DNA of 64,000 bases. Origin: an uncultured Thiocystis sp. GTDB lineage: Bacteria; Pseudomonadota; Gammaproteobacteria; Chromatiales; Chromatiaceae. The stretch covers positions 1 through 64,000 of the forward strand of contig NZ_CAIPNF010000063.1 of assembly GCF_903866365.1 (NCBI RefSeq), given 5' to 3'. The position numbers were made by a program, and so were the translations under genes. The notes below the pieces were generated by a model that was not told the DNA's origin, searched no databases, and saw nothing but the letters and a program-made list of their open reading frames with translations. Below are positions 1 to 64,000 of this stretch, piece by piece. Each line of letters starts with the position of its first letter. Position 1 is the stretch's first letter.

Positions 1-80
1 CCCTTCTCGGTGGCGTGTGACGTGAGGCGCGCCTGGCCCTAATGGTGGCGCTTGATTAGTTTTGTACTGTACTGAGGCCA

Positions 81-100
81 CGGTCACTCTACCCATCCTA
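81..100. repeat. 20-bp direct repeat, copy 1
   Basis: The 20 bases at 81-100 (CGGTCACTCTACCCATCCTA) recur exactly at 759-778 in the same orientation. The two copies bracket the BrnT/BrnA pair, so they may mark a duplicated or inserted segment. No transposase is visible. Confidence 0.6.
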
Positions 101-112
101 CCTCTACCTCGC

Positions 113-325
113 TTAGCGGGACAAAACCCGAGCCAGGGTGCGTAGCGCTTCATTGACCGATGCAGAATCCGGAAAGATTTTCGCGACATCCGAATCGAGT
201 AATACGGTGGTAACATTGCCAGAAAATTCTTTGGCGTACTTTCCTCGAACGCATCCTTTCATATTCGCGAAATCATACTCTTCACGCATGTCATCGACTT
301 CGTTAGTGGCTTGATTGCTGTTCAT
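113..325 (-). CDS. brnA: BrnA-like antitoxin
   Basis: This 70-residue protein lies directly downstream of a BrnT-type toxin on the same strand and overlaps its 3' end by 23 bases, the usual toxin-first BrnT/BrnA order. BrnA proteins are small DNA-binding antitoxins that neutralise BrnT and repress the shared promoter. The C-terminal part (SASVNEALRTLARVLSR) reads like the helix of a ribbon-helix-helix antitoxin. The acidic N-terminus (NEVDDMREEYDF) matches the toxin-wrapping arm seen in the family. The family call rests mainly on the partner and the size. Confidence 0.7.
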   Translation of the reverse strand: MNSNQATNEVDDMREEYDFANMKGCVRGKYAKEFSGNVTTVLLDSDVAKIFPDSASVNEALRTLARVLSR

Positions 326-584
326 AGAAAGCGTGCTCTTTTATCGTCGCTTTTCTTGCGCTAATGATCCGAATTGTATCTTCACGAAAAACGTGAGAAA
401 CAACCAATACTTTAGCAGATGTTGTTTCACCGATTATCAGATAACGATCCTCGCTATCAGAATGATCGATATCAGGATAAGTCATCGATAGAAAATCTTG
501 AAATACTGTAATCGCTTCAGCAAACGAAATATCATGCTTCGCTTCATTTTTCTGGGCTTTTTGATTGTCCCATTCAAATTCCAT
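303..584 (-). CDS. brnT: BrnT family ribonuclease toxin
   Basis: This 93-residue protein opens with the BrnT signature (EFEWDNQKAQKNEAKHDISF) and ends with the typical block R-I-I-S-A-R-K-A. BrnT toxins have a RelE-like fold, cleave RNA and inhibit translation until bound by BrnA. It overlaps the antitoxin by 23 bases, so translation is probably coupled. A second, diverged BrnT/BrnA pair lies at 23793-24384. The coding sequence is AT-richer than the rest of the window, which fits transfer with the accessory region. Confidence 0.85.
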   Translation of the reverse strand: MEFEWDNQKAQKNEAKHDISFAEAITVFQDFLSMTYPDIDHSDSEDRYLIIGETTSAKVLVVSHVFREDTIRIISARKATIKEHAFYEQQSSH

Positions 585-952
585 AAACAGCCTGATGTTT
601 TGTCTTAGCCAGCGTAGTCACACGCGCCGAAGCATCATGTTTGCACCACATAAAACGCTCCGGGGATACCGGGAGCATTCAAGTCTGCCTTCCAGTTCAG
701 TGGTTCGATGGGTTTCGTGACCGGCAGGCTTCCGTACTTAATCATCAACGTCGTGCCGCGGTCACTCTACCCATCCTACGCTGGCTGCGTTTTGGCTGGC
801 GCGGTTGTTGCGTAAGCAAGAACCGTGACAGGCAAATAAGTCAGGTTGAACTGAATGTTCGACAGCTTATCCTTCAATCGGCACAATCTCCGCTGGTACG
901 GCATTGCAGAATAAGCTCCGTCGCGTCCGCGGGGTCCGCTCTTTAACCGCTT
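585..952. other. non-coding accessory stretch
   Basis: I find no convincing gene here. The 101-codon open frame at 641-946 on the plus strand has no recognisable domain and overlaps the second copy of the 20-bp direct repeat (759-778). The right edge, read on the minus strand, starts CGCCTAACAAGCGGTTAAAG, which resembles the 5' half of an integron attC site. Confidence 0.4.
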
Positions 953-1429
953 GTTAGGCGATTGAGTTATTTACACGCATAAAAATAATTCGAACCGAAT
1001 CCATTTAGTTAACTATGCATCAAAACGATCAACCACATTAAATCCAAGTATCGGCATCACATTTCTATGCAATTCACGAGCAAATTTTGGAATAAATATA
1101 CTCAAATTTTTACTGTAATTTATAAGCCAAAGGGATTTCAATTTAGCGCGGGCGTCCTCATTAATATATATCTCCCCATATTTATCAATTAATACCATTG
1201 CAGCACTTACTCCATCACAAGCTAACGAAAAAATATAATCTTCCTCATCATTAATCAGAGATGACTTTAAATCATCTACCATACTAGAGAGGTCGTTACG
1301 AAAGAGTTCAAGATTCATTTTGTCATCCTTAAGGAGTGAATGTTTCAAAATAATTTCGATTTTCTTGGACATAATCACGAACCTTAATAATATAACAGTT
1401 GTCGAAGCCGATCTTGCGTGCTGCCTAAC
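953..1429 (-). mobile_element. possible integron-cassette-like unit
   Basis: A single minus-strand gene (1013-1378) is framed by the inverse core motifs GTTAGGC (953-959) and GCCTAAC (1423-1429). These match the attC core consensus GTTRRRY/RYYYAAC. On the minus strand the order is GTTAGGC, about 45 bases, start codon, gene, stop, about 53 bases, GCCTAAC. That is the layout of an integron gene cassette in an array. No integrase is present, and the outer partner halves are degenerate, so this could be a relic or chance. Confidence 0.35.
1013..1378 (-). CDS. hypothetical protein, AT-rich, cassette-borne
   Basis: I do not recognise this 121-residue protein. It has no membrane segment or signal peptide. 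It has a mixed charged N-terminal half (IEIILKHSLLKDDKMNLELF) and a middle that looks like beta strands (YIFSLACDGVSAAMVLIDKY). Its base composition is far more AT-rich than the surrounding chromosome, so it was probably acquired. It is the only gene between two attC-like core sites. The first ATG is at 1378; a second M at codon 3 is possible. Confidence 0.5.
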   Translation of the reverse strand: MIMSKKIEIILKHSLLKDDKMNLELFRNDLSSMVDDLKSSLINDEEDYIFSLACDGVSAAMVLIDKYGEIYINEDARAKLKSLWLINYSKNLSIFIPKFARELHRNVMPILGFNVVDRFDA

Positions 1430-1621
1430 GATTCTGCTTTAGCGACTTGCTAGATTCGGACCCTTTCAGGCGAAGCCAATGGCGTCATAGAACGTGCGGC
1501 GCCCCGAGGGTAGCTGGGGAAATACAGATTTTGAATTTTTTCAGCTTCCTTTTCTTATGCGCCGCAATCTGGCCTGATGATCACTTCAGGTCTATCACGT
1601 TTCGTGAATTTAGCGAATAAA

Positions 1622-1669
1622 GCTAAGCAGAATCGACCGAGCGAGAGCGAGGGCGATTTCTGCTTTAGC
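1622..1669. repeat. attC-like stem with an unpaired base
   Basis: GCTAAGCAGAATCG (1622-1635) pairs with CGATTTCTGCTTTAGC (1654-1669), leaving single extra bases on one arm. GTTAAGT follows at 1675-1681. A stem with extrahelical bases next to a GTTRRRY core is what folded attC sites look like. The same half-arm recurs at 1429-1444 beside GCCTAAC. Confidence 0.45.
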
Positions 1670-1674
1670 GCATT

Positions 1675-1923
1675 GTTAAGTTCGTGCATCAGAAGAAACG
1701 CGGCCATGCTTGGCAAGCCGCCGACGCTAAAATCAAAAGGGGGAGAATGAAAAAATCCTTTCCGTTCAGAGAAGCAAAAACGATTTCTGTCATTAACTTG
1801 TGTTATGCAGAATCGTTTTTGCTTCTCTGAATAGCATGGATTTTGGATTTTTTCATCCCTCTTTTTTGTCGGCGATTTCGCCTGCCAAGATCAGATATTT
1901 TTCTTTATTTTCAAGAACTTAAC
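1675..1923. repeat. 249-bp imperfect palindrome
   Basis: The ends GTTAAGTTC (1675-1683) and GAACTTAAC (1915-1923) are exact inverse copies. Inside them the arms keep pairing in blocks: CTTGGCA/TGCCAAG, CGCCGAC/GTCGGCG, a run of about 20 bases around GAATGAAAAAATCC, and a 24-25 bp core at 1765-1789 against 1808-1831 with one extra base. It is either a MITE-like element with 9-bp ends or a non-coding cassette that folds into one hairpin. Confidence 0.6.
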
Positions 1924-1992
1924 AGTGAATTAGACAGAATCCGTAATTATGGTGCTAGACAGATTCCACGTTCGCTGTACTAAGACCGGTAG

Positions 1993-2017
1993 GCTGGGGT
2001 GAGGAACGAACCCCAGC
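1993..2017. repeat. short dispersed hairpin (GCTGGGGT)
   Basis: GCTGGGGT (1993-2000) and ACCCCAGC (2010-2017) form an 8-bp stem around GAGGAACGA. The context (GTAGGCTGGGGTGAGGAACG) is typical of dispersed palindromic repeats in many bacterial genomes. Only one copy is in this window. Confidence 0.5.
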
Positions 2018-2085
2018 GGACGCCGCTAATGATGGGATCCACTCCCCTTCACTCCTGCCTACTCGACTCGTGAAAATCAGATGGT

Positions 2086-2556
2086 TCATCCGCCAACGGA
2101 CCTGCGTTCGGATCCAGCAAGCGCGGGAGGAAACCAGTCCGGATCAAGAATCGCGTCGACGCGCCACGGACAGGATTCCGGGAAATCGTCCAAACCCGTC
2201 TCTTCGGATGCCTTGGCGACGGCATCCGACCAGACGCCCGCCCACCAGTCGGCATCTTCGAGACTGACCTTCAGGCTGGGGGTGTTCCTGATGCACAGCG
2301 CGATGGCGTTGCGCTGCTCCTTAAGCGTGCGGCGCCAACTGTTGCCCTGGCGCGCTGGCTGATGCCGCCATTTCAGCAAGTGGGTCAGCAAGAGCGCCAT
2401 GCGGCGGCCAAGTTCGCGGCGTTCGCTTTCCCCCACGTCCTCGATTTCCTCGGCAATGTGCGCGATGTCCAGTTGCGCGAACCGCCCCGCGCGCAGGAGC
2501 CGCGCCTGCTCGTCGGCCCAGGCAATGATGTCGTCGTCGTAAGCGGTGGCGGTCAT
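2086..2556 (-). CDS. DUF29 family protein
   Basis: This 156-residue protein matches the DUF29 pattern common in cyanobacteria and gammaproteobacteria. It has an early D-D-x-x-x-W segment with AEQARLLR-like text, the helix L-D-I-A-H-I-A-E-E-I-E-D-V-G at about 29-42, and the later WRRTLKEQRNAI stretch. The function of DUF29 is not established; members are often multi-copy and sometimes accompany toxin-like genes. The start ATG at 2556 gives the expected length. It is convergent with nothing and is followed by a rightward gap to the accessory region. Confidence 0.75.
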   Translation of the reverse strand: MTATAYDDDIIAWADEQARLLRAGRFAQLDIAHIAEEIEDVGESERRELGRRMALLLTHLLKWRHQPARQGNSWRRTLKEQRNAIALCIRNTPSLKVSLEDADWWAGVWSDAVAKASEETGLDDFPESCPWRVDAILDPDWFPPALAGSERRSVGG

Positions 2557-2591
2557 CGTTGCCGTGTCTCCGATGGGTCACGCGCGACCCA

Positions 2592-3086
2592 TTACGACAG
2601 CGTCAGCCCCTTTTCGCCGCGCGTGATGCCAGTGGGACCGGAGCGGACGACTTCGATCAGCAGTCCCTCGGGGATGGCGTCGATGAAGGCGTCGAGCTTT
2701 TTGGAGGCACCGGTGAGTTCGACGACATAGCTGGTCTCGGTCACGTCGATGATCTTGGCGCGGAAAATCTCGGTGAGACGCTTAAGTTCCTCGCGATCCG
2801 GGCGCTCGGCGCGCACCTTGACCATCATCATCTCGCGCTCGATGTGCGGTCCGTCGGAAAGATCCAGCAGCTTCACGGTGTCGATCAGCTTGTTCAACTG
2901 CTTCTTGATCTGCTCGACGATCTCCTCGCTGCCGGTGGTGACCAGCGTCATGCGCGAGAGGGTCGGGTCGTCGGTGGGGGCGACGGTCAGGGATTCGATG
3001 TTATAGCCACGGGCCGAGAACAGACCCGCGACGCGCGATAGCGCTCCGGCCTCGTTCTCCAGCAACACGGCGATGATGTGTCTCAT
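2592..3086 (-). CDS. ilvH: acetolactate synthase small (regulatory) subunit
   Basis: IlvH is the regulatory subunit of acetohydroxyacid synthase, the first common enzyme of valine, leucine and isoleucine synthesis. It confers valine feedback control on the catalytic subunit encoded just upstream. The 164-residue length is normal. The N-terminal ACT domain is clear (residues 1-75, with LLENEAGALSRVAGLFSARG and YNIESLTV), followed by the conserved C-terminal domain with the ELTG block. I start at the ATG at 3086 (MRHIIAVL); an in-frame extension to 3161 has no homology. The ilvB-to-ilvH gap of about 210 bases is filled by inverted repeats. Confidence 0.95.
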   Translation of the reverse strand: MRHIIAVLLENEAGALSRVAGLFSARGYNIESLTVAPTDDPTLSRMTLVTTGSEEIVEQIKKQLNKLIDTVKLLDLSDGPHIEREMMMVKVRAERPDREELKRLTEIFRAKIIDVTETSYVVELTGASKKLDAFIDAIPEGLLIEVVRSGPTGITRGEKGLTLS

Positions 3087-3109
3087 GGTGAAAATCTCGT
3101 GTCGTATTA

Positions 3110-3301
3110 AACCGCGTCCATCCGGATATGCGTCGTGTTGAGCGGTCGGCCAGGTTTGCATGAACCGGTGACCGTCGGCGTCGACGCGGTTTAAATCATT
3201 TAAAATTCAATCCTTAAACCGCGTCAGCGATGACGCGCATTGGATTCATGCGTGGCCAAACCAAAACACCAGCCACGCAAAATCCTGTTGGACGCGGTTT
3301 A
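3110..3301. repeat. cluster of TAAACCGCGTC repeats between ilvB and ilvH
   Basis: The motif TTAAACCGCGTC or its inverse occurs at 3110-3121, 3183-3194, 3214-3225 and 3291-3301. The middle pair forms a perfect 12-bp stem with a 19-base loop. The last copy contains the ilvB stop codon (TAA). The motif recurs at other gene ends in the window (39634 and 42603). The hairpin may act on the ilvB-ilvH transcript. Confidence 0.7.
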
Positions 3302-5089
3302 GGCCAGTTCGCGGTCGGTCAGGCTGGGCGACAGGTGCATCTCGTGATGCCCCTTCCCCGCCGCGATCATGGGATAGACGTTCTCGGTCGGATCGACCAC
3401 GACATCCAGGAACACGAAGCGATCCTTCATCGCGAACGCCTCGCGCATGGCGTCTTCCAGATCGGCGGGACGCTCGACCCGCATTCCGACATGGCCGAAA
3501 CTCTCGGCAAGCTTCACGAAGTCCGGCAGCGCGTCCACATAGGAATGCGAGTACCGGCTTTCGTAGAACAACTCCTGCCACTGGCGCACCATGCCCATGT
3601 AGCCGTTGTTGAGCAGCACCACCTTGATCGGCAGCGAATACTGCTTGCAGGTCGCCATCTCCTGGATACACATGAGGATACTGGCCTCGCCAGAGACGCA
3701 GGCGACCTGGGCCTCGGGAAACGCCAGTTGCACGCCCATCGCCGCCGGCAGCCCGAAGCCCATGGTGCCGAGACCGCCGGAGTTGATCCAGCGCCGCGGC
3801 TTGTCGAAGGGATACAACTGCGCCGCGAACATCTGATGCTGGCCGACGTCGGAGGTCAGATAGAGTTCGCCATCGGTGACTTTGTAGAGTGTCTCGATGG
3901 CGAACTGCGGCTTGATGGCGGCACTGGTCCGGTCGTACTGGAGACAGTCCAGACGGCGCCAGTCGGCGATCTTGGCCCACCAGTCGGCGATCGGCGCGGG
4001 ATCCGGCTGGGGTTTTTGCGCCTGGTAGAGCCGCAGCATCTCGGTCAGCACGCCCGCCACCTGACCGACGATGGGCACGTCCACCCGAACGTTTTTCGAG
4101 ATCGAGGAGGGATCGACATCGACGTGGATGATCTTGGCATGCGGACAGAAATGTTCGATCTTGCCGGTCACCCGATCATCGAAGCGGGCGCCGATGGCGA
4201 TCAGCACGTCGGTCTCGTGCATCGCCATGTTGGCCTCGTAGGTGCCGTGCATCCCGAGCATGCCGATGAACTGGCCATCGGTCGTGGGAAAAGCCCCGAG
4301 CCCCATGAGGGTGCTGGTGATCGGAAAGCCGGTGGCGCGCACCAACTCGGTGAGTTGGGCCGAACCTTCGCCGAGCACCACGCCGCCGCCGGTGTAGAAC
4401 ACCGGGCGCGTTGCCTGGAGCATGAGATCCACGGCCTTTTTGATCTGCCCCGGATGCCCCTTCTCGACCGGATTGTAGGAACGCATCCGGATCTCGCGCG
4501 GGTAGTGGTAGGGGATCTTGATGTTGGGATCCGTCACGTCCTTGGGGATATCCACCACCACCGGACCAGGTCGGCCCGTGGTCGCGATATGAAACGCCTT
4601 GCGAATGGTCAGGGCCAGATCGCGCACATCCTTGACCAGAAAGTTGTGCTTCACGCAGGGCCGGGTGATGCCGACGGTATCGACCTCCTGGAAGGCGTCG
4701 CTGCCGATCACCGGCGTCGGCACCTGCCCGGTCAGCACCACCATGGGGATGGAGTCCATGTAGGCGGTGGCGATGCCGGTGACGGCATTGGTCGCGCCCG
4801 GCCCCGAGGTGACGAGACAGACGCCGCACTTGCCGGTCGCGCGCGCATAGCCGTCCGCCGCGTGGGACGCACCCTGCTCGTGACGGACCAGGATGTGCCT
4901 GACCGTGTCCTGTTTAAACAGGGCGTCGTAGATATGCAGGACCGAGCCGCCGGGATACCCGAAGACCAGTTCGACGCCCTCGTCGAGCAGCGCCTGAACG
5001 ACGATTTCGGCTCCGCTCAGTTGCCTGCCAGCCCCGGCATCGGCCTCAGCCGCGCCCGCCCTGTTCGGTTCCGCTCCAGTCAGTGCCAC
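3299..5089 (-). CDS. ilvB: acetolactate synthase large (catalytic) subunit
   Basis: This is a thiamine-diphosphate enzyme that condenses two pyruvates, or pyruvate with 2-ketobutyrate, at the start of branched-chain amino-acid synthesis. The three ThDP-enzyme domains are present: the N-terminal domain with FGYPGGSVL and the catalytic glutamate in VRHEQGASHAADGYAR, a central FAD-binding domain, and a C-terminal ThDP domain. In the metal/ThDP motif the usual G-D-G reads S-G-E-A-S (VACVSGEASILMCIQEM), followed by the expected N-N-G-Y-M-G. I start at a GTG (5089) because GGAGGT lies 8 bases before it; the upstream ATG at 5131 has no such site. It forms an operon with ilvH. Confidence 0.93.
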   Translation of the reverse strand: MALTGAEPNRAGAAEADAGAGRQLSGAEIVVQALLDEGVELVFGYPGGSVLHIYDALFKQDTVRHILVRHEQGASHAADGYARATGKCGVCLVTSGPGATNAVTGIATAYMDSIPMVVLTGQVPTPVIGSDAFQEVDTVGITRPCVKHNFLVKDVRDLALTIRKAFHIATTGRPGPVVVDIPKDVTDPNIKIPYHYPREIRMRSYNPVEKGHPGQIKKAVDLMLQATRPVFYTGGGVVLGEGSAQLTELVRATGFPITSTLMGLGAFPTTDGQFIGMLGMHGTYEANMAMHETDVLIAIGARFDDRVTGKIEHFCPHAKIIHVDVDPSSISKNVRVDVPIVGQVAGVLTEMLRLYQAQKPQPDPAPIADWWAKIADWRRLDCLQYDRTSAAIKPQFAIETLYKVTDGELYLTSDVGQHQMFAAQLYPFDKPRRWINSGGLGTMGFGLPAAMGVQLAFPEAQVACVSGEASILMCIQEMATCKQYSLPIKVVLLNNGYMGMVRQWQELFYESRYSHSYVDALPDFVKLAESFGHVGMRVERPADLEDAMREAFAMKDRFVFLDVVVDPTENVYPMIAAGKGHHEMHLSPSLTDRELA

Positions 5090-5097
5090 TTTAAGCG

Positions 5098-5103
5098 ACC
5101 TCC
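5098..5103 (-). promoter_or_regulatory. ribosome binding site for ilvB (decides GTG start)
   Basis: On the minus strand GGAGGT is followed by CGCTTAAA and then GTG. The spacing of 8 bases and perfect complementarity to the 16S tail favour this start over the ATG 14 codons upstream. Confidence 0.7.
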
Positions 5104-5372
5104 GATCAGCCCGCGCAACCGGGGGACGCATGGCCCGTCGGCGGATGCCCGCGAAGAAGCGGCGCCCGCGTCACGCCTCCTATCGCGGCGAATCCGCGAT
5201 CGTCGGGAGGCGTCAACCAGCCATGGTTCCCCGGTTGAACGAGGAATAATGAAAACGTTGAAAAAGGATCGAAGTTACAGCGATCGTTACCGGCGGTCAA
5301 GCCAGGCAAACCGGCCGAACCGCGACCCTGCCGATCATCGTTCGTTCGGGCGAAGGGCGGCAGGCCGGATCG

Positions 5373-6422
5373 TTAAACCCTCCTGCCAACCTTGAGCATA
5401 CTTCTTCTGGCGGCGGACAATCCGTAAGAAATGTCATGCACGTTCTGCAGGAGCTCCAGTTCTTCCCAGGCATCCTCCGGCCATCCATCGGGTTGCCCCT
5501 GATCGCCCAGCACCAGGTCGCGGAAGAGCGCTTCGAAAGCTTCGACATCTCCCCAGCCGACCGTCAGTCGATTCAGCGCCTCCGGAAAATCCGTCTCCAG
5601 TACGCAGGGCAGGCCGCTTTTGCCCGACCGCCGCGCCCTCTCGGCGCTTGAGACCCTGGCCAATGGAGTGGCGCGGATCCAGTCGGGCACCTCGGAGAGA
5701 TGCGGATGCCCCGCTTCGCGCACGTCTGGCAAATGGCTCAGAAAGAGATCGACGAAGGCCTTGATCGACTTCTTCGGGTGTTCGAACTCCAGCGTGAGAG
5801 TATAAAGATCGGTCCAGTCGAAACCCGTCGGCTGAGATTTCCGCGCGTCGACCACGCGGGCTCGCAGCCGAATCCCTGGCGCTCCAGTGGTTCCCGCGAT
5901 CGACAGTTTGATGCTCTGATCGATGTCATAGGCCTCGAAGACGGTCACGACGTGACGCCCCGTCGCAATCTGCGCCAGCATGTAACGCAGGTCTTCGTCA
6001 TCATTGGCGGTCACCTCCAGTTCCCTGACGAGATCGCCGGATCGACCGCTTTGTTCCGTCGACCTTCCTCCTTGCAGCATTTTCAGCAAGTGTTCGAGCC
6101 GCGAATGACTGCGCGGAGTCAGACTGAAAAACCGCGCGGCAATCAGATGGGTTCCGTCCTGCAGCGCTTTCGCGCGGATCAGATGGGCATCGGCCGTAAT
6201 CCGTTCGCCCTGTTTCCAAGGCAGGACGATCCGCAGCGAACTCGTCTGCTCGGGAAGCGCATGGTCAATGGAGAAGAGCACCCCGCCCCAGGAAATATCC
6301 AGATTGATCGCGGTGACCGGGTCGACCATCCCAGGAAAAGTCACCTGAATTGGAATGTTGACCTGAATCCGCGCCTGGGTGCGACGATCAAGCCTGAGTA
6401 CCTCGTTCTGGGGCTGCTTCAT
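5373..6422 (-). CDS. PilZ-domain protein
   Basis: This 349-residue protein begins with a PilZ domain. It shows the c-di-GMP-binding RxxxR-type segment (LDRRTQARIQVNIPIQV, about residues 11-27) and the later D-x-S-x-x-G block (NLDISWGGVLFS, about 40-51). The C-terminal two thirds are unfamiliar to me. PilZ proteins bind cyclic di-GMP and control motility, surface polysaccharide or other outputs. A cyclic di-GMP phosphodiesterase-type HD-GYP regulator is encoded at 14511. It stands alone, divergent from proS, with about 250 bases shared between them. Confidence 0.8.
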   Translation of the reverse strand: MKQPQNEVLRLDRRTQARIQVNIPIQVTFPGMVDPVTAINLDISWGGVLFSIDHALPEQTSSLRIVLPWKQGERITADAHLIRAKALQDGTHLIAARFFSLTPRSHSRLEHLLKMLQGGRSTEQSGRSGDLVRELEVTANDDEDLRYMLAQIATGRHVVTVFEAYDIDQSIKLSIAGTTGAPGIRLRARVVDARKSQPTGFDWTDLYTLTLEFEHPKKSIKAFVDLFLSHLPDVREAGHPHLSEVPDWIRATPLARVSSAERARRSGKSGLPCVLETDFPEALNRLTVGWGDVEAFEALFRDLVLGDQGQPDGWPEDAWEELELLQNVHDISYGLSAARRSMLKVGRRV

Positions 6423-6686
6423 ATCGCCATTACCCTATAACCGGTCTGCAACGATGTCTTTCGCTGTTGTCGGTTTGTGTCCAGATGAATCCAGCTTGGT
6501 TTCAGCAACATCGCGGGCTCCCGCGGTTAGGGAAGACATATCTATTACAACAAGAGTATTCGAAAATTGCATCCCATCCCGCAGACTATTCCAGACTTCG
6601 GCGGGAACAGGTCTGGCATCTGAAGAGTTGTTTCCAAGTTCATTGAACCCTAAACTCGCCCGCTTTCCCTTGCAATGACGGTCCCC

Positions 6687-8408
6687 ATGCGCACCTCACA
6701 GTTCCCCCTGCAGACCATCAAGGAAATCCCCGCCGACGCCGAGATCGCCAGCCATCGGCTGATGCTGCGCGCGGGCCTGATTCGCAAACTCGCCGCCGGT
6801 CTCTATACCTGGCTGCCGCTGGGCCTGCGCGTGCTGCGCAAGGTCGAGCGGATCGTCCGTGAAGAGATGGACCGCGCGGGGGCGCTAGAGGTTTCGATGC
6901 CGGCCGTGCAACCCGCCGAACTCTGGCAGGAATCCGGCCGTTGGGAGAAATATGGTCCCGAACTGCTGCGCTTTCATGACCGCCATCGGCGCGAGTTCTG
7001 TTTCGGCCCCACCCACGAGGAGATCATCACCGATCTGGCCCGTAACGAACTCAAGAGCTACAAACAGCTCCCGATCAACTTTTATCAGATCCAGACCAAG
7101 TTCCGCGACGAGATCCGCCCGCGCTTCGGCGTGATGCGCGCGCGCGAATTCCTCATGAAGGACGCCTATTCCTTCCATCTCGACGAAGCCTCGCTGGCCG
7201 AGACCTATCGTCAGATGCACGCGACCTATTGCCGTATCTTCACCCGCTGCGGGCTCGACTTCCGGCCGGTGCAAGCGGACACCGGCAGCATCGGCGGCAA
7301 CGCCTCGCACGAGTTCCATGTGCTCGCGACCTCCGGCGAGGACGCCATCGCCTTCTCCACCGGCAGCGACTATGCCGCCAACGTCGAGATGGCCGAGGCC
7401 GTGGCGCTCGCCGCCGCGCTGCCGCCGCCCGCCGAGGACGCGCGTCTGGTCGACACGCCCAACGCGCGCACTATCGCCGATTTGGTCGAAGGGTTCGGTC
7501 AGCCGATCGAGCGCACGGTCAAAACGCTGGTGGTTGCCGCCTCGGACGCCATCGACGCCGATCTGATCGCCCTGCTGGTGCGCGGCGATCACGAACTCAA
7601 CGCCATCAAGGCGGAAAAACTGCCGCAGGTCGCCGCGCCGCTACGCATGGCCACCGAGGCCGAGATTCGCGTGGCCATTGGCGCCGGTCCCGGCTCGCTC
7701 GGCCCGAAGGATCTGCCTATCCCCTGCCTCATCGATCGCACCGTCGCGGTCACCGCCGACTTCAGCGCCGGCGCCAACCAGGACGGCAAACACTGGTTCG
7801 GGCTCAACTGGGGCCGCGACCTGCCGCTGCCCGAGGTTGCCGACCTGCGCAACGTCGTCGAAGGCGATCCCAGCCCGGACGGACAGGGGACGCTCACCAT
7901 CGCGCGCGGCATCGAGGTGGGGCATATCTTCCAGCTCGGACGCAAATACAGCGAGGCGATGAAGGCGACCGTGCTGGGCGAGGACGGGCGCGCGACCACG
8001 CTCACCATGGGCTGCTACGGCATCGGCGTCTCGCGCGTCGTGGCCGCCGCCATCGAGCAGCATCACGACGATCGCGGCATCCGCTGGCCCGCGCCGATCG
8101 CCCCCTTCGAGGTCGCGCTGCTGCCGATGAAACTCGGCAAATCCTACCGCGTCCGCGAGGCCACCGACCAACTCTACGCCGACCTCCAAGCCGCCGGGAT
8201 CGAGGTGCTGCTCGACGACCGCGACGCCCGCCCCGGCTTCATGTTCGCGGACATGGAACTGATCGGTATCCCGCATCGCATCGTGGTCGGCGACAAGGGG
8301 CTCGACGACGGACAGGTCGAGTATAAGGGACGCACCGACGCGGAGATGCAATTGGTCCCGCTCGCGGAGATCGTCGCATTCGTCCGCGACCGCTTAGCGA
8401 TTTCCTGA
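6687..8408 (+). CDS. proS: prolyl-tRNA synthetase
   Basis: ProS charges tRNA-Pro. The protein is the bacterial type of about 570 residues. It has class II motif 1 near [20 protein letters not shown], motif 2 in [13 protein letters not shown] and [16 protein letters not shown], and an inserted YbaK-like editing domain between motifs 2 and 3 (about residues 225-400). Motif 3 ([17 protein letters not shown]) and an anticodon-binding C-terminus follow. An ATG four codons upstream (6675) is also in frame; I prefer the ATG at 6687 because family members start M-R-x-S-x-F. It is followed immediately by a palindromic element whose left end begins 2 bases after the stop. Confidence 0.95.
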
Positions 8409-8410
8409 AA

Positions 8411-8620
8411 TAAGGCGATTTCCGGGAAACATCGCCCCCACCCCTCGCGGCTCGGGCGGCGGCGCGTTTCGTCAGGAAAGGGACAGGATTAACAGAATTT
8501 TTCAGGATTAAAAATAATGAAAACAAATTGTTATGAAATCCTGCTCATCTTGAGACATCCTGTTAATCCTGTCCATTTTCACGCGCGATCTCTGGCATGA
8601 ACATTTCCGGAAATCGCCTA
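8411..8620. repeat. MITE-like palindromic element, copy 1
   Basis: The outer inverted ends are TAAGGCGATTTCCGGGAAA (8411-8429) and TTTCCGGAAATCGCCTA (8604-8620). Inner inverted ends are GGACAGGATTAACAG (from 8481) and CTGTTAATCCTGTCC (to 8574). A second element with the same two nested pairs is at 25436-25621. There is no coding sequence inside. It fills the gap between proS and fabA and could serve as a terminator. Confidence 0.7.
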
Positions 8621-8649
8621 AAAACAGCAACCGTAAACAACGGAACCAC

Positions 8650-9165
8650 ATGACCAAAGAAGCCACTTTTACTCGCGATGAACTCCTGGCCTGCGGCCGG
8701 GGCGAGCTGTTTGGGCCGGGCAACGCCCAGTTGCCGGTGCCGAACATGCTAATGATGGACCGGATCGTCCGCATCGCGAATTTCGGCGGAGCCAATAGCA
8801 AGGGCGAGATTCTCGCCGAACTGGACATCACACCGGAACTCTGGTTCTTCGAATGCCATTTTCCGGGCGATCCGGTCATGCCCGGCTGTCTCGGACTCGA
8901 CGCCCTGTGGCAACTGGTCGGCTTCTATCTGGGCTGGGTCGGCAATCCCGGCCATGGTCGGGCGCTGGGCGTGGGCGAGGTCAAATTCACCGGCCAAGTG
9001 TTACCCGCCGCGAGCAAGGTCACCTACCACATCGACATGAAACGGGTCATCACCCGCAAGCTGGTGCTCGGCATCGGCGACGGGGTGGTGCAGGTCGACG
9101 GGCGAACCATCTACACCGCCAAGGATCTGCGGGTGGGACTCTTCACCTCGACGGAAGGGTTCTGA
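8650..9165 (+). CDS. fabA: 3-hydroxydecanoyl-ACP dehydratase/isomerase
   Basis: FabA dehydrates 3-hydroxyacyl-ACP and isomerises trans-2- to cis-3-decenoyl-ACP, the branch point for unsaturated fatty acids. It is a 171-residue hot-dog-fold protein. The catalytic histidine is in [20 protein letters not shown]. The aspartate of G-L-D-A-L-W, rather than the glutamate of FabZ, marks it as FabA. No fabB follows here, which differs from many fabA-fabB operons. It overlaps the 3' end of an opposing coiled-coil gene by 23 bases. Confidence 0.95.
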
Positions 9166-9538
9166 GCGGTCCATGACTGCGGACGACGGCCTCGCAGTAG
9201 GTCCTCCAAGCAGACCCTGTAGCCTCACGGTTGCGGATTCCGCCGCACGGGCCGGCCCATGGGTCGACGGAACAATGATCAACGCACTCGCTCAACTCCA
9301 AGCGCTGCTCGATGCGCTGAATGCGCTCAACGAGGTTATCGATGCTAATTTGCTGGCGGGCATAGTCCCCCAGCGATTCAGCCTGATCGCGTTTTACGCC
9401 AGACATCGCCAGCTCAAGTGAACTGAGACGATACTTGACGTCTTTAAACTCCGAGTGCATCTCGGTCCGCAGTGTCTGTACATCCGAGCGTAATGCCCGC
9501 AGATGCTCCAACACTAAATTGTCGACACTTTCAGTCAT
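9143..9538 (-). CDS. small coiled-coil protein, possibly frayed C-terminus
   Basis: The first 83 residues read like a small cytosolic coiled coil of a type common in proteobacteria: [20 protein letters not shown], then VKYRLSSLE, and [11 protein letters not shown]. Homologues usually end just after the last helix. Here the frame continues with about 48 residues of unrelated composition and runs into fabA, so a lost stop codon or small frameshift is likely. Function is unknown. Confidence 0.55.
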
Positions 9539-9593
9539 TGTGGTTTAACCCCATGAATCAATTAAAAGAGACGGACGGAGGACGCCGCCCGGG

Positions 9594-10025
9594 ATGACCC
9601 GAATCGACTTCTACAGCCTGGAACCCGAGAGTCGCGGCGACCGCTTTCTCCTGACCTGCCGGCTCGTCGAGCGGATTCGCGCCAAGGACCTGCGCGTCCT
9701 CATTCACTGTCCGGATCCGGAGCAGGCGCGCCATCTGGACCGCCTGCTCTGGACCTTTCGCCAGGACAGCTTTCTGCCTCATGGACTGGTGGGTCAGACC
9801 GATCCCGAACTCACGCCCGTCTTCATTGGCGACGCTGGAAAGCCGGAAACCGAGTGCCAGGTTTTGCTCAACCTCTCCTTCGAGATTCCCGGCTTCGTGG
9901 ACCGTTTCGAGCGCGTGTGCGAGCTGATCGACCATGACCCCCACGCCCGCGCCACCGGACGCGAGCGTTTCCGCGCGTATCGCGAGCGTGGCTATCCGCT
10001 GGAGCATCATCGGATACGGCTTTAG
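9594..10025 (+). CDS. holC: DNA polymerase III chi subunit
   Basis: HolC (chi) joins psi in the clamp-loader complex and contacts SSB on the lagging strand. The 143-residue length is right. The fold signature is present: M-T-R-I-D-F-Y at the start, RLVERIRAKDLRVLIHCPD in the first half, the central DRLLWTFRQDSFLPHGL segment, and the C-terminal helix with RFRAYRERGYPLEHHRI. GGAGG lies upstream of the ATG at 9594. It is monocistronic here. Confidence 0.9.
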   Translation: MTRIDFYSLEPESRGDRFLLTCRLVERIRAKDLRVLIHCPDPEQARHLDRLLWTFRQDSFLPHGLVGQTDPELTPVFIGDAGKPETECQVLLNLSFEIPGFVDRFERVCELIDHDPHARATGRERFRAYRERGYPLEHHRIRL

Positions 10026-10069
10026 GTGATTTCAAGGGCATCTCCATCCCTTGAGCAGGATGCAGTCCT

Positions 10070-10190
10070 GTAGGGGCGAATTTATTCGCCGCGTCGGTTA
10101 CGCCGATGCCCGGATGTAGGGGCGAATTCATTCGCCGCGTCGAGTGCGCGGATACCGGGATGTAGGATGTAGGGGCGAATGAATTCGCCC

Positions 10191-10194
<4 letters not shown>
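10070..10194. repeat. three copies of a GTAGGGGCGAATTCATTCGCC repeat
   Basis: Copies lie at 10070-10090, 10116-10136 and 10169-10194. The third is a near-perfect palindrome running from GTAGGGGCG to CGCCCCTAC. The last bases of that copy (10191-10193, read on the minus strand as TAG) are the stop codon of the hybrid kinase gene. The family is a common dispersed palindromic repeat. Confidence 0.75.
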
Positions 10195-14429
<4,235 letters not shown>

Positions 14430-14510
14430 TGCGATCTCCTCAAGGTCGCCATGGGCGCGGGCGGCTTGAACTGTCGGGTCGAATCGACCTCGGTTCGAGC
14501 AAGGTCGGCA

Positions 14511-15620
14511 TCAGTTCGGCGGATCAAGTTCGGCCTCGCCGTAACGAGCGGCGATTTCTCGGAACTCCTCGAACCTGGCGAGAAAGGCATCGGTCACATC
14601 CGGATCGAAATGGCTGCCACGCCCGACGACGATGATGTCGAAGGCGTCGCCAAAATCCATGGGCGGTTTATAAACGCGCGGCGAGATCAGCGCGTCGAAC
14701 ACATCGGCGAGTGCCATCAACCGCGCGGCAATCGGAATGGCGTCGCCGGCCAGACCGTCGGGATAACCGCTGCCGTCCCATTTCTCATGATGATAGTGGG
14801 CGATGTCCTTGGCCAGGACGAGAAATTCGACCAACCGGTCGGCATCGCGTTCGGCCAGTTCGATGGCGTCGCTGCCCAGCTTGGCGTGGGTTTTCATGAT
14901 TTCCCACTCCTCAGGCGTGAGCTTGCCCGGCTTGAGCAGGATGGAGTCGGGAATGCCGACCTTGCCGATGTCGTGCAGCGGAGCCGACTTCGCCAACTGG
15001 TCGATCACGCGGTCGGTGAGGAACTCGGAGAAGCGGGGATGATTGCGCAATTGCTGGGCTAGCGTGCGGACATAACCCTGGGTGCGCCGCAGATGGTTGC
15101 CGGTCTCCGGGTCGCGGATCTCGGCCAGATGCGCCAGCGCATGGATACTGACATCCTGCACGACCAGATTCTCGCTCATGCGTCGCGCGAGTTCGGCCTC
15201 CAGATAGGCGTTCTGATCCTTCAGCCAATCGCGCGCCTGCTTGAGTTCCAACTGGGTGCGGACCCGCGCCAACAAGATCGACGGCATGATCGGCTTGGCG
15301 ATGTAGTCCACCGCGCCGACATCGAGACCGCGCAGTTCGGCCTCGGCGCTGTCCATCGCGGTGACGAAGATCACCGGAATCTCGCGGGTCAGGAGATCGG
15401 CGCGCAGTCGGGTGAAAACCTCGTAGCCATCCATGCCCGGCATCATCACGTCCAGCAGGATGAGATCCGGCCAGGGCGCGGTGGCGGCGATCCGCAACGC
15501 CTTCTCGCCAGACGTGGCCGCGCGTACCCGATAGTCGAGTTGCAAGAGTTCGCTCAAGACCGTGAGGTTTTCGGGCGAGTCATCGACGATCAGGATCGTC
15601 GGCAGGGCTCCGTCCAGCAT
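14511..15620 (-). CDS. response regulator with HD-GYP output domain
   Basis: Residues 1-125 are a receiver domain (ILIVDDSPENLTVLSELL, phosphoacceptor in LILLDVMMPGMDGYEV, conserved K in YIAKPI). Residues 150-360 are an HD-GYP domain with HDIGKVGIPD at about 213 and HHEKWDGSGYPDG at about 280-292. HD-GYP domains of this type hydrolyse cyclic di-GMP. It is probably co-transcribed with the hybrid kinase 82 bases downstream, giving a phosphorelay that lowers cyclic di-GMP. The PilZ protein at 5373 is a candidate reader of that signal. Confidence 0.92.
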   Translation of the reverse strand: MLDGALPTILIVDDSPENLTVLSELLQLDYRVRAATSGEKALRIAATAPWPDLILLDVMMPGMDGYEVFTRLRADLLTREIPVIFVTAMDSAEAELRGLDVGAVDYIAKPIMPSILLARVRTQLELKQARDWLKDQNAYLEAELARRMSENLVVQDVSIHALAHLAEIRDPETGNHLRRTQGYVRTLAQQLRNHPRFSEFLTDRVIDQLAKSAPLHDIGKVGIPDSILLKPGKLTPEEWEIMKTHAKLGSDAIELAERDADRLVEFLVLAKDIAHYHHEKWDGSGYPDGLAGDAIPIAARLMALADVFDALISPRVYKPPMDFGDAFDIIVVGRGSHFDPDVTDAFLARFEEFREIAARYGEAELDPPN

Positions 15621-15925
15621 TTAACCTCCTAAAAAGGTGGGAATGATGCGTCTATCCCTAACAATGGGCGGATATCATAGATGAATAATCGGCGGACGGG
15701 AGCATCGCGGCCTGTTTCGACCATAAAAACAATCCGGGATGTCGCATTAACCGCATGCCTAACCAGGTCTGTCACGTTGCCGTTCGCCTGGTCGGCGAGC
15801 GGACGCGGCCATTTAGGGGTTGACGCCGCCGCATTTCCGACTAAATTAATAGGTCAAGAAGCTTGAATGATCATGACATAAATTCATTTAATGGCTATCT
15901 ATTCACTGACTAGGGGAACGCCACA
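15621..15925. other. intergenic region upstream of the DsrC-like gene
   Basis: No gene is supported here. The right third is AT-rich (around 15838-15900) and probably holds the promoter of the DsrC-like gene. The left end should hold the promoter of the leftward HD-GYP gene. I could not fix exact -35/-10 boxes. Confidence 0.4.
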
Positions 15926-16270
15926 ATGATTCAGTCTGACCTACAGCAGCAAACGCCCGCCGGGGGGCGTCCCTTGCCACTCGATGAAGACGGATTTTTA
16001 GTCGCTCCGGAACTCTGGAATCGGGGCATGGCAAAGTTCATCGCCAAACTTGATGGCGTCTGGCCGCTCAGTCCCGAGCATTGGAACATCATCTACTATC
16101 TGCGCGAGCATCGCCTGACCTATGGCGCGCTGCCACCCGCCTCGCAAATCTGCCGCGCGCACGGCATGGAGCGTCGCGCGGTGCAACGGCTGTTCGGCTC
16201 CTGCCGCGAGGCCTGGCGCATCGCCGGGCTCTCGCATCCGGGCGAGGAAGCGCTGAACCACATGACCTAA
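15926..16270 (+). CDS. DsrC/TusE-family protein lacking both conserved C-terminal cysteines
   Basis: This 114-residue protein has the DsrC/TusE/RspA fold text: LDEDGFLVAPELWNRGMAKF, then LSPEHWNIIYYLRE, and a C-terminal R-I-A-G-L segment. DsrC carries sulfur as a trisulfide during sulfur oxidation, and TusE relays sulfur for tRNA thiolation. Both need a cysteine as the penultimate residue of a C-terminal arm ending P-K-P-T-G-C. Here the arm reads AWRIAGLSHPGEEALNHMT. The last cysteine is replaced by E, and the position of the second (CysB) by W; another Cys sits three residues before that. It therefore cannot do the classical chemistry and may be regulatory or structural. GGGGAA precedes the ATG. 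Confidence 0.8.
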   Translation: MIQSDLQQQTPAGGRPLPLDEDGFLVAPELWNRGMAKFIAKLDGVWPLSPEHWNIIYYLREHRLTYGALPPASQICRAHGMERRAVQRLFGSCREAWRIAGLSHPGEEALNHMT

Positions 16271-16301
16271 CGCCTGCGCTTCGACGGGCGGATGGCGGAA
16301 A

Positions 16302-18551
<2,250 letters not shown>

Positions 18552-18696
18552 GGGTCATCTTGAATTCGGTCGCAAACAGGGCGGGCATGATGCGGCAAGG
18601 AGGCGGGAAGCACAATAAACCGCGCCACGTGGGGCATGCAAAGTTCGCGCTTCACGCGATGTTGTCAGGACTCGCGAAGGTCGGCGCGGGCACGGT
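18552..18696. other. short intergenic region with a CCGCG-type repeat
   Basis: The region between parC and the methyltransferase holds AATAAACCGCGCC (about 18613-18625), a relative of the TAAACCGCGTC repeat seen between ilvB and ilvH, and nothing else that I can support. Confidence 0.4.
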
Positions 18697-19425
18697 TTAT
18701 CGCCGACGCAACAGATCCACCCGGTGCGGCTTGAAAAACCGCGCGCCGTCCGGCGTTAGATGACGCTCGAAGGCCACGCGGATCGCGGCGAGACGGGTGG
18801 CCTCCAGATCGCGCTCACGATGCGTGATCTGGATAAAGCGGGCGGCGAAGCTGTCCCAATCGGGATAGACGCCTTCGGATTCATAGAAAACCTCGCGTTC
18901 CAGGCGGAAAAGCCCTGCGTCGATCGCGCGTCCCAGTGCCGCGAAGGCTGCGGTTCGCACCTCGCGCTCGTCATGAATCAGACGCATGATCTCGTTAAAA
19001 TCGCCCCAATAAACCGGCTCGGAGACATACAGCAACCCGCCCGGCGTCAGCACACGATGAATCTCGCCGAGCGCCTGATCCATCAATTCGATGGGGACAT
19101 GGTGCAGCGACTTGAACATGAAAACCCGGTCATAGGAGCCATCCGGATCGGCGATCGACTCGGCGCCGCCCGCGCGGAAATCGACCGCCGGCAGATCCGC
19201 CAGGGCGAGGTTTTTTGCGTGCTGAATCGCATCGACCTCGGTCGCCGTCACCTGGTATGCACCCAGTCGCGTCACCAGCTCGCGGGTCGTCCAGGCGGCG
19301 CCGCAACCGAGTTCAAGAACCCGCGAACCATGCACGCTGAGCAGATCCTCGATCACCTCAAGCTCGCTACAGCGACGATAGGCGGCGGGGTCATTGATTT
19401 GCATCGGCGGGCTGATGGACGCCAT
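18697..19425 (-). CDS. class I SAM-dependent methyltransferase
   Basis: This 242-residue protein has the class I fold: motif I LELGCGAAWTTREL at about 38-51 binds S-adenosylmethionine. An acidic residue ends the second strand (VTATEVDAI). Motif II (SYDRVFMFKSLHHVP) and the LGEIHRVLTPGGLLYVSEP block of the UbiE/methyltransferase-11 group follow. The substrate cannot be read from the sequence. It is a single gene, divergent from the RND efflux operon. Confidence 0.85.
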   Translation of the reverse strand: MASISPPMQINDPAAYRRCSELEVIEDLLSVHGSRVLELGCGAAWTTRELVTRLGAYQVTATEVDAIQHAKNLALADLPAVDFRAGGAESIADPDGSYDRVFMFKSLHHVPIELMDQALGEIHRVLTPGGLLYVSEPVYWGDFNEIMRLIHDEREVRTAAFAALGRAIDAGLFRLEREVFYESEGVYPDWDSFAARFIQITHRERDLEATRLAAIRVAFERHLTPDGARFFKPHRVDLLRRR

Positions 19426-19575
19426 ATAAACTCCAGGGTTGCGGTTCTCGTTTCACGGCCATCGCAGCCTATACTACAAAACTCTGTCATTCGAGCCGCA
19501 AAGAGCGATTGAGTCTGGCCCGGAGAATGACCGACCCTCACATTGATCGATTCCGTCAAGAGGCATTGACCACCC

Positions 19576-20676
19576 ATGTTCGTCCGTCTCCTGCTGGTGC
19601 TGTTGGCGCTCGCCGCGATCATCGGCGGTCTTGCCTACACCAAAGTCCGCCAGATCCAGACTGAAATGGCGATGTTTTCCCAGCCGATGCCGGCGCCAAC
19701 GGTGTCCGCGGCCGTCGTGGAGACGCGCGTCTGGGAACCCACGCTGAAGGCGGTCGGGACCGTGCGGGCGGTTCAGGGTGTCGATCTCAACAATGAAGTC
19801 GCGGGACAGGTCAAAGAGATCCTGTTCGAATCCGGCGCCAGTGTGAACCAGGGGCAGATCCTGCTCCGACTTGAGGATGACGTGGACCGGGCCGACCTCG
19901 AAGGTCTTGTGGCGGCGGAACGTCTGGCCCAGATTCAGTTGGACCGCAATCGCGCCTTGCTCAAGGGTCGCGCTGTCGCTCTGGGCGATGTCGACGAGAT
20001 CGCCGCCCAACTCGATCAGGCGCGCGCCCAGGTCAAGGCCAAGCAGGCGACGATCGAGAAAAAGGCGATTCGCGCGCCCTTCGCGGGTCGGTTGGGTATT
20101 CGTCAGGTGAATCTGGGGCAATACCTGCCGGAAGGTTCGGCTATCGTCCCACTCCAGGCGCTGGAGACCGTTTATGTCGATTATTCACTGCCCGAGCGCC
20201 ATCTGGCCCAGTTGCGCGTCGGTCAGCCGGTGAGCGTGCGGGCGGCGCCCTACCCCGACCGAACCTTCGAGGGCAAGATCCAGGCGATCAGCCCCGGCAT
20301 CGATCGGGGCACCCGCAACGTGCTGATCCGTTCCCGTTTCGAGAATCCCGATCTGGCGCTGCGACCCGGCATGTTCGCCCGCGTCGCCACCCGGCTGCCG
20401 GTCCAGGAACGCGTCCTCACACTCCCCCGCGAGGCGGTCACCTTCAACACCTATGGCGATTCGGTGTTCCTGATCGAGGAGAAAGACGGCAAGACCCTGG
20501 CGCAGCGCCGCCAGATCCGCACCGGGGCCGTGCGCGGGGACGAGGTCGCGGTACTCGACGGGCTGACCGAAGGGGATCGCGTCATCGTCGCCGGTCAGGT
20601 GAAACTGACCAACGGGCAGGAGGTCAGTCTCTTACCGGCCAGCGCCGAGGCCGCCACGCGGGCGCGACCCGAATGA
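19576..20676 (+). CDS. RND efflux periplasmic adaptor (membrane fusion protein)
   Basis: This 366-residue adaptor bridges an inner-membrane RND pump to an outer-membrane channel. An N-terminal hydrophobic anchor (VRLLLVLLALAAIIGGLAY) is followed by the lipoyl half-motifs (VDLNNEVAGQVKEILFESGA and APFAGRLGIRQVNLGQYL), a coiled-coil hairpin between them, and a beta-barrel domain. The stop codon overlaps the start of the pump gene by 4 bases, so the two are translationally coupled. No outer-membrane factor or regulator is adjacent. Confidence 0.92.
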   Translation: MFVRLLLVLLALAAIIGGLAYTKVRQIQTEMAMFSQPMPAPTVSAAVVETRVWEPTLKAVGTVRAVQGVDLNNEVAGQVKEILFESGASVNQGQILLRLEDDVDRADLEGLVAAERLAQIQLDRNRALLKGRAVALGDVDEIAAQLDQARAQVKAKQATIEKKAIRAPFAGRLGIRQVNLGQYLPEGSAIVPLQALETVYVDYSLPERHLAQLRVGQPVSVRAAPYPDRTFEGKIQAISPGIDRGTRNVLIRSRFENPDLALRPGMFARVATRLPVQERVLTLPREAVTFNTYGDSVFLIEEKDGKTLAQRRQIRTGAVRGDEVAVLDGLTEGDRVIVAGQVKLTNGQEVSLLPASAEAATRARPE

Positions 20677-23600
20677 AGTTCACCGATATTTTCGTCCACC
20701 GTCCGGTGCTCGCGAGCGTCGTGAGCCTGCTGATCCTGATCCTGGGACTCCGCGCCTTCCTGGATCTGGATGTCCGCCAGTACCCCAAGACCCAGAACAC
20801 GGTGGTGACGGTCACCACCGCCTATCCGGGGGCGAGCAGCGATCTGGTGCAGGGATTCATCACCCAGCCGCTCCAGCAGGCCATGGCCGAGGCCAACGGG
20901 ATCGACTTTCTGTCCTCCACCAGTGCCGCCGGAACCTCGGTCATCGAGGCTCACATGCGCCTCAACTACGACCCCAACGCGGCGGTGGCTGAAATTCAGG
21001 CCAAGGTGGCGAGCCAGACCAATGTGCTGCCGGAGTCCGCCCAGAATCCGGTGATCGACTCCACCACTGGGGACAGCACCGCCCTGATGTATCTGGCCTT
21101 CTATAGCCAGGAGATGGACCTGCCGCAGATCACGGACTATCTGATCCGGGTGGTTCAGCCCCAACTCCAGGCTGTGCAGGGCATCGCCAAGGCGGAGCTG
21201 ATCGGCAACAAGACCTTTGCCATGCGGATCTGGCTGGATCCGGCGCGCATGGCCGCGCTCAAGGTGAGCGGCGACGAGGTGTCCCAGGTTCTCCAGGACA
21301 ACAATTATCTGTCCGGTGTCGGTCGCGCCCAGGGCGAGCTGGTCCAGGTGGATCTGTCCGCCACGACCGACATCAGCAGCGTCGAGGACTTCCGCCGGCT
21401 GGTGGTGCGCGCGGAGTCCGACACCCTGATTCGGCTGGAGGATATCGCCGAGATCGAGCTGGGCGCCGCCGACTACAACTCGACCACGCTGTATAAGGGT
21501 ATCCCGGCCATCTTCATCGGGATCGAGCCCGCCCCCGGTTCCAATCCGCTCGACGTGGCCGAGCGCGTCCATGATCTGATGCCGGGTCTCAAGGCCGATT
21601 TCCCCGAGGGGCTGAACGCCTTCATCCCCTACGACGCCAGCGAATTCATCCAGGAATCCATCAAGGAGGTGTTCAAGACGCTGGCCGAGGCGGTGCTGAT
21701 CGTGCTGCTGGTGATCTTCCTGTCGCTCGGCTCGCTGCGCGCCGCGCTCATCCCCTCGGTGGCGGTGCCGCTGTCGATCGTCGGAGCCGGATTCCTCATG
21801 CTGCTGATGGGCTTTTCCATCAACCTGCTGACCCTGCTCGCCATGGTGCTCGCCATCGGTCTGGTGGTGGACGACGCCATCGTGGTGGTGGAGAACGTGC
21901 ACCGGCACCTGGAGATGGGCAAGCCCCGGATCCAGGCGGCGGTGGACGCGGCGCGCGAGCTCGCGCTGCCGATCATCGCCATGACGACCACCCTGGTCGC
22001 GGTCTATGCCCCCATCGGTTTTATGGGCGGACTGGTGGGTTCGCTCTTCACCGAGTTCGCCTTTACGCTCGCCGGGGCGGTGCTGGTCTCGGGGATCGTC
22101 GCGCTCACGCTGTCACCCATGCTGTCCGCCGCGGTGCTGCGCGAAGGCGGCCAGCAGGGGCGATTCGAGCAGGCGGTCGAGCATTTTTTCGAGCGGCTCG
22201 CCAGCGGCTACCGGCGGTTGCTGCATGGCTGGCTGCACTATCCCAGCGCGACCCTCCTGGTGGCGGTGGTGGTGCTCGCGGCCATCTATGGCATGTACAG
22301 CATGACCCAGAAGGAACTGGCTCCGACCGAGGATCAGAGCATTCTGTTTTTCATGGCGACCGCGCCCCAGACCGCCACCATCGATTACAACCAGCGTTTT
22401 GTCGCGGAAATGAGCCCGCTTTTCGAATCCTTCCCCGAGTATCAGGAGAGTTTCATCCTGGTCGGCTTCGGGGACGCCAGCACCACCTTCGGCGGCTTCA
22501 AGATGCCCCCGCCGAACCAGCGGGAACGCTCGCAGATGGAGATCCAGCCCCAGCTTCAAGGCGCACTGTCCCAGATCGCCGGGCTCGATACCGTCGCCTT
22601 TTCGCTCCCCAGCCTGCCGACCCCTGGCAGCGGGATGCCGGTGGAATTCGTTGTCCTATCCGATCGGGGATTCGAGGAACTCTCCGGACTCGCCGACCAG
22701 TTGCTCGGTCAGGCCATGGCGAGCGGCAAGTTCATGTTCCTGATGAAAGATGTCAAGCTGGAGCGACCCCGGATCGTGCTGGAGGTGGACCGTGATCTGG
22801 CGGGCGATCTGGGGATCGGCATGCGGGATCTCGGGCAAAGCCTGTCGGCCATGCTCAACGAGGACTATGTGAACTGGTTCAGCCTGGAGGGTCGCAGTTA
22901 CAAAGTCATCCCGCAGGTGGCGCGAGGCGACCGCAACGACGCAGCGGAACTGCTGGACTATCAGGTGCGCACCGCCGCCGGCGAACTGGTGCCGATCAGC
23001 GCGCTGGTCACGCTCCGCCATCGGGTCGAGCCATCCAAACGCGCTCAATTCCAGCAATTGAACGCGGTCACGCTCTCCGGCGTCATGACACCAGGCGTCA
23101 CCCTGGGCGATGCACTGAACTCTCTGGAGCGGGAGGCCCAAAGCCTCTTCCCGCGCGGCACGCGCATCGACTACAAGGGCGAATCGCGCCAGTTCAAAAG
23201 CGAGGGCGCGGCACTGGAGGTGACGTTCTTCCTGTCTCTGCTGATCATCTATCTGGTCCTGGCGGCCCAGTTCGAGAGCTGGCGCGACCCTTTTGTGATC
23301 CTCATGTCCGTGCCCCTGTCGATCGCCGGGGCCATGGCGTTTCTGTTCCTGGGCTTCGCCAGCATCAACATTTACACCCAGGTCGGGCTCATCACCCTGA
23401 TCGGACTGGTCGCCAAGAATGGGATCCTGATCGTGGAATTCTCCAATCAGCTCCGCGAACGCGAAGGTCTGACCAAGCGCGAGGCGATCGAGCAGGCATC
23501 GGCCATCCGGCTGCGCCCCATCCTGATGACGACGGTCTCGATGCTGGTCGCCATGATCCCGCTCCTGACCGCCAGCGGTCCGGGCGCGGTCAGCCGCTTC

Positions 23601-23741
23601 GACATTGGGTTGGTCATCGTTACCGGGCTTGGCATCGGCACGGTTTTCACCCTGTTTATCGTGCCAGCCTTCTATCTGCTGCTCTCGCCGACGCATCATC
23701 GGCGCATCGGCGAGGGACAGGACGCCGCGCACACGATCTGA
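20673..23741 (+). CDS. RND family multidrug efflux pump
   Basis: At 1022 residues this is a full-length HAE1-type RND transporter, driven by the proton gradient. It starts with the first membrane helix (IFVHRPVLASVVSLLILILG). It shows the typical pore-domain pairs, and the fourth helix carries the proton-relay aspartates in AIGLVVDDAIVVVENVHRH. The second half repeats this topology (GLVAKNGILIVEFSNQLRE). The closest well-known groups are MexI/MexW/MdtB-like pumps. The substrate is unknown. Confidence 0.93.
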   Translation: MKFTDIFVHRPVLASVVSLLILILGLRAFLDLDVRQYPKTQNTVVTVTTAYPGASSDLVQGFITQPLQQAMAEANGIDFLSSTSAAGTSVIEAHMRLNYDPNAAVAEIQAKVASQTNVLPESAQNPVIDSTTGDSTALMYLAFYSQEMDLPQITDYLIRVVQPQLQAVQGIAKAELIGNKTFAMRIWLDPARMAALKVSGDEVSQVLQDNNYLSGVGRAQGELVQVDLSATTDISSVEDFRRLVVRAESDTLIRLEDIAEIELGAADYNSTTLYKGIPAIFIGIEPAPGSNPLDVAERVHDLMPGLKADFPEGLNAFIPYDASEFIQESIKEVFKTLAEAVLIVLLVIFLSLGSLRAALIPSVAVPLSIVGAGFLMLLMGFSINLLTLLAMVLAIGLVVDDAIVVVENVHRHLEMGKPRIQAAVDAARELALPIIAMTTTLVAVYAPIGFMGGLVGSLFTEFAFTLAGAVLVSGIVALTLSPMLSAAVLREGGQQGRFEQAVEHFFERLASGYRRLLHGWLHYPSATLLVAVVVLAAIYGMYSMTQKELAPTEDQSILFFMATAPQTATIDYNQRFVAEMSPLFESFPEYQESFILVGFGDASTTFGGFKMPPPNQRERSQMEIQPQLQGALSQIAGLDTVAFSLPSLPTPGSGMPVEFVVLSDRGFEELSGLADQLLGQAMASGKFMFLMKDVKLERPRIVLEVDRDLAGDLGIGMRDLGQSLSAMLNEDYVNWFSLEGRSYKVIPQVARGDRNDAAELLDYQVRTAAGELVPISALVTLRHRVEPSKRAQFQQLNAVTLSGVMTPGVTLGDALNSLEREAQSLFPRGTRIDYKGESRQFKSEGAALEVTFFLSLLIIYLVLAAQFESWRDPFVILMSVPLSIAGAMAFLFLGFASINIYTQVGLITLIGLVAKNGILIVEFSNQLREREGLTKREAIEQASAIRLRPILMTTVSMLVAMIPLLTASGPGAVSRFDIGLVIVTGLGIGTVFTLFIVPAFYLLLSPTHHRRIGEGQDAAHTI

Positions 23742-23792
23742 CCACTTCCCGAAGATCTGACGATAACAACAAAAAAGAAGTAACATTAATGC

Positions 23793-24092
23793 ATGAAAAT
23801 AAGATTTGAATGGGATCCGGCGAAGGCGGAACGCAATCTCAGGAATCACCATGTCAGCTTCGAGACGGCAACCCGCATCTTTGCCGACCCATTCGCGTTG
23901 GTCGAGCAAGACCGCATCGAGAACGGGGAACATCGCTGGCAAACCTTGGGCACCGTGGATGGCTATCTGTTGCTACTGGTGGCCCATACCGTCCGGGACG
24001 ACGAGGACGGCACTGAGATTGTCCGCATGATTTCGGCACGTCGCGCTGAACCGAAAGAGAGAAAACGCTATGAGCAAAATCGTCCGCTGTGA
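23793..24092 (+). CDS. brnT: BrnT family ribonuclease toxin (second copy)
   Basis: This 99-residue protein matches BrnT: IRFEWDPAKAERNLRNHHVS at the N-terminus and RMISARRAEPKERKRYE at the C-terminus. It overlaps the antitoxin gene by 23 bases, exactly as in the pair at 113-584. It is clearly diverged from that pair and closer to the chromosome in composition. An AT-rich stretch with an AAGAAGTAAC segment precedes the start. Confidence 0.9.
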   Translation: MKIRFEWDPAKAERNLRNHHVSFETATRIFADPFALVEQDRIENGEHRWQTLGTVDGYLLLLVAHTVRDDEDGTEIVRMISARRAEPKERKRYEQNRPL

Positions 24093-24384
24093 GGTTGACC
24101 TGAACAACCTGCCGCCTCTGACCGATGAGCAGAAGGCCGAACTCAAGGCGCTGTCCGACATGCCGGACAGCGAAATCGACGACAGCGACATTCCGCCATT
24201 GGACGATGCGTTCTGGAAGAATGCCGTGCGCAACCCGTTCTACAAGCCCACCAAGACCTCTACCACGGTGCGCGTTGACTCGGATGTGCTGGCGTGGCTC
24301 AAGAGCCAGGGAAAGGGCTATCAAACCCGCATCAATGCCATCTTGCGCGAAGCCATGCTTCGTTCGCTGAATCATAAGGCTTGA
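24070..24384 (+). CDS. brnA: BrnA family antitoxin (second copy)
   Basis: This 104-residue antitoxin has a long acidic first half (LPPLTDEQKAELKALSDMPD). It ends in a ribbon-helix-helix DNA-binding segment (TTVRVDSDVLAWLKSQGKG, then YQTRINAILREAM), the BrnA_antitoxin pattern. It should bind BrnT and autorepress the operon. It is followed after 3 bases by psiE, which may share its transcript. Confidence 0.9.
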   Translation: MSKIVRCEVDLNNLPPLTDEQKAELKALSDMPDSEIDDSDIPPLDDAFWKNAVRNPFYKPTKTSTTVRVDSDVLAWLKSQGKGYQTRINAILREAMLRSLNHKA

Positions 24385-24387
24385 TCC

Positions 24388-24816
24388 ATGAAGTCACATC
24401 ACCCCCTCGATCGCTGGCTGTCGACGCTCTTTCATTACATCGAAAAGGCGGTTCTGGTCGGTGTCGGTGCACTGGCGCTCGTCGGCATCGGGCAACTCAT
24501 CCAGAGCATCTACCAGCATGGACAGGTCAAACTGGAAGACCTGCTTCTGATGTTCATCTTCATCGAGATCATGGCGATGGCGAACGTCTATTTCGTCCGC
24601 CGGTCCGTGCCCTTCACCTATCCCATGTTTATCGCCGTCACCGCGCTCTCGCGCTTGATCGTGCTCCAGGGCAAGAACATCGCCCCCGAGAACCTCCTCT
24701 ACGAAAGCGGCGCGATCCTGCTGGTCAGTCTCGCCATCCTCATCATCCGCTTCAGTCAACGCTATAGCGCGGCCGCCATCGAGACCGAGGAAACCGAGGA
24801 CGAGAAGCACGAATAA
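24388..24816 (+). CDS. psiE: PsiE family inner-membrane protein
   Basis: This 142-residue protein has four predicted membrane helices (about 17-40, 52-70, 80-98 and 106-126). It carries the family features: E-K near the first helix, MFIFIEIMAMANVYF, and RLIVLQGKN. PsiE is named for phosphate-starvation-inducible expression in E. coli; its molecular role is unknown. It starts 3 bases after brnA. Whether the grouping is functional or a result of insertion is open. Confidence 0.85.
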   Translation: MKSHHPLDRWLSTLFHYIEKAVLVGVGALALVGIGQLIQSIYQHGQVKLEDLLLMFIFIEIMAMANVYFVRRSVPFTYPMFIAVTALSRLIVLQGKNIAPENLLYESGAILLVSLAILIIRFSQRYSAAAIETEETEDEKHE

Positions 24817-24936
24817 CCCGAGTGAACCTGGTTACTTCTATCATTTGTCAATGTCGACGATGGGAGTTACCCTTGATCGAAGCAGGGGATCTCGCCGCTG
24901 TCGGCGGGTATGTGATCATCACGAAGGGGTGGAGTC

Positions 24937-25332
24937 ATGTTGAGCAAGCAAACGGTGATTGCCTGGGTGATTGGGATCGTCGTCCTATTTTTTCTTCTCG
25001 ATTCGTTTGGATCCGCGTCAATCTCGGATGCATTTGCCAGGGTTTCCGTGGTCGCGGTCGTCGTCTTGTTCCTCCTGTATCGAATCGGCAAACATCGCGA
25101 AGGATACGAAAAACTCATCGCCGCCGGGGTTGCGGTCGACGGCAAACCATCGTTACGGGCGAGTTGCTATGTCGCGACGATTCAGCATGGCGAGGTCCGA
25201 TATCGCCTCGGTTCATACACCGGCATTCAGCGCATCATCAGAGATCTACCCGCCGGGACACCTCATCAATGGGGGCATCTTGATGCCGTATCCATCGTCC
25301 GAACGCCCCAGGATCTGACCCGCGTCGCATAG
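24937..25332 (+). CDS. hypothetical membrane protein
   Basis: This 131-residue protein has two membrane helices in the first half (about 8-22 and 36-50). A cytoplasmic or periplasmic tail follows with a YEKLIAAGVAVDGKPSLRAS segment. I do not recognise a family. A good ribosome site (GGGTGGAG) precedes the ATG at 24937, which supports this start. It stands alone before a MITE-like element. Confidence 0.55.
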   Translation: MLSKQTVIAWVIGIVVLFFLLDSFGSASISDAFARVSVVAVVVLFLLYRIGKHREGYEKLIAAGVAVDGKPSLRASCYVATIQHGEVRYRLGSYTGIQRIIRDLPAGTPHQWGHLDAVSIVRTPQDLTRVA

Positions 25333-25435
25333 GGCGATCGCAATCCAGACGCGACGAACCCGCCAAACGGCGGGCTCCATTACACCAAGGTCTGACCCAT
25401 CCACGCACACAAGGCATGTCAGGCCGGATGCGTTT

Positions 25436-25621
25436 TTAGGCGATTTTCGGGAACGTTCATACCCATTCCAAAGGCTTCAAAATGGACAGGATTCACAGGA
25501 TGTTTCAAGATTGACAGGATTTATAAATAATGACTTATATACTGTTAATCCTGCGAAATCCTGTTAATCCTGTCCATTGCCCGCCTCTCTCTGGGTAGAG
25601 TGTTTTCAGGAAATCACCTTA
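25436..25621. repeat. MITE-like palindromic element, copy 2
   Basis: The outer ends are TTAGGCGATTTTCGGGAAC (from 25436) and TTTTCAGGAAATCACCTTA (to 25621). The inner ends are AATGGACAGGATTCACAGGA (25481-25500) and ATCCTGTTAATCCTGTCCATT (ending 25578). The architecture matches the element at 8411-8620, although the filler differs. The right end contains the stop codon of the leftward reductase gene (25619-25621). Confidence 0.7.
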
Positions 25622-26524
25622 ACGAAGATAGCTCGGCACCACGAAATCGAGATCCGTGGCCGGTATCCCGAGTTCCCTGAGTCCATCGCGCTTGCACACG
25701 CTGTCCACCTGAAGCGACAGATAGTTGTCCATCGTGAATGGCTTGCCCGGTAATCGTTGGAAAATCCGCGCCTGAAGCCGAGAGAGTCGGTCATTTAAAC
25801 CAAGCACCCACACCTCGCGCCCGATCCGCTCGCCCGTATAAAGGACCAGTTCACGGAGATCGAAGGCGCGCGGGCCGCAGAGTTCATAGGTCTTGCCATG
25901 GGTGTCTGGGTCGTCGAGACAGCGCAGCATGGCCTCCGCCACGTCCCCGACATAGACGGGCGCGAAGCGGGCATCCGGGCAGGCGAGCGGAAAGGGGCCG
26001 GGGAGCAGTCGCAACAACCCGGCGAAGCGGTTGAAGAAGCGGTCTCCGGGGCCGAAGATGACCGACGGGCGGAAGCTGGTCACCGCCAGCCCCTCCCCCG
26101 CCGCCGCGAACGCCACCGCCTCGCCGCGACCCTTGGTCCGAAGATAATCGCTTGGGCCGGACTCGGCGTTCGCGTGCAGCGCGCTCATGTGCAGATAGCG
26201 CGTCACGCCAGCCTGGAGAGCGGCGCGGGTCGCCGTCTCCACCGTCCGCACATGGGCCTGCTCGAACGTCCGCCCGCCGCCTTCGTTCAGAATGCCCGCC
26301 AGGTTGATCAGCACCGTGCAGCCGGCCATCGCCTCGGCCAGTTGCGCCGTTTCCCAACCCGCGATCTCGCACAATTCGCAGCCTGGAATCAGTCGCAGAT
26401 GACGCTGCCGGTGCGGATGGCGCGTCGGCACGCGGCACGCCATCCCGGCGCGGGACAGACGGTTCAACAGATGCCGACCGACGAAGCCGGTTCCGCCAAG
26501 GACAAAGACGCGGTGATGTTTCAT
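25619..26524 (-). CDS. NDUFA9-like NAD(P)-binding reductase/epimerase
   Basis: This is an extended short-chain-dehydrogenase-like protein of 301 residues. It has the N-terminal dinucleotide motif VFVLGGTGFVGRHLLNRL. The typical complex I NDUFA9 subfamily text is present: MSALHANAESGPSDYLRTKG and TSFRPSVIFGPGDRFFNRF. Bacterial members are not proven complex I subunits; the exact substrate is unknown. I start at the ATG at 26524; a 16-codon extension to 26572 lacks homology. The stop codon lies in the inverted end of a MITE-like element. Confidence 0.85.
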   Translation of the reverse strand: MKHHRVFVLGGTGFVGRHLLNRLSRAGMACRVPTRHPHRQRHLRLIPGCELCEIAGWETAQLAEAMAGCTVLINLAGILNEGGGRTFEQAHVRTVETATRAALQAGVTRYLHMSALHANAESGPSDYLRTKGRGEAVAFAAAGEGLAVTSFRPSVIFGPGDRFFNRFAGLLRLLPGPFPLACPDARFAPVYVGDVAEAMLRCLDDPDTHGKTYELCGPRAFDLRELVLYTGERIGREVWVLGLNDRLSRLQARIFQRLPGKPFTMDNYLSLQVDSVCKRDGLRELGIPATDLDFVVPSYLR

Positions 26525-26712
26525 CTCGGTATGTGACTCATGCTGGGGTGCTGGGGCGCCGATTCGCCGCATTGCGGTGCGATCGCGCGATTAAGTGCTC
26601 AGGGCGCCATCACGGTTGAGCAGGTGTCGCGTATTATAGCCGCCGCGCCCCAAAGCTCTTGACGTTGTTTCCTCCTCCATTTCCAGGCTCAAACCCTTTC
26701 GTAAGCAACCCA

Positions 26713-27510
26713 ATGCCAGCCCTCGAACTCTCCGCCTATCTGACGATCGGCATCCTGTCGGGCCTGCTGGCCGGACTCTTTGGGGTCGGCGGCGGCGTGG
26801 TCATCGTGCCCGCCCTGATCCTGATCTTCACCCGGATGGGCATCGGCGGAGACTGGATTCCGCATCTGGCGGTGGGCACCTCGCTGGCGACCATCATCGG
26901 CACCGGGGCGGCCTCGACCCGCGCCCATGATCGCCGCGGCGGTGTCCGTTGGGAGCTGGTGGCCCGGCTGGCGCCCGGCATCGTACTGGGAACCTGGGCC
27001 GGGGCGGGACTGGTCGCGAGCATCCCGGAATGGTGGTTGAAGCGCGTCTTTGCGGGATTTCTGGTCTTGGTGAGTCTGCGCATGCTGATACGATCAGCAC
27101 CGCGACGCAGTGCCCCGCTGCCTGGAACGGGTCGTCTGTGGGCGGTCGGCGGCGGGATCGGGATGCTCTCCGCGCTGGTCGGGATCGGCGGCGGCACCAT
27201 GACCGTGCCCTTCCTGAACCGCCATGGGCTGGAGATGCGTCAGGCGGTCGGCACCTCCGCCGCCATCGGGCTGCCCATCGCGATCGCGGGCGCCATCGGC
27301 TTGATCCTGGCCGGGTGGGGGCGGGTCGGGCTCCCCGCGTTCAGCACCGGCTTCGTCTATTGGCCGGCGGTCGGGGTCATGCTGCTCGCCAGCGTGCCGG
27401 CCGCGCCGCTCGGGGCGCGTCTCGCCCATGCCCTGCCGGTCGCGCTTCTGAAACGTCTCTTTGGGCTCTTGCTGCTTGCGGTCGCGCTCCGGCTCGCCTT
27501 CAGCGACTGA
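26713..27510 (+). CDS. TSUP (TauE/SafE) family membrane exporter
   Basis: This is an integral membrane protein of about 265 residues with two repeated halves, each starting with a glycine-rich block: GLFGVGGGVVIVPALIL and SALVGIGGGTMTVPFLNRHG. TSUP proteins are thought to move sulfite, sulfonates or other sulfur organic anions, which suits a sulfur-oxidising phototroph, but the substrate here is not proven. A longer frame from a TTG at 26659 exists; the ATG at 26713 leads straight into the first helix and is preferred. Its 3' end overlaps the opposing gene by 11 bases. Confidence 0.9.
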   Translation: MPALELSAYLTIGILSGLLAGLFGVGGGVVIVPALILIFTRMGIGGDWIPHLAVGTSLATIIGTGAASTRAHDRRGGVRWELVARLAPGIVLGTWAGAGLVASIPEWWLKRVFAGFLVLVSLRMLIRSAPRRSAPLPGTGRLWAVGGGIGMLSALVGIGGGTMTVPFLNRHGLEMRQAVGTSAAIGLPIAIAGAIGLILAGWGRVGLPAFSTGFVYWPAVGVMLLASVPAAPLGARLAHALPVALLKRLFGLLLLAVALRLAFSD

Positions 27511-28174
27511 GCGATTCGCGTCCCTGACCAAACACCAGACGCCGATAGAGAAAGACCTCGCCGCTCTGATTGCGCAGCGCCAGGCGGCCCTGGTCGAGCG
27601 CGAACTCGAACGTCTGGGTGAAATTCTCACGCGAGTTGGTCAGTTCGATACGGGTTGGGCCAATGCCAACCCCGCCCTCGATGAAACCGTCGCAGGCGGA
27701 GTAAAGCCGATAGAAGGCGCCCTGCACGATGAGCAAACCGCCCTGGTTGTCCTCCCAAAGCCCCTCCAGCGACGCACCGCCCCCCGGCGTCGCCCCGACC
27801 GCGCCGGACAGCGGCAGGCTCTGGGAGAAACGCTCCGCCATCTGATTCATCTGCGCGCCGCCGGGCATGCCCTGAACGCCGGGGACGGACAGGCCGGGGA
27901 CGGCGCCAAAGGGCGAAGGCAGACCCGTCATCCCCGGCATACTCATGGGAGTGTAGGGCATCGTCTGACCCATGGCGGGCGGACCCGCGCCCGGCCCACC
28001 CACGCCGGTATTGGCGAACCCCATCGATTCCATCATGCGCGCGATCGCATTGGCCATGGCCTCGGCCATGGTCTGCTCGGCGAGCGCGCCTCCCGCCAGA
28101 CCGAGCGAGAGCGCCAGCGCCAGGAGGAGTCGCGCGATGAGCGGCAGGGAGCGGCGAGACAGGATCGACATCAT
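27500..28174 (-). CDS. secreted Met/Gly/Pro-rich hypothetical protein
   Basis: This 224-residue protein has a clear signal peptide (LIARLLLALALSLGLAGGAL, cleavage probably after A-L-A). A low-complexity region rich in M, G and P follows (about 55-110). The C-terminal domain of about 100 residues (LEGLWEDNQGGLLIVQGAFY) looks like a small beta structure. I recognise no family. It probably acts in the periplasm or outer membrane. It overlaps the TSUP gene tail to tail by 11 bases. Confidence 0.7.
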   Translation of the reverse strand: MMSILSRRSLPLIARLLLALALSLGLAGGALAEQTMAEAMANAIARMMESMGFANTGVGGPGAGPPAMGQTMPYTPMSMPGMTGLPSPFGAVPGLSVPGVQGMPGGAQMNQMAERFSQSLPLSGAVGATPGGGASLEGLWEDNQGGLLIVQGAFYRLYSACDGFIEGGVGIGPTRIELTNSRENFTQTFEFALDQGRLALRNQSGEVFLYRRLVFGQGRESLSR

Positions 28175-28336
28175 CAGGATTTAAACCAGGGATACGGAGT
28201 TCGAGACTAGGCCGGAACGGCGACGCGCGGGGATAAGGGTCGACCGGCCGGGCTAACGCCGCTTTAACAGGATGCGTCAAGCGCGAGAGTCTAACAGACC
28301 AGGGCGCATCCGGAATGGCTCGCCAGGCCGAATCGT

Positions 28337-30310
28337 TCAGGGCTCCAGCCGCGCCTCGCGCCAGAAACCGGCCCCCGGCACCGGCGGCAACAGGTCGCTC
28401 AGGCGCACCGGCGCAAGCCCCAGACGATCCGCATAGATCACGCGATAGGTCAAGACGCGCTCCACATACGCGCGCGTCTCGGCAAAGGGGATCCCGGCAA
28501 TCCAGAGATCCGCGTCGAGACACGCCTCGGGCAGCCAGCGCGCGACCCGGTTCGGTCCCGCGTTATAGGCCGCCGTGGCGAGCGCGGCATGCCCGAAGCG
28601 ATCGCGCATCCGGGCCAGATAGGTACTGCCGAGCGCGATGTTCAGGGCGGGGTCGAGCAATGACCAGCGCGAGGGCGCGTCCAGCTCCAGCTCCGCCGCG
28701 ACCTCCGCCGCGGTGGCGGGCATCAGTTGCATCAACCCCAGGGCGCCGGCGTTCGAGGCGATCGTGCGCGCGAAGACGCTCTCCTGACGCATCACCGCGA
28801 AGATCCAGTCGGCATCGATCCCGGTCTGCCACGCCTGCTCGGTCACCAGCTCCCGATAGGTCAGGGGGAAGCGCAGGTGCAGATCGTCCCAATAACCGGT
28901 GCGCGCCAGCGTGAAGATGGCCTGATCGTGCCAGCGCAGCGCATCGGCGATCACGGCCGCCGCCAGCAGATCCGGCGATTCCAGATTCCGGGTCAGCGCG
29001 CGCCACTCGCGGCGGATATCGGCCTCCCGCCCCAGGGGATAGAGTTCCCGGATCCGCTGAAACGACGGCGCGAGGACGAGACGGCGAATCCGCTCGGGTT
29101 CCGCCGGGGTCGGCGCATGCTCCAGACGATAGGGCTGTCCGCTCCGGTCCGCCGCCAGGAAGCCCCAGAAACTGCGCTGGCGCGCCGCCTGCTCAAAACT
29201 GGCTTGAGCCGCTGCCGGGCGCCCCAGTTTCTCCTCGGCGCGTCCCTGCCAGTAGAGCCAGCGGTCGCGTTTCTCCTCGCTGTCCGGCATGCGCGCGATC
29301 CACTTGGCCACCCAGTCCCACGCGCTCAGCTCGATGGCGGCGCGCAGGCGCGCCTCCTGCTCCGGAAGATTCTCCCCGGTCTCCCGCAGACCGTCCCAAT
29401 AGGCAAGCCCCAGACGATCGCCGGTGCGCGCGAGCGCGCGACCCACCGCGGCATGGGCGCGGTCGAGCGCCGCCGGGTCAAGCGTCAGCGCCTCGCGCCA
29501 CTGCATCAGCGCCAAGGCCGCGTCATCCGGCGCGCGCCGCGCCAACCGAACAATCCCATGAGCGAGGATCGCCGCGCGCAGCGGATGCGCGTCGGCAAAT
29601 TCCGCCGACTCCAGCATCCGGGCGGGATCCCGATCCAGGTCCAGCCAGCGTTCCAGCCAGGGACGCTCGGCCTCGGGCAGAAGCTTCCCAAGCCCACGGG
29701 CCAAGCCCGCCTCGCCAGACTCCATCGCCAACCGGATCCGCTGCCAGGTCAACCCGGTCGTCAGATGACCGGCCTGCCGCCAGGCCGCGAAGACAGGATC
29801 GCAGGCATCCGGCCGCGAGCGCGCCGACAGCCAGATCGACTCGACCTGGGGCATGGCCTCCTCGGCGCGGCCGGTCTCGATCAGCGCGCGCAGAAACAGA
29901 CAGCGGCGCTCGACCGACTCGTCCGCCCGATAGATCCGCGCATAATCGGTCCAGCGTCCGGCGTCGGCGAGCCGGCGCAGATACGCCAGGCGCAGACGGT
30001 CGGACAGCGGCGAATCCGGATCGGCGGCGAGAAAGTCCTCGATCGCGGCGTCCGGCGTCGCCTTCAGGTTTCCGGTCAGATCGGCGAAGCGCAGATAGGG
30101 ATAAAGCGGATACTCGCGCAGCGTGTCGGCCAGCGACTCGAAACGCGCCCGGTCGCCCTCCTTGAGCGCCTGCTCGGCGGCGAGAAAATCATCCCGACTG
30201 TCCGCGCTGGCCGCCATGGCGGTCAACGTCAACAGGCTGGCCAGCACCAGACGCAAGGCAGCGGAGACAAGACGCTGGGGAGAAGAAACACAAGGGAGGT
30301 TGGCAGTCAT
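28337..30310 (-). CDS. slt: soluble lytic murein transglycosylase
   Basis: Slt70-type enzymes cleave peptidoglycan to 1,6-anhydro muropeptides in the periplasm. The 657-residue protein has a signal peptide at the N-terminus and a long alpha-helical superhelix (U and L domains, about 40-470). The C-terminal transglycosylase domain carries its catalytic glutamate in MRQESVFARTIASNAGA (about residue 507), followed by LGLMQLMPATA and AAYNAGPNRV. It is a single gene on the minus strand. Confidence 0.93.
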   Translation of the reverse strand: MTANLPCVSSPQRLVSAALRLVLASLLTLTAMAASADSRDDFLAAEQALKEGDRARFESLADTLREYPLYPYLRFADLTGNLKATPDAAIEDFLAADPDSPLSDRLRLAYLRRLADAGRWTDYARIYRADESVERRCLFLRALIETGRAEEAMPQVESIWLSARSRPDACDPVFAAWRQAGHLTTGLTWQRIRLAMESGEAGLARGLGKLLPEAERPWLERWLDLDRDPARMLESAEFADAHPLRAAILAHGIVRLARRAPDDAALALMQWREALTLDPAALDRAHAAVGRALARTGDRLGLAYWDGLRETGENLPEQEARLRAAIELSAWDWVAKWIARMPDSEEKRDRWLYWQGRAEEKLGRPAAAQASFEQAARQRSFWGFLAADRSGQPYRLEHAPTPAEPERIRRLVLAPSFQRIRELYPLGREADIRREWRALTRNLESPDLLAAAVIADALRWHDQAIFTLARTGYWDDLHLRFPLTYRELVTEQAWQTGIDADWIFAVMRQESVFARTIASNAGALGLMQLMPATAAEVAAELELDAPSRWSLLDPALNIALGSTYLARMRDRFGHAALATAAYNAGPNRVARWLPEACLDADLWIAGIPFAETRAYVERVLTYRVIYADRLGLAPVRLSDLLPPVPGAGFWREARLEP

Positions 30311-30541
30311 CGGTCGCGTGAGATGGCGGAAACCAGAGATGGAGACGCAAGGAGCCCAGTGTACCTTGAAGTCCAGACCCTATTTGAGCATGGCCGCGAT
30401 CCAAGGCTCGAACCATGAACGCCAGGAAGTCTGATATAAAGCAAACCGACCATCGCCTTTCGGTTGCCGGCAACCCGCGAATTCCCTCCCCAATTCCCTC
30501 CCCCATACCCCTGAATTCCGATCACTAAACAGAGAGATCCC

Positions 30542-30886
30542 ATGAAAACAACCATCATCGCATTGATTTTCCTATTGATCGGCGGATCCATCGGAGGCAT
30601 TCTGGCGCTTGGCTTCGGCATGGGAATGGGCGCCGCCAGCGGTGCGGTGATGGGCGCTCAGGCGGGTGTCTGTCTCGCGACCGACATCGCGCGGCAACAA
30701 GGGCTGCTCGATGCCGCCGCGCAGAATACGGTCGTCTCTGCCGCCATCGCCGGGATTCGCGCGCAAAGCGCCGCTGTCCCCATCGAGGCGGGAATCGAGT
30801 GGATCGAGGATGCCGCGGGTTGCCGCAAGCTGCTCGATCGGTTCGCCCAAGGTTCCATTCCTGCAACAACGCCCACCGCGAACTGA
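30542..30886 (+). CDS. small membrane-anchored hypothetical protein
   Basis: This 114-residue protein has an N-terminal hydrophobic segment (IIALIFLLIGGSIGGILALG) followed by a glycine- and alanine-rich stretch. A soluble C-terminal half has two cysteines (one in AQAGVCLATD, one in AAGCRKLL). It could be a lipid-less anchored periplasmic protein. I do not recognise it. GAGAGATCCC precedes the ATG. Confidence 0.6.
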   Translation: MKTTIIALIFLLIGGSIGGILALGFGMGMGAASGAVMGAQAGVCLATDIARQQGLLDAAAQNTVVSAAIAGIRAQSAAVPIEAGIEWIEDAAGCRKLLDRFAQGSIPATTPTAN

Positions 30887-31054
30887 CGCGGCGACCGCCG
30901 CGGACCAAGCCGCATGGATCGGGACGCCCCTCAAGATCCCTGGCTCGGCACTGGAGATGCCTAAACTTTTTGCGAGAGAGACGTTATAGTTACTGTAGGG
31001 ATCCCGCTTGCAATCGGTTTTTTGTCCAACACCTGATCCGCAGGAGGTGCCGCC

Positions 31055-31840
31055 ATGTTACTGGTTCGACAACCTGCGGTGGCCGACCGCTTCTACCCCG
31101 GCGACCCGCGTGAACTGACGCGGATGCTGGACAGCTTCCTGGCCGAAACGCCGCCGCGCACCCCGCCGCCCAAGGCCCTGATCGTCCCGCACGCCGGCTA
31201 TATTTACTCCGGTCCGATCGCCGCGACCGCCTACGCCACGCTGGCGCCGGCACGCGCGAGCGTCACCCGCGTCATCCTGATGGGACCAAGCCATCGGGTG
31301 CCGTTGCGCGGTCTGGCGACGAGCAGCGCCGACCGGTTCGACACCCCGCTGGGCGCGATACCGCTGGACCGGGCGGCCATCAATCAGGCGCTCGCCCTGC
31401 CCCAGGTTCGGTCCATGGACGAGGCCCACGCGCTGGAACACAGCTTGGAGGTCCAGCTTCCCTTTCTGCAGCGGGTGCTGGCGGATTTCAGCCTGGCCCC
31501 GTTCGTGGTCGGCGACGCCAGCCCCGACGCGGTGGCCGAGGTGCTGGAGCTGCTCTGGGGCGGTCCCGAAACACTCATCGTCATCAGCTCCGATCTGAGC
31601 CACTATCATGACGACCGCACCGCGCGACGCCTGGATGCCGCCACCTCCGCGGCCATCGAGGCGCTGCGTCCGGACAACATCGGTTACGACCAGGCCTGCG
31701 GCCGCACCCCGGTCAACGGACTCCTGACGGTGGCGAAACGGCGCGGCTTGCAGGCGCGGACTCTGGACCTGCGCAATTCGGGCGACACCGCCGGATCGCG
31801 CGATCAAGTTGTGGGTTATGGCGCCTATGTCTTCCATTGA
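31055..31840 (+). CDS. amrB: MEMO1 family protein (AmmeMemoRadiSam protein B)
   Basis: The 261-residue protein shows the MEMO dioxygenase-like fold: RQPAVADRFYPGDPRELTRM at the start, LIVPHAGYIYSGPIAATAY, MGPSHRVPLRG, the E-H-S-L-E-V-Q-L-P-F-L-Q block, and ISSDLSHYHD. In many bacteria MEMO and AMMECR1 homologues lie beside a radical SAM enzyme, forming the AmmeMemoRadiSam set of unknown function. Only two of the three are present here. It overlaps the next gene by 32 bases. GCAGGAGGTGCCGCC precedes the ATG, a strong ribosome site. Confidence 0.92.
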   Translation: MLLVRQPAVADRFYPGDPRELTRMLDSFLAETPPRTPPPKALIVPHAGYIYSGPIAATAYATLAPARASVTRVILMGPSHRVPLRGLATSSADRFDTPLGAIPLDRAAINQALALPQVRSMDEAHALEHSLEVQLPFLQRVLADFSLAPFVVGDASPDAVAEVLELLWGGPETLIVISSDLSHYHDDRTARRLDAATSAAIEALRPDNIGYDQACGRTPVNGLLTVAKRRGLQARTLDLRNSGDTAGSRDQVVGYGAYVFH

Positions 31841-32495
31841 GTCAAAGCCGACCAGTGCGTCAAAGCCGAACGGCGACGCCGAGCCACGCGACATCGCCCT
31901 GGACCGGCAACGCCGGATCCTGCTGGAGGTGGCGGCACGCTCCATCGCCACCGGCCTAGAGTGCGGGAGGCCACTGGAGCTGGATCCCGTCGACTACCCC
32001 GAGCCGCTGCGGGCGATCCGCGCCACCTTCGTCACCCTTGAGCGCGACGGCGCGCTGCGCGGTTGCATCGGCGTCCTGGACGCCTTTCGCCCTTTGGTGG
32101 AAGACGTCGCGCGGAACGCCTTCGCCGCCGCCTTCCAGGATCCCCGCTTCGCGCGGCTGCAACCGGAGGAATGCCCCCGGCTGACGATCAAAATCTCCGT
32201 CCTCACCCCGCCGGAACCGCTGGAGTTCGCCTCACAGTCCGATCTGCTCGACCGCATCCGTCCCGGGATTGACGGACTCATACTCACCGAACAGGGCCGG
32301 CGCGGCACCTTCCTCCCCTCCGTGTGGGAGCAGTTGCCGGAGACGGCGTCCTTCCTGGAGCATCTCAAGCGCAAGGCCGGGCTACCCTTCGGGTATTGGT
32401 CCGACACCTTGCGGGTGTCCCGCTACACGACCAAGTCATTTGGCGGATCCTTCAGTGACATCGATGCACGGATCCAGGCTCGGACACCGACCTGA
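31809..32495 (+). CDS. amrA: AMMECR1 domain protein (AmmeMemoRadiSam protein A)
   Basis: This is an AMMECR1 protein of 228 residues. It has the family block GALRGCIGVLDAFRPLVEDV at about residues 77-96, then AAFQDPRFARLQPEE, ISVLTPPEPL and GRRGTFLPSVWEQLPE. The cysteine in L-R-G-C-I-G is the conserved one. It begins inside the 3' end of the MEMO gene, which supports joint function. No radical SAM partner is within the window. Confidence 0.92.
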   Translation: MWVMAPMSSIESKPTSASKPNGDAEPRDIALDRQRRILLEVAARSIATGLECGRPLELDPVDYPEPLRAIRATFVTLERDGALRGCIGVLDAFRPLVEDVARNAFAAAFQDPRFARLQPEECPRLTIKISVLTPPEPLEFASQSDLLDRIRPGIDGLILTEQGRRGTFLPSVWEQLPETASFLEHLKRKAGLPFGYWSDTLRVSRYTTKSFGGSFSDIDARIQARTPT

Positions 32496-32555
32496 ATCGC
32501 ATCCAAACGGCGCCGCGTCACCGCTCGGAAAATCTGAACAAGTTTGAAATCACTC

Positions 32556-33020
32556 ATGAACTACTGGCTCTTCAAATCCGAACCCGAGACCTTCGGCATC
32601 GACGATCTGGCATCGCGACCCAATCAAACCGAGCCCTGGGACGGGGTGCGCAATTATCAGGCGCGCAACATGCTTCGCGACCAGATGCGAATCGGCGACC
32701 GGATTCTCTTCTATCACTCCAATTGCGAGGTGCCAGGGGTGGTCGGAATCGCCGAGACCTCGAGCGCACCCCGCCCGGATCCCACCGCTTTCGATCCAGA
32801 GGCAAAATATTTCGATCCCAGGAGCAACCTCGATCAGCCACGCTGGTATCTGGTGGATGTGCGCTATGTGCGTCATCTGAAACGGACCATCCCGCTTGCG
32901 GAACTCAAGGCACACGCGCCGGGCGAGTTGGATGGGATGCCGCTGGTACGCAAAGGCAATCGGCTCTCGATCATGCCGGTCAGCCCGGAGCAGTGGCGGT
33001 TCATCCTGGGACTGGAGTAG
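32556..33020 (+). CDS. EVE domain protein
   Basis: EVE domains resemble PUA/YTH folds and are thought to bind modified bases in RNA or DNA. The 154-residue protein starts M-N-Y-W-L-F-K-S-E-P. It has GVRNYQARNMLRDQMRIGDR, then FYHSNCEVPGVVGIAE and YFDPRSN, the usual markers. I start at the ATG at 32556, since homologues begin exactly there; an earlier ATG at 32544 is possible. Confidence 0.92.
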   Translation: MNYWLFKSEPETFGIDDLASRPNQTEPWDGVRNYQARNMLRDQMRIGDRILFYHSNCEVPGVVGIAETSSAPRPDPTAFDPEAKYFDPRSNLDQPRWYLVDVRYVRHLKRTIPLAELKAHAPGELDGMPLVRKGNRLSIMPVSPEQWRFILGLE

Positions 33021-33078
33021 ACCGCGATTGCTCGGTGCGACGCCCTGAGGCAACCGGAGTTACCCACGGATCTCGCGT

Positions 33079-33435
33079 CTACAGCAGCCTGACGACTGGC
33101 ACCTGCTGGAGTCCAAGCATCTGCCTGCCAAGCTTGATCGCCTGTTCGGCGAAAGTCTCCAGATCGCCCCAGCCGTCGCTCGTATCGACCACTTCGGACA
33201 TGAGCGCGTTCACGACCCGCAGTCGATAGGCGCCATCGGCGCGCTCGGCGGGCGGTGTCTGCTCGGCGCAGACATAGAGTACAGGCTCGCGCTGCGCCGG
33301 CGGGACGAGAGCCAGGATATAGCGGTAGAAACGGCCATCCCCGCTCTCGATCTCGCCCAGAAGCGAGGCGGTATGGTCGCCCACCTGATAACGGCGTTGC
33401 GGGATCGCGGTCTTGATCGCTGGACGGTCTTGCAT
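33079..33435 (-). CDS. conserved hypothetical protein
   Basis: This 118-residue soluble protein shows a beta-rich first half (RYQVGDHTASLLGEIESGDG, then RFYRYILALV) and a C-terminal helix (LETFAEQAIKLGRQML). The pattern resembles small conserved proteins of unknown function in Chromatiales, but I cannot name a family. It may share a transcript with the SET gene 72 bases upstream on the same strand. Confidence 0.6.
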   Translation of the reverse strand: MQDRPAIKTAIPQRRYQVGDHTASLLGEIESGDGRFYRYILALVPPAQREPVLYVCAEQTPPAERADGAYRLRVVNALMSEVVDTSDGWGDLETFAEQAIKLGRQMLGLQQVPVVRLL

Positions 33436-33507
33436 CGGCTTGCTCCGTTGAAATGTTCTGAACAGATGGGGATGTACCGCGCGGAACGCGAGACGAAGCG
33501 GTTTGGT

Positions 33508-33843
33508 TCAGGATCCGGCTGCATAGTCGATACTGATTTCCTCATCCACGGCGATCGTCCGCCGGGCATAAAGGTCGAAACCGTCGAACTCGGCATTCGG
33601 CCGATCGCTGTGATTCAGCCAGCGCAACAGATTATTGCCGCGCCGACCGATCAAGACACCCGTCTCGACCGCATAGAGCCAGAGCACATGAGGACCGTCT
33701 TCATCGACCTCGACGCCTTCGAAGGTTCCGATGTAATCCCCGGCAGCGAACCGCACGCGGGCAAAACAACCTTGACCATGAATCGGCGACCGGGCCGCAT
33801 AGAGCCGGCAGCGCAGCGGGTCGAGTGCATGATGGAGACGCAA
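33508..33843 (-). CDS. SET domain protein (lysine methyltransferase-like)
   Basis: This is a compact 111-residue SET domain. It has S-P-I-H-G-Q-G-C-F-A near the N-terminus, NLLRWLNHSDRPNAEF in the middle (the N-H-S motif that binds S-adenosylmethionine) and DEEISIDYAAGS at the end with the catalytic tyrosine. SET domains methylate protein lysines; the target here is not known. There is no post-SET cysteine cluster. Confidence 0.88.
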   Translation of the reverse strand: MRLHHALDPLRCRLYAARSPIHGQGCFARVRFAAGDYIGTFEGVEVDEDGPHVLWLYAVETGVLIGRRGNNLLRWLNHSDRPNAEFDGFDLYARRTIAVDEEISIDYAAGS

Positions 33844-33876
33844 GATACCGATGGTTCCCGTATGGCAAGAGTGAAC

Positions 33877-36093
33877 CTACACCGTCATCCGCCGATAAAT
33901 CTCCGAGACCCGCAATGGCAGCCTGTCGACCTTCTCGACCAGGACGTAACCGGCTGGCCCGAACACATGGGGAAGATACGCCTGGGCCTGATCGTCGATG
34001 GTGATGCAGAACGGATGGACGCCCCGCCCGCGCGCCTCCAGCACCGCCTGGCGGGTGTCCTCGATGCCATAGTCGCCACGGTAGCCGTCTTCGTCGTCGG
34101 GGCGGCCGTCGGACAGGACGATGAGGACGCGGGTGCGCGCCTCGACCGCCAGCAGCTTGCGGGTCAGATGACGGATGGCGACGCCCATGCGGGTGTAGTC
34201 CTGGGGCCGGATGCCGCTGATGCGGGCCTGCACCTTGGCATCGTAGGGCTCGGCGAAGTCCTTGACGCGGTAGCTGTCGCAACGGGTGTGGGTATAGCCG
34301 GAGAAGCCGTGGATGGCGTAGCGGTCGCCCAGACGTTCCAGCGCCTCGCACAGCAGCACCAGCGATTCGCGTTGGGCGTCGTTGATCCAACCCTTGGTGG
34401 AGCCGCTCATGTCCACCATGAAGAGCACCGCGAGATGGCGATCGAGCTTGCGGCGACGCAGAAACAGTCGGTCGGTCATCTCCAGCCCCTGGGTCCGATC
34501 GGCGTGGGCCTCGACCAGGGCATCGATGTCCAGATCGTCGCCAAAGGGTTCGCGCTTGATCAGCCGTTCTTCGCCACGGATCGCCTCGAAGGTGCGGTAG
34601 AGGTGTTTCAATAATCCCCGGTATTTGTGACGGGTCGCGGCGACGAAATCATCCGGCTGGGGGTGGACATCCTTCTCGCGCAGTTGGCACCAACCCTTGC
34701 GATAGCCCTGACGGCCGGCGTCCCATTCGTCGTAGAGGAAGGCGCCGGATGCCGGCGCGGGCGCGGCGTCCTCGCGGGCTTGCCCCGACTGATGCTGATA
34801 AACGCCCTGCCCCGCCGCCTCCAGAAACTCGGGCGGGATATGGCCGAAGTCCTGTGCGATGGATTGCAGGAGTTGCACGGTCTCGGGGATCGGGCGCACC
34901 GGCTGGTCGCCCAGCCGCAATTGGAAGGCGAAACCGTCGGGCCAGTCGTCATCGGGTTCGGGATCGACTCGAAACGTCGGCGGTTCGCCGGCGGTCGCAC
35001 GGCGCGCAACCCCCTGTTCGTCGGCGATCCGGGCGAGCGCCACGGCGAGCCGCTCGCGTTCGCGGGCGATCCGCGCGGCGCTAACCTCGGCCACCCGTTG
35101 CGGGTCCAGCACGCCCTGATAGCAGACCGGCTCCAGCGGCTCGACACCGGCGGCATGGAGTTCGCCCGCCAACGTCCAGCTCAGGGCCGCGTCGGCCTCG
35201 GGATGGGCGACCCGCTCGGCCGCGGCGCGCCACACCGGCGCCAGCGCGGCGCGCCCCGCCAGTCGTCGCATCTCGCGCCAGAGACCGGGGAGTTCGGCGG
35301 CCAGCCGGGCATCCAGCCGGAGCCCTTCGAGCGATTGGAACAGATCCAGCACCTGGCGCGGATCCGGGTAGCCCGCCAGCCGGACGAGCGCGGGCTCGCG
35401 CCAGGTACCGAACCAAATCTGCGCCCAGAGATGAGCGACGATGGCCTTATACAGTCGAAAATTGTCGTCGCGTTCGGCGAAGCGACTCAGAACGGGGGGT
35501 AGGAAGAGCGTCTCGGTGTCGGTCAGGACGGCCTCGCCGGTCTCCAGGCGCAGCCCGCGCCCGGCGAGACCGGTGACAAAGGATTCCAGCACCGGCGCGA
35601 TCTCGGCGAAACGCACCTGGCGATGGAGATCGCGCCGCGCGCGGGCGTCCTCGGCCACATGGCGCAGGATGCGCAGAGCGCCCTGAGTGCCCGAGCGGTC
35701 GTAGCTGTCGAGCAGGCCCATGATCCAGTCATGGATCGCCTCATCCGGGAGATGCCGCAGGATCTCCGGGGAATGGACGCAGAGATGATAGGTCAGCTCC
35801 AGACTGGTGCGGGCGACCCGCTCCAGATGACCGAACAGGGCCTCCACCCGCTCCGCCGGGAACCAGGCCAGCGCCTCGGCGGACGGGCGCACGCTGCGGC
35901 GCATCGACAGCACCATGAAGACGAGCGTTTCGAGCCGGACGTGGATGATGTCGGCGGAGAGCGCACCCGGCGCCCGGCGTCCGTCCTGTCCATAGCGGCT
36001 GGCCAACTCCTCGGCATCGAGCGGGGTGGCGCGGATGCGGGCCAGGCATTCCTCCTGACCAATATGGATGTCAAGGCCGCGCCCGTCGCTCAT
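33877..36093 (-). CDS. VWA-domain protein of the NorD/CbbO type
   Basis: This 738-residue protein is mostly helical and ends in a von Willebrand A domain. Its metal site reads [13 protein letters not shown] near residue 563, with later [19 protein letters not shown]. NorD (nitric oxide reductase activation) and CbbO (RubisCO activase partner of CbbQ) share this build. No AAA+ partner (NorQ/CbbQ/MoxR) is adjacent, so the client is open. I start at the ATG at 36093, which overlaps the xthA stop as ATGA. The longer frame to 36378 is only a reading frame across xthA. Confidence 0.85.
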
Positions 36094-36911
36094 GGCAGGT
36101 CGAAACTGGCCCACACCGGGCAATGATCCGAGGGTTTCTCCATGCCACGGATGGCATGGTCGATGTCGGCGGCGAGGAGACGCTCGCGCAACGGCGCGGT
36201 CACCAGCAGATGATCGATCCGCAACCCATGTTTGGGCTCGCGCTCGAAGCCGCGCGAGCGATAATCGAACCAACTGAACCGGTCGTCGACCTCGGGGTGC
36301 AGCGCGCGATAGGCGTCGGTCAGGCCCCAGTCCGCGATCGCCTTGAGCCAGTCCCGCTCTTCCGGCAAAAAGCTGCATTTACCGGTCCGCAACCAGCGTT
36401 TGGCGTTGTCCGCGCCAATTCCGATGTCCAGATCCAGCGGGGCCACGTTCATGTCGCCAAGCACCACCAGATTCTGGTCCGGCGCGAAGGCTGCGCGCAG
36501 ATAGTCCAGCAGATCCGCATAGAATTTCCGTTTCGCGGGGAATTTCAGCGGATGGTCGCGGCCCTCGCCCTGGGGGAAATAGCCGTTGATGACGGTGATC
36601 TCGCCACCGTCCGACAAGGGGTAGCGTCCGGCGATGAGGCGGCGCTGGGCGTCTTCGGAGTCGTGCGGAAAGCCCCGGGTCACGGCCAGCGGCTCGACCC
36701 GGCTGAGCAGGGCCACGCCATAATGGCCTTTCTGACCGTGGACGTGGGTCGCGTAACCCAGTCCCCGCGCCCAGTCGAAGGGAAACTGCTCGTCGGCGAC
36801 CTTGCATTCCTGAAGACCGATCACGTCGGGCGCATGCGCCGCTTTCAGCGCCTCGATCTGATGCGGCCGGGCGCGAATTCCGTTGATGTTGAACGAGACG
36901 ATCTTAAACAA
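36090..36911 (-). CDS. xthA: exodeoxyribonuclease III
   Basis: XthA is an AP endonuclease and 3'-5' exonuclease of base-excision repair. The 273-residue protein has the EEP-fold motifs: [32 protein letters not shown] with the metal-binding glutamate, [17 protein letters not shown], the WFDYRS block and the terminal S-D-H-C-P-V. The stop codon overlaps the start of the VWA gene, so the two are read from one transcript. Confidence 0.95.
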
Positions 36912-37155
36912 TTCAGGCAGCCTCAGGTGACTCGAATGCGTCGTAAGGCTAGCATGCCGGGGCGAGGCGTCAAAATCTGGTCCAGGTCTGCGCTATGTTC
37001 ATGTGCATTAAAGTTCCATAATATAGAGATGATTCACTTGGCTCGGTCGCCGTCCGCCGTTGGGACGTCATCCCGACCCAGGCGTGATCGGCCCGGCGCC
37101 GTGACATCTTGCACCTGCTCCCGGTATCCCTCATCGCTCAGGACGTCATCCCAGC

Positions 37156-38970
37156 ATGAAGACGCTTCGCTCGCTCAATCTCGCCGAAAAGGCTCAACAA
37201 TCGCTCGCGGCCTCCGCGAGAGTGCTGCGTTCGCTCGACTGGTCCTGGTCAACGCCCTATAAAAACTGGCTGCCCAAGGTCGGACCCGCCGAGATCAAGG
37301 CCGACCTCCTCGCCGCGCTAACCGGGGCCATCGTGGTGCTGCCCCAGGGTGTCGCCTTTGCCACCATCGCCGGAATGCCGCCCGAATATGGCCTCTATGC
37401 CGGGATGGTGCCGGCCATCATTGCCGCTTGGTTCGGATCGTCGCGGCATCTGGTCTCCGGCCCGACCACGGCCGCCTCGGTGGTGCTGTTCTCGGCGCTC
37501 TCCGTGATGGCGCTGCCGGGTTCGCCCGACTATGTCGTCCTGGCCCTGACCCTCACCTTCATGGTCGGCGTCATGGAACTGGCGCTGGGATTCGCCCGTC
37601 TGGGCGCGCTGGTCAACTTTATCTCGCATTCCGTGGTGGTGGGCTTTACGGCGGGCGCGGCGGTGCTCATCGCGGCCAAGCAACTCAAGCATTTTTTTGG
37701 CGTCGAGATGGATAGCGGCGGCAATCTGCATGAAATCGTGTTCCATTTCGGCCAGCACCTGCTGGAGACCAACCCCAGCGCGACGCTCGTCGCCGCCGTG
37801 ACCCTGGGGATCGGCATTGCCTGCAAACGCTGGCTCCCGAAGATTCCCTACATGATCGTCGCCATGATTGTCGGCAGTCTGCTGGCGCTGGGTCTGACTG
37901 ACTGGCTGGGAGCGGCGCAGACCGGCATCGCCACCGTGGGCGCGCTGCCCTCGACCCTGCCGCCGCTATCGGCGCCCTCGCTGACGCTGGAACATATTCG
38001 CCAGCTCGCGCCCTCGGCACTGGCCGTGACCCTGTTCGCCTTGACCGAGGCCGTTTCAATCGGTCGCTCGCTGGCCGCGCGGGGCGGTTATCGCATCGAC
38101 GGCAATCAGGAGTTCATCGGTCAGGGTCTGTCGAACATCGCCGGGTCATTCTTCTCGGGCTATGTCGCCACTGGCTCCTTCAACCGCAGCGGAATCAATT
38201 ACGAGGCCGGCGCCCGTACCCCGCTGGCATCGATCTTTGCCGCCTTCATGCTGATGGCCATCGTGCTGCTGGTGGCGCCTTATGCGAGTTATCTGCCCAA
38301 GGCGGCGATGGCCGGAATCCTTTTCCTGGTTGCCTGGAATCTGGTCGATTTCGTGGAGATCCGCCATATCCTGCACTCGTCCAAGCGCGAGACGGCCGTG
38401 CTGGGCGTCACCTTTTTCTCCGCCATCTTCCTGGAGCTGGAATTCGCGATCTTCGCTGGCGTCCTGCTGTCGCTGGTGCTCTATCTCGAACGCACCTCCA
38501 AGCCGCGTATCGTGACCCTCGCGCCAAATCCATTCCTGCCCAACCACGCCTTTTCCAGCGATCCTGAGCTGACCCAATGCCCGCAACTGCGCTTCCTGCG
38601 CATCGATGGCTCGCTCTTCTTCGGCTCGGTCCCTCACGTCGAGCAGTTCTTCGACAAATTGCGCGCCGAATACCCGCAACAGAAACATCTGGCGCTGTTC
38701 GCCAACGGCATCAATTTCGTGGATCTCCAGGGAGGGCAGACGCTCTCGCGAGAGATCGCAAAACGTTTCGCGGACGGTGGCGGGATGTATCTGATTAACG
38801 TCAAGCAAGGTCTGTGGGAGGAACTGGAACGCTGCGGCTGCCTGGATGACACGGGGGCGCGCAATGTCTTCCAATCCAAGACGGCGGCGATCCGCGGGAT
38901 CTACCAGAAGCTTGATAAGAGCGTCTGCGCCACCTGCGACAAGCGGATCTTCCGCGAGTGCAATGCCTGA
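37156..38970 (+). CDS. SulP family anion transporter with STAS domain
   Basis: This 604-residue transporter has the SulP membrane domain (about 60-430): LTGAIVVLPQGVAFATIAGM, then PPEYGLYAGMVPA and SRHLVSGPTTAAS. A C-terminal STAS domain follows (about 470-570). SulP proteins carry sulfate, bicarbonate or other anions. The C-terminal tail has an unusual cysteine set (VCATCDKRIFRECNA) that could bind metal or sense redox. The substrate is unproven. Confidence 0.88.
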   Translation: MKTLRSLNLAEKAQQSLAASARVLRSLDWSWSTPYKNWLPKVGPAEIKADLLAALTGAIVVLPQGVAFATIAGMPPEYGLYAGMVPAIIAAWFGSSRHLVSGPTTAASVVLFSALSVMALPGSPDYVVLALTLTFMVGVMELALGFARLGALVNFISHSVVVGFTAGAAVLIAAKQLKHFFGVEMDSGGNLHEIVFHFGQHLLETNPSATLVAAVTLGIGIACKRWLPKIPYMIVAMIVGSLLALGLTDWLGAAQTGIATVGALPSTLPPLSAPSLTLEHIRQLAPSALAVTLFALTEAVSIGRSLAARGGYRIDGNQEFIGQGLSNIAGSFFSGYVATGSFNRSGINYEAGARTPLASIFAAFMLMAIVLLVAPYASYLPKAAMAGILFLVAWNLVDFVEIRHILHSSKRETAVLGVTFFSAIFLELEFAIFAGVLLSLVLYLERTSKPRIVTLAPNPFLPNHAFSSDPELTQCPQLRFLRIDGSLFFGSVPHVEQFFDKLRAEYPQQKHLALFANGINFVDLQGGQTLSREIAKRFADGGGMYLINVKQGLWEELERCGCLDDTGARNVFQSKTAAIRGIYQKLDKSVCATCDKRIFRECNA

Positions 38971-39636
<666 letters not shown>

Positions 39637-39769
39637 ACCGCGCTTCCGGGAGCGAAGCTCAAACCGGGCGCTATACTAAATCCAACCAACGTCGCCGAAA
39701 CCGCGCAAACCGTCCGCAAGCCTCTTTATCCCACCCGAATATCATTCACGAAACGAGTAGAGGATCATC

Positions 39770-40003
39770 GTGAACATTCAGATTGCCGACATTACCCTGC
39801 ACATCGACGAGTCCCTGGATGCCGAAAACCGCGCACGCCTCGAGACCGCGATCCGCGCCGTCGATGGCGTGGTCAGCGTCCATGCCCAAGCGGACCGGCC
39901 CCATCTGATGATCGTCGGATATAACCCCGAGAAGACCAGCAGCGCGGCCATCCTGGAGACCGTGACCGCGCAAGGCATCCATGCTGAATTGATCGGGCTG
40001 TAA
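39770..40003 (+). CDS. HMA-like small protein without CxxC
   Basis: This 77-residue protein has the ferredoxin-like fold of heavy-metal-associated domains (ARLETAIRAVDGVVSVHAQ, then HLMIVGYNPE and ETVTAQGIHAELIGL). The metal-binding CxxC is absent, so it is not a classic metallochaperone. The start is a GTG at 39770 with GTAGAGG just upstream. It may belong with the adjacent ligase gene 29 bases downstream. Confidence 0.7.
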   Translation: MNIQIADITLHIDESLDAENRARLETAIRAVDGVVSVHAQADRPHLMIVGYNPEKTSSAAILETVTAQGIHAELIGL

Positions 40004-40032
40004 CGCGATATCGCCATTGCTGGCACGCGCGC

Positions 40033-41454
40033 ATGGGCCAGGCAATCGCCGCGACGCAATTTACGCAACACGACTTCGCCGTGTTTTCCAAGCGTCTGCG
40101 CCAGGAGACCCGTTTGCTGGAGCGCTGGTTCGCGGACGGCACGCTGGAAGACGGGGAGCCGACCGTCGGCTACGAGTTGGAAACCTGTCTGGTCGCGCCC
40201 GACATGCTCCCCGCGCCACAGGTCGACGCCTTGCTGGAGCGCGCGGCGGATCCGCTGGTCGTCCCTGAACTCGCCACCTTTAATGTCGAGTTCAATGGGA
40301 CCGCAACCCGCTTACAGGGCAATGCGCTCTCGCGTCTGGCGGGAGAACTGACCGCGACGCTGGAGCGATGCGACCGCGCGGCATCGGACCTGCGGGCTCG
40401 CCTGACCATGGTCGGCATCCTGCCGACGGTACGCCCAGAACATCTCGCCCTTGACTTCATGACCCCGCGCGAGCGCTATCGCGCACTCAACGCCCAGATC
40501 TTCGAGCTGCGTCACGGACGCCCACTGCAACTCCTCATCGAAGGACGTGATCGTCTCGATCTGGAGTGGCGCGATGTGATGCTGGAGGCGGCGGCCACCT
40601 CCTTCCAGCTCCATCTCAAGGTCAAACCGAGTGAGGCTGCGCGCGTTTATAATGCCGCGAAAGTGGTCAGCGGCCCGTTGGTGGCGATCAGCGCCAACTC
40701 GCCCTATCTTTTCGGTCGCGATCTCTGGGACGAGACCCGCATCCCGCTGTTCGAGCAGGCGGTCTCGGTGGGCGGCCCCATCCTTCAGGAGCGCGCCAAT
40801 TTCGGTTTTCGCTACGCCGAGCGTTCGATCCTGGAAACTTTCCGCGCTAATCTCGACCGTTATCCGGTGCTGCTCCCTCAGCTGATGGATGCGCCCCCGG
40901 AGCGACTCGCCCATCTGTGCCTGCACAATGGCACCATCTGGCGCTGGAATCGTCCGCTGATCGGTTTCGATGCGTGCGACCGTCCGCATCTGCGTATCGA
41001 ACATCGGGTGATGCCTGCCGGACCCACGGTGGCGGATGCGATCGCCAATGCGGCACTCTATTTCGGTCTGATGCGGAATCTGGCGCGGGACGCAACACCG
41101 CCCGAGTCCCGGTTGCTTTTTTTACATGCGCAGAAAGGTTTCTATGCCTGCGCCCGCGAGGGACTGGCAGCGCGGATCCCCTGGCTGGACGGACAGACTC
41201 TGCCCGTGACGCGGATCATCCAGGACGATCTGCTGCCGCGCGCCAGACAGGGGCTTGCGGATCTGAGGATCGATCCGGCGGAGATCGATCATTGGCTCGG
41301 AATTATCGCCGAACGCCTTAAAACAGGTCAGACCGGAGCGCGCTGGCAGCGCGCCTGGGTTGCACGGCATCAGCCGGACATGGCCGGTCTGACCGCAGCC
41401 TATCTCGCGCATCAAGAAAGTGGCCAGCCGGTTCACCGGTGGACGTTAGACTAG
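40033..41454 (+). CDS. GCS2-like carboxylate-amine ligase
   Basis: This 473-residue protein resembles the GCS2 branch of the glutamate-cysteine ligase superfamily. It shows PTVGYELETCLVAPDM near the N-terminus, PELATFNVEFN with conserved E and N, and MVGILPTVRPEHL. The C-terminal half has LRIEHRVMPAGPTVADAIAN. The actual substrates cannot be read. It is not the usual GshA. It is followed by an M14 zinc deacylase after 116 bases, and the two are likely partners. Confidence 0.72.
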   Translation: MGQAIAATQFTQHDFAVFSKRLRQETRLLERWFADGTLEDGEPTVGYELETCLVAPDMLPAPQVDALLERAADPLVVPELATFNVEFNGTATRLQGNALSRLAGELTATLERCDRAASDLRARLTMVGILPTVRPEHLALDFMTPRERYRALNAQIFELRHGRPLQLLIEGRDRLDLEWRDVMLEAAATSFQLHLKVKPSEAARVYNAAKVVSGPLVAISANSPYLFGRDLWDETRIPLFEQAVSVGGPILQERANFGFRYAERSILETFRANLDRYPVLLPQLMDAPPERLAHLCLHNGTIWRWNRPLIGFDACDRPHLRIEHRVMPAGPTVADAIANAALYFGLMRNLARDATPPESRLLFLHAQKGFYACAREGLAARIPWLDGQTLPVTRIIQDDLLPRARQGLADLRIDPAEIDHWLGIIAERLKTGQTGARWQRAWVARHQPDMAGLTAAYLAHQESGQPVHRWTLD

Positions 41455-41570
41455 CGCGACCCCATATCGATGACTGTGGGGCGGGTTTGAGACCTGCTCA
41501 CTCGACACACCGCGTATCATCTGATGAACGCGGTTTCATCCGTTCAGCCCTCGGATTCCGAACGCCCTCC

Positions 41571-42605
41571 ATGCTCAAGCAATTCGACGCCCTGCCCGAC
41601 GGACTCCTGGACGCGGAGAGCCACCAACTGAACGCATGGCTCGGCGCGCCCACGCTGATTCATGTATCCGGCGCGCGCGAACCGGCGCTGTTCGTCTCCG
41701 TGCTGATGCACGGCAACGAGACGGTCGGCTGGGACGCGATCAGGGATCTGTTGAACGCGCGACTCGCCCGCTTCGGCGAGCTGCGTCTACCCCGCTCGCT
41801 CACGATCTTTATCGGAAATGTCGCCGCCGCAGCCAGCGGTGCGCGTCATCTCCCTGATCAACCCGATTACAATCGCGTCTGGCCCGGCTCCGTCACGCCC
41901 CACACACCTGAACACGACATCATGGCGCGCGTCGTTGACATCATGGCCGAGCGGGGGCTTTTCGCGAGTCTGGATCTGCATAACAACACCGGATTCAATC
42001 CCCACTATGCCTGCATCGACCAGATCGACAATCGCATTCTTCACCTTGCGACACTCTTCAGCCGGACCGTCGTCTATTTCAAACGTCCGACCGGTGTCCA
42101 GTCGCAGGCAATGGCCCGGCTCTGCCCGGCGGTCACCGTGGAGTGCGGCAAGGTCGGCGAACCGCAGGGCGTCGAGCATGCACGGTCCTTTATCGACGCC
42201 GCGCTGCACCTGAACGACATTCCCGATCATGCGTTACCGCCTCAGGACATCGACCTCTTTCACTCCGTCGCGCAGGTCACGGTACCTGCCGAGGTTCGCT
42301 TCAGCTTTTCGTCGGACGAGGTCGATCTGCGCTTGAACCCGGCACTGGAGCACTGGAATTTTTGCGAGTTGCCGCGCGGCACGGCCTTCGGACAGCGACT
42401 GAATGGGAAGGCTGCCCGACTGGAGGTTCGCGACGAACAGGGGCTGGACGTGAGCGACCGGTACTTTCACATGGAGGACTCCGAACTGCGCCTGTGTCAG
42501 CCCGCCATGCCATCCATGCTCACCCGCGACGAGACCATCATCCGCCAGGATTGTCTCTGCTATCTGATGGAACGCTATCGCGAGCATCTGCCGCAACGGC
42601 GCTAA
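41571..42605 (+). CDS. succinylglutamate desuccinylase/aspartoacylase-like M14 peptidase
   Basis: This 344-residue protein is of the M14 AstE/AspA type. Zinc ligands are visible: H-G-N-E in VSVLMHGNETVGWDAIRD and the histidine in LDLHNNTGFNPHYA. The family cleaves N-acyl amino acids or C-terminal residues. It follows the GCS2-like ligase, and the pairing suggests making and trimming of one amide-bonded compound. I start at the ATG at 41571 (MLKQFDALPDG); the longer frame from 41439 overlaps the ligase gene. The stop codon starts a TAAACCGCGTC repeat. Confidence 0.75.
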   Translation: MLKQFDALPDGLLDAESHQLNAWLGAPTLIHVSGAREPALFVSVLMHGNETVGWDAIRDLLNARLARFGELRLPRSLTIFIGNVAAAASGARHLPDQPDYNRVWPGSVTPHTPEHDIMARVVDIMAERGLFASLDLHNNTGFNPHYACIDQIDNRILHLATLFSRTVVYFKRPTGVQSQAMARLCPAVTVECGKVGEPQGVEHARSFIDAALHLNDIPDHALPPQDIDLFHSVAQVTVPAEVRFSFSSDEVDLRLNPALEHWNFCELPRGTAFGQRLNGKAARLEVRDEQGLDVSDRYFHMEDSELRLCQPAMPSMLTRDETIIRQDCLCYLMERYREHLPQRR

Positions 42606-42613
42606 ACCGCGTC
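42603..42613. repeat. TAAACCGCGTC repeat at a gene end
   Basis: The first three bases are the stop codon of the M14 gene. The same motif holds the ilvB stop at 3291-3301, and a shorter form starts at the murU stop (39634, TAAACCGCG). The repeat family is thus found at the exact 3' ends of three separate genes. Confidence 0.65.
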
Positions 42614-42652
42614 AATGGCGACGGTGGCGCGGATCGCTGCTCCGCGCAGGGT

Positions 42653-44083
42653 CTAAGGAAGCTGATCCAGCCCAATCGTCGACGAGGATCGTACCCTCTT
42701 GTCCGCCGCGCGGAGCACGAGCGGCGCGATGACGATCAGCGTCCCCAGCAGCAACAGGATTTCGACAACATAGACAAACGCATAGCCGATCACGGGGCCG
42801 GTCAAGTCGGGACCGAGCGCTCCGGACTCCGCGAATCCGGACACCACATCACGCATTCCTCCGCCAAACGCCATCGCAACCCCGCTCGCGGTCGCCTGAA
42901 CCGCGCCCCAGGCACCCAGCGCGAGACCGCTGTGGCCACCTTCGGCCAGGTCCATGGCCGCGGTCAAGGTGCCGACGGCAAAGAGACCGGCGCCAAATCC
43001 GATCAGCGCGGTCCCGAATCGAAAGAGCGAGGTCGATCCCAGCGACGCCGCGAGGATCACCGCCGCGAAGGCCACGAGACCAACAACGCCCCCGATGGCC
43101 GACAGCCGATAGGTATTCGCGCCGCGGCTCAAAACACGCCCCGCCAGCGCGAATGCCGCCAGGGTTCCGCTCGACAGCAGCGCGGTTAGCGCCGTGGTTT
43201 GAGAAACCGTCATGCCCAGGATCTGACCGCCATAGGGTTCGAGCAGGATGTCCTGCATCGTGAAGCCCGCCGTCCCAAGACCCACCACCACCAGCAAACG
43301 GCTGGCCCGCCCGCCCTGCGAAAATGCCCGCCAGGTTTCGAGAAAAGGCGGACGCTGGATCGGCGTGGCGGCGCGGGTTCGATCGATGGCCTCCTGTTTC
43401 CACAAGGCGACCAGATTCAAGAAGATGGTTGCCGCCGCGGCGCCCTGAATCAGTTGGATGAGCAATTGCGGCGTAAAGTTCGTCAGCAATTGTCCGAACA
43501 GCAAGGAACTGGCGAGCATGCCGAGTAACAGGGTCACGTACAGTAAAGCCACCACGCGCGGGCGTTTCTCGACCGGGGCCAGGTCAGTGGCCAGTGCCAG
43601 ACCCGCCGTTTGAGTCGTATGCAAACCCGCGCCGACCATCAAAAACGCCAGGGCCGCGCTGATGGTTCCCAGGAGATTCAGGGCGTTGTCGGTATCGGCC
43701 AACAGCAGTAGGGCGAACGGCATGATGGAGAAACCGCCAAACTGCAAGATGCTGCCGATCCAGATGTAGGGGATGCGGCGCAGGCCAAAGGCCGAACGGT
43801 GATAATCCGAGCGGTAACCGATCAAGGCGCGCAACGGCGCGAAGACCAGGGGCAGCGCCACCATGGTCGCCACCAGCCAGGTCGGAACCCCGAGTTCGAC
43901 CACCATGACGCGATTGAGCGTGCCGGTCAGCAGGACCATGGCCATGCCGACCGAGACCTGAAACAGCGACAGACGCAGCAATCGACCCAGCGGCAGATCG
44001 ACCGTCGCCACATCGGCGAAAGGCAGGATCCTGCGCACCAACTGGCGCCAGAGGAGTAACCGTGATTCGGTAGGGCGACTCAT
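42653..44083 (-). CDS. lhaA: BCD family MFS transporter (LhaA/PucC type)
   Basis: This 476-residue, 12-helix protein is of the family that includes LhaA (LH1 assembly) and PucC (LH2 assembly). It has LRLSLFQVSVGMAMVLLTGT, the LPLVFAPLRALIGYRSDYH loop, and MVGAGLHTTQTAGLALATDL. It helps bacteriochlorophyll reach light-harvesting polypeptides. It is the last gene of the leftward photosynthesis block, whereas the paralogue at 61153 sits among the puc genes, so I lean to LhaA here. The start ATG at 44083 overlaps the ydcF stop (ATGA). Confidence 0.8.
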   Translation of the reverse strand: MSRPTESRLLLWRQLVRRILPFADVATVDLPLGRLLRLSLFQVSVGMAMVLLTGTLNRVMVVELGVPTWLVATMVALPLVFAPLRALIGYRSDYHRSAFGLRRIPYIWIGSILQFGGFSIMPFALLLLADTDNALNLLGTISAALAFLMVGAGLHTTQTAGLALATDLAPVEKRPRVVALLYVTLLLGMLASSLLFGQLLTNFTPQLLIQLIQGAAAATIFLNLVALWKQEAIDRTRAATPIQRPPFLETWRAFSQGGRASRLLVVVGLGTAGFTMQDILLEPYGGQILGMTVSQTTALTALLSSGTLAAFALAGRVLSRGANTYRLSAIGGVVGLVAFAAVILAASLGSTSLFRFGTALIGFGAGLFAVGTLTAAMDLAEGGHSGLALGAWGAVQATASGVAMAFGGGMRDVVSGFAESGALGPDLTGPVIGYAFVYVVEILLLLGTLIVIAPLVLRAADKRVRSSSTIGLDQLP

Positions 44084-44919
44084 GCGGTAAACATCTCCGG
44101 GAGATTGGTGTGACTGGCAACGGTCGGCGGACGCTCGGAAACCTGCGGCGGCCCCTGTATCCAGGTGCGAATCTGATACCAGACACGCCCCACATGCTCG
44201 TGAATGGCATAGTAACTCAGCAGAAAGGCCCGCGCGGACGGCAACCAATCGCGGTAGGTCAATTCCGCCCGCCAACCCGGGCGATGTGCGAAACCGGTCG
44301 GTGCGGGCGTGACCGTCAGACCGGTTCCCGCGAAGGCGTCGACGGCGCGCGGCAGATGCCAGGCGTCGCTGACCAGCAGGATGTGGGTCATGCCATCGCG
44401 TTTCAGCAATTGAGCCGTGTAAGCGGCATTCTCCCAACTGGTTCGACTCTCCGATTCGATCGCCGCGACCGCGATCCCATAGTCAGTGCGCAACAGGTCG
44501 GCCATGAGCACGCCCATCGACTGCGGCTCGTCGGGCAGGTGCCCCCCCGAGACATAGATGGGAAAGCCGGTGATTCGAGCGAGGGTCGCGCCATAGCGCA
44601 CCCGCCGGAGGCTGGCATCGTCAAGCGTATCGCCCCCATACTCGGGCGCGTCGGTCACGCGCCCGGCGCTCAGAATGACGATGGCCTGCGCCGCGGGCGG
44701 AATCGGCGTGTCTGGCCTGCCAAGGGCTGGATACGTTTCCAAGGGTTCCATGAGCAGGGTTCCGACCGGCGGCAGCAGCATCAGGGTCAGGATGGTCACG
44801 GCGACAAAGATTAGCAGGCGCCCGAGAACCCCGCGCACCAGAAAAAACGCCGCGGTTAGCATCAGAATCAGGATGCCGGGCGGCAGCAGGACACTCTTGA
44901 GGATGCTGTACACCATCAT
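44080..44919 (-). CDS. YdcF-type DUF218 membrane protein
   Basis: The protein of 279 residues has two hydrophobic segments at the N-terminus (about 7-25 and 31-50). A DUF218 domain follows: AIVILSAGRVTDAPEYGG, then PIYVSGGHLPDEPQS and ILLVSDAWHLPRA. DUF218 (YdcF/SanA/ElyC) proteins act in envelope biogenesis; substrates are not defined. I start at the first ATG of a double ATG at 44919 (M-M-V-Y-S-I-L); GAAGAGGA precedes it. It is translated jointly with lhaA. Confidence 0.82.
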   Translation of the reverse strand: MMVYSILKSVLLPPGILILMLTAAFFLVRGVLGRLLIFVAVTILTLMLLPPVGTLLMEPLETYPALGRPDTPIPPAAQAIVILSAGRVTDAPEYGGDTLDDASLRRVRYGATLARITGFPIYVSGGHLPDEPQSMGVLMADLLRTDYGIAVAAIESESRTSWENAAYTAQLLKRDGMTHILLVSDAWHLPRAVDAFAGTGLTVTPAPTGFAHRPGWRAELTYRDWLPSARAFLLSYYAIHEHVGRVWYQIRTWIQGPPQVSERPPTVASHTNLPEMFTA

Positions 44920-44953
44920 GCCGATTCGATCCTCTTCCCGACGCGCGCGCGGA

Positions 44954-45934
44954 TCAGGTTGTCGCGATGACGTCGCCCGCCTGGCGATCGGCATGATACG
45001 AGGAGCGCACCATGGGTCCACTGGCGACATTGGAAAATCCCATCACAATCCCGAGTTCGCGCAACTCGTCGAATTCAGCGGGAGTCCAGTAACGACTGAC
45101 CGCGAGATGATCCCGGCTCGGCTGAAGGTACTGCCCCAGGGTCAACATGTCGCAACCGTGGGCGAGTAAATCGCGCATGACGTCCAGCACCTCCTCGCGT
45201 GTCTCGCCAAGTCCGAGCATCAAGCCGGATTTGGTCGGTACCCTGGGATGGCCGACCTTGAATGACTGAAGCAACCGCAGCGATCCGGCATACTCCGCGC
45301 CGGGCCGAGCACGCCGATAGAGTCGCGGCACGGTCTCCAGATTATGATTGAAGACATCGGGCACGGCATCGCCCCGGAACTCGGCGAGCGCCACCGCTTC
45401 CCGACCCCGAAAATCCGGAACCAGAATCTCCAGCCGTGTCGCCGGATTGCGGGCGCGAACGGCACGCAGACAATCCGCGAAGTGCCCTGCCCCGCCATCG
45501 CGCAAATCGTCCCGGTCGACCGAGGTAATGACCACGTAACGAAGACCCATGGTCGCGATGGAGTGCGCCAGATGCGCCGGCTCGTCCACATCGGCGGGTT
45601 TGGGCCGACCATGGGCGACATCGCAGAAGGGACAGCGGCGGGTACAGACATCGCCCAGGATCATGAAGGTGGCGGTTCCACGCTGGAAGCATTCGCCCAG
45701 ATTCGGGCACATCGCTTCCTCGCAGACCGTGGTTAGCTTGGACTGTCGCAGCAAACCCTTGATGCTCGCCACCTCCGAACCCAGCGGAGCCCGGGCGCGA
45801 ATCCAGCTTGGCTTGCGGAGAACTGCGCCGCCGAGATCGACCTTAACGGGAATCCGCGCCAGTTTGTCCTGACCCCGCTGATGGGTTTCTGGCGTCGTGC
45901 GCGAGGGTGCGCTCAGTGCATCGAAATCGGACAT
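44954..45934 (-). CDS. lipA: lipoyl synthase
   Basis: LipA is a radical SAM enzyme that inserts two sulfurs into octanoyl-lipoyl domains. The 326-residue protein has the auxiliary cluster motif [13 protein letters not shown] and the radical SAM motif CTRRCPFC. It also has the family text [20 protein letters not shown] near the start and the C-terminal R-S-S-Y motif that ligates the auxiliary cluster. Its position between idi and ydcF, inside a photosynthesis block, is unusual because LipA usually sits with LipB. I start at the ATG at 45934. Confidence 0.93.
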
Positions 45935-46053
45935 GAAGACGCTCGCGGGGACAGATGCTTCAAGACATGGATACCGCGTCACACCGATCGCCGCTGGCGA
46001 CCGCGCAAGGCCGGGTCCGCTCACAAGAGAAGTCAGGTCATCCTGGGCGCGAT

Positions 46054-46626
46054 TCAATCGACCAGCAATTTCCCGATCAACAGATGGAACCAGGGGGTAA
46101 ACCAATCCGGATGTAATCGCAGGGCGCGACGAATGGCCGGAACCGCCATCCAGCGCCAAGCACCAATCTCGGACGGATCTGGTTTGGGATCTCCCGTATG
46201 GACGCCATGAAAAATGTGCAGGTATTCATGCTCGATCAGTCCCGAGTCCCGATCCTCGGCGCGATAGATCAACTGCGTGCGCTCGGTGAGCGGCGCGCGG
46301 ATCCCGAACTCCTCTTTCAAACGCCGGCTGGCCGCCATCGGCGTCAACTCGTCCGGCCGCGGATGTCCGCAGCAAGTATTCGACCAACGCAGCGCGAAAT
46401 GATATTTGCTTCTGGCGCGCCGCTGCAGCAACAGATCGCCCTGGGCATTGAACACTAAAATCGAAAAGGCGCGATGGAGTTGACCGTCGCGATGCACATC
46501 CAGCTTACCGGACGTGCCCTGCGCTCGATCGTTCTGGTCCACGAGGATCACTTGTTCCACGGCATCGCGCTTTCCGGCCCGCTCCAACGCATCGGCGGCC
46601 AGGGGTGGAACCATTCTAGCGCTCAA
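46054..46626 (-). CDS. idi: isopentenyl-diphosphate delta-isomerase (type 1)
   Basis: Idi interconverts isopentenyl and dimethylallyl diphosphate, the starting blocks for carotenoids, phytol and quinones. It has the Nudix-like type 1 fold: [20 protein letters not shown], then [10 protein letters not shown] with the catalytic cysteine, and RLKEEFGI and [11 protein letters not shown] choose a TTG at 46626 because GGAGGT lies 5 bases before it and TTG overlaps the stop of the upstream gene as TTGA. The ATG at 46614 is the alternative. It directly follows the RubisCO-like gene. Confidence 0.88.
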
Positions 46627-47975
46627 GATTGACCTCCAGTGCATGTCCCATCGGACTCGGATGAATGCGCCGTGGCGGCATGTCCAAATGTTTCGATTGC
46701 CGCCCGCAGTTCCTCATGCCGCACGGCCTGCTCCTGAAGAGAAACGCCAGCGGCAATCGCCTCCCATGCCTGACGAATACTCGCCGCCCCTCCGCGAGGC
46801 CCCATCGGATGCCCGAAAACGCCACGTCCTGGGACAAAACCGAAATCGACGGTTCCCACCTTCTCGAAGACCTTGCTTAATGTGCCGGCCCAATCGCTCC
46901 CGCCAGGAACCGGCAGACTGCGTTTGATCGCCCCCATGGGCGCAAGACAGGCATCGACATTCGCGCGGACTTCTTCGTCCGAGGTGTGCATCCGCTCGCC
47001 AAATCCCGGCATGATAATCGCGTCGAACCCGGCAAGTCGCTGGAGTTTGGCGAACACCCTGGAATGGACGCCAAAGTGAGCGAGACGACTGAACGGCGCA
47101 ATGAAGGGGAAATGAGCGATCAGCGGGACGCGCGCGTGCCGACGTAGCATCCGCACCGCGCTCAGACCAACGGGCATTGCATTGACCAGCAGTGCATTGG
47201 CGCCGTTCGCGACCGCCAGATCATGCAAATCGAGCAGTCGGTCAACCTCGTCGGTGATGTTCGCAAGATACATCTTGCGGCATCCGGTTTCCTGTTCGGC
47301 CCGTCGTCGCGCCGCACCCAGCAGCGCCGAACGCTGGTCCAGCGGACACCATGGAGTATCGGCCAGCATCTCATCGTCCTTGGCAATATCAAGCCCACCA
47401 AGCCAGCCTTCATAGCCCAGATCGCTGAATGACTCGGGAGGCAGTCCGATATTCGGCTTGATCACGCCAAAAAAGATGGGCCGGTCATACACCTGAAGCA
47501 GATCGCGAAGACCCTCGACACCAAAACGAGGCCCCTCGAACTCCGCCAGGTATGCGTCCGGAAAACGAATATCCAGCAATTTGACGACCGGTGCGCCAGG
47601 CGAAAAAAAGGTGCCTTCGCCACAGACCGCGCTTAACAGGTTCGGGAGACGTGGACCGAAATTTCCGTGGGGATGTGCGATCGTCACACGGCATGCCTGC
47701 ACGCCACCAGCCCGCGCGCCGCCAATCCCGTAGCTAAACTCGGGCCACCCCGACTCCAGTAGGGTCAGATCGATGACACGGGCGGCAAACCGGGGTCTGA
47801 GATCCTCGGAGCATCCAACTCGCCGCCACTGCGCGGTTGACTGTTCGGCACAGAAATGCGCCACGGCAACCCTCGGATCGCCGGAACATTCCAGGTAGTA
47901 ATCGAGGTGAAGATAGGCATCCTGGTCCAACGCATCCGCATCGGCGAAAAAACCCGAGCAATCGGAATCCTGCAT
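46623..47975 (-). CDS. RubisCO-like protein (form IV)
   Basis: The 450-residue protein has the large-subunit fold, but it is not a carboxylating RubisCO. The N-terminal domain is degenerate. It keeps [10 protein letters not shown] (catalytic lysine position K175) and [17 protein letters not shown] with the K, D and E of the metal site. It also has MYLANITDE and [10 protein letters not shown]. Form IV proteins enolise or isomerise methylthio-sugar phosphates, as in the MTA-isoprenoid shunt of Rhodospirillum rubrum. Loop 6 of a true RubisCO is not seen. It sits 4 bases after yjbQ and overlaps idi. Confidence 0.92.
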
Positions 47976-47978
47976 GCG

Positions 47979-48428
47979 CTAGCGTTCTCCGGCGAGTTGC
48001 ACCCGTAACGTTCGTTCTTCGCGAGGACCGTCCAGTTCTATAAAAAAGACTGACTGCCAACCGCCTAATAGCAATTCCCCGTTCGAGACCAAGATGGTCT
48101 CAGAGGCATTCATGAAGAGCCCCAGCAGATGTGAATGGGCATTTGGCCGCCCGTCGACTGGGTTCAGATTATGCCGATATTTAGCATCGCAAGGAACGAG
48201 CGTAGTCAGAAAATCGATCATATCCCGTTGCAACAGCGGCTCGCTTTCATTCAAGGCAACGAATGCTGTCGTATGCGTGGAGCAGATCGTCATCTGCCCA
48301 TTCTGTATCCGATTCCGGGCGAACATATCCCTGATCCGATCCGTAATATCAAGGATTTCGATCCGCGCGGAGGTTCGCAATGAAATGTGATCACAAAGAA
48401 AAAGCATGATCGGTAGCTGCGTTATCAC
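47979..48428 (-). CDS. YjbQ family protein
   Basis: This 149-residue protein of the YjbQ/UPF0047 family has STHTTAFVALNESEPLLQRD, NPVDGRPNAHSHLLGL and LLGGWQSVFFIELDGPRE. Some family members show weak thiamine-phosphate synthase activity, but the real role is not fixed. It is the first gene after the puf genes in the leftward block, 61 bases from pufA3, and it sits 3 bases from the RubisCO-like gene. A second ATG at 48407 is possible. Confidence 0.85.
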   Translation of the reverse strand: MITQLPIMLFLCDHISLRTSARIEILDITDRIRDMFARNRIQNGQMTICSTHTTAFVALNESEPLLQRDMIDFLTTLVPCDAKYRHNLNPVDGRPNAHSHLLGLFMNASETILVSNGELLLGGWQSVFFIELDGPREERTLRVQLAGER

Positions 48429-48489
48429 GACAACGGACAGGGTGAGCTAACAGCATTTCCCCGCCCGCCGGCGCTTTCTGCCGCTAAGG

Positions 48490-48684
48490 TTAGCGACCTT
48501 GTGGCAACGGGACCATCTGGGCGGCGGCCGGAGGCAAGACCTCCGAACTTTGAAACCAGTTGAACGTCGGGCTACTGAACAGGAGTAAATGGATTACAAA
48601 GGCCAGCGTGAACATGGACCCTACGATGCCCATGACGAGCATACGCAGGTCGAAGTACTGCCAAATCTGCCACATTTTTTGCAT
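48490..48684 (-). CDS. pufA: LH1 alpha polypeptide, third copy
   Basis: This 64-residue alpha-type light-harvesting protein has M-Q-K-M-W-Q-I-W-Q-Y-F-D at the start, one membrane helix with the chlorophyll-ligating histidine in LAFVIHLLLFSSPTFNW, and a soluble tail rich in A and P. No beta gene accompanies it. The gap to the pufA copy upstream is only 137 bases and holds a hairpin. I start at the ATG at 48684; an in-frame ATG at 48768 adds text that does not look like a light-harvesting protein. Confidence 0.85.
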   Translation of the reverse strand: MQKMWQIWQYFDLRMLVMGIVGSMFTLAFVIHLLLFSSPTFNWFQSSEVLPPAAAQMVPLPQGR

Positions 48685-48761
48685 TGATGATGTCTCCCGA
48701 AACAGGTTCATCCTGTTATCCATTCGCGCGAGCTTATCCACAAGGGAATGAGGAGCATCAA

Positions 48762-48785
48762 AGGGCACGCCGCTAGGCGTACCCT
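48762..48785 (-). terminator. hairpin between two pufA copies
   Basis: AGGGCACGCC (48762-48771) pairs with GGCGTACCCT (48776-48785) around GCTA, with one mismatch. There is no T-run. It may act as a stability or attenuation hairpin between the second pufA and the third. Confidence 0.5.
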
Positions 48786-48821
48786 AGGATGCTGAGAATG
48801 CCCTGATGTGGACGCTAGCTG

Positions 48822-48950
48822 CTAGCCGAGCCAATTGAAAGCTGGGCTGCTAAGCAGAATGAAGTGGATCAATAGCGCCAGCACGAACAGAAAACCAAGC
48901 AAGGCAACCAAGCTTCTACGGGGATCGAAAATCTGCCAAATCTTATGCAT
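48822..48950 (-). CDS. pufA: LH1 alpha polypeptide, second copy
   Basis: This 42-residue protein starts [12 protein letters not shown] and has one membrane helix with a histidine ligand ([10 protein letters not shown]), ending P-A-F-N-W-L-G. The tail is much shorter than in the other two alpha copies. It pairs with the beta gene 83 bases upstream. It is too short for many automatic gene callers, but the helix and spacing are unmistakable. Confidence 0.88.
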
Positions 48951-49033
48951 TTGTATTCTCCAGTCTCTTATGGATGGGCGCTGCGGAAACCAACAATCGC
49001 CCGGTCGGTCACGAACATTAAAATCCTAGACTA

Positions 49034-49180
49034 TTACAGCCAAGGACGCCACAACCACACGAGGATGTGTGCGACAACCACGATCCCCGTGAACGCGACG
49101 AAACTGGACACGAAGATGCCATGAAATTCTTTCGCTTCATCTTCGGTCAGTCCAGACATCGAACGGTTCTCGTTAGCCAT
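49034..49180 (-). CDS. pufB: LH1 beta polypeptide, second copy
   Basis: This 48-residue protein has the LH1 beta pattern: [20 protein letters not shown] at the N-terminus, a membrane helix with the ligand histidine in [15 protein letters not shown], and the terminal W-R-P-W-L. It lies downstream of pufC and pairs with the 42-residue alpha gene. The beta copy at 52682 shares the same core but differs at many positions. Confidence 0.9.
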
Positions 49181-49200
49181 TGGACGGTTCCTCATTGTTC

Positions 49201-49241
49201 ATCGGGGATGGCTTGCGGCACTGACACAAGCCGACCCCGAT
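49201..49241 (-). terminator. strong hairpin between pufC and the second pufB
   Basis: ATCGGGG (49201-49207) pairs with CCCCGAT (49235-49241), and GGCTTG pairs with CAAGCC inside. A second stem, CGCCGG/CCGGCG, sits at about 49302-49318, just after the pufC stop. There is no T-run, so these may protect or separate the mRNA segments rather than end transcription. Confidence 0.55.
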
Positions 49242-49353
49242 CACTGTCCGCAGATGCAGCCCTGATGAGCGACTTCCGCGACTTTCACTCCGTCTTTCAA
49301 CGCCGGAATCCGGCGCCAAAAGGCTTCCTTGCCAACTTAAAACAACCATCAGG

Positions 49354-50463
49354 CTACAGCTTTTGCGCGGTCGGCACAGCCACTTCAACGGGCGCTGTTT
49401 CAACGGGCGCCGGTTCCATGGGGGCCGCCGCATCAGGTGCCACTTCCGGCGCTGCCGCCTTGGTGGGGCCTGCAAGGGCAGGATAATCCTTCAGCATCTG
49501 CGCCGCATAGAGCGGTTTGTATGCGCCTTGATGGCAGGTCACGCAACTGACCTTGAAGGGGTCGCCATAGGGACCCTTGCGCGAAGCGGGAAGCACGTCA
49601 TTCAGGGGCCAGAGATAATTCTGGTTGATGTCGCGCACATGACGGATCGCATACCAAGCCGTCGTCCGCTGCGGTCTACTCTGATCCCAGGCAAAGAAAG
49701 ACCTGGTATTGTGGCAGAAAGTGCAGTTGACGCCCATCGCATCGGAGATCTGCATCATCAACGCATAGGTCCATTCCGCCTGTTTGATTGACGTGTTGTT
49801 TCCGGATGGCAATGCCGTCGTACCAATCACACGAATATCGTTTGCCTGGTCGAGGAACGGGGTAAACGGATCATAGGGCAAGGACGAATAGGCGGCGGTG
49901 GAGGCCGCGATGTTCTGCCCCGTCGGATTCACCCCAGAAGGCTGCCCCGGACCCGGATCAGTCACCCAAACGTACTTGGGTACTGGATTTCCGCGATGGC
50001 AGGTGTAACAGGTTACACCCGTATTCACCACATGAGCTTTCCAGTCCGCATTCGTATTCTGGGTCATCTCGAACATCCGACGCGAGACTACCTTGGTATA
50101 GATGTTATCGGATGCGAAATCGCCAGGTACATGGCAATAATTACAGCCTTCCTTCGGCGAAACCCAGAGTGTCACCGCCACCATCAGCCGGGTGAAGTCG
50201 GCAACGCTGAGATCGCTCAGAACCTGTACGTTCTTATAGACATCCGCCACCATGGGGCCACCCGGCGCTGCTGCCGGAAGTGGCTCGGGTGGGATGTTTT
50301 CCTTGACACTCGCCGCAAGGAGTCGCGGATTGTAATTCTGCTCCATCCCCAAGCCACGATATCCGACTTGCACAACTTCTGGCGGCGGACGCTCGCATCC
50401 TAAAAGGAGGACGGAAGCGACAACTGCGACCAGCGGGACTGATGCATGTTTTGCAAATTTCAT
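49354..50463 (-). CDS. pufC: reaction centre tetraheme cytochrome subunit
   Basis: PufC binds four haems and re-reduces the special pair. The 369-residue protein has a signal sequence with a lipobox ending L-L-L-G-C (lipid-anchored cysteine near 23). Four C-x-x-C-H haem sites follow, CNYCH, CYTCH, CTFCH and CVTCH, each preceded by the methionine-bearing helix. A low-complexity A/P/E tail ends the protein. The ATG at 50463 overlaps the pufM stop (ATGA). Confidence 0.96.
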
Positions 50464-51434
50464 TGCGACACCCCCTGCAGCGTATATGGGTCTTGGACGA
50501 GCACATCGATCGGATAGCTCGGCGCGACACCATGCTTGACTGCCCAGAGATACCAGTTATCGACCACCGTGCCGGTCAACAGGATGCCAATTCCAGCGGT
50601 GATGACCGTCAAAACCGCGAACCACCAACCCCAGCGATGGATTGACTCCATCGAGGCGTTGAAGCCCATGGTCCAGCGCCAGAACAGCGCGGCTCGTTCA
50701 GCCGCCGTCCCACGATCCACGATCTGATCGATTTCCCGGTCCCCACCGTAGCGACTGACCGCCAGGATGGTTGCGCCATGCATTGCGAACAGCAGGGCCG
50801 ACCCATACAGGAACACGATCGAGAGCATATGGAAGGGGTTGTAATAGAGATTACCGTAGCGAATCGAGAATGCCGCCGTCCAATCCAGATGAGGGAAGAT
50901 GCCGAACGGCACTGCCTCTGCCCAGCTACCCATCATGATGGGGCGGATGAAGCCCAGGCTCAGATAGAAGAAGATCGCCGCGGCAAACGCCCATGACAGA
51001 TGCTGGCTCATACCCAGTGCTTCGGCGCGCATGTAGGTGCGAACCCACCACAGTAGGATCGACACGGTCAAGAAGAAACCGGCAATCAACCACCAACCAC
51101 CTTCGGAGAGAGGCGGTATGCTCAATCCATATTGCGGCGCGGGCGGTTCAAGAGCCAGCCAGAACAGATTCTTGACGAATTCGATCGGGCTCCAGTCGAC
51201 GGATGCCAGCATGTTAAAACCGATAATCTCGATCGCGAAGAAACCAAAGATTAACGACAAGGTACCGGCGAATCCGAGATAGAAGGGTCCAATCTGCGCG
51301 TCCCCAATCTTCCCCAACCAATAGGAGAAAAACGGCTTGCCAATCCGCGGCAGATTCCCTTTCGGCAGCGGCACACCAGGATAAGCCGGAGAGCGCACCT
51401 GCACACTGTTAAAAATATTCTGATATTCAGGCAT
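50460..51434 (-). CDS. pufM: photosynthetic reaction centre M subunit
   Basis: The 324-residue membrane protein has five helices and the special-pair/iron histidines: [20 protein letters not shown] and the following H-G-A-T-I. It also has [13 protein letters not shown] at the N-terminus and [19 protein letters not shown] near the C-terminus. PufM pairs with PufL to bind bacteriochlorophyll, bacteriopheophytin and quinone. It begins 16 bases after pufL. Confidence 0.97.
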
Positions 51435-51450
51435 TGTAGTCTCCTAGATC

Positions 51451-52287
51451 CTACCAGAGTGGGAGCTCAAGCCACCAGTTCCACCATTCCGGCCATCCGC
51501 GCGTCCAGAAGGGTCCACTGATAACAATACAAACCGCACTCCAGAACACGGCGCTGAGGGCTAGGAACAAGCCCAAGCGGTGAATGGCGAGCGCACCGAT
51601 GGAATAGCCAACGATATCGCGGAAGAAGGTATTCTCATGCTCACTGGTCTTGACGGGCTCGCCTTCCTGTGGATTTGTCACCGAAAGAATTAGCGATCCG
51701 TGCATCGCAAGCGCCAAGGCATTTGTAAAGAAGAAGGTAATCGCCAACATATGAGCTGGGTTGTAATGGAAATGCAGGAATTGGTACCCAACATTCGAGA
51801 CCCAGTCGAGATGACTCATGATTCCATAGGGAAAACCATGCCCCCAACCGCCCAGCAGAATGGGACGAATCACCACAAGCGTGATGTAGGCGCCAATCGC
51901 GAAACTGAAAGCAAATGGTACGTGGAATCCGATCCCAAGCTTCCGCGAGATTTCAATCTGCCTCAGTGCCCAGGAGACAAATGCACCGATCGCGCAGAAG
52001 GTGATGATCTGCCAGAGACCTCCCTCCGTCATCGGCGCCATCCCCAAACCGTAACTGAGATCCGGAGGAGCGATGCTGATCTGCCAAATGTTGAAGGTCT
52101 GGAGTTCAGCGTTAGGACCGAGGGTGGCACCCCAGACGATCAGGAGCGTTCCTAGCAAGGCGAAGAAGAACGCCGATACTCCGAAGAAGCCGACGTAAAA
52201 CGGCCCCACCCAGAAATCGAACAGATCTCCCCCGATCAGCGTCCCGCCACGGACGCGGTATTTTTTCTCAAAACTGAGCATGGCCAT
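51451..52287 (-). CDS. pufL: photosynthetic reaction centre L subunit
   Basis: The 278-residue L subunit has the standard start [20 protein letters not shown] and five helices. The histidine set includes the special-pair region ([20 protein letters not shown]), then [11 protein letters not shown], and the iron site near [19 protein letters not shown] lies before the ATG at 52287. It binds the primary donor and QB with PufM. Confidence 0.97.
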
Positions 52288-52305
52288 TGTAAAACCCTCT
52301 GCTGG

Positions 52306-52330
52306 GGAGGCAGCCTGGCCGGATGCCTCC
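52306..52330 (-). terminator. hairpin between pufA1 and pufL
   Basis: GGAGGCA (52306-52312) pairs with TGCCTCC (52324-52330), separated by 11 bases. It lies between the first pufA and pufL. In Rhodobacter a hairpin at this site stabilises the pufBA message and lowers pufLM levels; the same role is likely here. Confidence 0.6.
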
Positions 52331-52404
52331 TCTTAGCACTGTCGGCGGTAGGTGAGGTTTGCCATGGGGCCTTCTCTCGCCCGCCACCCCCGTCAAGGAC
52401 GCGA

Positions 52405-52605
52405 TTACCGTTGCGGCACAACCGGCGCCACTTGCTGGACCGAAGCGGCGGGGACGCCGTCTTCGAGCCAATTAAAGTTGGCGGTGCTGAGCAGAATCAT
52501 GTGAATCGCAAGCGCTAGGATAATCAGAAATGCGAACAGCGCGATCAGGACACGACGCGGGTCCATGATCAGCCAGATCTTCCACACGTTTTCAGACGGA
52601 AACAT
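52405..52605 (-). CDS. pufA: LH1 alpha polypeptide, first copy
   Basis: This 66-residue LH1 alpha protein has [13 protein letters not shown] at the N-terminus and a membrane helix with the histidine ligand in [20 protein letters not shown] longer tail ([17 protein letters not shown]) follows. It pairs with pufB1, 76 bases upstream. Of the three alpha copies, this one stands in the classic position before pufL. Confidence 0.92.
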
Positions 52606-52681
52606 TATTTTCTCCTCCGATTAAAACAAAACGGGTACATCAGTTGCTGGCACAGTCCAGCACCAGCTTTTCCCGAAATGA

Positions 52682-52822
52682 TTACAGCCAGGGCCGCCAC
52701 ATCCAGGCAAGAATGTGCGCAAAAATGACGATCCCGAAAAATGCCGACATACTTTGCACAAAGAAGCCGTGAAATTCTTGGGCTTCTTGTTCAGTCAGAC
52801 CGCTCATGCTGGTGTCAGACAT
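52682..52822 (-). CDS. pufB: LH1 beta polypeptide, first copy
   Basis: This 46-residue protein is too short for many gene callers. It reads [14 protein letters not shown] at the start. The membrane helix carries the ligand histidine in [13 protein letters not shown]. It is the first gene of the puf operon. GGAGG lies about 10 bases before the ATG. Confidence 0.92.
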
Positions 52823-53361
52823 TACAAATCCTCCAAATTTTAATATATTTCATTAGGTTATGCTGCACTTTGCCCGTGCGGCAGAGGCGCCATGGACCAA
52901 CCCACCACGGCAAGGAAACCACTCAGTACACACAGGCACAAGTCCCTTTGATCTAGCCCGCTAAGCAAGGATCCTGGAAGCGGTTCCCCTACTCCATGGC
53001 AAAGCCCATGCGGCACATGTCAAACTCTCCTTGCTTGGCACCACGCCCAACATTCAGTCGATCCTAGCGGGATCAGCGGCAGCGCAGAGAGCCTGAAAAA
53101 AAGCCCTGGAACCTGGATCATGGCTCCGAGAGATTCAGCCAGAACCTTCCGGAGTGGTTTGATTCAGGTGTCAGTCTAGCTTGACTGACGCAGATGTCAA
53201 TCTACATTTACACATGATTTTTAGACATCTTGCTATAACCTGCCCGACCTCAACGTCAGGTGGCTAAATGCACGCGGCTTAAACCGAATCGAGACAGGGG
53301 GCGGCAGCCAGCGGCAGCCGCCTTTAGATGGCATTCGTGAGACCAGATGGACTCTGCGGGG
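52823..53361. other. puf leader and crtC-puf intergenic region
   Basis: This gene-free stretch holds the puf transcript leader and its promoter (next entry). I see no other gene. Convergent signals for the crtC end should lie near 53240-53360, but I cannot fix a terminator. Confidence 0.5.
53173..53212 (-). promoter_or_regulatory. puf promoter with a TGT-N12-ACA palindrome
   Basis: Read on the minus strand, TGT-N12-ACA (53195-53212) contains TTGACA as a -35 box. TAGACT lies 16 bases on as the -10 box (53173-53178). The consensus TGT-N12-ACA binds PpsR/CrtJ, which represses photosynthesis genes under air. The spacer holds GTCAGTC-AAGCTA-GACTGAC, an inverted repeat. The puc promoters share this design. 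Confidence 0.72.
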
Positions 53362-54426
53362 TCAGCGTCTTGGCATCCGATAGGGGAGCAGGTGCTGCAC
53401 CCAACCCGAGCGAAAGCGGTCCAGGGACAGGCTCTCATGAACGGCTTCGACTGGCCGGCCCAGTAATTGGGAAGAGATCACGGAGCGGGAGTAGAAGGGC
53501 GTGTCCTCAAGCGTCTTGACGACGCGCGGCGGCCGGCCAGGATCCGCCTGACTGCCACGCGCGACCCGCCAGATTGGCGTCCGGGGCAGACGATGGTTCG
53601 GCGGCGGTTCGAATTCGCTGATCGTCCCGTCGGCCCCGAAATGAAGCGCAAGCGACAGGGGTTGGTCATTGCGCCGATCGACGTTGTAGAGGATCGCACT
53701 CTCCTCGCCCATCCCCGCCCGCGACCAATCCCAGTAGACAAAGGCGTCTTCCAGTGGCTCATCGCCCCAATTGCGGTCGAAATAGGCGTGCCCGGTCCAG
53801 CGGATCTTCGGGCGTTCGAGTTCGACCTCCACGCGCGCGCTCGGTGCGATCGGGCGCCAGCGATGCCGCCCCTGGCTGTCGAGGGTAAAGCTGCGTTCGT
53901 TCACGAAGGTTGGCGTCAGATGGATCTTGCCGCGCACACGCTGCGGGATGGGCGTGCCGATCTCGTCAAGCTGGATGGTCAGCGACTGATCCGCATTCCA
54001 ATGTATCGAACTGGGTCCGATCTTCAATGCCGCGGCATCCTGCGACACGGCACCGGCCCGGCGTTCGGTCATGGTCCAGCGGCGCTCCTCGCCGTAGAGA
54101 CAGACATTCATCGAGCAGTAGTCATGCGGATCATCCTGACCACGGCGGCGACCCTTGAAATAATAGGGCGAGAACACGCTGCCGATGAACGCAATCAGGG
54201 TCAGGCCATGGCGGCCATCGTCGCTCAGCGCGTCGACATACCACCAGGCATAGCCGCGCGGCGGTACGGTCAGGTCGAAGTCAGGTCCGCCAGGAGAGCC
54301 TCCGCCGCCAGGCGCCCCGAGATGGCCGCCATCGGCAGCCCCGGCCCCGGATGCACGCTGCCCCCCGCCAGATACAGCCCCGGCACCTTGCTGCGCGCCC
54401 CCGAGCGACTGAACGGCCCCCGCCAT
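53362..54426 (-). CDS. crtC: acyclic carotenoid 1,2-hydratase
   Basis: CrtC adds water across the psi end of acyclic carotenoids (neurosporene or lycopene) in the spirilloxanthin/okenone group of pathways. The protein shows GYAWWYVDALSDDGRHGLTL, IAFIGSVFSPYY and GHAYFDRNWGDEPLEDAFVY. Homology begins near 54290, inside the 3' end of crtD, without a good start codon there. The listed start (ATG 54426) is the first reasonable one upstream but adds a non-homologous segment. The true start is therefore uncertain. The two genes overlap by at least 20 bases. Confidence 0.82.
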   Translation of the reverse strand: MAGAVQSLGGAQQGAGAVSGGGQRASGAGAADGGHLGAPGGGGSPGGPDFDLTVPPRGYAWWYVDALSDDGRHGLTLIAFIGSVFSPYYFKGRRRGQDDPHDYCSMNVCLYGEERRWTMTERRAGAVSQDAAALKIGPSSIHWNADQSLTIQLDEIGTPIPQRVRGKIHLTPTFVNERSFTLDSQGRHRWRPIAPSARVEVELERPKIRWTGHAYFDRNWGDEPLEDAFVYWDWSRAGMGEESAILYNVDRRNDQPLSLALHFGADGTISEFEPPPNHRLPRTPIWRVARGSQADPGRPPRVVKTLEDTPFYSRSVISSQLLGRPVEAVHESLSLDRFRSGWVQHLLPYRMPRR

Positions 54427-55757
54427 CCGTGCGATGTTCGCCCGTACAGCGCTCCACCGGTGCCCGGAAACAGACGCTCGAAGTCCAGCGGGGTCGTCCT
54501 GACCAGATTGCCCGGATGCCTGTCGACCCGCAGGCCACAGCGTGCCAGCAGTGTGAATGTCTGCTCCTCGCATTGATCGATCTCTCTCGCTTGAAGGGGA
54601 TTGGTATCGCCGCGTGCCGGCGCATTGACCAGGCACATCAGCCGCTCGGGACCAGCTCCGGCCGCCTCGCCCAAATCGTCGCGGTCCTGGGCGCAGACAT
54701 AGACGGTGGGTTCGTCCGGAAGCCGGCCATGTTTGAAAATCGCGTTGAACTCAGCCGGGTAATCACGGCAAAAAAACACATTGTGGCGCACCAGCGGAAA
54801 GCCCGCCGTAGCCGCGTTCAGACTCCATGTCATCGCCGACAGCGAGCGTGCGGAAACGGGACGAGGAAGCACCGCGCGTTTGGCCGAAGCGCCCAGGAGC
54901 CCAGCCGCGAGCGCGGCCGAGTCGGCATTGCAGACGACGGCATCGGCGGCAAACCGCTCGCCATTGTCCAGCAGGACACCACTGACGCGACCGCGGTCGA
55001 TCAGGATTTCGCTGACGCCAACGCCATAGTGAAACTCAACGCCGCGCCGGGATGCCAGCGATGCCACCGCCTCGGGTAAACGCTGGATGCCGCCGTCCAC
55101 CATCCAGACACCGCCCTGCTCAACATGAGCGACGATCCCGAGCGTCGGCGGCGCCAGAAAGGGCGACGAGCCAACATAGGTGGCATAACGACCAAACAAC
55201 TGGCGCAGGCGGGGGTCGGGAAAGAAACGGCCCAGATCACGCCACAGCGTCGAATAGGGTTTCAGTCTAGCAACATTGAGCAAACCCGAGTCCAGAACCA
55301 GCGATAGCGGCGTCGGACGGCCTTCATAGATGAAGGCATGCTCCAGCGTGCGATACATGTCCGCCGCGCGACCGCAGAAATCGCGAAACAGCCGCGCCTG
55401 GACGACACCGGAAAAATCGCCGATCGACTCGACCGAACGCTCGACATCCGCATAGAGATCCAGGCGTTCATGCTCGCTCCAGGCGTGTCGCGCGAGGATC
55501 TCAGCCGGTCGCAACCGAAGGTGGTTCGCGAGCGACTCGCCCGCGTGAGCGAAAAGCTCCTCGAAGACTGAACGCATGGTCAACACAGTCGGACCGGAGT
55601 CGATGCGCGCCTGATCAATCGTCAGTTCGCGGACCTTGCCCCCGACCGTTTCCCGCGTTTCCACGAGCGTGACCTTCAGTCCGCCGGACGCCAGGCGCAA
55701 CGCCGCCGCCAGTCCGCCCATCCCCGCGCCAATCACAACCACTCGTTTTTCAGGCAT
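54270..55757 (-). CDS. crtD: CrtD-type carotenoid desaturase
   Basis: This 495-residue FAD protein of the CrtI/CrtD family has the dinucleotide motif VVVIGAGMGGLAAALRLA, then GPTVLTMRSVFEELF and YATYVGSSPFLAPPTLG. The conserved C-terminal FAD block reads LYLAGGSVHPGPGLPMAAIS. CrtD introduces the 3,4 double bond. In okenone-making Thiodictyon two paralogues of this family (CruO and CruS) instead act as ketolases, so the exact reaction here is not settled. I start at the ATG at 55757. It is followed by crtC in the same frame run. Confidence 0.85.
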   Translation of the reverse strand: MPEKRVVVIGAGMGGLAAALRLASGGLKVTLVETRETVGGKVRELTIDQARIDSGPTVLTMRSVFEELFAHAGESLANHLRLRPAEILARHAWSEHERLDLYADVERSVESIGDFSGVVQARLFRDFCGRAADMYRTLEHAFIYEGRPTPLSLVLDSGLLNVARLKPYSTLWRDLGRFFPDPRLRQLFGRYATYVGSSPFLAPPTLGIVAHVEQGGVWMVDGGIQRLPEAVASLASRRGVEFHYGVGVSEILIDRGRVSGVLLDNGERFAADAVVCNADSAALAAGLLGASAKRAVLPRPVSARSLSAMTWSLNAATAGFPLVRHNVFFCRDYPAEFNAIFKHGRLPDEPTVYVCAQDRDDLGEAAGAGPERLMCLVNAPARGDTNPLQAREIDQCEEQTFTLLARCGLRVDRHPGNLVRTTPLDFERLFPGTGGALYGRTSHGWRGPFSRSGARSKVPGLYLAGGSVHPGPGLPMAAISGRLAAEALLADLTST

Positions 55758-55910
55758 ATGCATAACTCCGTGACGGCACAGCACCCCCAAATACTCCAGC
55801 GTCAGAGCGGACCAACGCTGGAGAGGGCGGTTCCATCGCTTGATAACACGGAGTCAGGACAGGCGATCGCATGAAAGATAGAGAAATCCTGTTGGCGCCG
55901 AGACTTCTTC

Positions 55911-57398
55911 TTATCCGAACTGAGTCAAGAGCGTGGTCGCCGCGATGCGCCCCGAGATCGCTGCCATCGGGATGCCCGGCCCTGGATGGACGCTGCCGCC
56001 GGCCAGATACAGCCCCGGAATTTTGCTCGTGTTGCCCGGTCGATCGAAGGAGCCAAACAAACCATGTGTCACCCGCCCAAACACCGCGCCACCAGACGCG
56101 GGATAGGCTTTCTCGAAATAGGCGGGGGTCGTCACGGCAACCTCCTCGCTCTCTTCCAGGGTGAGTCCGCAGTGTGCCAGCAGGGACATGACACGCGCCT
56201 CGCAGCGCCGAATCTCTTGTTCGGAAATGGTCTGCGTGTCACCACGGGCCGGCGCATTGACCATCACCAGCAGACGCTCGGGCTCCACTGGCTCGGGAGC
56301 ATTGGGGTTGCCGCGATCCTGAGCGCAGATATAGACGGTCGGATCGATGGGCAGCCGCAGTTCGTCGAAGATCGCCTTGAATTCCGGCGCGTAATCGGGG
56401 GGAAAGAAAACATTGTGGTATTGCATCGGAAAGCCCGCAGGCTTTGCAAGCAAATTCCACGTCACCACTGAGTGCGAGCGTTTGCTCGGTGGGATGCGGG
56501 GAACCGCCTTTTTCACCCCATCGCCGAACAGGCCCTCGCCGATCGCGGAGGCGTCGGCGTTGTAAATCACCGCGTCGGCCGGAAGGCGCTCGCCGCCTTC
56601 CAGTCGGATGCCAGCGGCTCGCCCGCCTTCGACGAGGATCTCGGAAACCTGCTCGCCATAACGCAGCGTGACGCCCTTCTCCTCGGCGAGGGCCGCGAGC
56701 GCTTCCGGTAGCCGGTGAATACCGCCGTCGACCGCGTAAACGCCGCGGCTCTCGACATCGGCGACCAGCATCAGCGTGGCTGGCGCCAGATAGGGTGACG
56801 CGCCGACATAGGTCGAATAGCGGCCAAACAGTTGACGCAGACGCTGATCCTTGAAGTAACCGCCGAGGGCCTGCCAGAGGGTGAAGACCGCCTTGATCCG
56901 CGTCAGCTCACCGATGCCGCTCCAACCGAAGCGACCAAAGATGGAGAGCGGTGTCGGTTGCGTCGAACGGATGAAGGGGCCTTCGAGTGCGTTGAAGACC
57001 CGCTTCGCGTGCTGCGTGAAGCGACGGTAGCCATCCGCCTCGGCAGGGCCGGCGAATGCCGCGATCGCCTCGGCCGAGCGCTCCTGATCGGCGAACAGAT
57101 CTAGCCGCTCATCCAGGCTCCAGGCATGGCGGGCGAGAATTTCAGCCTTATGCAGCGTGACGCGCTCGGTCAGGGACGCGCCAGCCTCCGCGAAAATCTC
57201 CTCGAACACCCATGGCATGGTTAAGACGGTGGGGCCGGTATAGAAGCTCTGTTCGCCCACATGCTGCTCGCGCAGCTTGCCGCCCGGACGATGGCCACGC
57301 TCCACGACAGTGACGTCAAAGCCATTGATTGCCAGCTTCAGGGCCGCGCTTAAGCCGCCCATGCCTGCTCCGATCACGAGGATACGCTTGTTCCGCAT
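55911..57398 (-). CDS. second CrtD-family FAD carotenoid enzyme
   Basis: This 495-residue paralogue of the next gene has RILVIGAGMGGLSAALKLA, GPTVLTMPWVFEEIFAEAGA, GRYSTYVGASPYLAPATLM and LYLAGGSVHPGPGIPMAAIS. Two adjacent CrtD-like genes are not the norm for spirilloxanthin makers. In okenone makers the two are CruS (desaturase/2-ketolase) and CruO (4-ketolase). This gene could be either one, or a normal CrtD with the neighbour being the variant. I start at the ATG at 57398. A longer frame reaches the operator site at 57500, which argues against it. Confidence 0.82.
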   Translation of the reverse strand: MRNKRILVIGAGMGGLSAALKLAINGFDVTVVERGHRPGGKLREQHVGEQSFYTGPTVLTMPWVFEEIFAEAGASLTERVTLHKAEILARHAWSLDERLDLFADQERSAEAIAAFAGPAEADGYRRFTQHAKRVFNALEGPFIRSTQPTPLSIFGRFGWSGIGELTRIKAVFTLWQALGGYFKDQRLRQLFGRYSTYVGASPYLAPATLMLVADVESRGVYAVDGGIHRLPEALAALAEEKGVTLRYGEQVSEILVEGGRAAGIRLEGGERLPADAVIYNADASAIGEGLFGDGVKKAVPRIPPSKRSHSVVTWNLLAKPAGFPMQYHNVFFPPDYAPEFKAIFDELRLPIDPTVYICAQDRGNPNAPEPVEPERLLVMVNAPARGDTQTISEQEIRRCEARVMSLLAHCGLTLEESEEVAVTTPAYFEKAYPASGGAVFGRVTHGLFGSFDRPGNTSKIPGLYLAGGSVHPGPGIPMAAISGRIAATTLLTQFG

Positions 57399-57499
57399 GC
57401 GCTTGCCTTGCCTGCTCAAAATGAATTGAATGGAATGCCCGTCTGGATCTTTAGCATGGCGCTGCCTTGCCAGATCAGTGTCAATTGAGTTCAAATGAT

Positions 57500-57517
57500 T
57501 GTCCAGTTCACTGGACA
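57500..57517. promoter_or_regulatory. TGT-N12-ACA palindrome upstream of the crt block
   Basis: The 18 bases are TGTCCAGTTCACTGGACA, a near-perfect palindrome. It lies between the leftward crtD-like gene and the rightward 57628 gene, so it could control both. It matches the PpsR/CrtJ consensus. Confidence 0.6.
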
Positions 57518-57627
57518 TTCGACCCCGTGAAGTCTACATGACAGACGCCGGCTTGCACAGCCGGGAGCCCCCCGTCTTCCGCGCGGCCTGTCGGCATCAT
57601 TACGATCATTAGAGAGAGGAAGTATCG

Positions 57628-58032
57628 TTGAACTACGCAGCAAGAAGTATCTGGCCCGAAAAGTCCTCCGCCTGGGAGTATTTAGGCGCGGCGGAAAGCA
57701 TTGAGGATTTCGCCTTGATGTACGCCACCGACAAGACGCTTGCGGTTGGCACCGAGTTCGTGGTCATCGAAAAGGCCGGCGCCGATTCGGACATTCAGTT
57801 TTTCAAGGTCAGCCGCGCCGAGCCCTACGCCTTGATCCCCGCCTCCCCGCGCGTCGAGAGCGCCGCCACGCCGGACGACCCTCAGCAGCCCGCGCCAAAG
57901 GAGCAGAGCATTAGTGAGGTCTGGTACGCCATGTTCCATCATTTCCTGTTTTTCGGCAAAGCCACAGCGACGGCGTTTATCCTGTTCCTCGCCTTGATTT
58001 TTATCGCGAAATGGGGCTTTAACGCCTGGTGA
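57628..58032 (+). CDS. hypothetical membrane protein between crt and puc
   Basis: This 134-residue protein has a soluble N-terminal part of about 95 residues (SAWEYLGAAESIEDFALMYA, then FVVIEKAGADSDIQFFKV) and one membrane helix near the C-terminus (FLFFGKATATAFILFLALIF). I recognise no family. The start is a TTG at 57628 with AGAGAGAGGA just upstream. Its place beside a TGT-N12-ACA site and the puc genes suggests a role in antenna assembly or pigment handling, as yet unproven. Confidence 0.65.
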   Translation: MNYAARSIWPEKSSAWEYLGAAESIEDFALMYATDKTLAVGTEFVVIEKAGADSDIQFFKVSRAEPYALIPASPRVESAATPDDPQQPAPKEQSISEVWYAMFHHFLFFGKATATAFILFLALIFIAKWGFNAW

Positions 58033-58065
58033 GAAGGCGCCCGCGGCAGCCTTTGCCAGCACCAC

Positions 58066-58109
58066 TGTAAATAAATCTTGACACAGGCGATTGTCAGGCT
58101 AGACTAACA
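58066..58109 (+). promoter_or_regulatory. puc promoter P1 with two TGT-N12-ACA sites
   Basis: The first site (58066-58083) covers TTGACA (58078-58083, -35). The second (58092-58109) covers TAGACT (58100-58105, -10), with a 16-base spacer between the boxes. The two palindromes begin 26 bases apart, so two repressor dimers could bind side by side over the whole promoter. Confidence 0.75.
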
Positions 58110-58244
58110 CTCGTGCATTGCTGCTGGGTCGAGTCCCGCGAAGGGTTAAATGACAACACCAGCTCAACAGCAAGCCTCGTTACGCATCCCCTGACAACCT
58201 AATCGATAGGGTGCGTGTCACTTACAGCTAAAGAGGATAAGACA

Positions 58245-58391
58245 ATGGCAGAAATGTCGAAGAATCTGTCGGGCCTGACCGATCAGCAAGCAAAAGAATT
58301 CCATGAGCATTGGAAGCACGGCACCTGGAGCTGGGTCATGATCGCTTCAGTTGTACACGTCGTCACCTGGGTCTATCAGCCCTGGTTCTAA
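58245..58391 (+). CDS. pucB: LH2 beta polypeptide, unit 1
   Basis: This 48-residue LH2 beta protein reads NLSGLTDQQAKEFHEHWKHG at the N-terminus. It has one membrane helix with the B850-type histidine in VVHVVTWVYQPWF. It is identical in sequence to the beta protein of unit 4 (63022). AGAGG lies before the ATG. Confidence 0.93.
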   Translation: MAEMSKNLSGLTDQQAKEFHEHWKHGTWSWVMIASVVHVVTWVYQPWF

Positions 58392-58417
58392 GCTTATAAC
58401 CTACTAGGAGTTTTTCG

Positions 58418-58660
58418 ATGCAAGTACCTTATTTGTTAGCCGACCCGACCGTCACCGCTCCTAACCATCCTGAAGAGGATTGGAAAATCTGGACCGTGAT
58501 CAACCCAGCCACTTGGATGGTGCCTTTCTTCGGCATCCTGTTCATCCAGATGTGGATGATACACAGCTATGCCCTGTCGCTGCCGGGCTACGGCTTCAAG
58601 GATTCCGTGCGCGTTGCCGCGCCTGTCGCCGTCGTCGCTCCCGCGCCGTTGGCTCAGTAA
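58418..58660 (+). CDS. pucA: LH2 alpha polypeptide, unit 1
   Basis: This 80-residue alpha protein has N-H-P-E-E-D-W-K-I-W-T-V-I-N-P before the membrane helix. The ligand histidine is in MIHSYALSLPGY. The tail is rich in A, P and V. The protein differs from the unit-4 alpha at only two positions. It begins 26 bases after pucB and is preceded by TAGGAG. Confidence 0.93.
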   Translation: MQVPYLLADPTVTAPNHPEEDWKIWTVINPATWMVPFFGILFIQMWMIHSYALSLPGYGFKDSVRVAAPVAVVAPAPLAQ

Positions 58661-58676
58661 GGCATCGTAGGCTTTC

Positions 58677-58707
58677 GAGCGGTTCGGCAATCGTTGCTGC
58701 ACCGCTC
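58677..58707 (+). terminator. hairpin after pucBA unit 1
   Basis: GAGCGGT (58677-58683) pairs with ACCGCTC (58701-58707) around a 17-base loop. There is no strong T-run. It sits 17 bases after the pucA stop. Confidence 0.5.
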
Positions 58708-58904
58708 AGCTTCTCGTCTCTATCTGTTAGCGATCACTTGAACGATCGCTCACCAGCCGAACATTCCTCGCTGTTCTTCATCTGCGATTCCTTTGCCTCG
58801 AAATTTCCTGTGCCGCCTTATGCACCCATCGAAGCATCGCTTGTGCAATAGGGCGATCATCCGCCGCAATCAAACCATCTCCCTCGCACCAGCAGACGTC
58901 GCTA

Positions 58905-59013
58905 TTAAGCGATTTCCGAAAAAAAGCCTACCCGTTTGCACCATCCCTTCGTTCGTCTTTAACGACGGGAAAAAAGCTGCAAGCCGGCAGGCTGTTCGAC
59001 AAAAATCGCCTTA
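58905..59013. repeat. degenerate copy of the ATTTCC-end element
   Basis: TTAAGCGATTTCCG (from 58905) and ATCGCCTTA (to 59013) look like the outer ends of the MITE-like elements at 8411 and 25436. The inner GGACAGG pair is missing. The right end again abuts the stop of a leftward gene. Confidence 0.35.
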
Positions 59014-59018
59014 CCCCG

Positions 59019-59207
59019 TTACTTCCCAGTGGTATCGATATTCATCGGGACATAGCTCGGGCACCAACGCAGATACGCGGTACCAACTAGTACCAGACCG
59101 ATCAGCCCCAGCAGGTTATGATCGATAAGGCCCCACAGCGCGATCGCTACGCCAGCAACGAAACGGATATTGCGGTCAGTGTCGCCAATGTTTTTAGTCA
59201 TGTTCAT
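59019..59207 (-). CDS. DUF2892 (YgaP-like) small membrane protein
   Basis: This 62-residue protein has two short membrane helices (FVAGVAIALWGLIDHNL and LGLIGLVLVGTAYLRWC). It begins N-I-G-D-T-D-R-N-I-R-F, the DUF2892 pattern. Relatives are often fused to rhodanese or linked with sulfur transfer. It is inserted on the opposite strand between puc units 1 and 2. Confidence 0.8.
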   Translation of the reverse strand: MNMTKNIGDTDRNIRFVAGVAIALWGLIDHNLLGLIGLVLVGTAYLRWCPSYVPMNIDTTGK

Positions 59208-59303
59208 GTCGAAACCCCTAATCTTTATGTCATGTTTGAACGAGCTACCCGATCGATACCATCAGGAGCCAGATGGGCTGGTGGAAAAAGTCCAGCATCC
59301 TTG

Positions 59304-59347
59304 TGTAAATAAATCTTGACACAGGATAGTGTCAGGTTAAACTAACA
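59304..59347 (+). promoter_or_regulatory. puc promoter P2 with two TGT-N12-ACA sites
   Basis: This is the same 44-base design as P1: TTGACA at 59316-59321 and TAAACT at 59338-59343, each covered by a TGT-N12-ACA palindrome (59304-59321 and 59330-59347). The -10 box is TAAACT in place of TAGACT. Confidence 0.75.
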
Positions 59348-59444
59348 CTCAAGGCATCGCAAGCAGACATGCATCATCGAACATGGCTAGCGAGCCCACA
59401 CTGGCCAGTACGGCCGATTCAATCTTCTACTGGAGGCATCTGCA

Positions 59445-59579
59445 ATGGCTAATCTGTCAGGTTTGACCGACGCGCAAGCGAAAGAATTCCACGAGCATTG
59501 GAAGCATGGCACTTGGAGCTGGGTGATGATCGCGTCTGCGGTCCATGTCGTCACCTGGATCTATCAGCCCTGGTTCTAA
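59445..59579 (+). CDS. pucB: LH2 beta polypeptide, unit 2
   Basis: This 44-residue beta protein starts M-A-N-L-S-G-L-T-D-A-Q-A-K-E-F-H. It has the same helix and ligands as unit 1, but lacks four N-terminal residues. It is identical to the unit-3 beta protein. TGGAGG precedes the start. Confidence 0.93.
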   Translation: MANLSGLTDAQAKEFHEHWKHGTWSWVMIASAVHVVTWIYQPWF

Positions 59580-59614
59580 GAACAACTTCAAGTTCAAATT
59601 TAAGGAGATATCCA

Positions 59615-59857
59615 ATGCAAGTTCCTGTTATGTTTGCCGATCCGAGCGTCGCAGCGCCTAACCATCCCGAAGAAGATTGGAAAATCTGGACCGTGATCAA
59701 CCCGGCCAACTGGATGGTGCCTTTCTTCGGCATCCTGTTCATCCAGATGTGGATGATACACAGCTATGCCCTGTCGCTTCCGGGCTATGGCTTCAAGGAT
59801 TCCGTGCGGGTTGCCGCTCCCGTCGCCATTGTCGCACCTGCGCAATTGGCAGAGTAA
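59615..59857 (+). CDS. pucA: LH2 alpha polypeptide, unit 2
   Basis: This 80-residue alpha protein starts MQVPVMFADPSVAAPNHPEE. The membrane part matches unit 3 and differs from unit 1 mainly in the N-terminal region. The tail ends VAAPVAIVAPAQLAE. AAGGAGATATCCA lies before the ATG. Confidence 0.93.
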   Translation: MQVPVMFADPSVAAPNHPEEDWKIWTVINPANWMVPFFGILFIQMWMIHSYALSLPGYGFKDSVRVAAPVAIVAPAQLAE

Positions 59858-59885
59858 TACCGCTAACGCGGCTTACCGAAAATGG

Positions 59886-59916
59886 ACGGCGCAATTGCCC
59901 TCGTGACATGCGCCGT
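59886..59916 (+). terminator. hairpin after pucBA unit 2
   Basis: ACGGCGCA (59886-59893) pairs with TGCGCCGT (59909-59916), 8 pairs around a 15-base loop. It lies 28 bases after the pucA stop. Confidence 0.5.
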
Positions 59917-60020
59917 GCTACATGGGATCGGGCACAGAAAGGAAGCGTGATTTGTCTTTTGGCCCACCGGTTGACGAGGATTCTTGGCAGCGGTTTGGCA
60001 CGAAAATCCTCAAATTTATA

Positions 60021-60064
60021 TGTAAATAAATCTTGACACAGGATATTGTCAGGCTAGACTAACA
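60021..60064 (+). promoter_or_regulatory. puc promoter P3 with two TGT-N12-ACA sites
   Basis: TTGACA (60033-60038) and TAGACT (60055-60060) are covered by palindromes at 60021-60038 and 60047-60064. The sequence is nearly the same as P1 across the whole 44 bases. Confidence 0.75.
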
Positions 60065-60182
60065 CTCAGGGCATCGCGATACGGATATTCACCTTCAAAC
60101 AGGCGAATCGTGCTGCGACATACTTCGCGAAGCCTACACAGGCCAGTAAGGCCACTAAATTCTACTTCTGGAGGCATCTGCA

Positions 60183-60317
60183 ATGGCTAATCTGTCAGGT
60201 TTGACCGACGCGCAAGCGAAAGAATTCCACGAGCATTGGAAGCATGGCACTTGGAGTTGGGTGATGATCGCGTCTGCGGTCCATGTCGTCACCTGGATCT
60301 ATCAGCCCTGGTTCTAA
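60183..60317 (+). CDS. pucB: LH2 beta polypeptide, unit 3
   Basis: This is the same 44-residue protein as in unit 2, with only silent changes. TGGAGG lies before the start. The near-identical leader and spacer show that units 2 and 3 arose by recent tandem duplication. Confidence 0.93.
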   Translation: MANLSGLTDAQAKEFHEHWKHGTWSWVMIASAVHVVTWIYQPWF

Positions 60318-60351
60318 GAACAACTTCAAATTCAAATTAAGGAGATATCCA

Positions 60352-60612
60352 ATGCAAGTTCCTGTCATGTTTGCCGATCCGAGCGTTGCAGCGCCTAACC
60401 ATCCTGAAGAAGATTGGAAAATCTGGACCGTGATCAACCCGGCCAACTGGATGGTGCCTTTCTTCGGCATCCTGTTCATCCAGATGTGGATGATACACAG
60501 CTATGCCCTGTCGCTGCCGGGCTATGGCTTCAAGGATTCCGTGCGCGTGAAGACCCCTGTCGCCGTGGCTGCACCTGCTCCTGTAGCAGCGCCTGCGGCT
60601 GTCGCTCAATAA
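60352..60612 (+). CDS. pucA: LH2 alpha polypeptide, unit 3
   Basis: This 86-residue alpha protein is identical to unit 2 through the helix. The tail is altered after S-V-R-V and extended to KTPVAVAAPAPVAAPAAVAQ. Length change in an A/P repeat suggests slippage. The ligand histidine and the L-S-L-P-G-Y-G-F block are kept. Confidence 0.93.
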   Translation: MQVPVMFADPSVAAPNHPEEDWKIWTVINPANWMVPFFGILFIQMWMIHSYALSLPGYGFKDSVRVKTPVAVAAPAPVAAPAAVAQ

Positions 60613-60686
60613 GCGACATCATTTGATGCACCAGTGTCCGGATTCATTGAATCCGTTACTCTAAGTATCGATGATCGAACGGATTT

Positions 60687-60718
60687 GGCCTCTTTTGATT
60701 CATGAATCAAAAGGGGCC
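60687..60718 (+). terminator. strong perfect palindrome after pucBA unit 3
   Basis: The core CTTTTGATTCATGAATCAAAAG (60692-60713) is a perfect palindrome flanked by GGCC arms, so it folds into a 16-bp stem with one T-G pair. An outer set (AACGGATTTGG against CCAAATCCGTT at 60755-60766) gives an alternative fold. It lies 75 bases after the pucA stop. Confidence 0.65.
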
Positions 60719-60766
60719 GAATCTGTTTTGTCTAGTCGGCACCAGAAACATCACGCCAAATCCGTT

Positions 60767-61152
60767 CAATCGCGACATGACACGAAGAGTCGCTCGCCGC
60801 ATACATAACCCGCTTACCTTCTGACTGATCGCCTGTCCCTCCCGCGCTGGATCATCGGATTCATCGTTCCGATCAAGACCTGCCACATCTTTCAGGACAC
60901 GTTACCGGCCATGGAGAACGAAGTCCGGTAGTTCTCAGTAAGAGTGCGCGTGCGTGCTGGTCGAGCAAAACAGCGACGGCGGTATACAAAGCACGTCCCA
61001 CCGCCGCCAAGCCTCGTTAAGTTGGTCCGAAGTTTTCCGGGCATCGCCTGAACGATCACGCTGTTCCAATCATTCTGGCGGATGCGGCTCGCAGGGTTAT
61101 GCTCAAACCGAGAATGAACGCCCCGCCTATGGGGGCGCCGGCGAAACGCGGT
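60767..61152. other. intergenic region between puc unit 3 and pucC
   Basis: Beyond the palindromes I see no gene or motif that I can support. The region separates a rightward unit from a leftward gene, so only the two 3' ends meet here. Confidence 0.5.
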
Positions 61153-62625
61153 TCAAGGCATCTGATCGAGGCCGAACTTTGACGGGGGTTGCGACCCATC
61201 ACGCCGCGAACGCATCACAAGCGGCAGGATCACGACCAACGCCGCGATCAACAGGACAATCTCAACCACGTAGACGAGGCGATAACCCAATGATGGGTCG
61301 ATGATGTTTGGACCCAGAGAACCAGAGATCGCGAAACCGCTGACCAGATCCCTCACGGCCCCGCCAGTGGCAATGGCCAACCCCTGACTGGTTGCCATCA
61401 CGGCTCCCCAGGCGCCCAACGCCAGACCTGTATGCCCGCGTTCCGCAAGCGCCATCGCTGCCGTGAGCGTGCCGACTCCAAGCAGACCAGTACCAAAACC
61501 AATCATGCTGGTTCCCACCCTGAAGAGCATTGGCGATTCGGCGGTGGCGGAGAAGATGACCAATGCAAAAGCCAGGATCCCAATGAATGCGCCAGCGGCG
61601 GCAAGGCGATAGGAATCGCCGCCATGGCTCAGCAGGTAGCCAGATAAAGCAAACGCCAGGAATGTGCCGCCCGCAAGCATTGCGGTTAGCGAGGTCGTCT
61701 GCGAGACCGTTAACCCAAGAACTTGAGCGCCATAAGGTTCGAGCAGGATTTCCTGCATGCTGAATCCGGCGGTACCAAGACCGACGACCACCAACAAACG
61801 GCTGGCGTGGCCGCCTTGAATGAAGGCGCCCCAGGTCTCGCGAAAGGGTGGACGCGGGATATTGGCCACGGCGCGCTTCAAATCGATCGATTCCTGTTTC
61901 CACAGCGCGATCACGTTCATGATGACGGTGGCCAGCGCCGCAGCATGGACGACCTCAACCAGGCGCTTATGTGAAAAATCTTGCAGGAGATGACCAAACA
62001 AGAGCGCGCTGACCACCATGCCGAGCAGCAACATCGCATAGAGCAGCGCCACCACACGCGGACGCTTTTCGGGGGTGGCCAGATCGGTCGCCAGCGCAAG
62101 CCCCGCGGTCTGCACCGTGTGCAGTCCGGCGCCGACCATCAAAAACGACGCCGCCGCGAAAAACTGCCCGATAAACGCCAGATTGTTGGAAGGATCCGCC
62201 AGAATCAGGATCGAATACGGCATGATCGCGAAACCGCCGTATTGCAGCATGCTGCCAAGCGCAATATAGGGGACACGACGCCAGCCAAACGCGGAGTGAT
62301 GGTAATCCGAACGGTGACCGATCAATGCCCGCAGCGGCGCAAACACCAAGGGTAACGCGACCATGAGCGAAACGAGCCACGCCGAGACACCCAGTTCGAC
62401 CACCATGACCCGGTTGAGAGTGCCGTAGAGCAGCACCATCGCCATGCCCACGGAGACCTGAAACAGCGAGAGACGCAGTAATCGGGTGAGTGGAAGCTCT
62501 GTCGTGGCTGCGTCGGCAAAAGGAAGGGCTATGACAAAATTGAGTAATCGTTTCATTCCAGGGGAAGCTCCAACACTTGTCGGTTGCGGCTCTGGCATCA
62601 CGCCAGCGGCATCGGACACCGACAT
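61153..62625 (-). CDS. pucC: BCD family MFS transporter (PucC type)
   Basis: This 490-residue, 12-helix paralogue of the gene at 42653 has LRLSLFQVSVGMAMVLLYGT, LPLVFAPLRALIGHRSDYHH and MVGAGLHTVQTAGLALATDL. PucC helps LH2 assemble. It lies inside the puc cluster, on the opposite strand. Its start may be at 62625 or at an internal ATG at 62556, which leads straight into the first conserved segment. Confidence 0.85.
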   Translation of the reverse strand: MSVSDAAGVMPEPQPTSVGASPGMKRLLNFVIALPFADAATTELPLTRLLRLSLFQVSVGMAMVLLYGTLNRVMVVELGVSAWLVSLMVALPLVFAPLRALIGHRSDYHHSAFGWRRVPYIALGSMLQYGGFAIMPYSILILADPSNNLAFIGQFFAAASFLMVGAGLHTVQTAGLALATDLATPEKRPRVVALLYAMLLLGMVVSALLFGHLLQDFSHKRLVEVVHAAALATVIMNVIALWKQESIDLKRAVANIPRPPFRETWGAFIQGGHASRLLVVVGLGTAGFSMQEILLEPYGAQVLGLTVSQTTSLTAMLAGGTFLAFALSGYLLSHGGDSYRLAAAGAFIGILAFALVIFSATAESPMLFRVGTSMIGFGTGLLGVGTLTAAMALAERGHTGLALGAWGAVMATSQGLAIATGGAVRDLVSGFAISGSLGPNIIDPSLGYRLVYVVEIVLLIAALVVILPLVMRSRRDGSQPPSKFGLDQMP

Positions 62626-62845
62626 GGTCGCTCTTTAGCGATCATGTCAGAATGCCCGACCAGTAATCTTGACATCTTAAGCTTGGGCAGTTTACCTGAC
62701 AGTCGCGGACTTTCACAGCCAACAGTCAGATGTCCAGTAATGCTCAGCGCGGTCTTAATAGAGTGAGAAACCCTTGATAAATCAGTCCTTCCATGAAGAG
62801 TTTTCCGTTCGTCCCGACAGGTATGCCAGACGCGGTTCAATGATA
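62626..62845. other. pucC upstream region
   Basis: No gene is supported. On the minus strand TAAACT preceded by TGTCAGG (about 62690) resembles the -10 half of the puc promoters. A matching -35 palindrome is not clear, so I leave it unassigned. Confidence 0.35.
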
Positions 62846-62889
62846 TGTAAATAAATCTTGACACAAGCAATTGTCAAGCTAGACTAACA
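62846..62889 (+). promoter_or_regulatory. puc promoter P4 with two TGT-N12-ACA sites
   Basis: TTGACA (62858-62863) and TAGACT (62880-62885) are covered by palindromes at 62846-62863 and 62872-62889. The leader that follows (GCATTGCTGCTGGGC) matches the leader of unit 1, confirming that units 1 and 4 are copies. Confidence 0.75.
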
Positions 62890-63021
62890 GCCATGCATTG
62901 CTGCTGGGCCAAGTCCCGCAAGGGGTTGGAAAGAACTGATGTCAGATCCACGGCAATCTTGGTTACGCATCTCCATGAAGGGTGCGTGTTACTTAAACAG
63001 TTAGAATTGAGGATTAAGACA

Positions 63022-63168
63022 ATGGCAGAAATGTCGAAGAATCTGTCGGGCCTGACCGATCAGCAAGCAAAAGAATTCCATGAGCATTGGAAGCACGGCA
63101 CTTGGAGCTGGGTCATGATCGCTTCAGTTGTACACGTCGTCACCTGGGTCTATCAGCCCTGGTTCTAA
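63022..63168 (+). CDS. pucB: LH2 beta polypeptide, unit 4
   Basis: This 48-residue beta protein is identical to unit 1, with almost the same DNA. It follows promoter P4. Units 1 and 4 flank units 2 and 3 and pucC. Confidence 0.93.
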   Translation: MAEMSKNLSGLTDQQAKEFHEHWKHGTWSWVMIASVVHVVTWVYQPWF

Positions 63169-63194
63169 GCTTATAACCTACTAGGAGTTTTTCG

Positions 63195-63437
63195 ATGCAA
63201 GTACCTTATTTGTTAGCCGACCCGACCGTGACCGCTCCTAACCATCCTGAAGAGGATTGGAAAATCTGGACCGTGATCAACCCAGCAACCTGGATGGTGC
63301 CGTTCTTTGGCATCCTCTTCGTGCAGATGTGGATGATTCACAGCTACGCCCTGTCGCTGCCGGGCTATGGCTTCAAGGATTCCGTGCGCGTTGCCGCGCC
63401 TGTTGCTATCGTCGCTCCCGCGCCGCTGGCTCAGTAA
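63195..63437 (+). CDS. pucA: LH2 alpha polypeptide, unit 4
   Basis: This 80-residue alpha protein is nearly identical to unit 1, with one change in the helix (F-V-Q-M for F-I-Q-M) and one in the tail. The ligand histidine is in MIHSYALSLPGY. The DNA of this copy differs more in its 3' half than at the start, so gene conversion may have acted on the first half. Confidence 0.93.
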   Translation: MQVPYLLADPTVTAPNHPEEDWKIWTVINPATWMVPFFGILFVQMWMIHSYALSLPGYGFKDSVRVAAPVAIVAPAPLAQ

Positions 63438-63755
63438 GACATCGACGCCTCGTTTGGGCGGACGTCGCCATTGCCATCGCGGCATGTGACGCACCGCCCG
63501 AAGTTTTGTAAGAAATAGTGACCGTCAGCTTTATTCCCAACCGATTCCTTAACTCGCGCCAATCGGTCGCAAATCCTCGAACCAAAGCGATTTTACCGCA
63601 ACGCTTCCCCGCTTTACGCCTGTGCTGAGACGTCTTTTATTCCGCTGAAGATCATCGACTGGTTTTTTCTGAATGAACCGCAGCACGACGCGGCGAGTCT
63701 TCTTGGTCACCGCGCCGCGAGCGTCAGGGAAACGCGAAGCATCCATGGACGCGCG
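63438..63755. other. intergenic region after puc unit 4
   Basis: No gene is supported. Short frames on the minus strand here have no domain. The last part should hold the 3' end signals of both flanking genes. Confidence 0.45.
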
Positions 63756-64000
63756 TTAATCCGGTGGACAGGCGGCGCGCTTGCCCCATCCTTTCGGTGT
63801 CCATGGAGCGCCGACCCACATAATCCGCCACATATCGACGAGAGTCGTTTCCATGGCGAAAAAGCGGTGAACCACGTCATCCGGCAGCAGGTAAAAACGC
63901 TCCATGAGCTTGGCACGCTGCGCGTCGTGGAAAAAGCCAAACATGAGCAGGTTCAAAAAGGCAAGAAAGTGCGATTGGACACGGATATGACGCACGAGAC
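63756..64000 (-). CDS. partial gene, lycopene-cyclase-like C-terminus
   Basis: Only the last 80 or so codons lie in the window; the frame stays open at the right edge. The text FLNLLMFGFFHDAQRAKLME, then R-F-Y-L-L-P, a second R-F-F, T-L-V-D, W-R-I and A-P-W-T-P follows the C-terminal pattern of CrtY-type lycopene beta-cyclases (FY-LP ... RFY ... T..D..RI..G.PP). If correct it would point to cyclic ends as in okenone. The call is tentative because the catalytic part is missing. Confidence 0.45.
   Translation of the reverse strand, partial: LVRHIRVQSHFLAFLNLLMFGFFHDAQRAKLMERFYLLPDDVVHRFFAMETTLVDMWRIMWVGAPWTPKGWGKRAACPPD

Follow-up and report, generated by a model that had tools for sequence, protein, structure and literature searches.

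The window, that is the whole stretch of 64,000 bp analysed here (bases 1-64000 of the 73,517 bp contig C63, in the 503-contig, 5.52 Mb genome G000), carries between ilvBN(-DUF29) and ilvC what we judge, with good but not full confidence, to be a cassette array without an integrase, headed by an orphan attI site, probably filled in trans and now decayed. An integron integrase encoded elsewhere, today on contig C424, would have recombined the attC sites of free cassettes with the window attI by the usual integron reaction acting in trans, and the cassettes would have been inserted at G1923^T1922. Later the left end of the attI would have been lost and wear would have set in at the attC sites of cassettes 1-3; the array is now probably little active. 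We infer the action in trans and the time order of these events from sequence comparison.

The attI occupies 1923-1982 on the minus strand, with the crossover at G1923^T1922 and the core GTTAAGT at 1923->1917. A search of the genome with 1430-1980 gave a match at C424 1901-1961, where an attI-like sequence lies in the expected place between the first cassette and a complete integrase gene (2063-3457, 464 aa, TIGR02249 at 446.9 bits with a cut-off of 265). The window site is 89% identical to it over 63 bp (E 7.9e-17), and because the same sequence sits between the C424 intI and its first cassette, we read window 1980->1923 on the minus strand as an attI. Behind the C424 attI follow two attC (42.2 and 27.6 bits), and a strong attC lies on contig C489; the original prediction had advised looking for an integrase and additional cassettes elsewhere in the genome. 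Read outward from intI, the attI consists of three spaced repeats of about GATTCTGTCTAG, then ACTG^TTRRRY. The same motif adjoins long IntIs of other genera, and the closest named integrase is from an uncultured Thiodictyon (74%). In the window the left part is missing, namely the first of the three repeats (beyond 1982), which leaves two repeats in about 60 bp; this remainder matches the pattern GATTCTGTCTANNNNACTGTTRRRY with no mismatches and has the GTTRRRY crossover of a complete integron. Five attI copies were found in the genome, and as those on C107 and C372 have mutated cores and no accepted closing R'', several of the five are dead.

With the attI as starting point, the array reads on the minus strand as three cassettes, 1922->1614, 1613->1429 and 1428->953. 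Cassette 1 (1614-1922, 309 bp) starts at the attI crossover and is mostly palindrome with no clear gene. Its R'', GAACTTAAC at 1683->1675, is an exact 9/9 complement of the cassette start, closing at +239. The putative attC of this cassette (1614-1683, minus strand) is a stem with extrahelical bases, and the R' of the following cassette, GCTAAAT, is a sign of wear in it. Cassette 2 (1429-1613, 185 bp) holds no gene and is worn as well; its R' GCTAAATTC (1614->1606) and R'' GAATCTAGC (1457->1449) are complementary at 8/9 positions and both have an unusual GCT, its attC lacks the second half, and it shares a 27-nt direct repeat (D3) with the attC arm of cassette 1. Cassette 3 (953-1428) starts after the core GTTAGGC at 1429->1423 and extends to the R'' GCCTAAC at 959->953. 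It encodes an orphan ORF of 121 aa (1013-1378, minus strand) with no match in Pfam, NCBIfam or PADLOC, in agreement with the orphan gene described earlier. Of its attC the first part is present (890-959, minus strand), the second part being lost or replaced; it resembles C424:227->134 by eye and C489:661-729 at 83%.

The original prediction had named GTTAGGC (953-959) and GCCTAAC (1423-1429) as the frame of a cassette, and an attC-like stem at 1622-1669. All three are present, and the first two are indeed cassette ends, but the array they belong to reads on the minus strand; the pair is symmetrical and therefore gives no reading strand alone, and we dropped the plus-strand reading of the array after the attI had been recognised. 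The stem depends on the form considered: as it stands (1605-1690) it gave z -1.98, with 6/200 shuffles as good, whereas in circle form, with the first bases of cassette 1 joined on, it gave z -4.5 and 0/1000 shuffles as good. The notion of a worn cassette array was thus right in kind, considering the attI, the cassette ends and the worn attC, while the attI, the minus strand and the identity of the palindrome with cassette 1 had been missed.

To search for attC sites we used a covariance model, R1, built from 21 seeds from other genomes, which is not the model of IntegronFinder. No significant attC was detected inside the window with filters on or off, the attC of cassette 1 reaching only 5.6 bits, and a regular expression search of the window for attC gave no match at the thresholds used. 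As the search with filters off lost a long-loop attC (the C352 match), the filter-on results were used. On C489 the model found attC of 33.7 bits (E 4.3e-6) and 15.1 bits (E 0.16), against none in the window alone, where a CALIN needs at least two. It should be noted that we call the candidate attC sites of the window worn on the strength of their paired ends; by the R1 model they are not attC.

On its right the array is flanked by DUF29 (2086-2556, PF01724, 3.7e-44), ilvN (from 2592) and ilvB (3299-5131), all on the minus strand (2086-5131 in total), the two ilv genes being named from their proteins and from synteny with ilvC in six relatives. On its left lie a BrnT toxin (303-584, minus strand, PF04365, 8.8e-27) and a BrnA-like antitoxin (113-325, minus strand), the latter assigned by position and by similarity to a BrnT partner in C489. 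The low-GC stretch reported earlier was recovered, with GC of 0.37-0.50 in windows up to 2000 and 0.54-0.70 beyond. In the six relatives (G002, G003, G004, G005, G006 and G010) ilvN and ilvC are close together or have an insert between them: the distance is 156 bp in G002 and 60 bp in G010, DUF29 and ilvC are 101 bp apart in G006, and the insert is about 1.6 kb in G003, 3.7 kb in G004 (a complete genome of 5,017,071 bp) and 2.9 kb in G005. The G005 interval contains BrnTA (94% identical to window 77-787) and HicAB, and 706 bp of other DNA replaces window 788-1982; homology of the right flank to G005 and G004 begins only at 1982/1983. These alignments show the window insert as species-specific, and on the same comparison BrnTA is shared flank and not a newly inserted cassette, so we dropped it as a fourth cassette. 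The original prediction would have been contradicted by a lack of covariance-model attC together with an identical layout in relatives; the former was observed inside the window, while the layout differs. Contig C489, on which HicAB, the 33.7-bit attC, a second BrnT and ilvC follow the gene order of G005 and that expected of a continuation of C63, is probably the other end of the array.

To see how widespread such sites are, the pattern GATTCTGTCTANNNNACTGTTRRRY was run with at most two mismatches over 194 genomes of the family, giving 78 listed sites in 42 of them, against 4 sites in 2 genomes for the reversed pattern. Integrases were scored with 23 queries taken from the attI sites themselves: 23 sites have intI, 7 an intI fragment, 43 no trace, and 5 lie at contig edges or have too little sequence. 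A run with the single query P0001 missed weak fragments (23 with 300 or more aligned residues of intI, 5 fragments, 45 with none over 1.5 kb or more of sequence, and 5 with too little sequence), and in that run the attI begins 120-196 bp from intI at all 28 sites with intI or a fragment. Several genomes carry both kinds of site. On the complete chromosome of G049, for instance, the positions 2138, 3072 and 3976 kb have attI with intI, and the orphans lie at 518 and 1351 kb. Six attI sites, and no integrase at E <= 1e-40, were found in G043. R1 was applied to 45 loci, and in the 34 with orphan sites it detected 31 distinct attC (E <= 0.1), all 31 downstream of the attI and on the same strand, with 242 kb searched upstream and 238 kb downstream. 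Further, among orphans with at least 600 bp of downstream sequence, an R'' that complements the first 9 bases (at most one mismatch, within 3.5 kb) was found downstream of 27/41 compared with 7/41 in the upstream control, and with an attC-like stem in addition the numbers were 11 and 0. It counts against our reading that 14/41 orphans have no downstream R'' match and that 20/34 orphan loci have no attC match, only 14/34 having one. The identity of the attI, the cassette ends, the missing intI and the recurrence of this pattern at many loci of the family can be read from the sequence as it stands.

In different species, orphan attIs stay at the same place with different cassettes behind them, and homology ends at the crossover. 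G010_C54 and G048_1903, from two genera, are 93% identical over the 5.8 kb that reach to +1 and have no common sequence after that point; between G000_C352 and G005_C57 the common stretch measures 7.7 kb and runs to the crossover; and G004_2250 and G070_C73 have both flanks in common and different inserts. Orphan and intI-bearing arrays with the same cassettes were found within single genomes, G049_1351 in G049_3072i (92%), G096_395 in G096_1287i (94%), G124_3090 and G124_5322i (96%), and also in G048. Such sharing is what action in trans would predict, although copying of whole blocks could also yield it. The scatter of similar docking sites without integrase over the chromosomes of many related bacteria suggests that a single integrase may fill several of them from a distance.

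The array might instead be what is left of an ordinary integron after deletion of its own intI, with an attI and cassettes once filled in cis, a reading that we hold to be quite possible, if somewhat short of an even chance. Pieces of intI lie beside attI at G005C61, G001C252, G004a and G005C88, intI fragments are seen at 7 of the 78 sites, two further orphans (G043_C51 and G188_C86) carry 45-105 bp of shared intI leader DNA, and C107 and C352 have TTGGAGATTA upstream of attI, as in C424. A deletion at the window is plausible, since the left end of the attI is cut off. On the other hand, the genome search gave no intI-like sequence at C63 and none in the 3.5 kb upstream of the window attI, and the relatives' interval has no attI and apparently no intI. 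Among 96 similar pairs of an intI-borne and an orphan attI none had an upstream identity above 50%, and the background is reached at -78. As even pairs that both bear intI show weak conservation of the leader (from 0.43 down to 0.31), this last argument is modest.

If the array was filled in trans, as we prefer, one can ask how the attI sites became scattered. More speculatively, and with doubt outweighing belief, the attI could be a mobile unit of 77 bp between two cores, G^YTAGRC on the left at -77 and G^TTRRRY on the right: the long IntI would cut at the left core too, attI and first cassettes would leave together, travel and seed docking sites, and one integrase would serve a dispersed multi-site integron. 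In the 96 pairs (75% or more identical over 60 bp) identity is 0.59 at -77..-61 and 0.26, that is background, from -78 on. The left-core expression G(C/T/A)TAGRC occurs at 20 of the 78 sites, 18 times at exactly -77, and 0 times in 101,310 control bases; the remaining 58 sites have variants or none. The attI and 0.7-2.5 kb of cassettes are common at 96% to G049_518, G124_3090 and G124_5322i, which have no common sequence left of about -77 to -87. G049_518 and its congener G096 have the flank in common as far as the left-core G, after which a cassette (a 286-codon gene, attC 18 bits, E 0.0014) replaces the attI in G096, and the two rejoin at the right flank at 96%. This boundary suggests recombination at the left core; as G096 carries cassettes directly at that core, gain and loss of the attI at G049_518 look alike. 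Orthologues of the G004_2250 locus without attI exist in G048, G042 and G140, in which the gene gap is too short and too diverged for the boundary to be placed to the base. Against a mobile unit speak the intI decay plainly visible at other loci, the poor conservation of the leader in any case, and the ten extra bases left of the core that C107 and C352 keep.

The original prediction had offered a family of palindromic mobile elements as its second option, and MITE-like elements with integron-like signals, no integron being involved, would account for how strong the 249-bp palindrome is. Its ends GTTAAGTTC (1675-1683) and GAACTTAAC (1915-1923) are present, and the fold of 1671-1927 (-66.5 kcal/mol, z -11.3, 0/200 shuffles as good) is beyond chance. 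The arm said to recur in each element held in part, with CGATTTCTG exact at 1654 and 1781 only and CGATTCTGC at 1429. A second copy exists at L031:9340-9767 (contig C363), with a truncated umuC-like gene on one side and a 3' fragment of a second intI (84 aa, 95% to C424) on the other. This copy begins at GTTAAAT, has its loop inverted relative to the window copy, and may be cassette 1 inserted into intI. It is the only copy in the genome besides that of the window, whereas a MITE is expected in many copies at unrelated sites. Further, the palindrome start coincides with the attI crossover, more cassette ends come next, and the ends are explained by one attC, as they are the R' and R'' of cassette 1's own. 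We therefore find such elements very improbable and return to cassettes inserted at an orphan attI. Off-target insertion at a short attG-like site in place of an attI is of a type already known, and was reportedly described by Loot et al. in 2024, but with about 60 bp of attI and two repeats present (E 7.9e-17) it is an equally slim prospect.

Integrons are commonly taught as one attI beside one intI. The window shares attI and cassettes with a sedentary chromosomal integron with long IntI such as that of C424, while intI is missing at the window, and we rejected the window as a complete integron since no intI was found next to its attI. Another likeness is to the CALIN of IntegronFinder, a cluster of attC lacking an integron integrase, in that there are cassettes without nearby intI; the window array differs in that a recognisable attI heads it where insertion takes place and that its attC are too worn for the model. 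CALINs are known, with off-target insertion, intI loss and rearrangement as proposed origins (PMC8618304). For the Shewanella prophage M16-3 a CALIN that has an attI of its own has been described, likewise an array without intI that starts with attI (PMC9892861); there it is a single array next to a complete integron within one prophage, whereas here 43 of 78 sites are concerned, in many chromosomal places across a family. In class 1 and class 2 integrons, Delta-attI-type cassettes also have attI pieces away from the home position, which still recombine there; their attI replaces attC inside an integron (PMC12901181), while here attI heads separate arrays. We rejected the window as a cassette of this type, as its attI precedes the cassettes and the flank is DUF29/ilvN. 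In the open-access literature searched, attI sites spread across a whole family were not described, and no relevant paper on orphan or additional attI sites was found; arrays without intI and headed by attI are known, and the scattering of attI within a family would be the new part. Outside class 1, attI is poorly described and not detected, as stated for IntegronFinder 2.0 (PMC9024848), so clusters headed by attI would be overlooked.

Should a single integrase serve many docking sites, cassettes could enter different chromosomal contexts, and part of the cassette clusters without intI would be live satellites and not ruins. The conserved attI motif makes such clusters searchable, and the complete genomes with both intI arrays and orphans (G049, G096, G124 and G048) make action in trans directly testable.

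Some additional observations concern the integrases, the attI sites and the window itself. Residues 1-148 of the C424 integrase had no Pfam match, and about 148 such extra N-terminal residues occur in the long integrases of various genomes, Chromatiaceae-like and Desulfobulbus-like ones among them. Upstream of the C107 attI (L032), at a distance of about 130-160 bp, lie short tandem repeats with CCAACTG units, of which G005 has many copies. In L062, L077, L082, L095 and L098 a perfect hairpin such as ACTGATAGGACAG...CTGTCCTATC directly follows the attI and is succeeded by GTTGAGY; in several integrons such a non-coding insert, with core G^ATARG, recurs at the crossover. In the window, neither a tRNA scan nor Rfam at its gathering thresholds detected anything. 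BrnTA lies between near-identical 25-bp repeats (77-101 and 755-779), which are also found in G004 and G005 next to other toxin-antitoxin genes, and the end of C63 lies near one copy. Between ilvN and ilvB (3107-3301) there are several direct and inverted copies of TTAAACCGCGTC, and at the edge of the variable interval (1983-2060) lies a palindromic repeat, CGGTAGGCTGGGGTGAGGAACGAACCCCAGC, which is common to G004 and G005 and also found elsewhere in both genomes.
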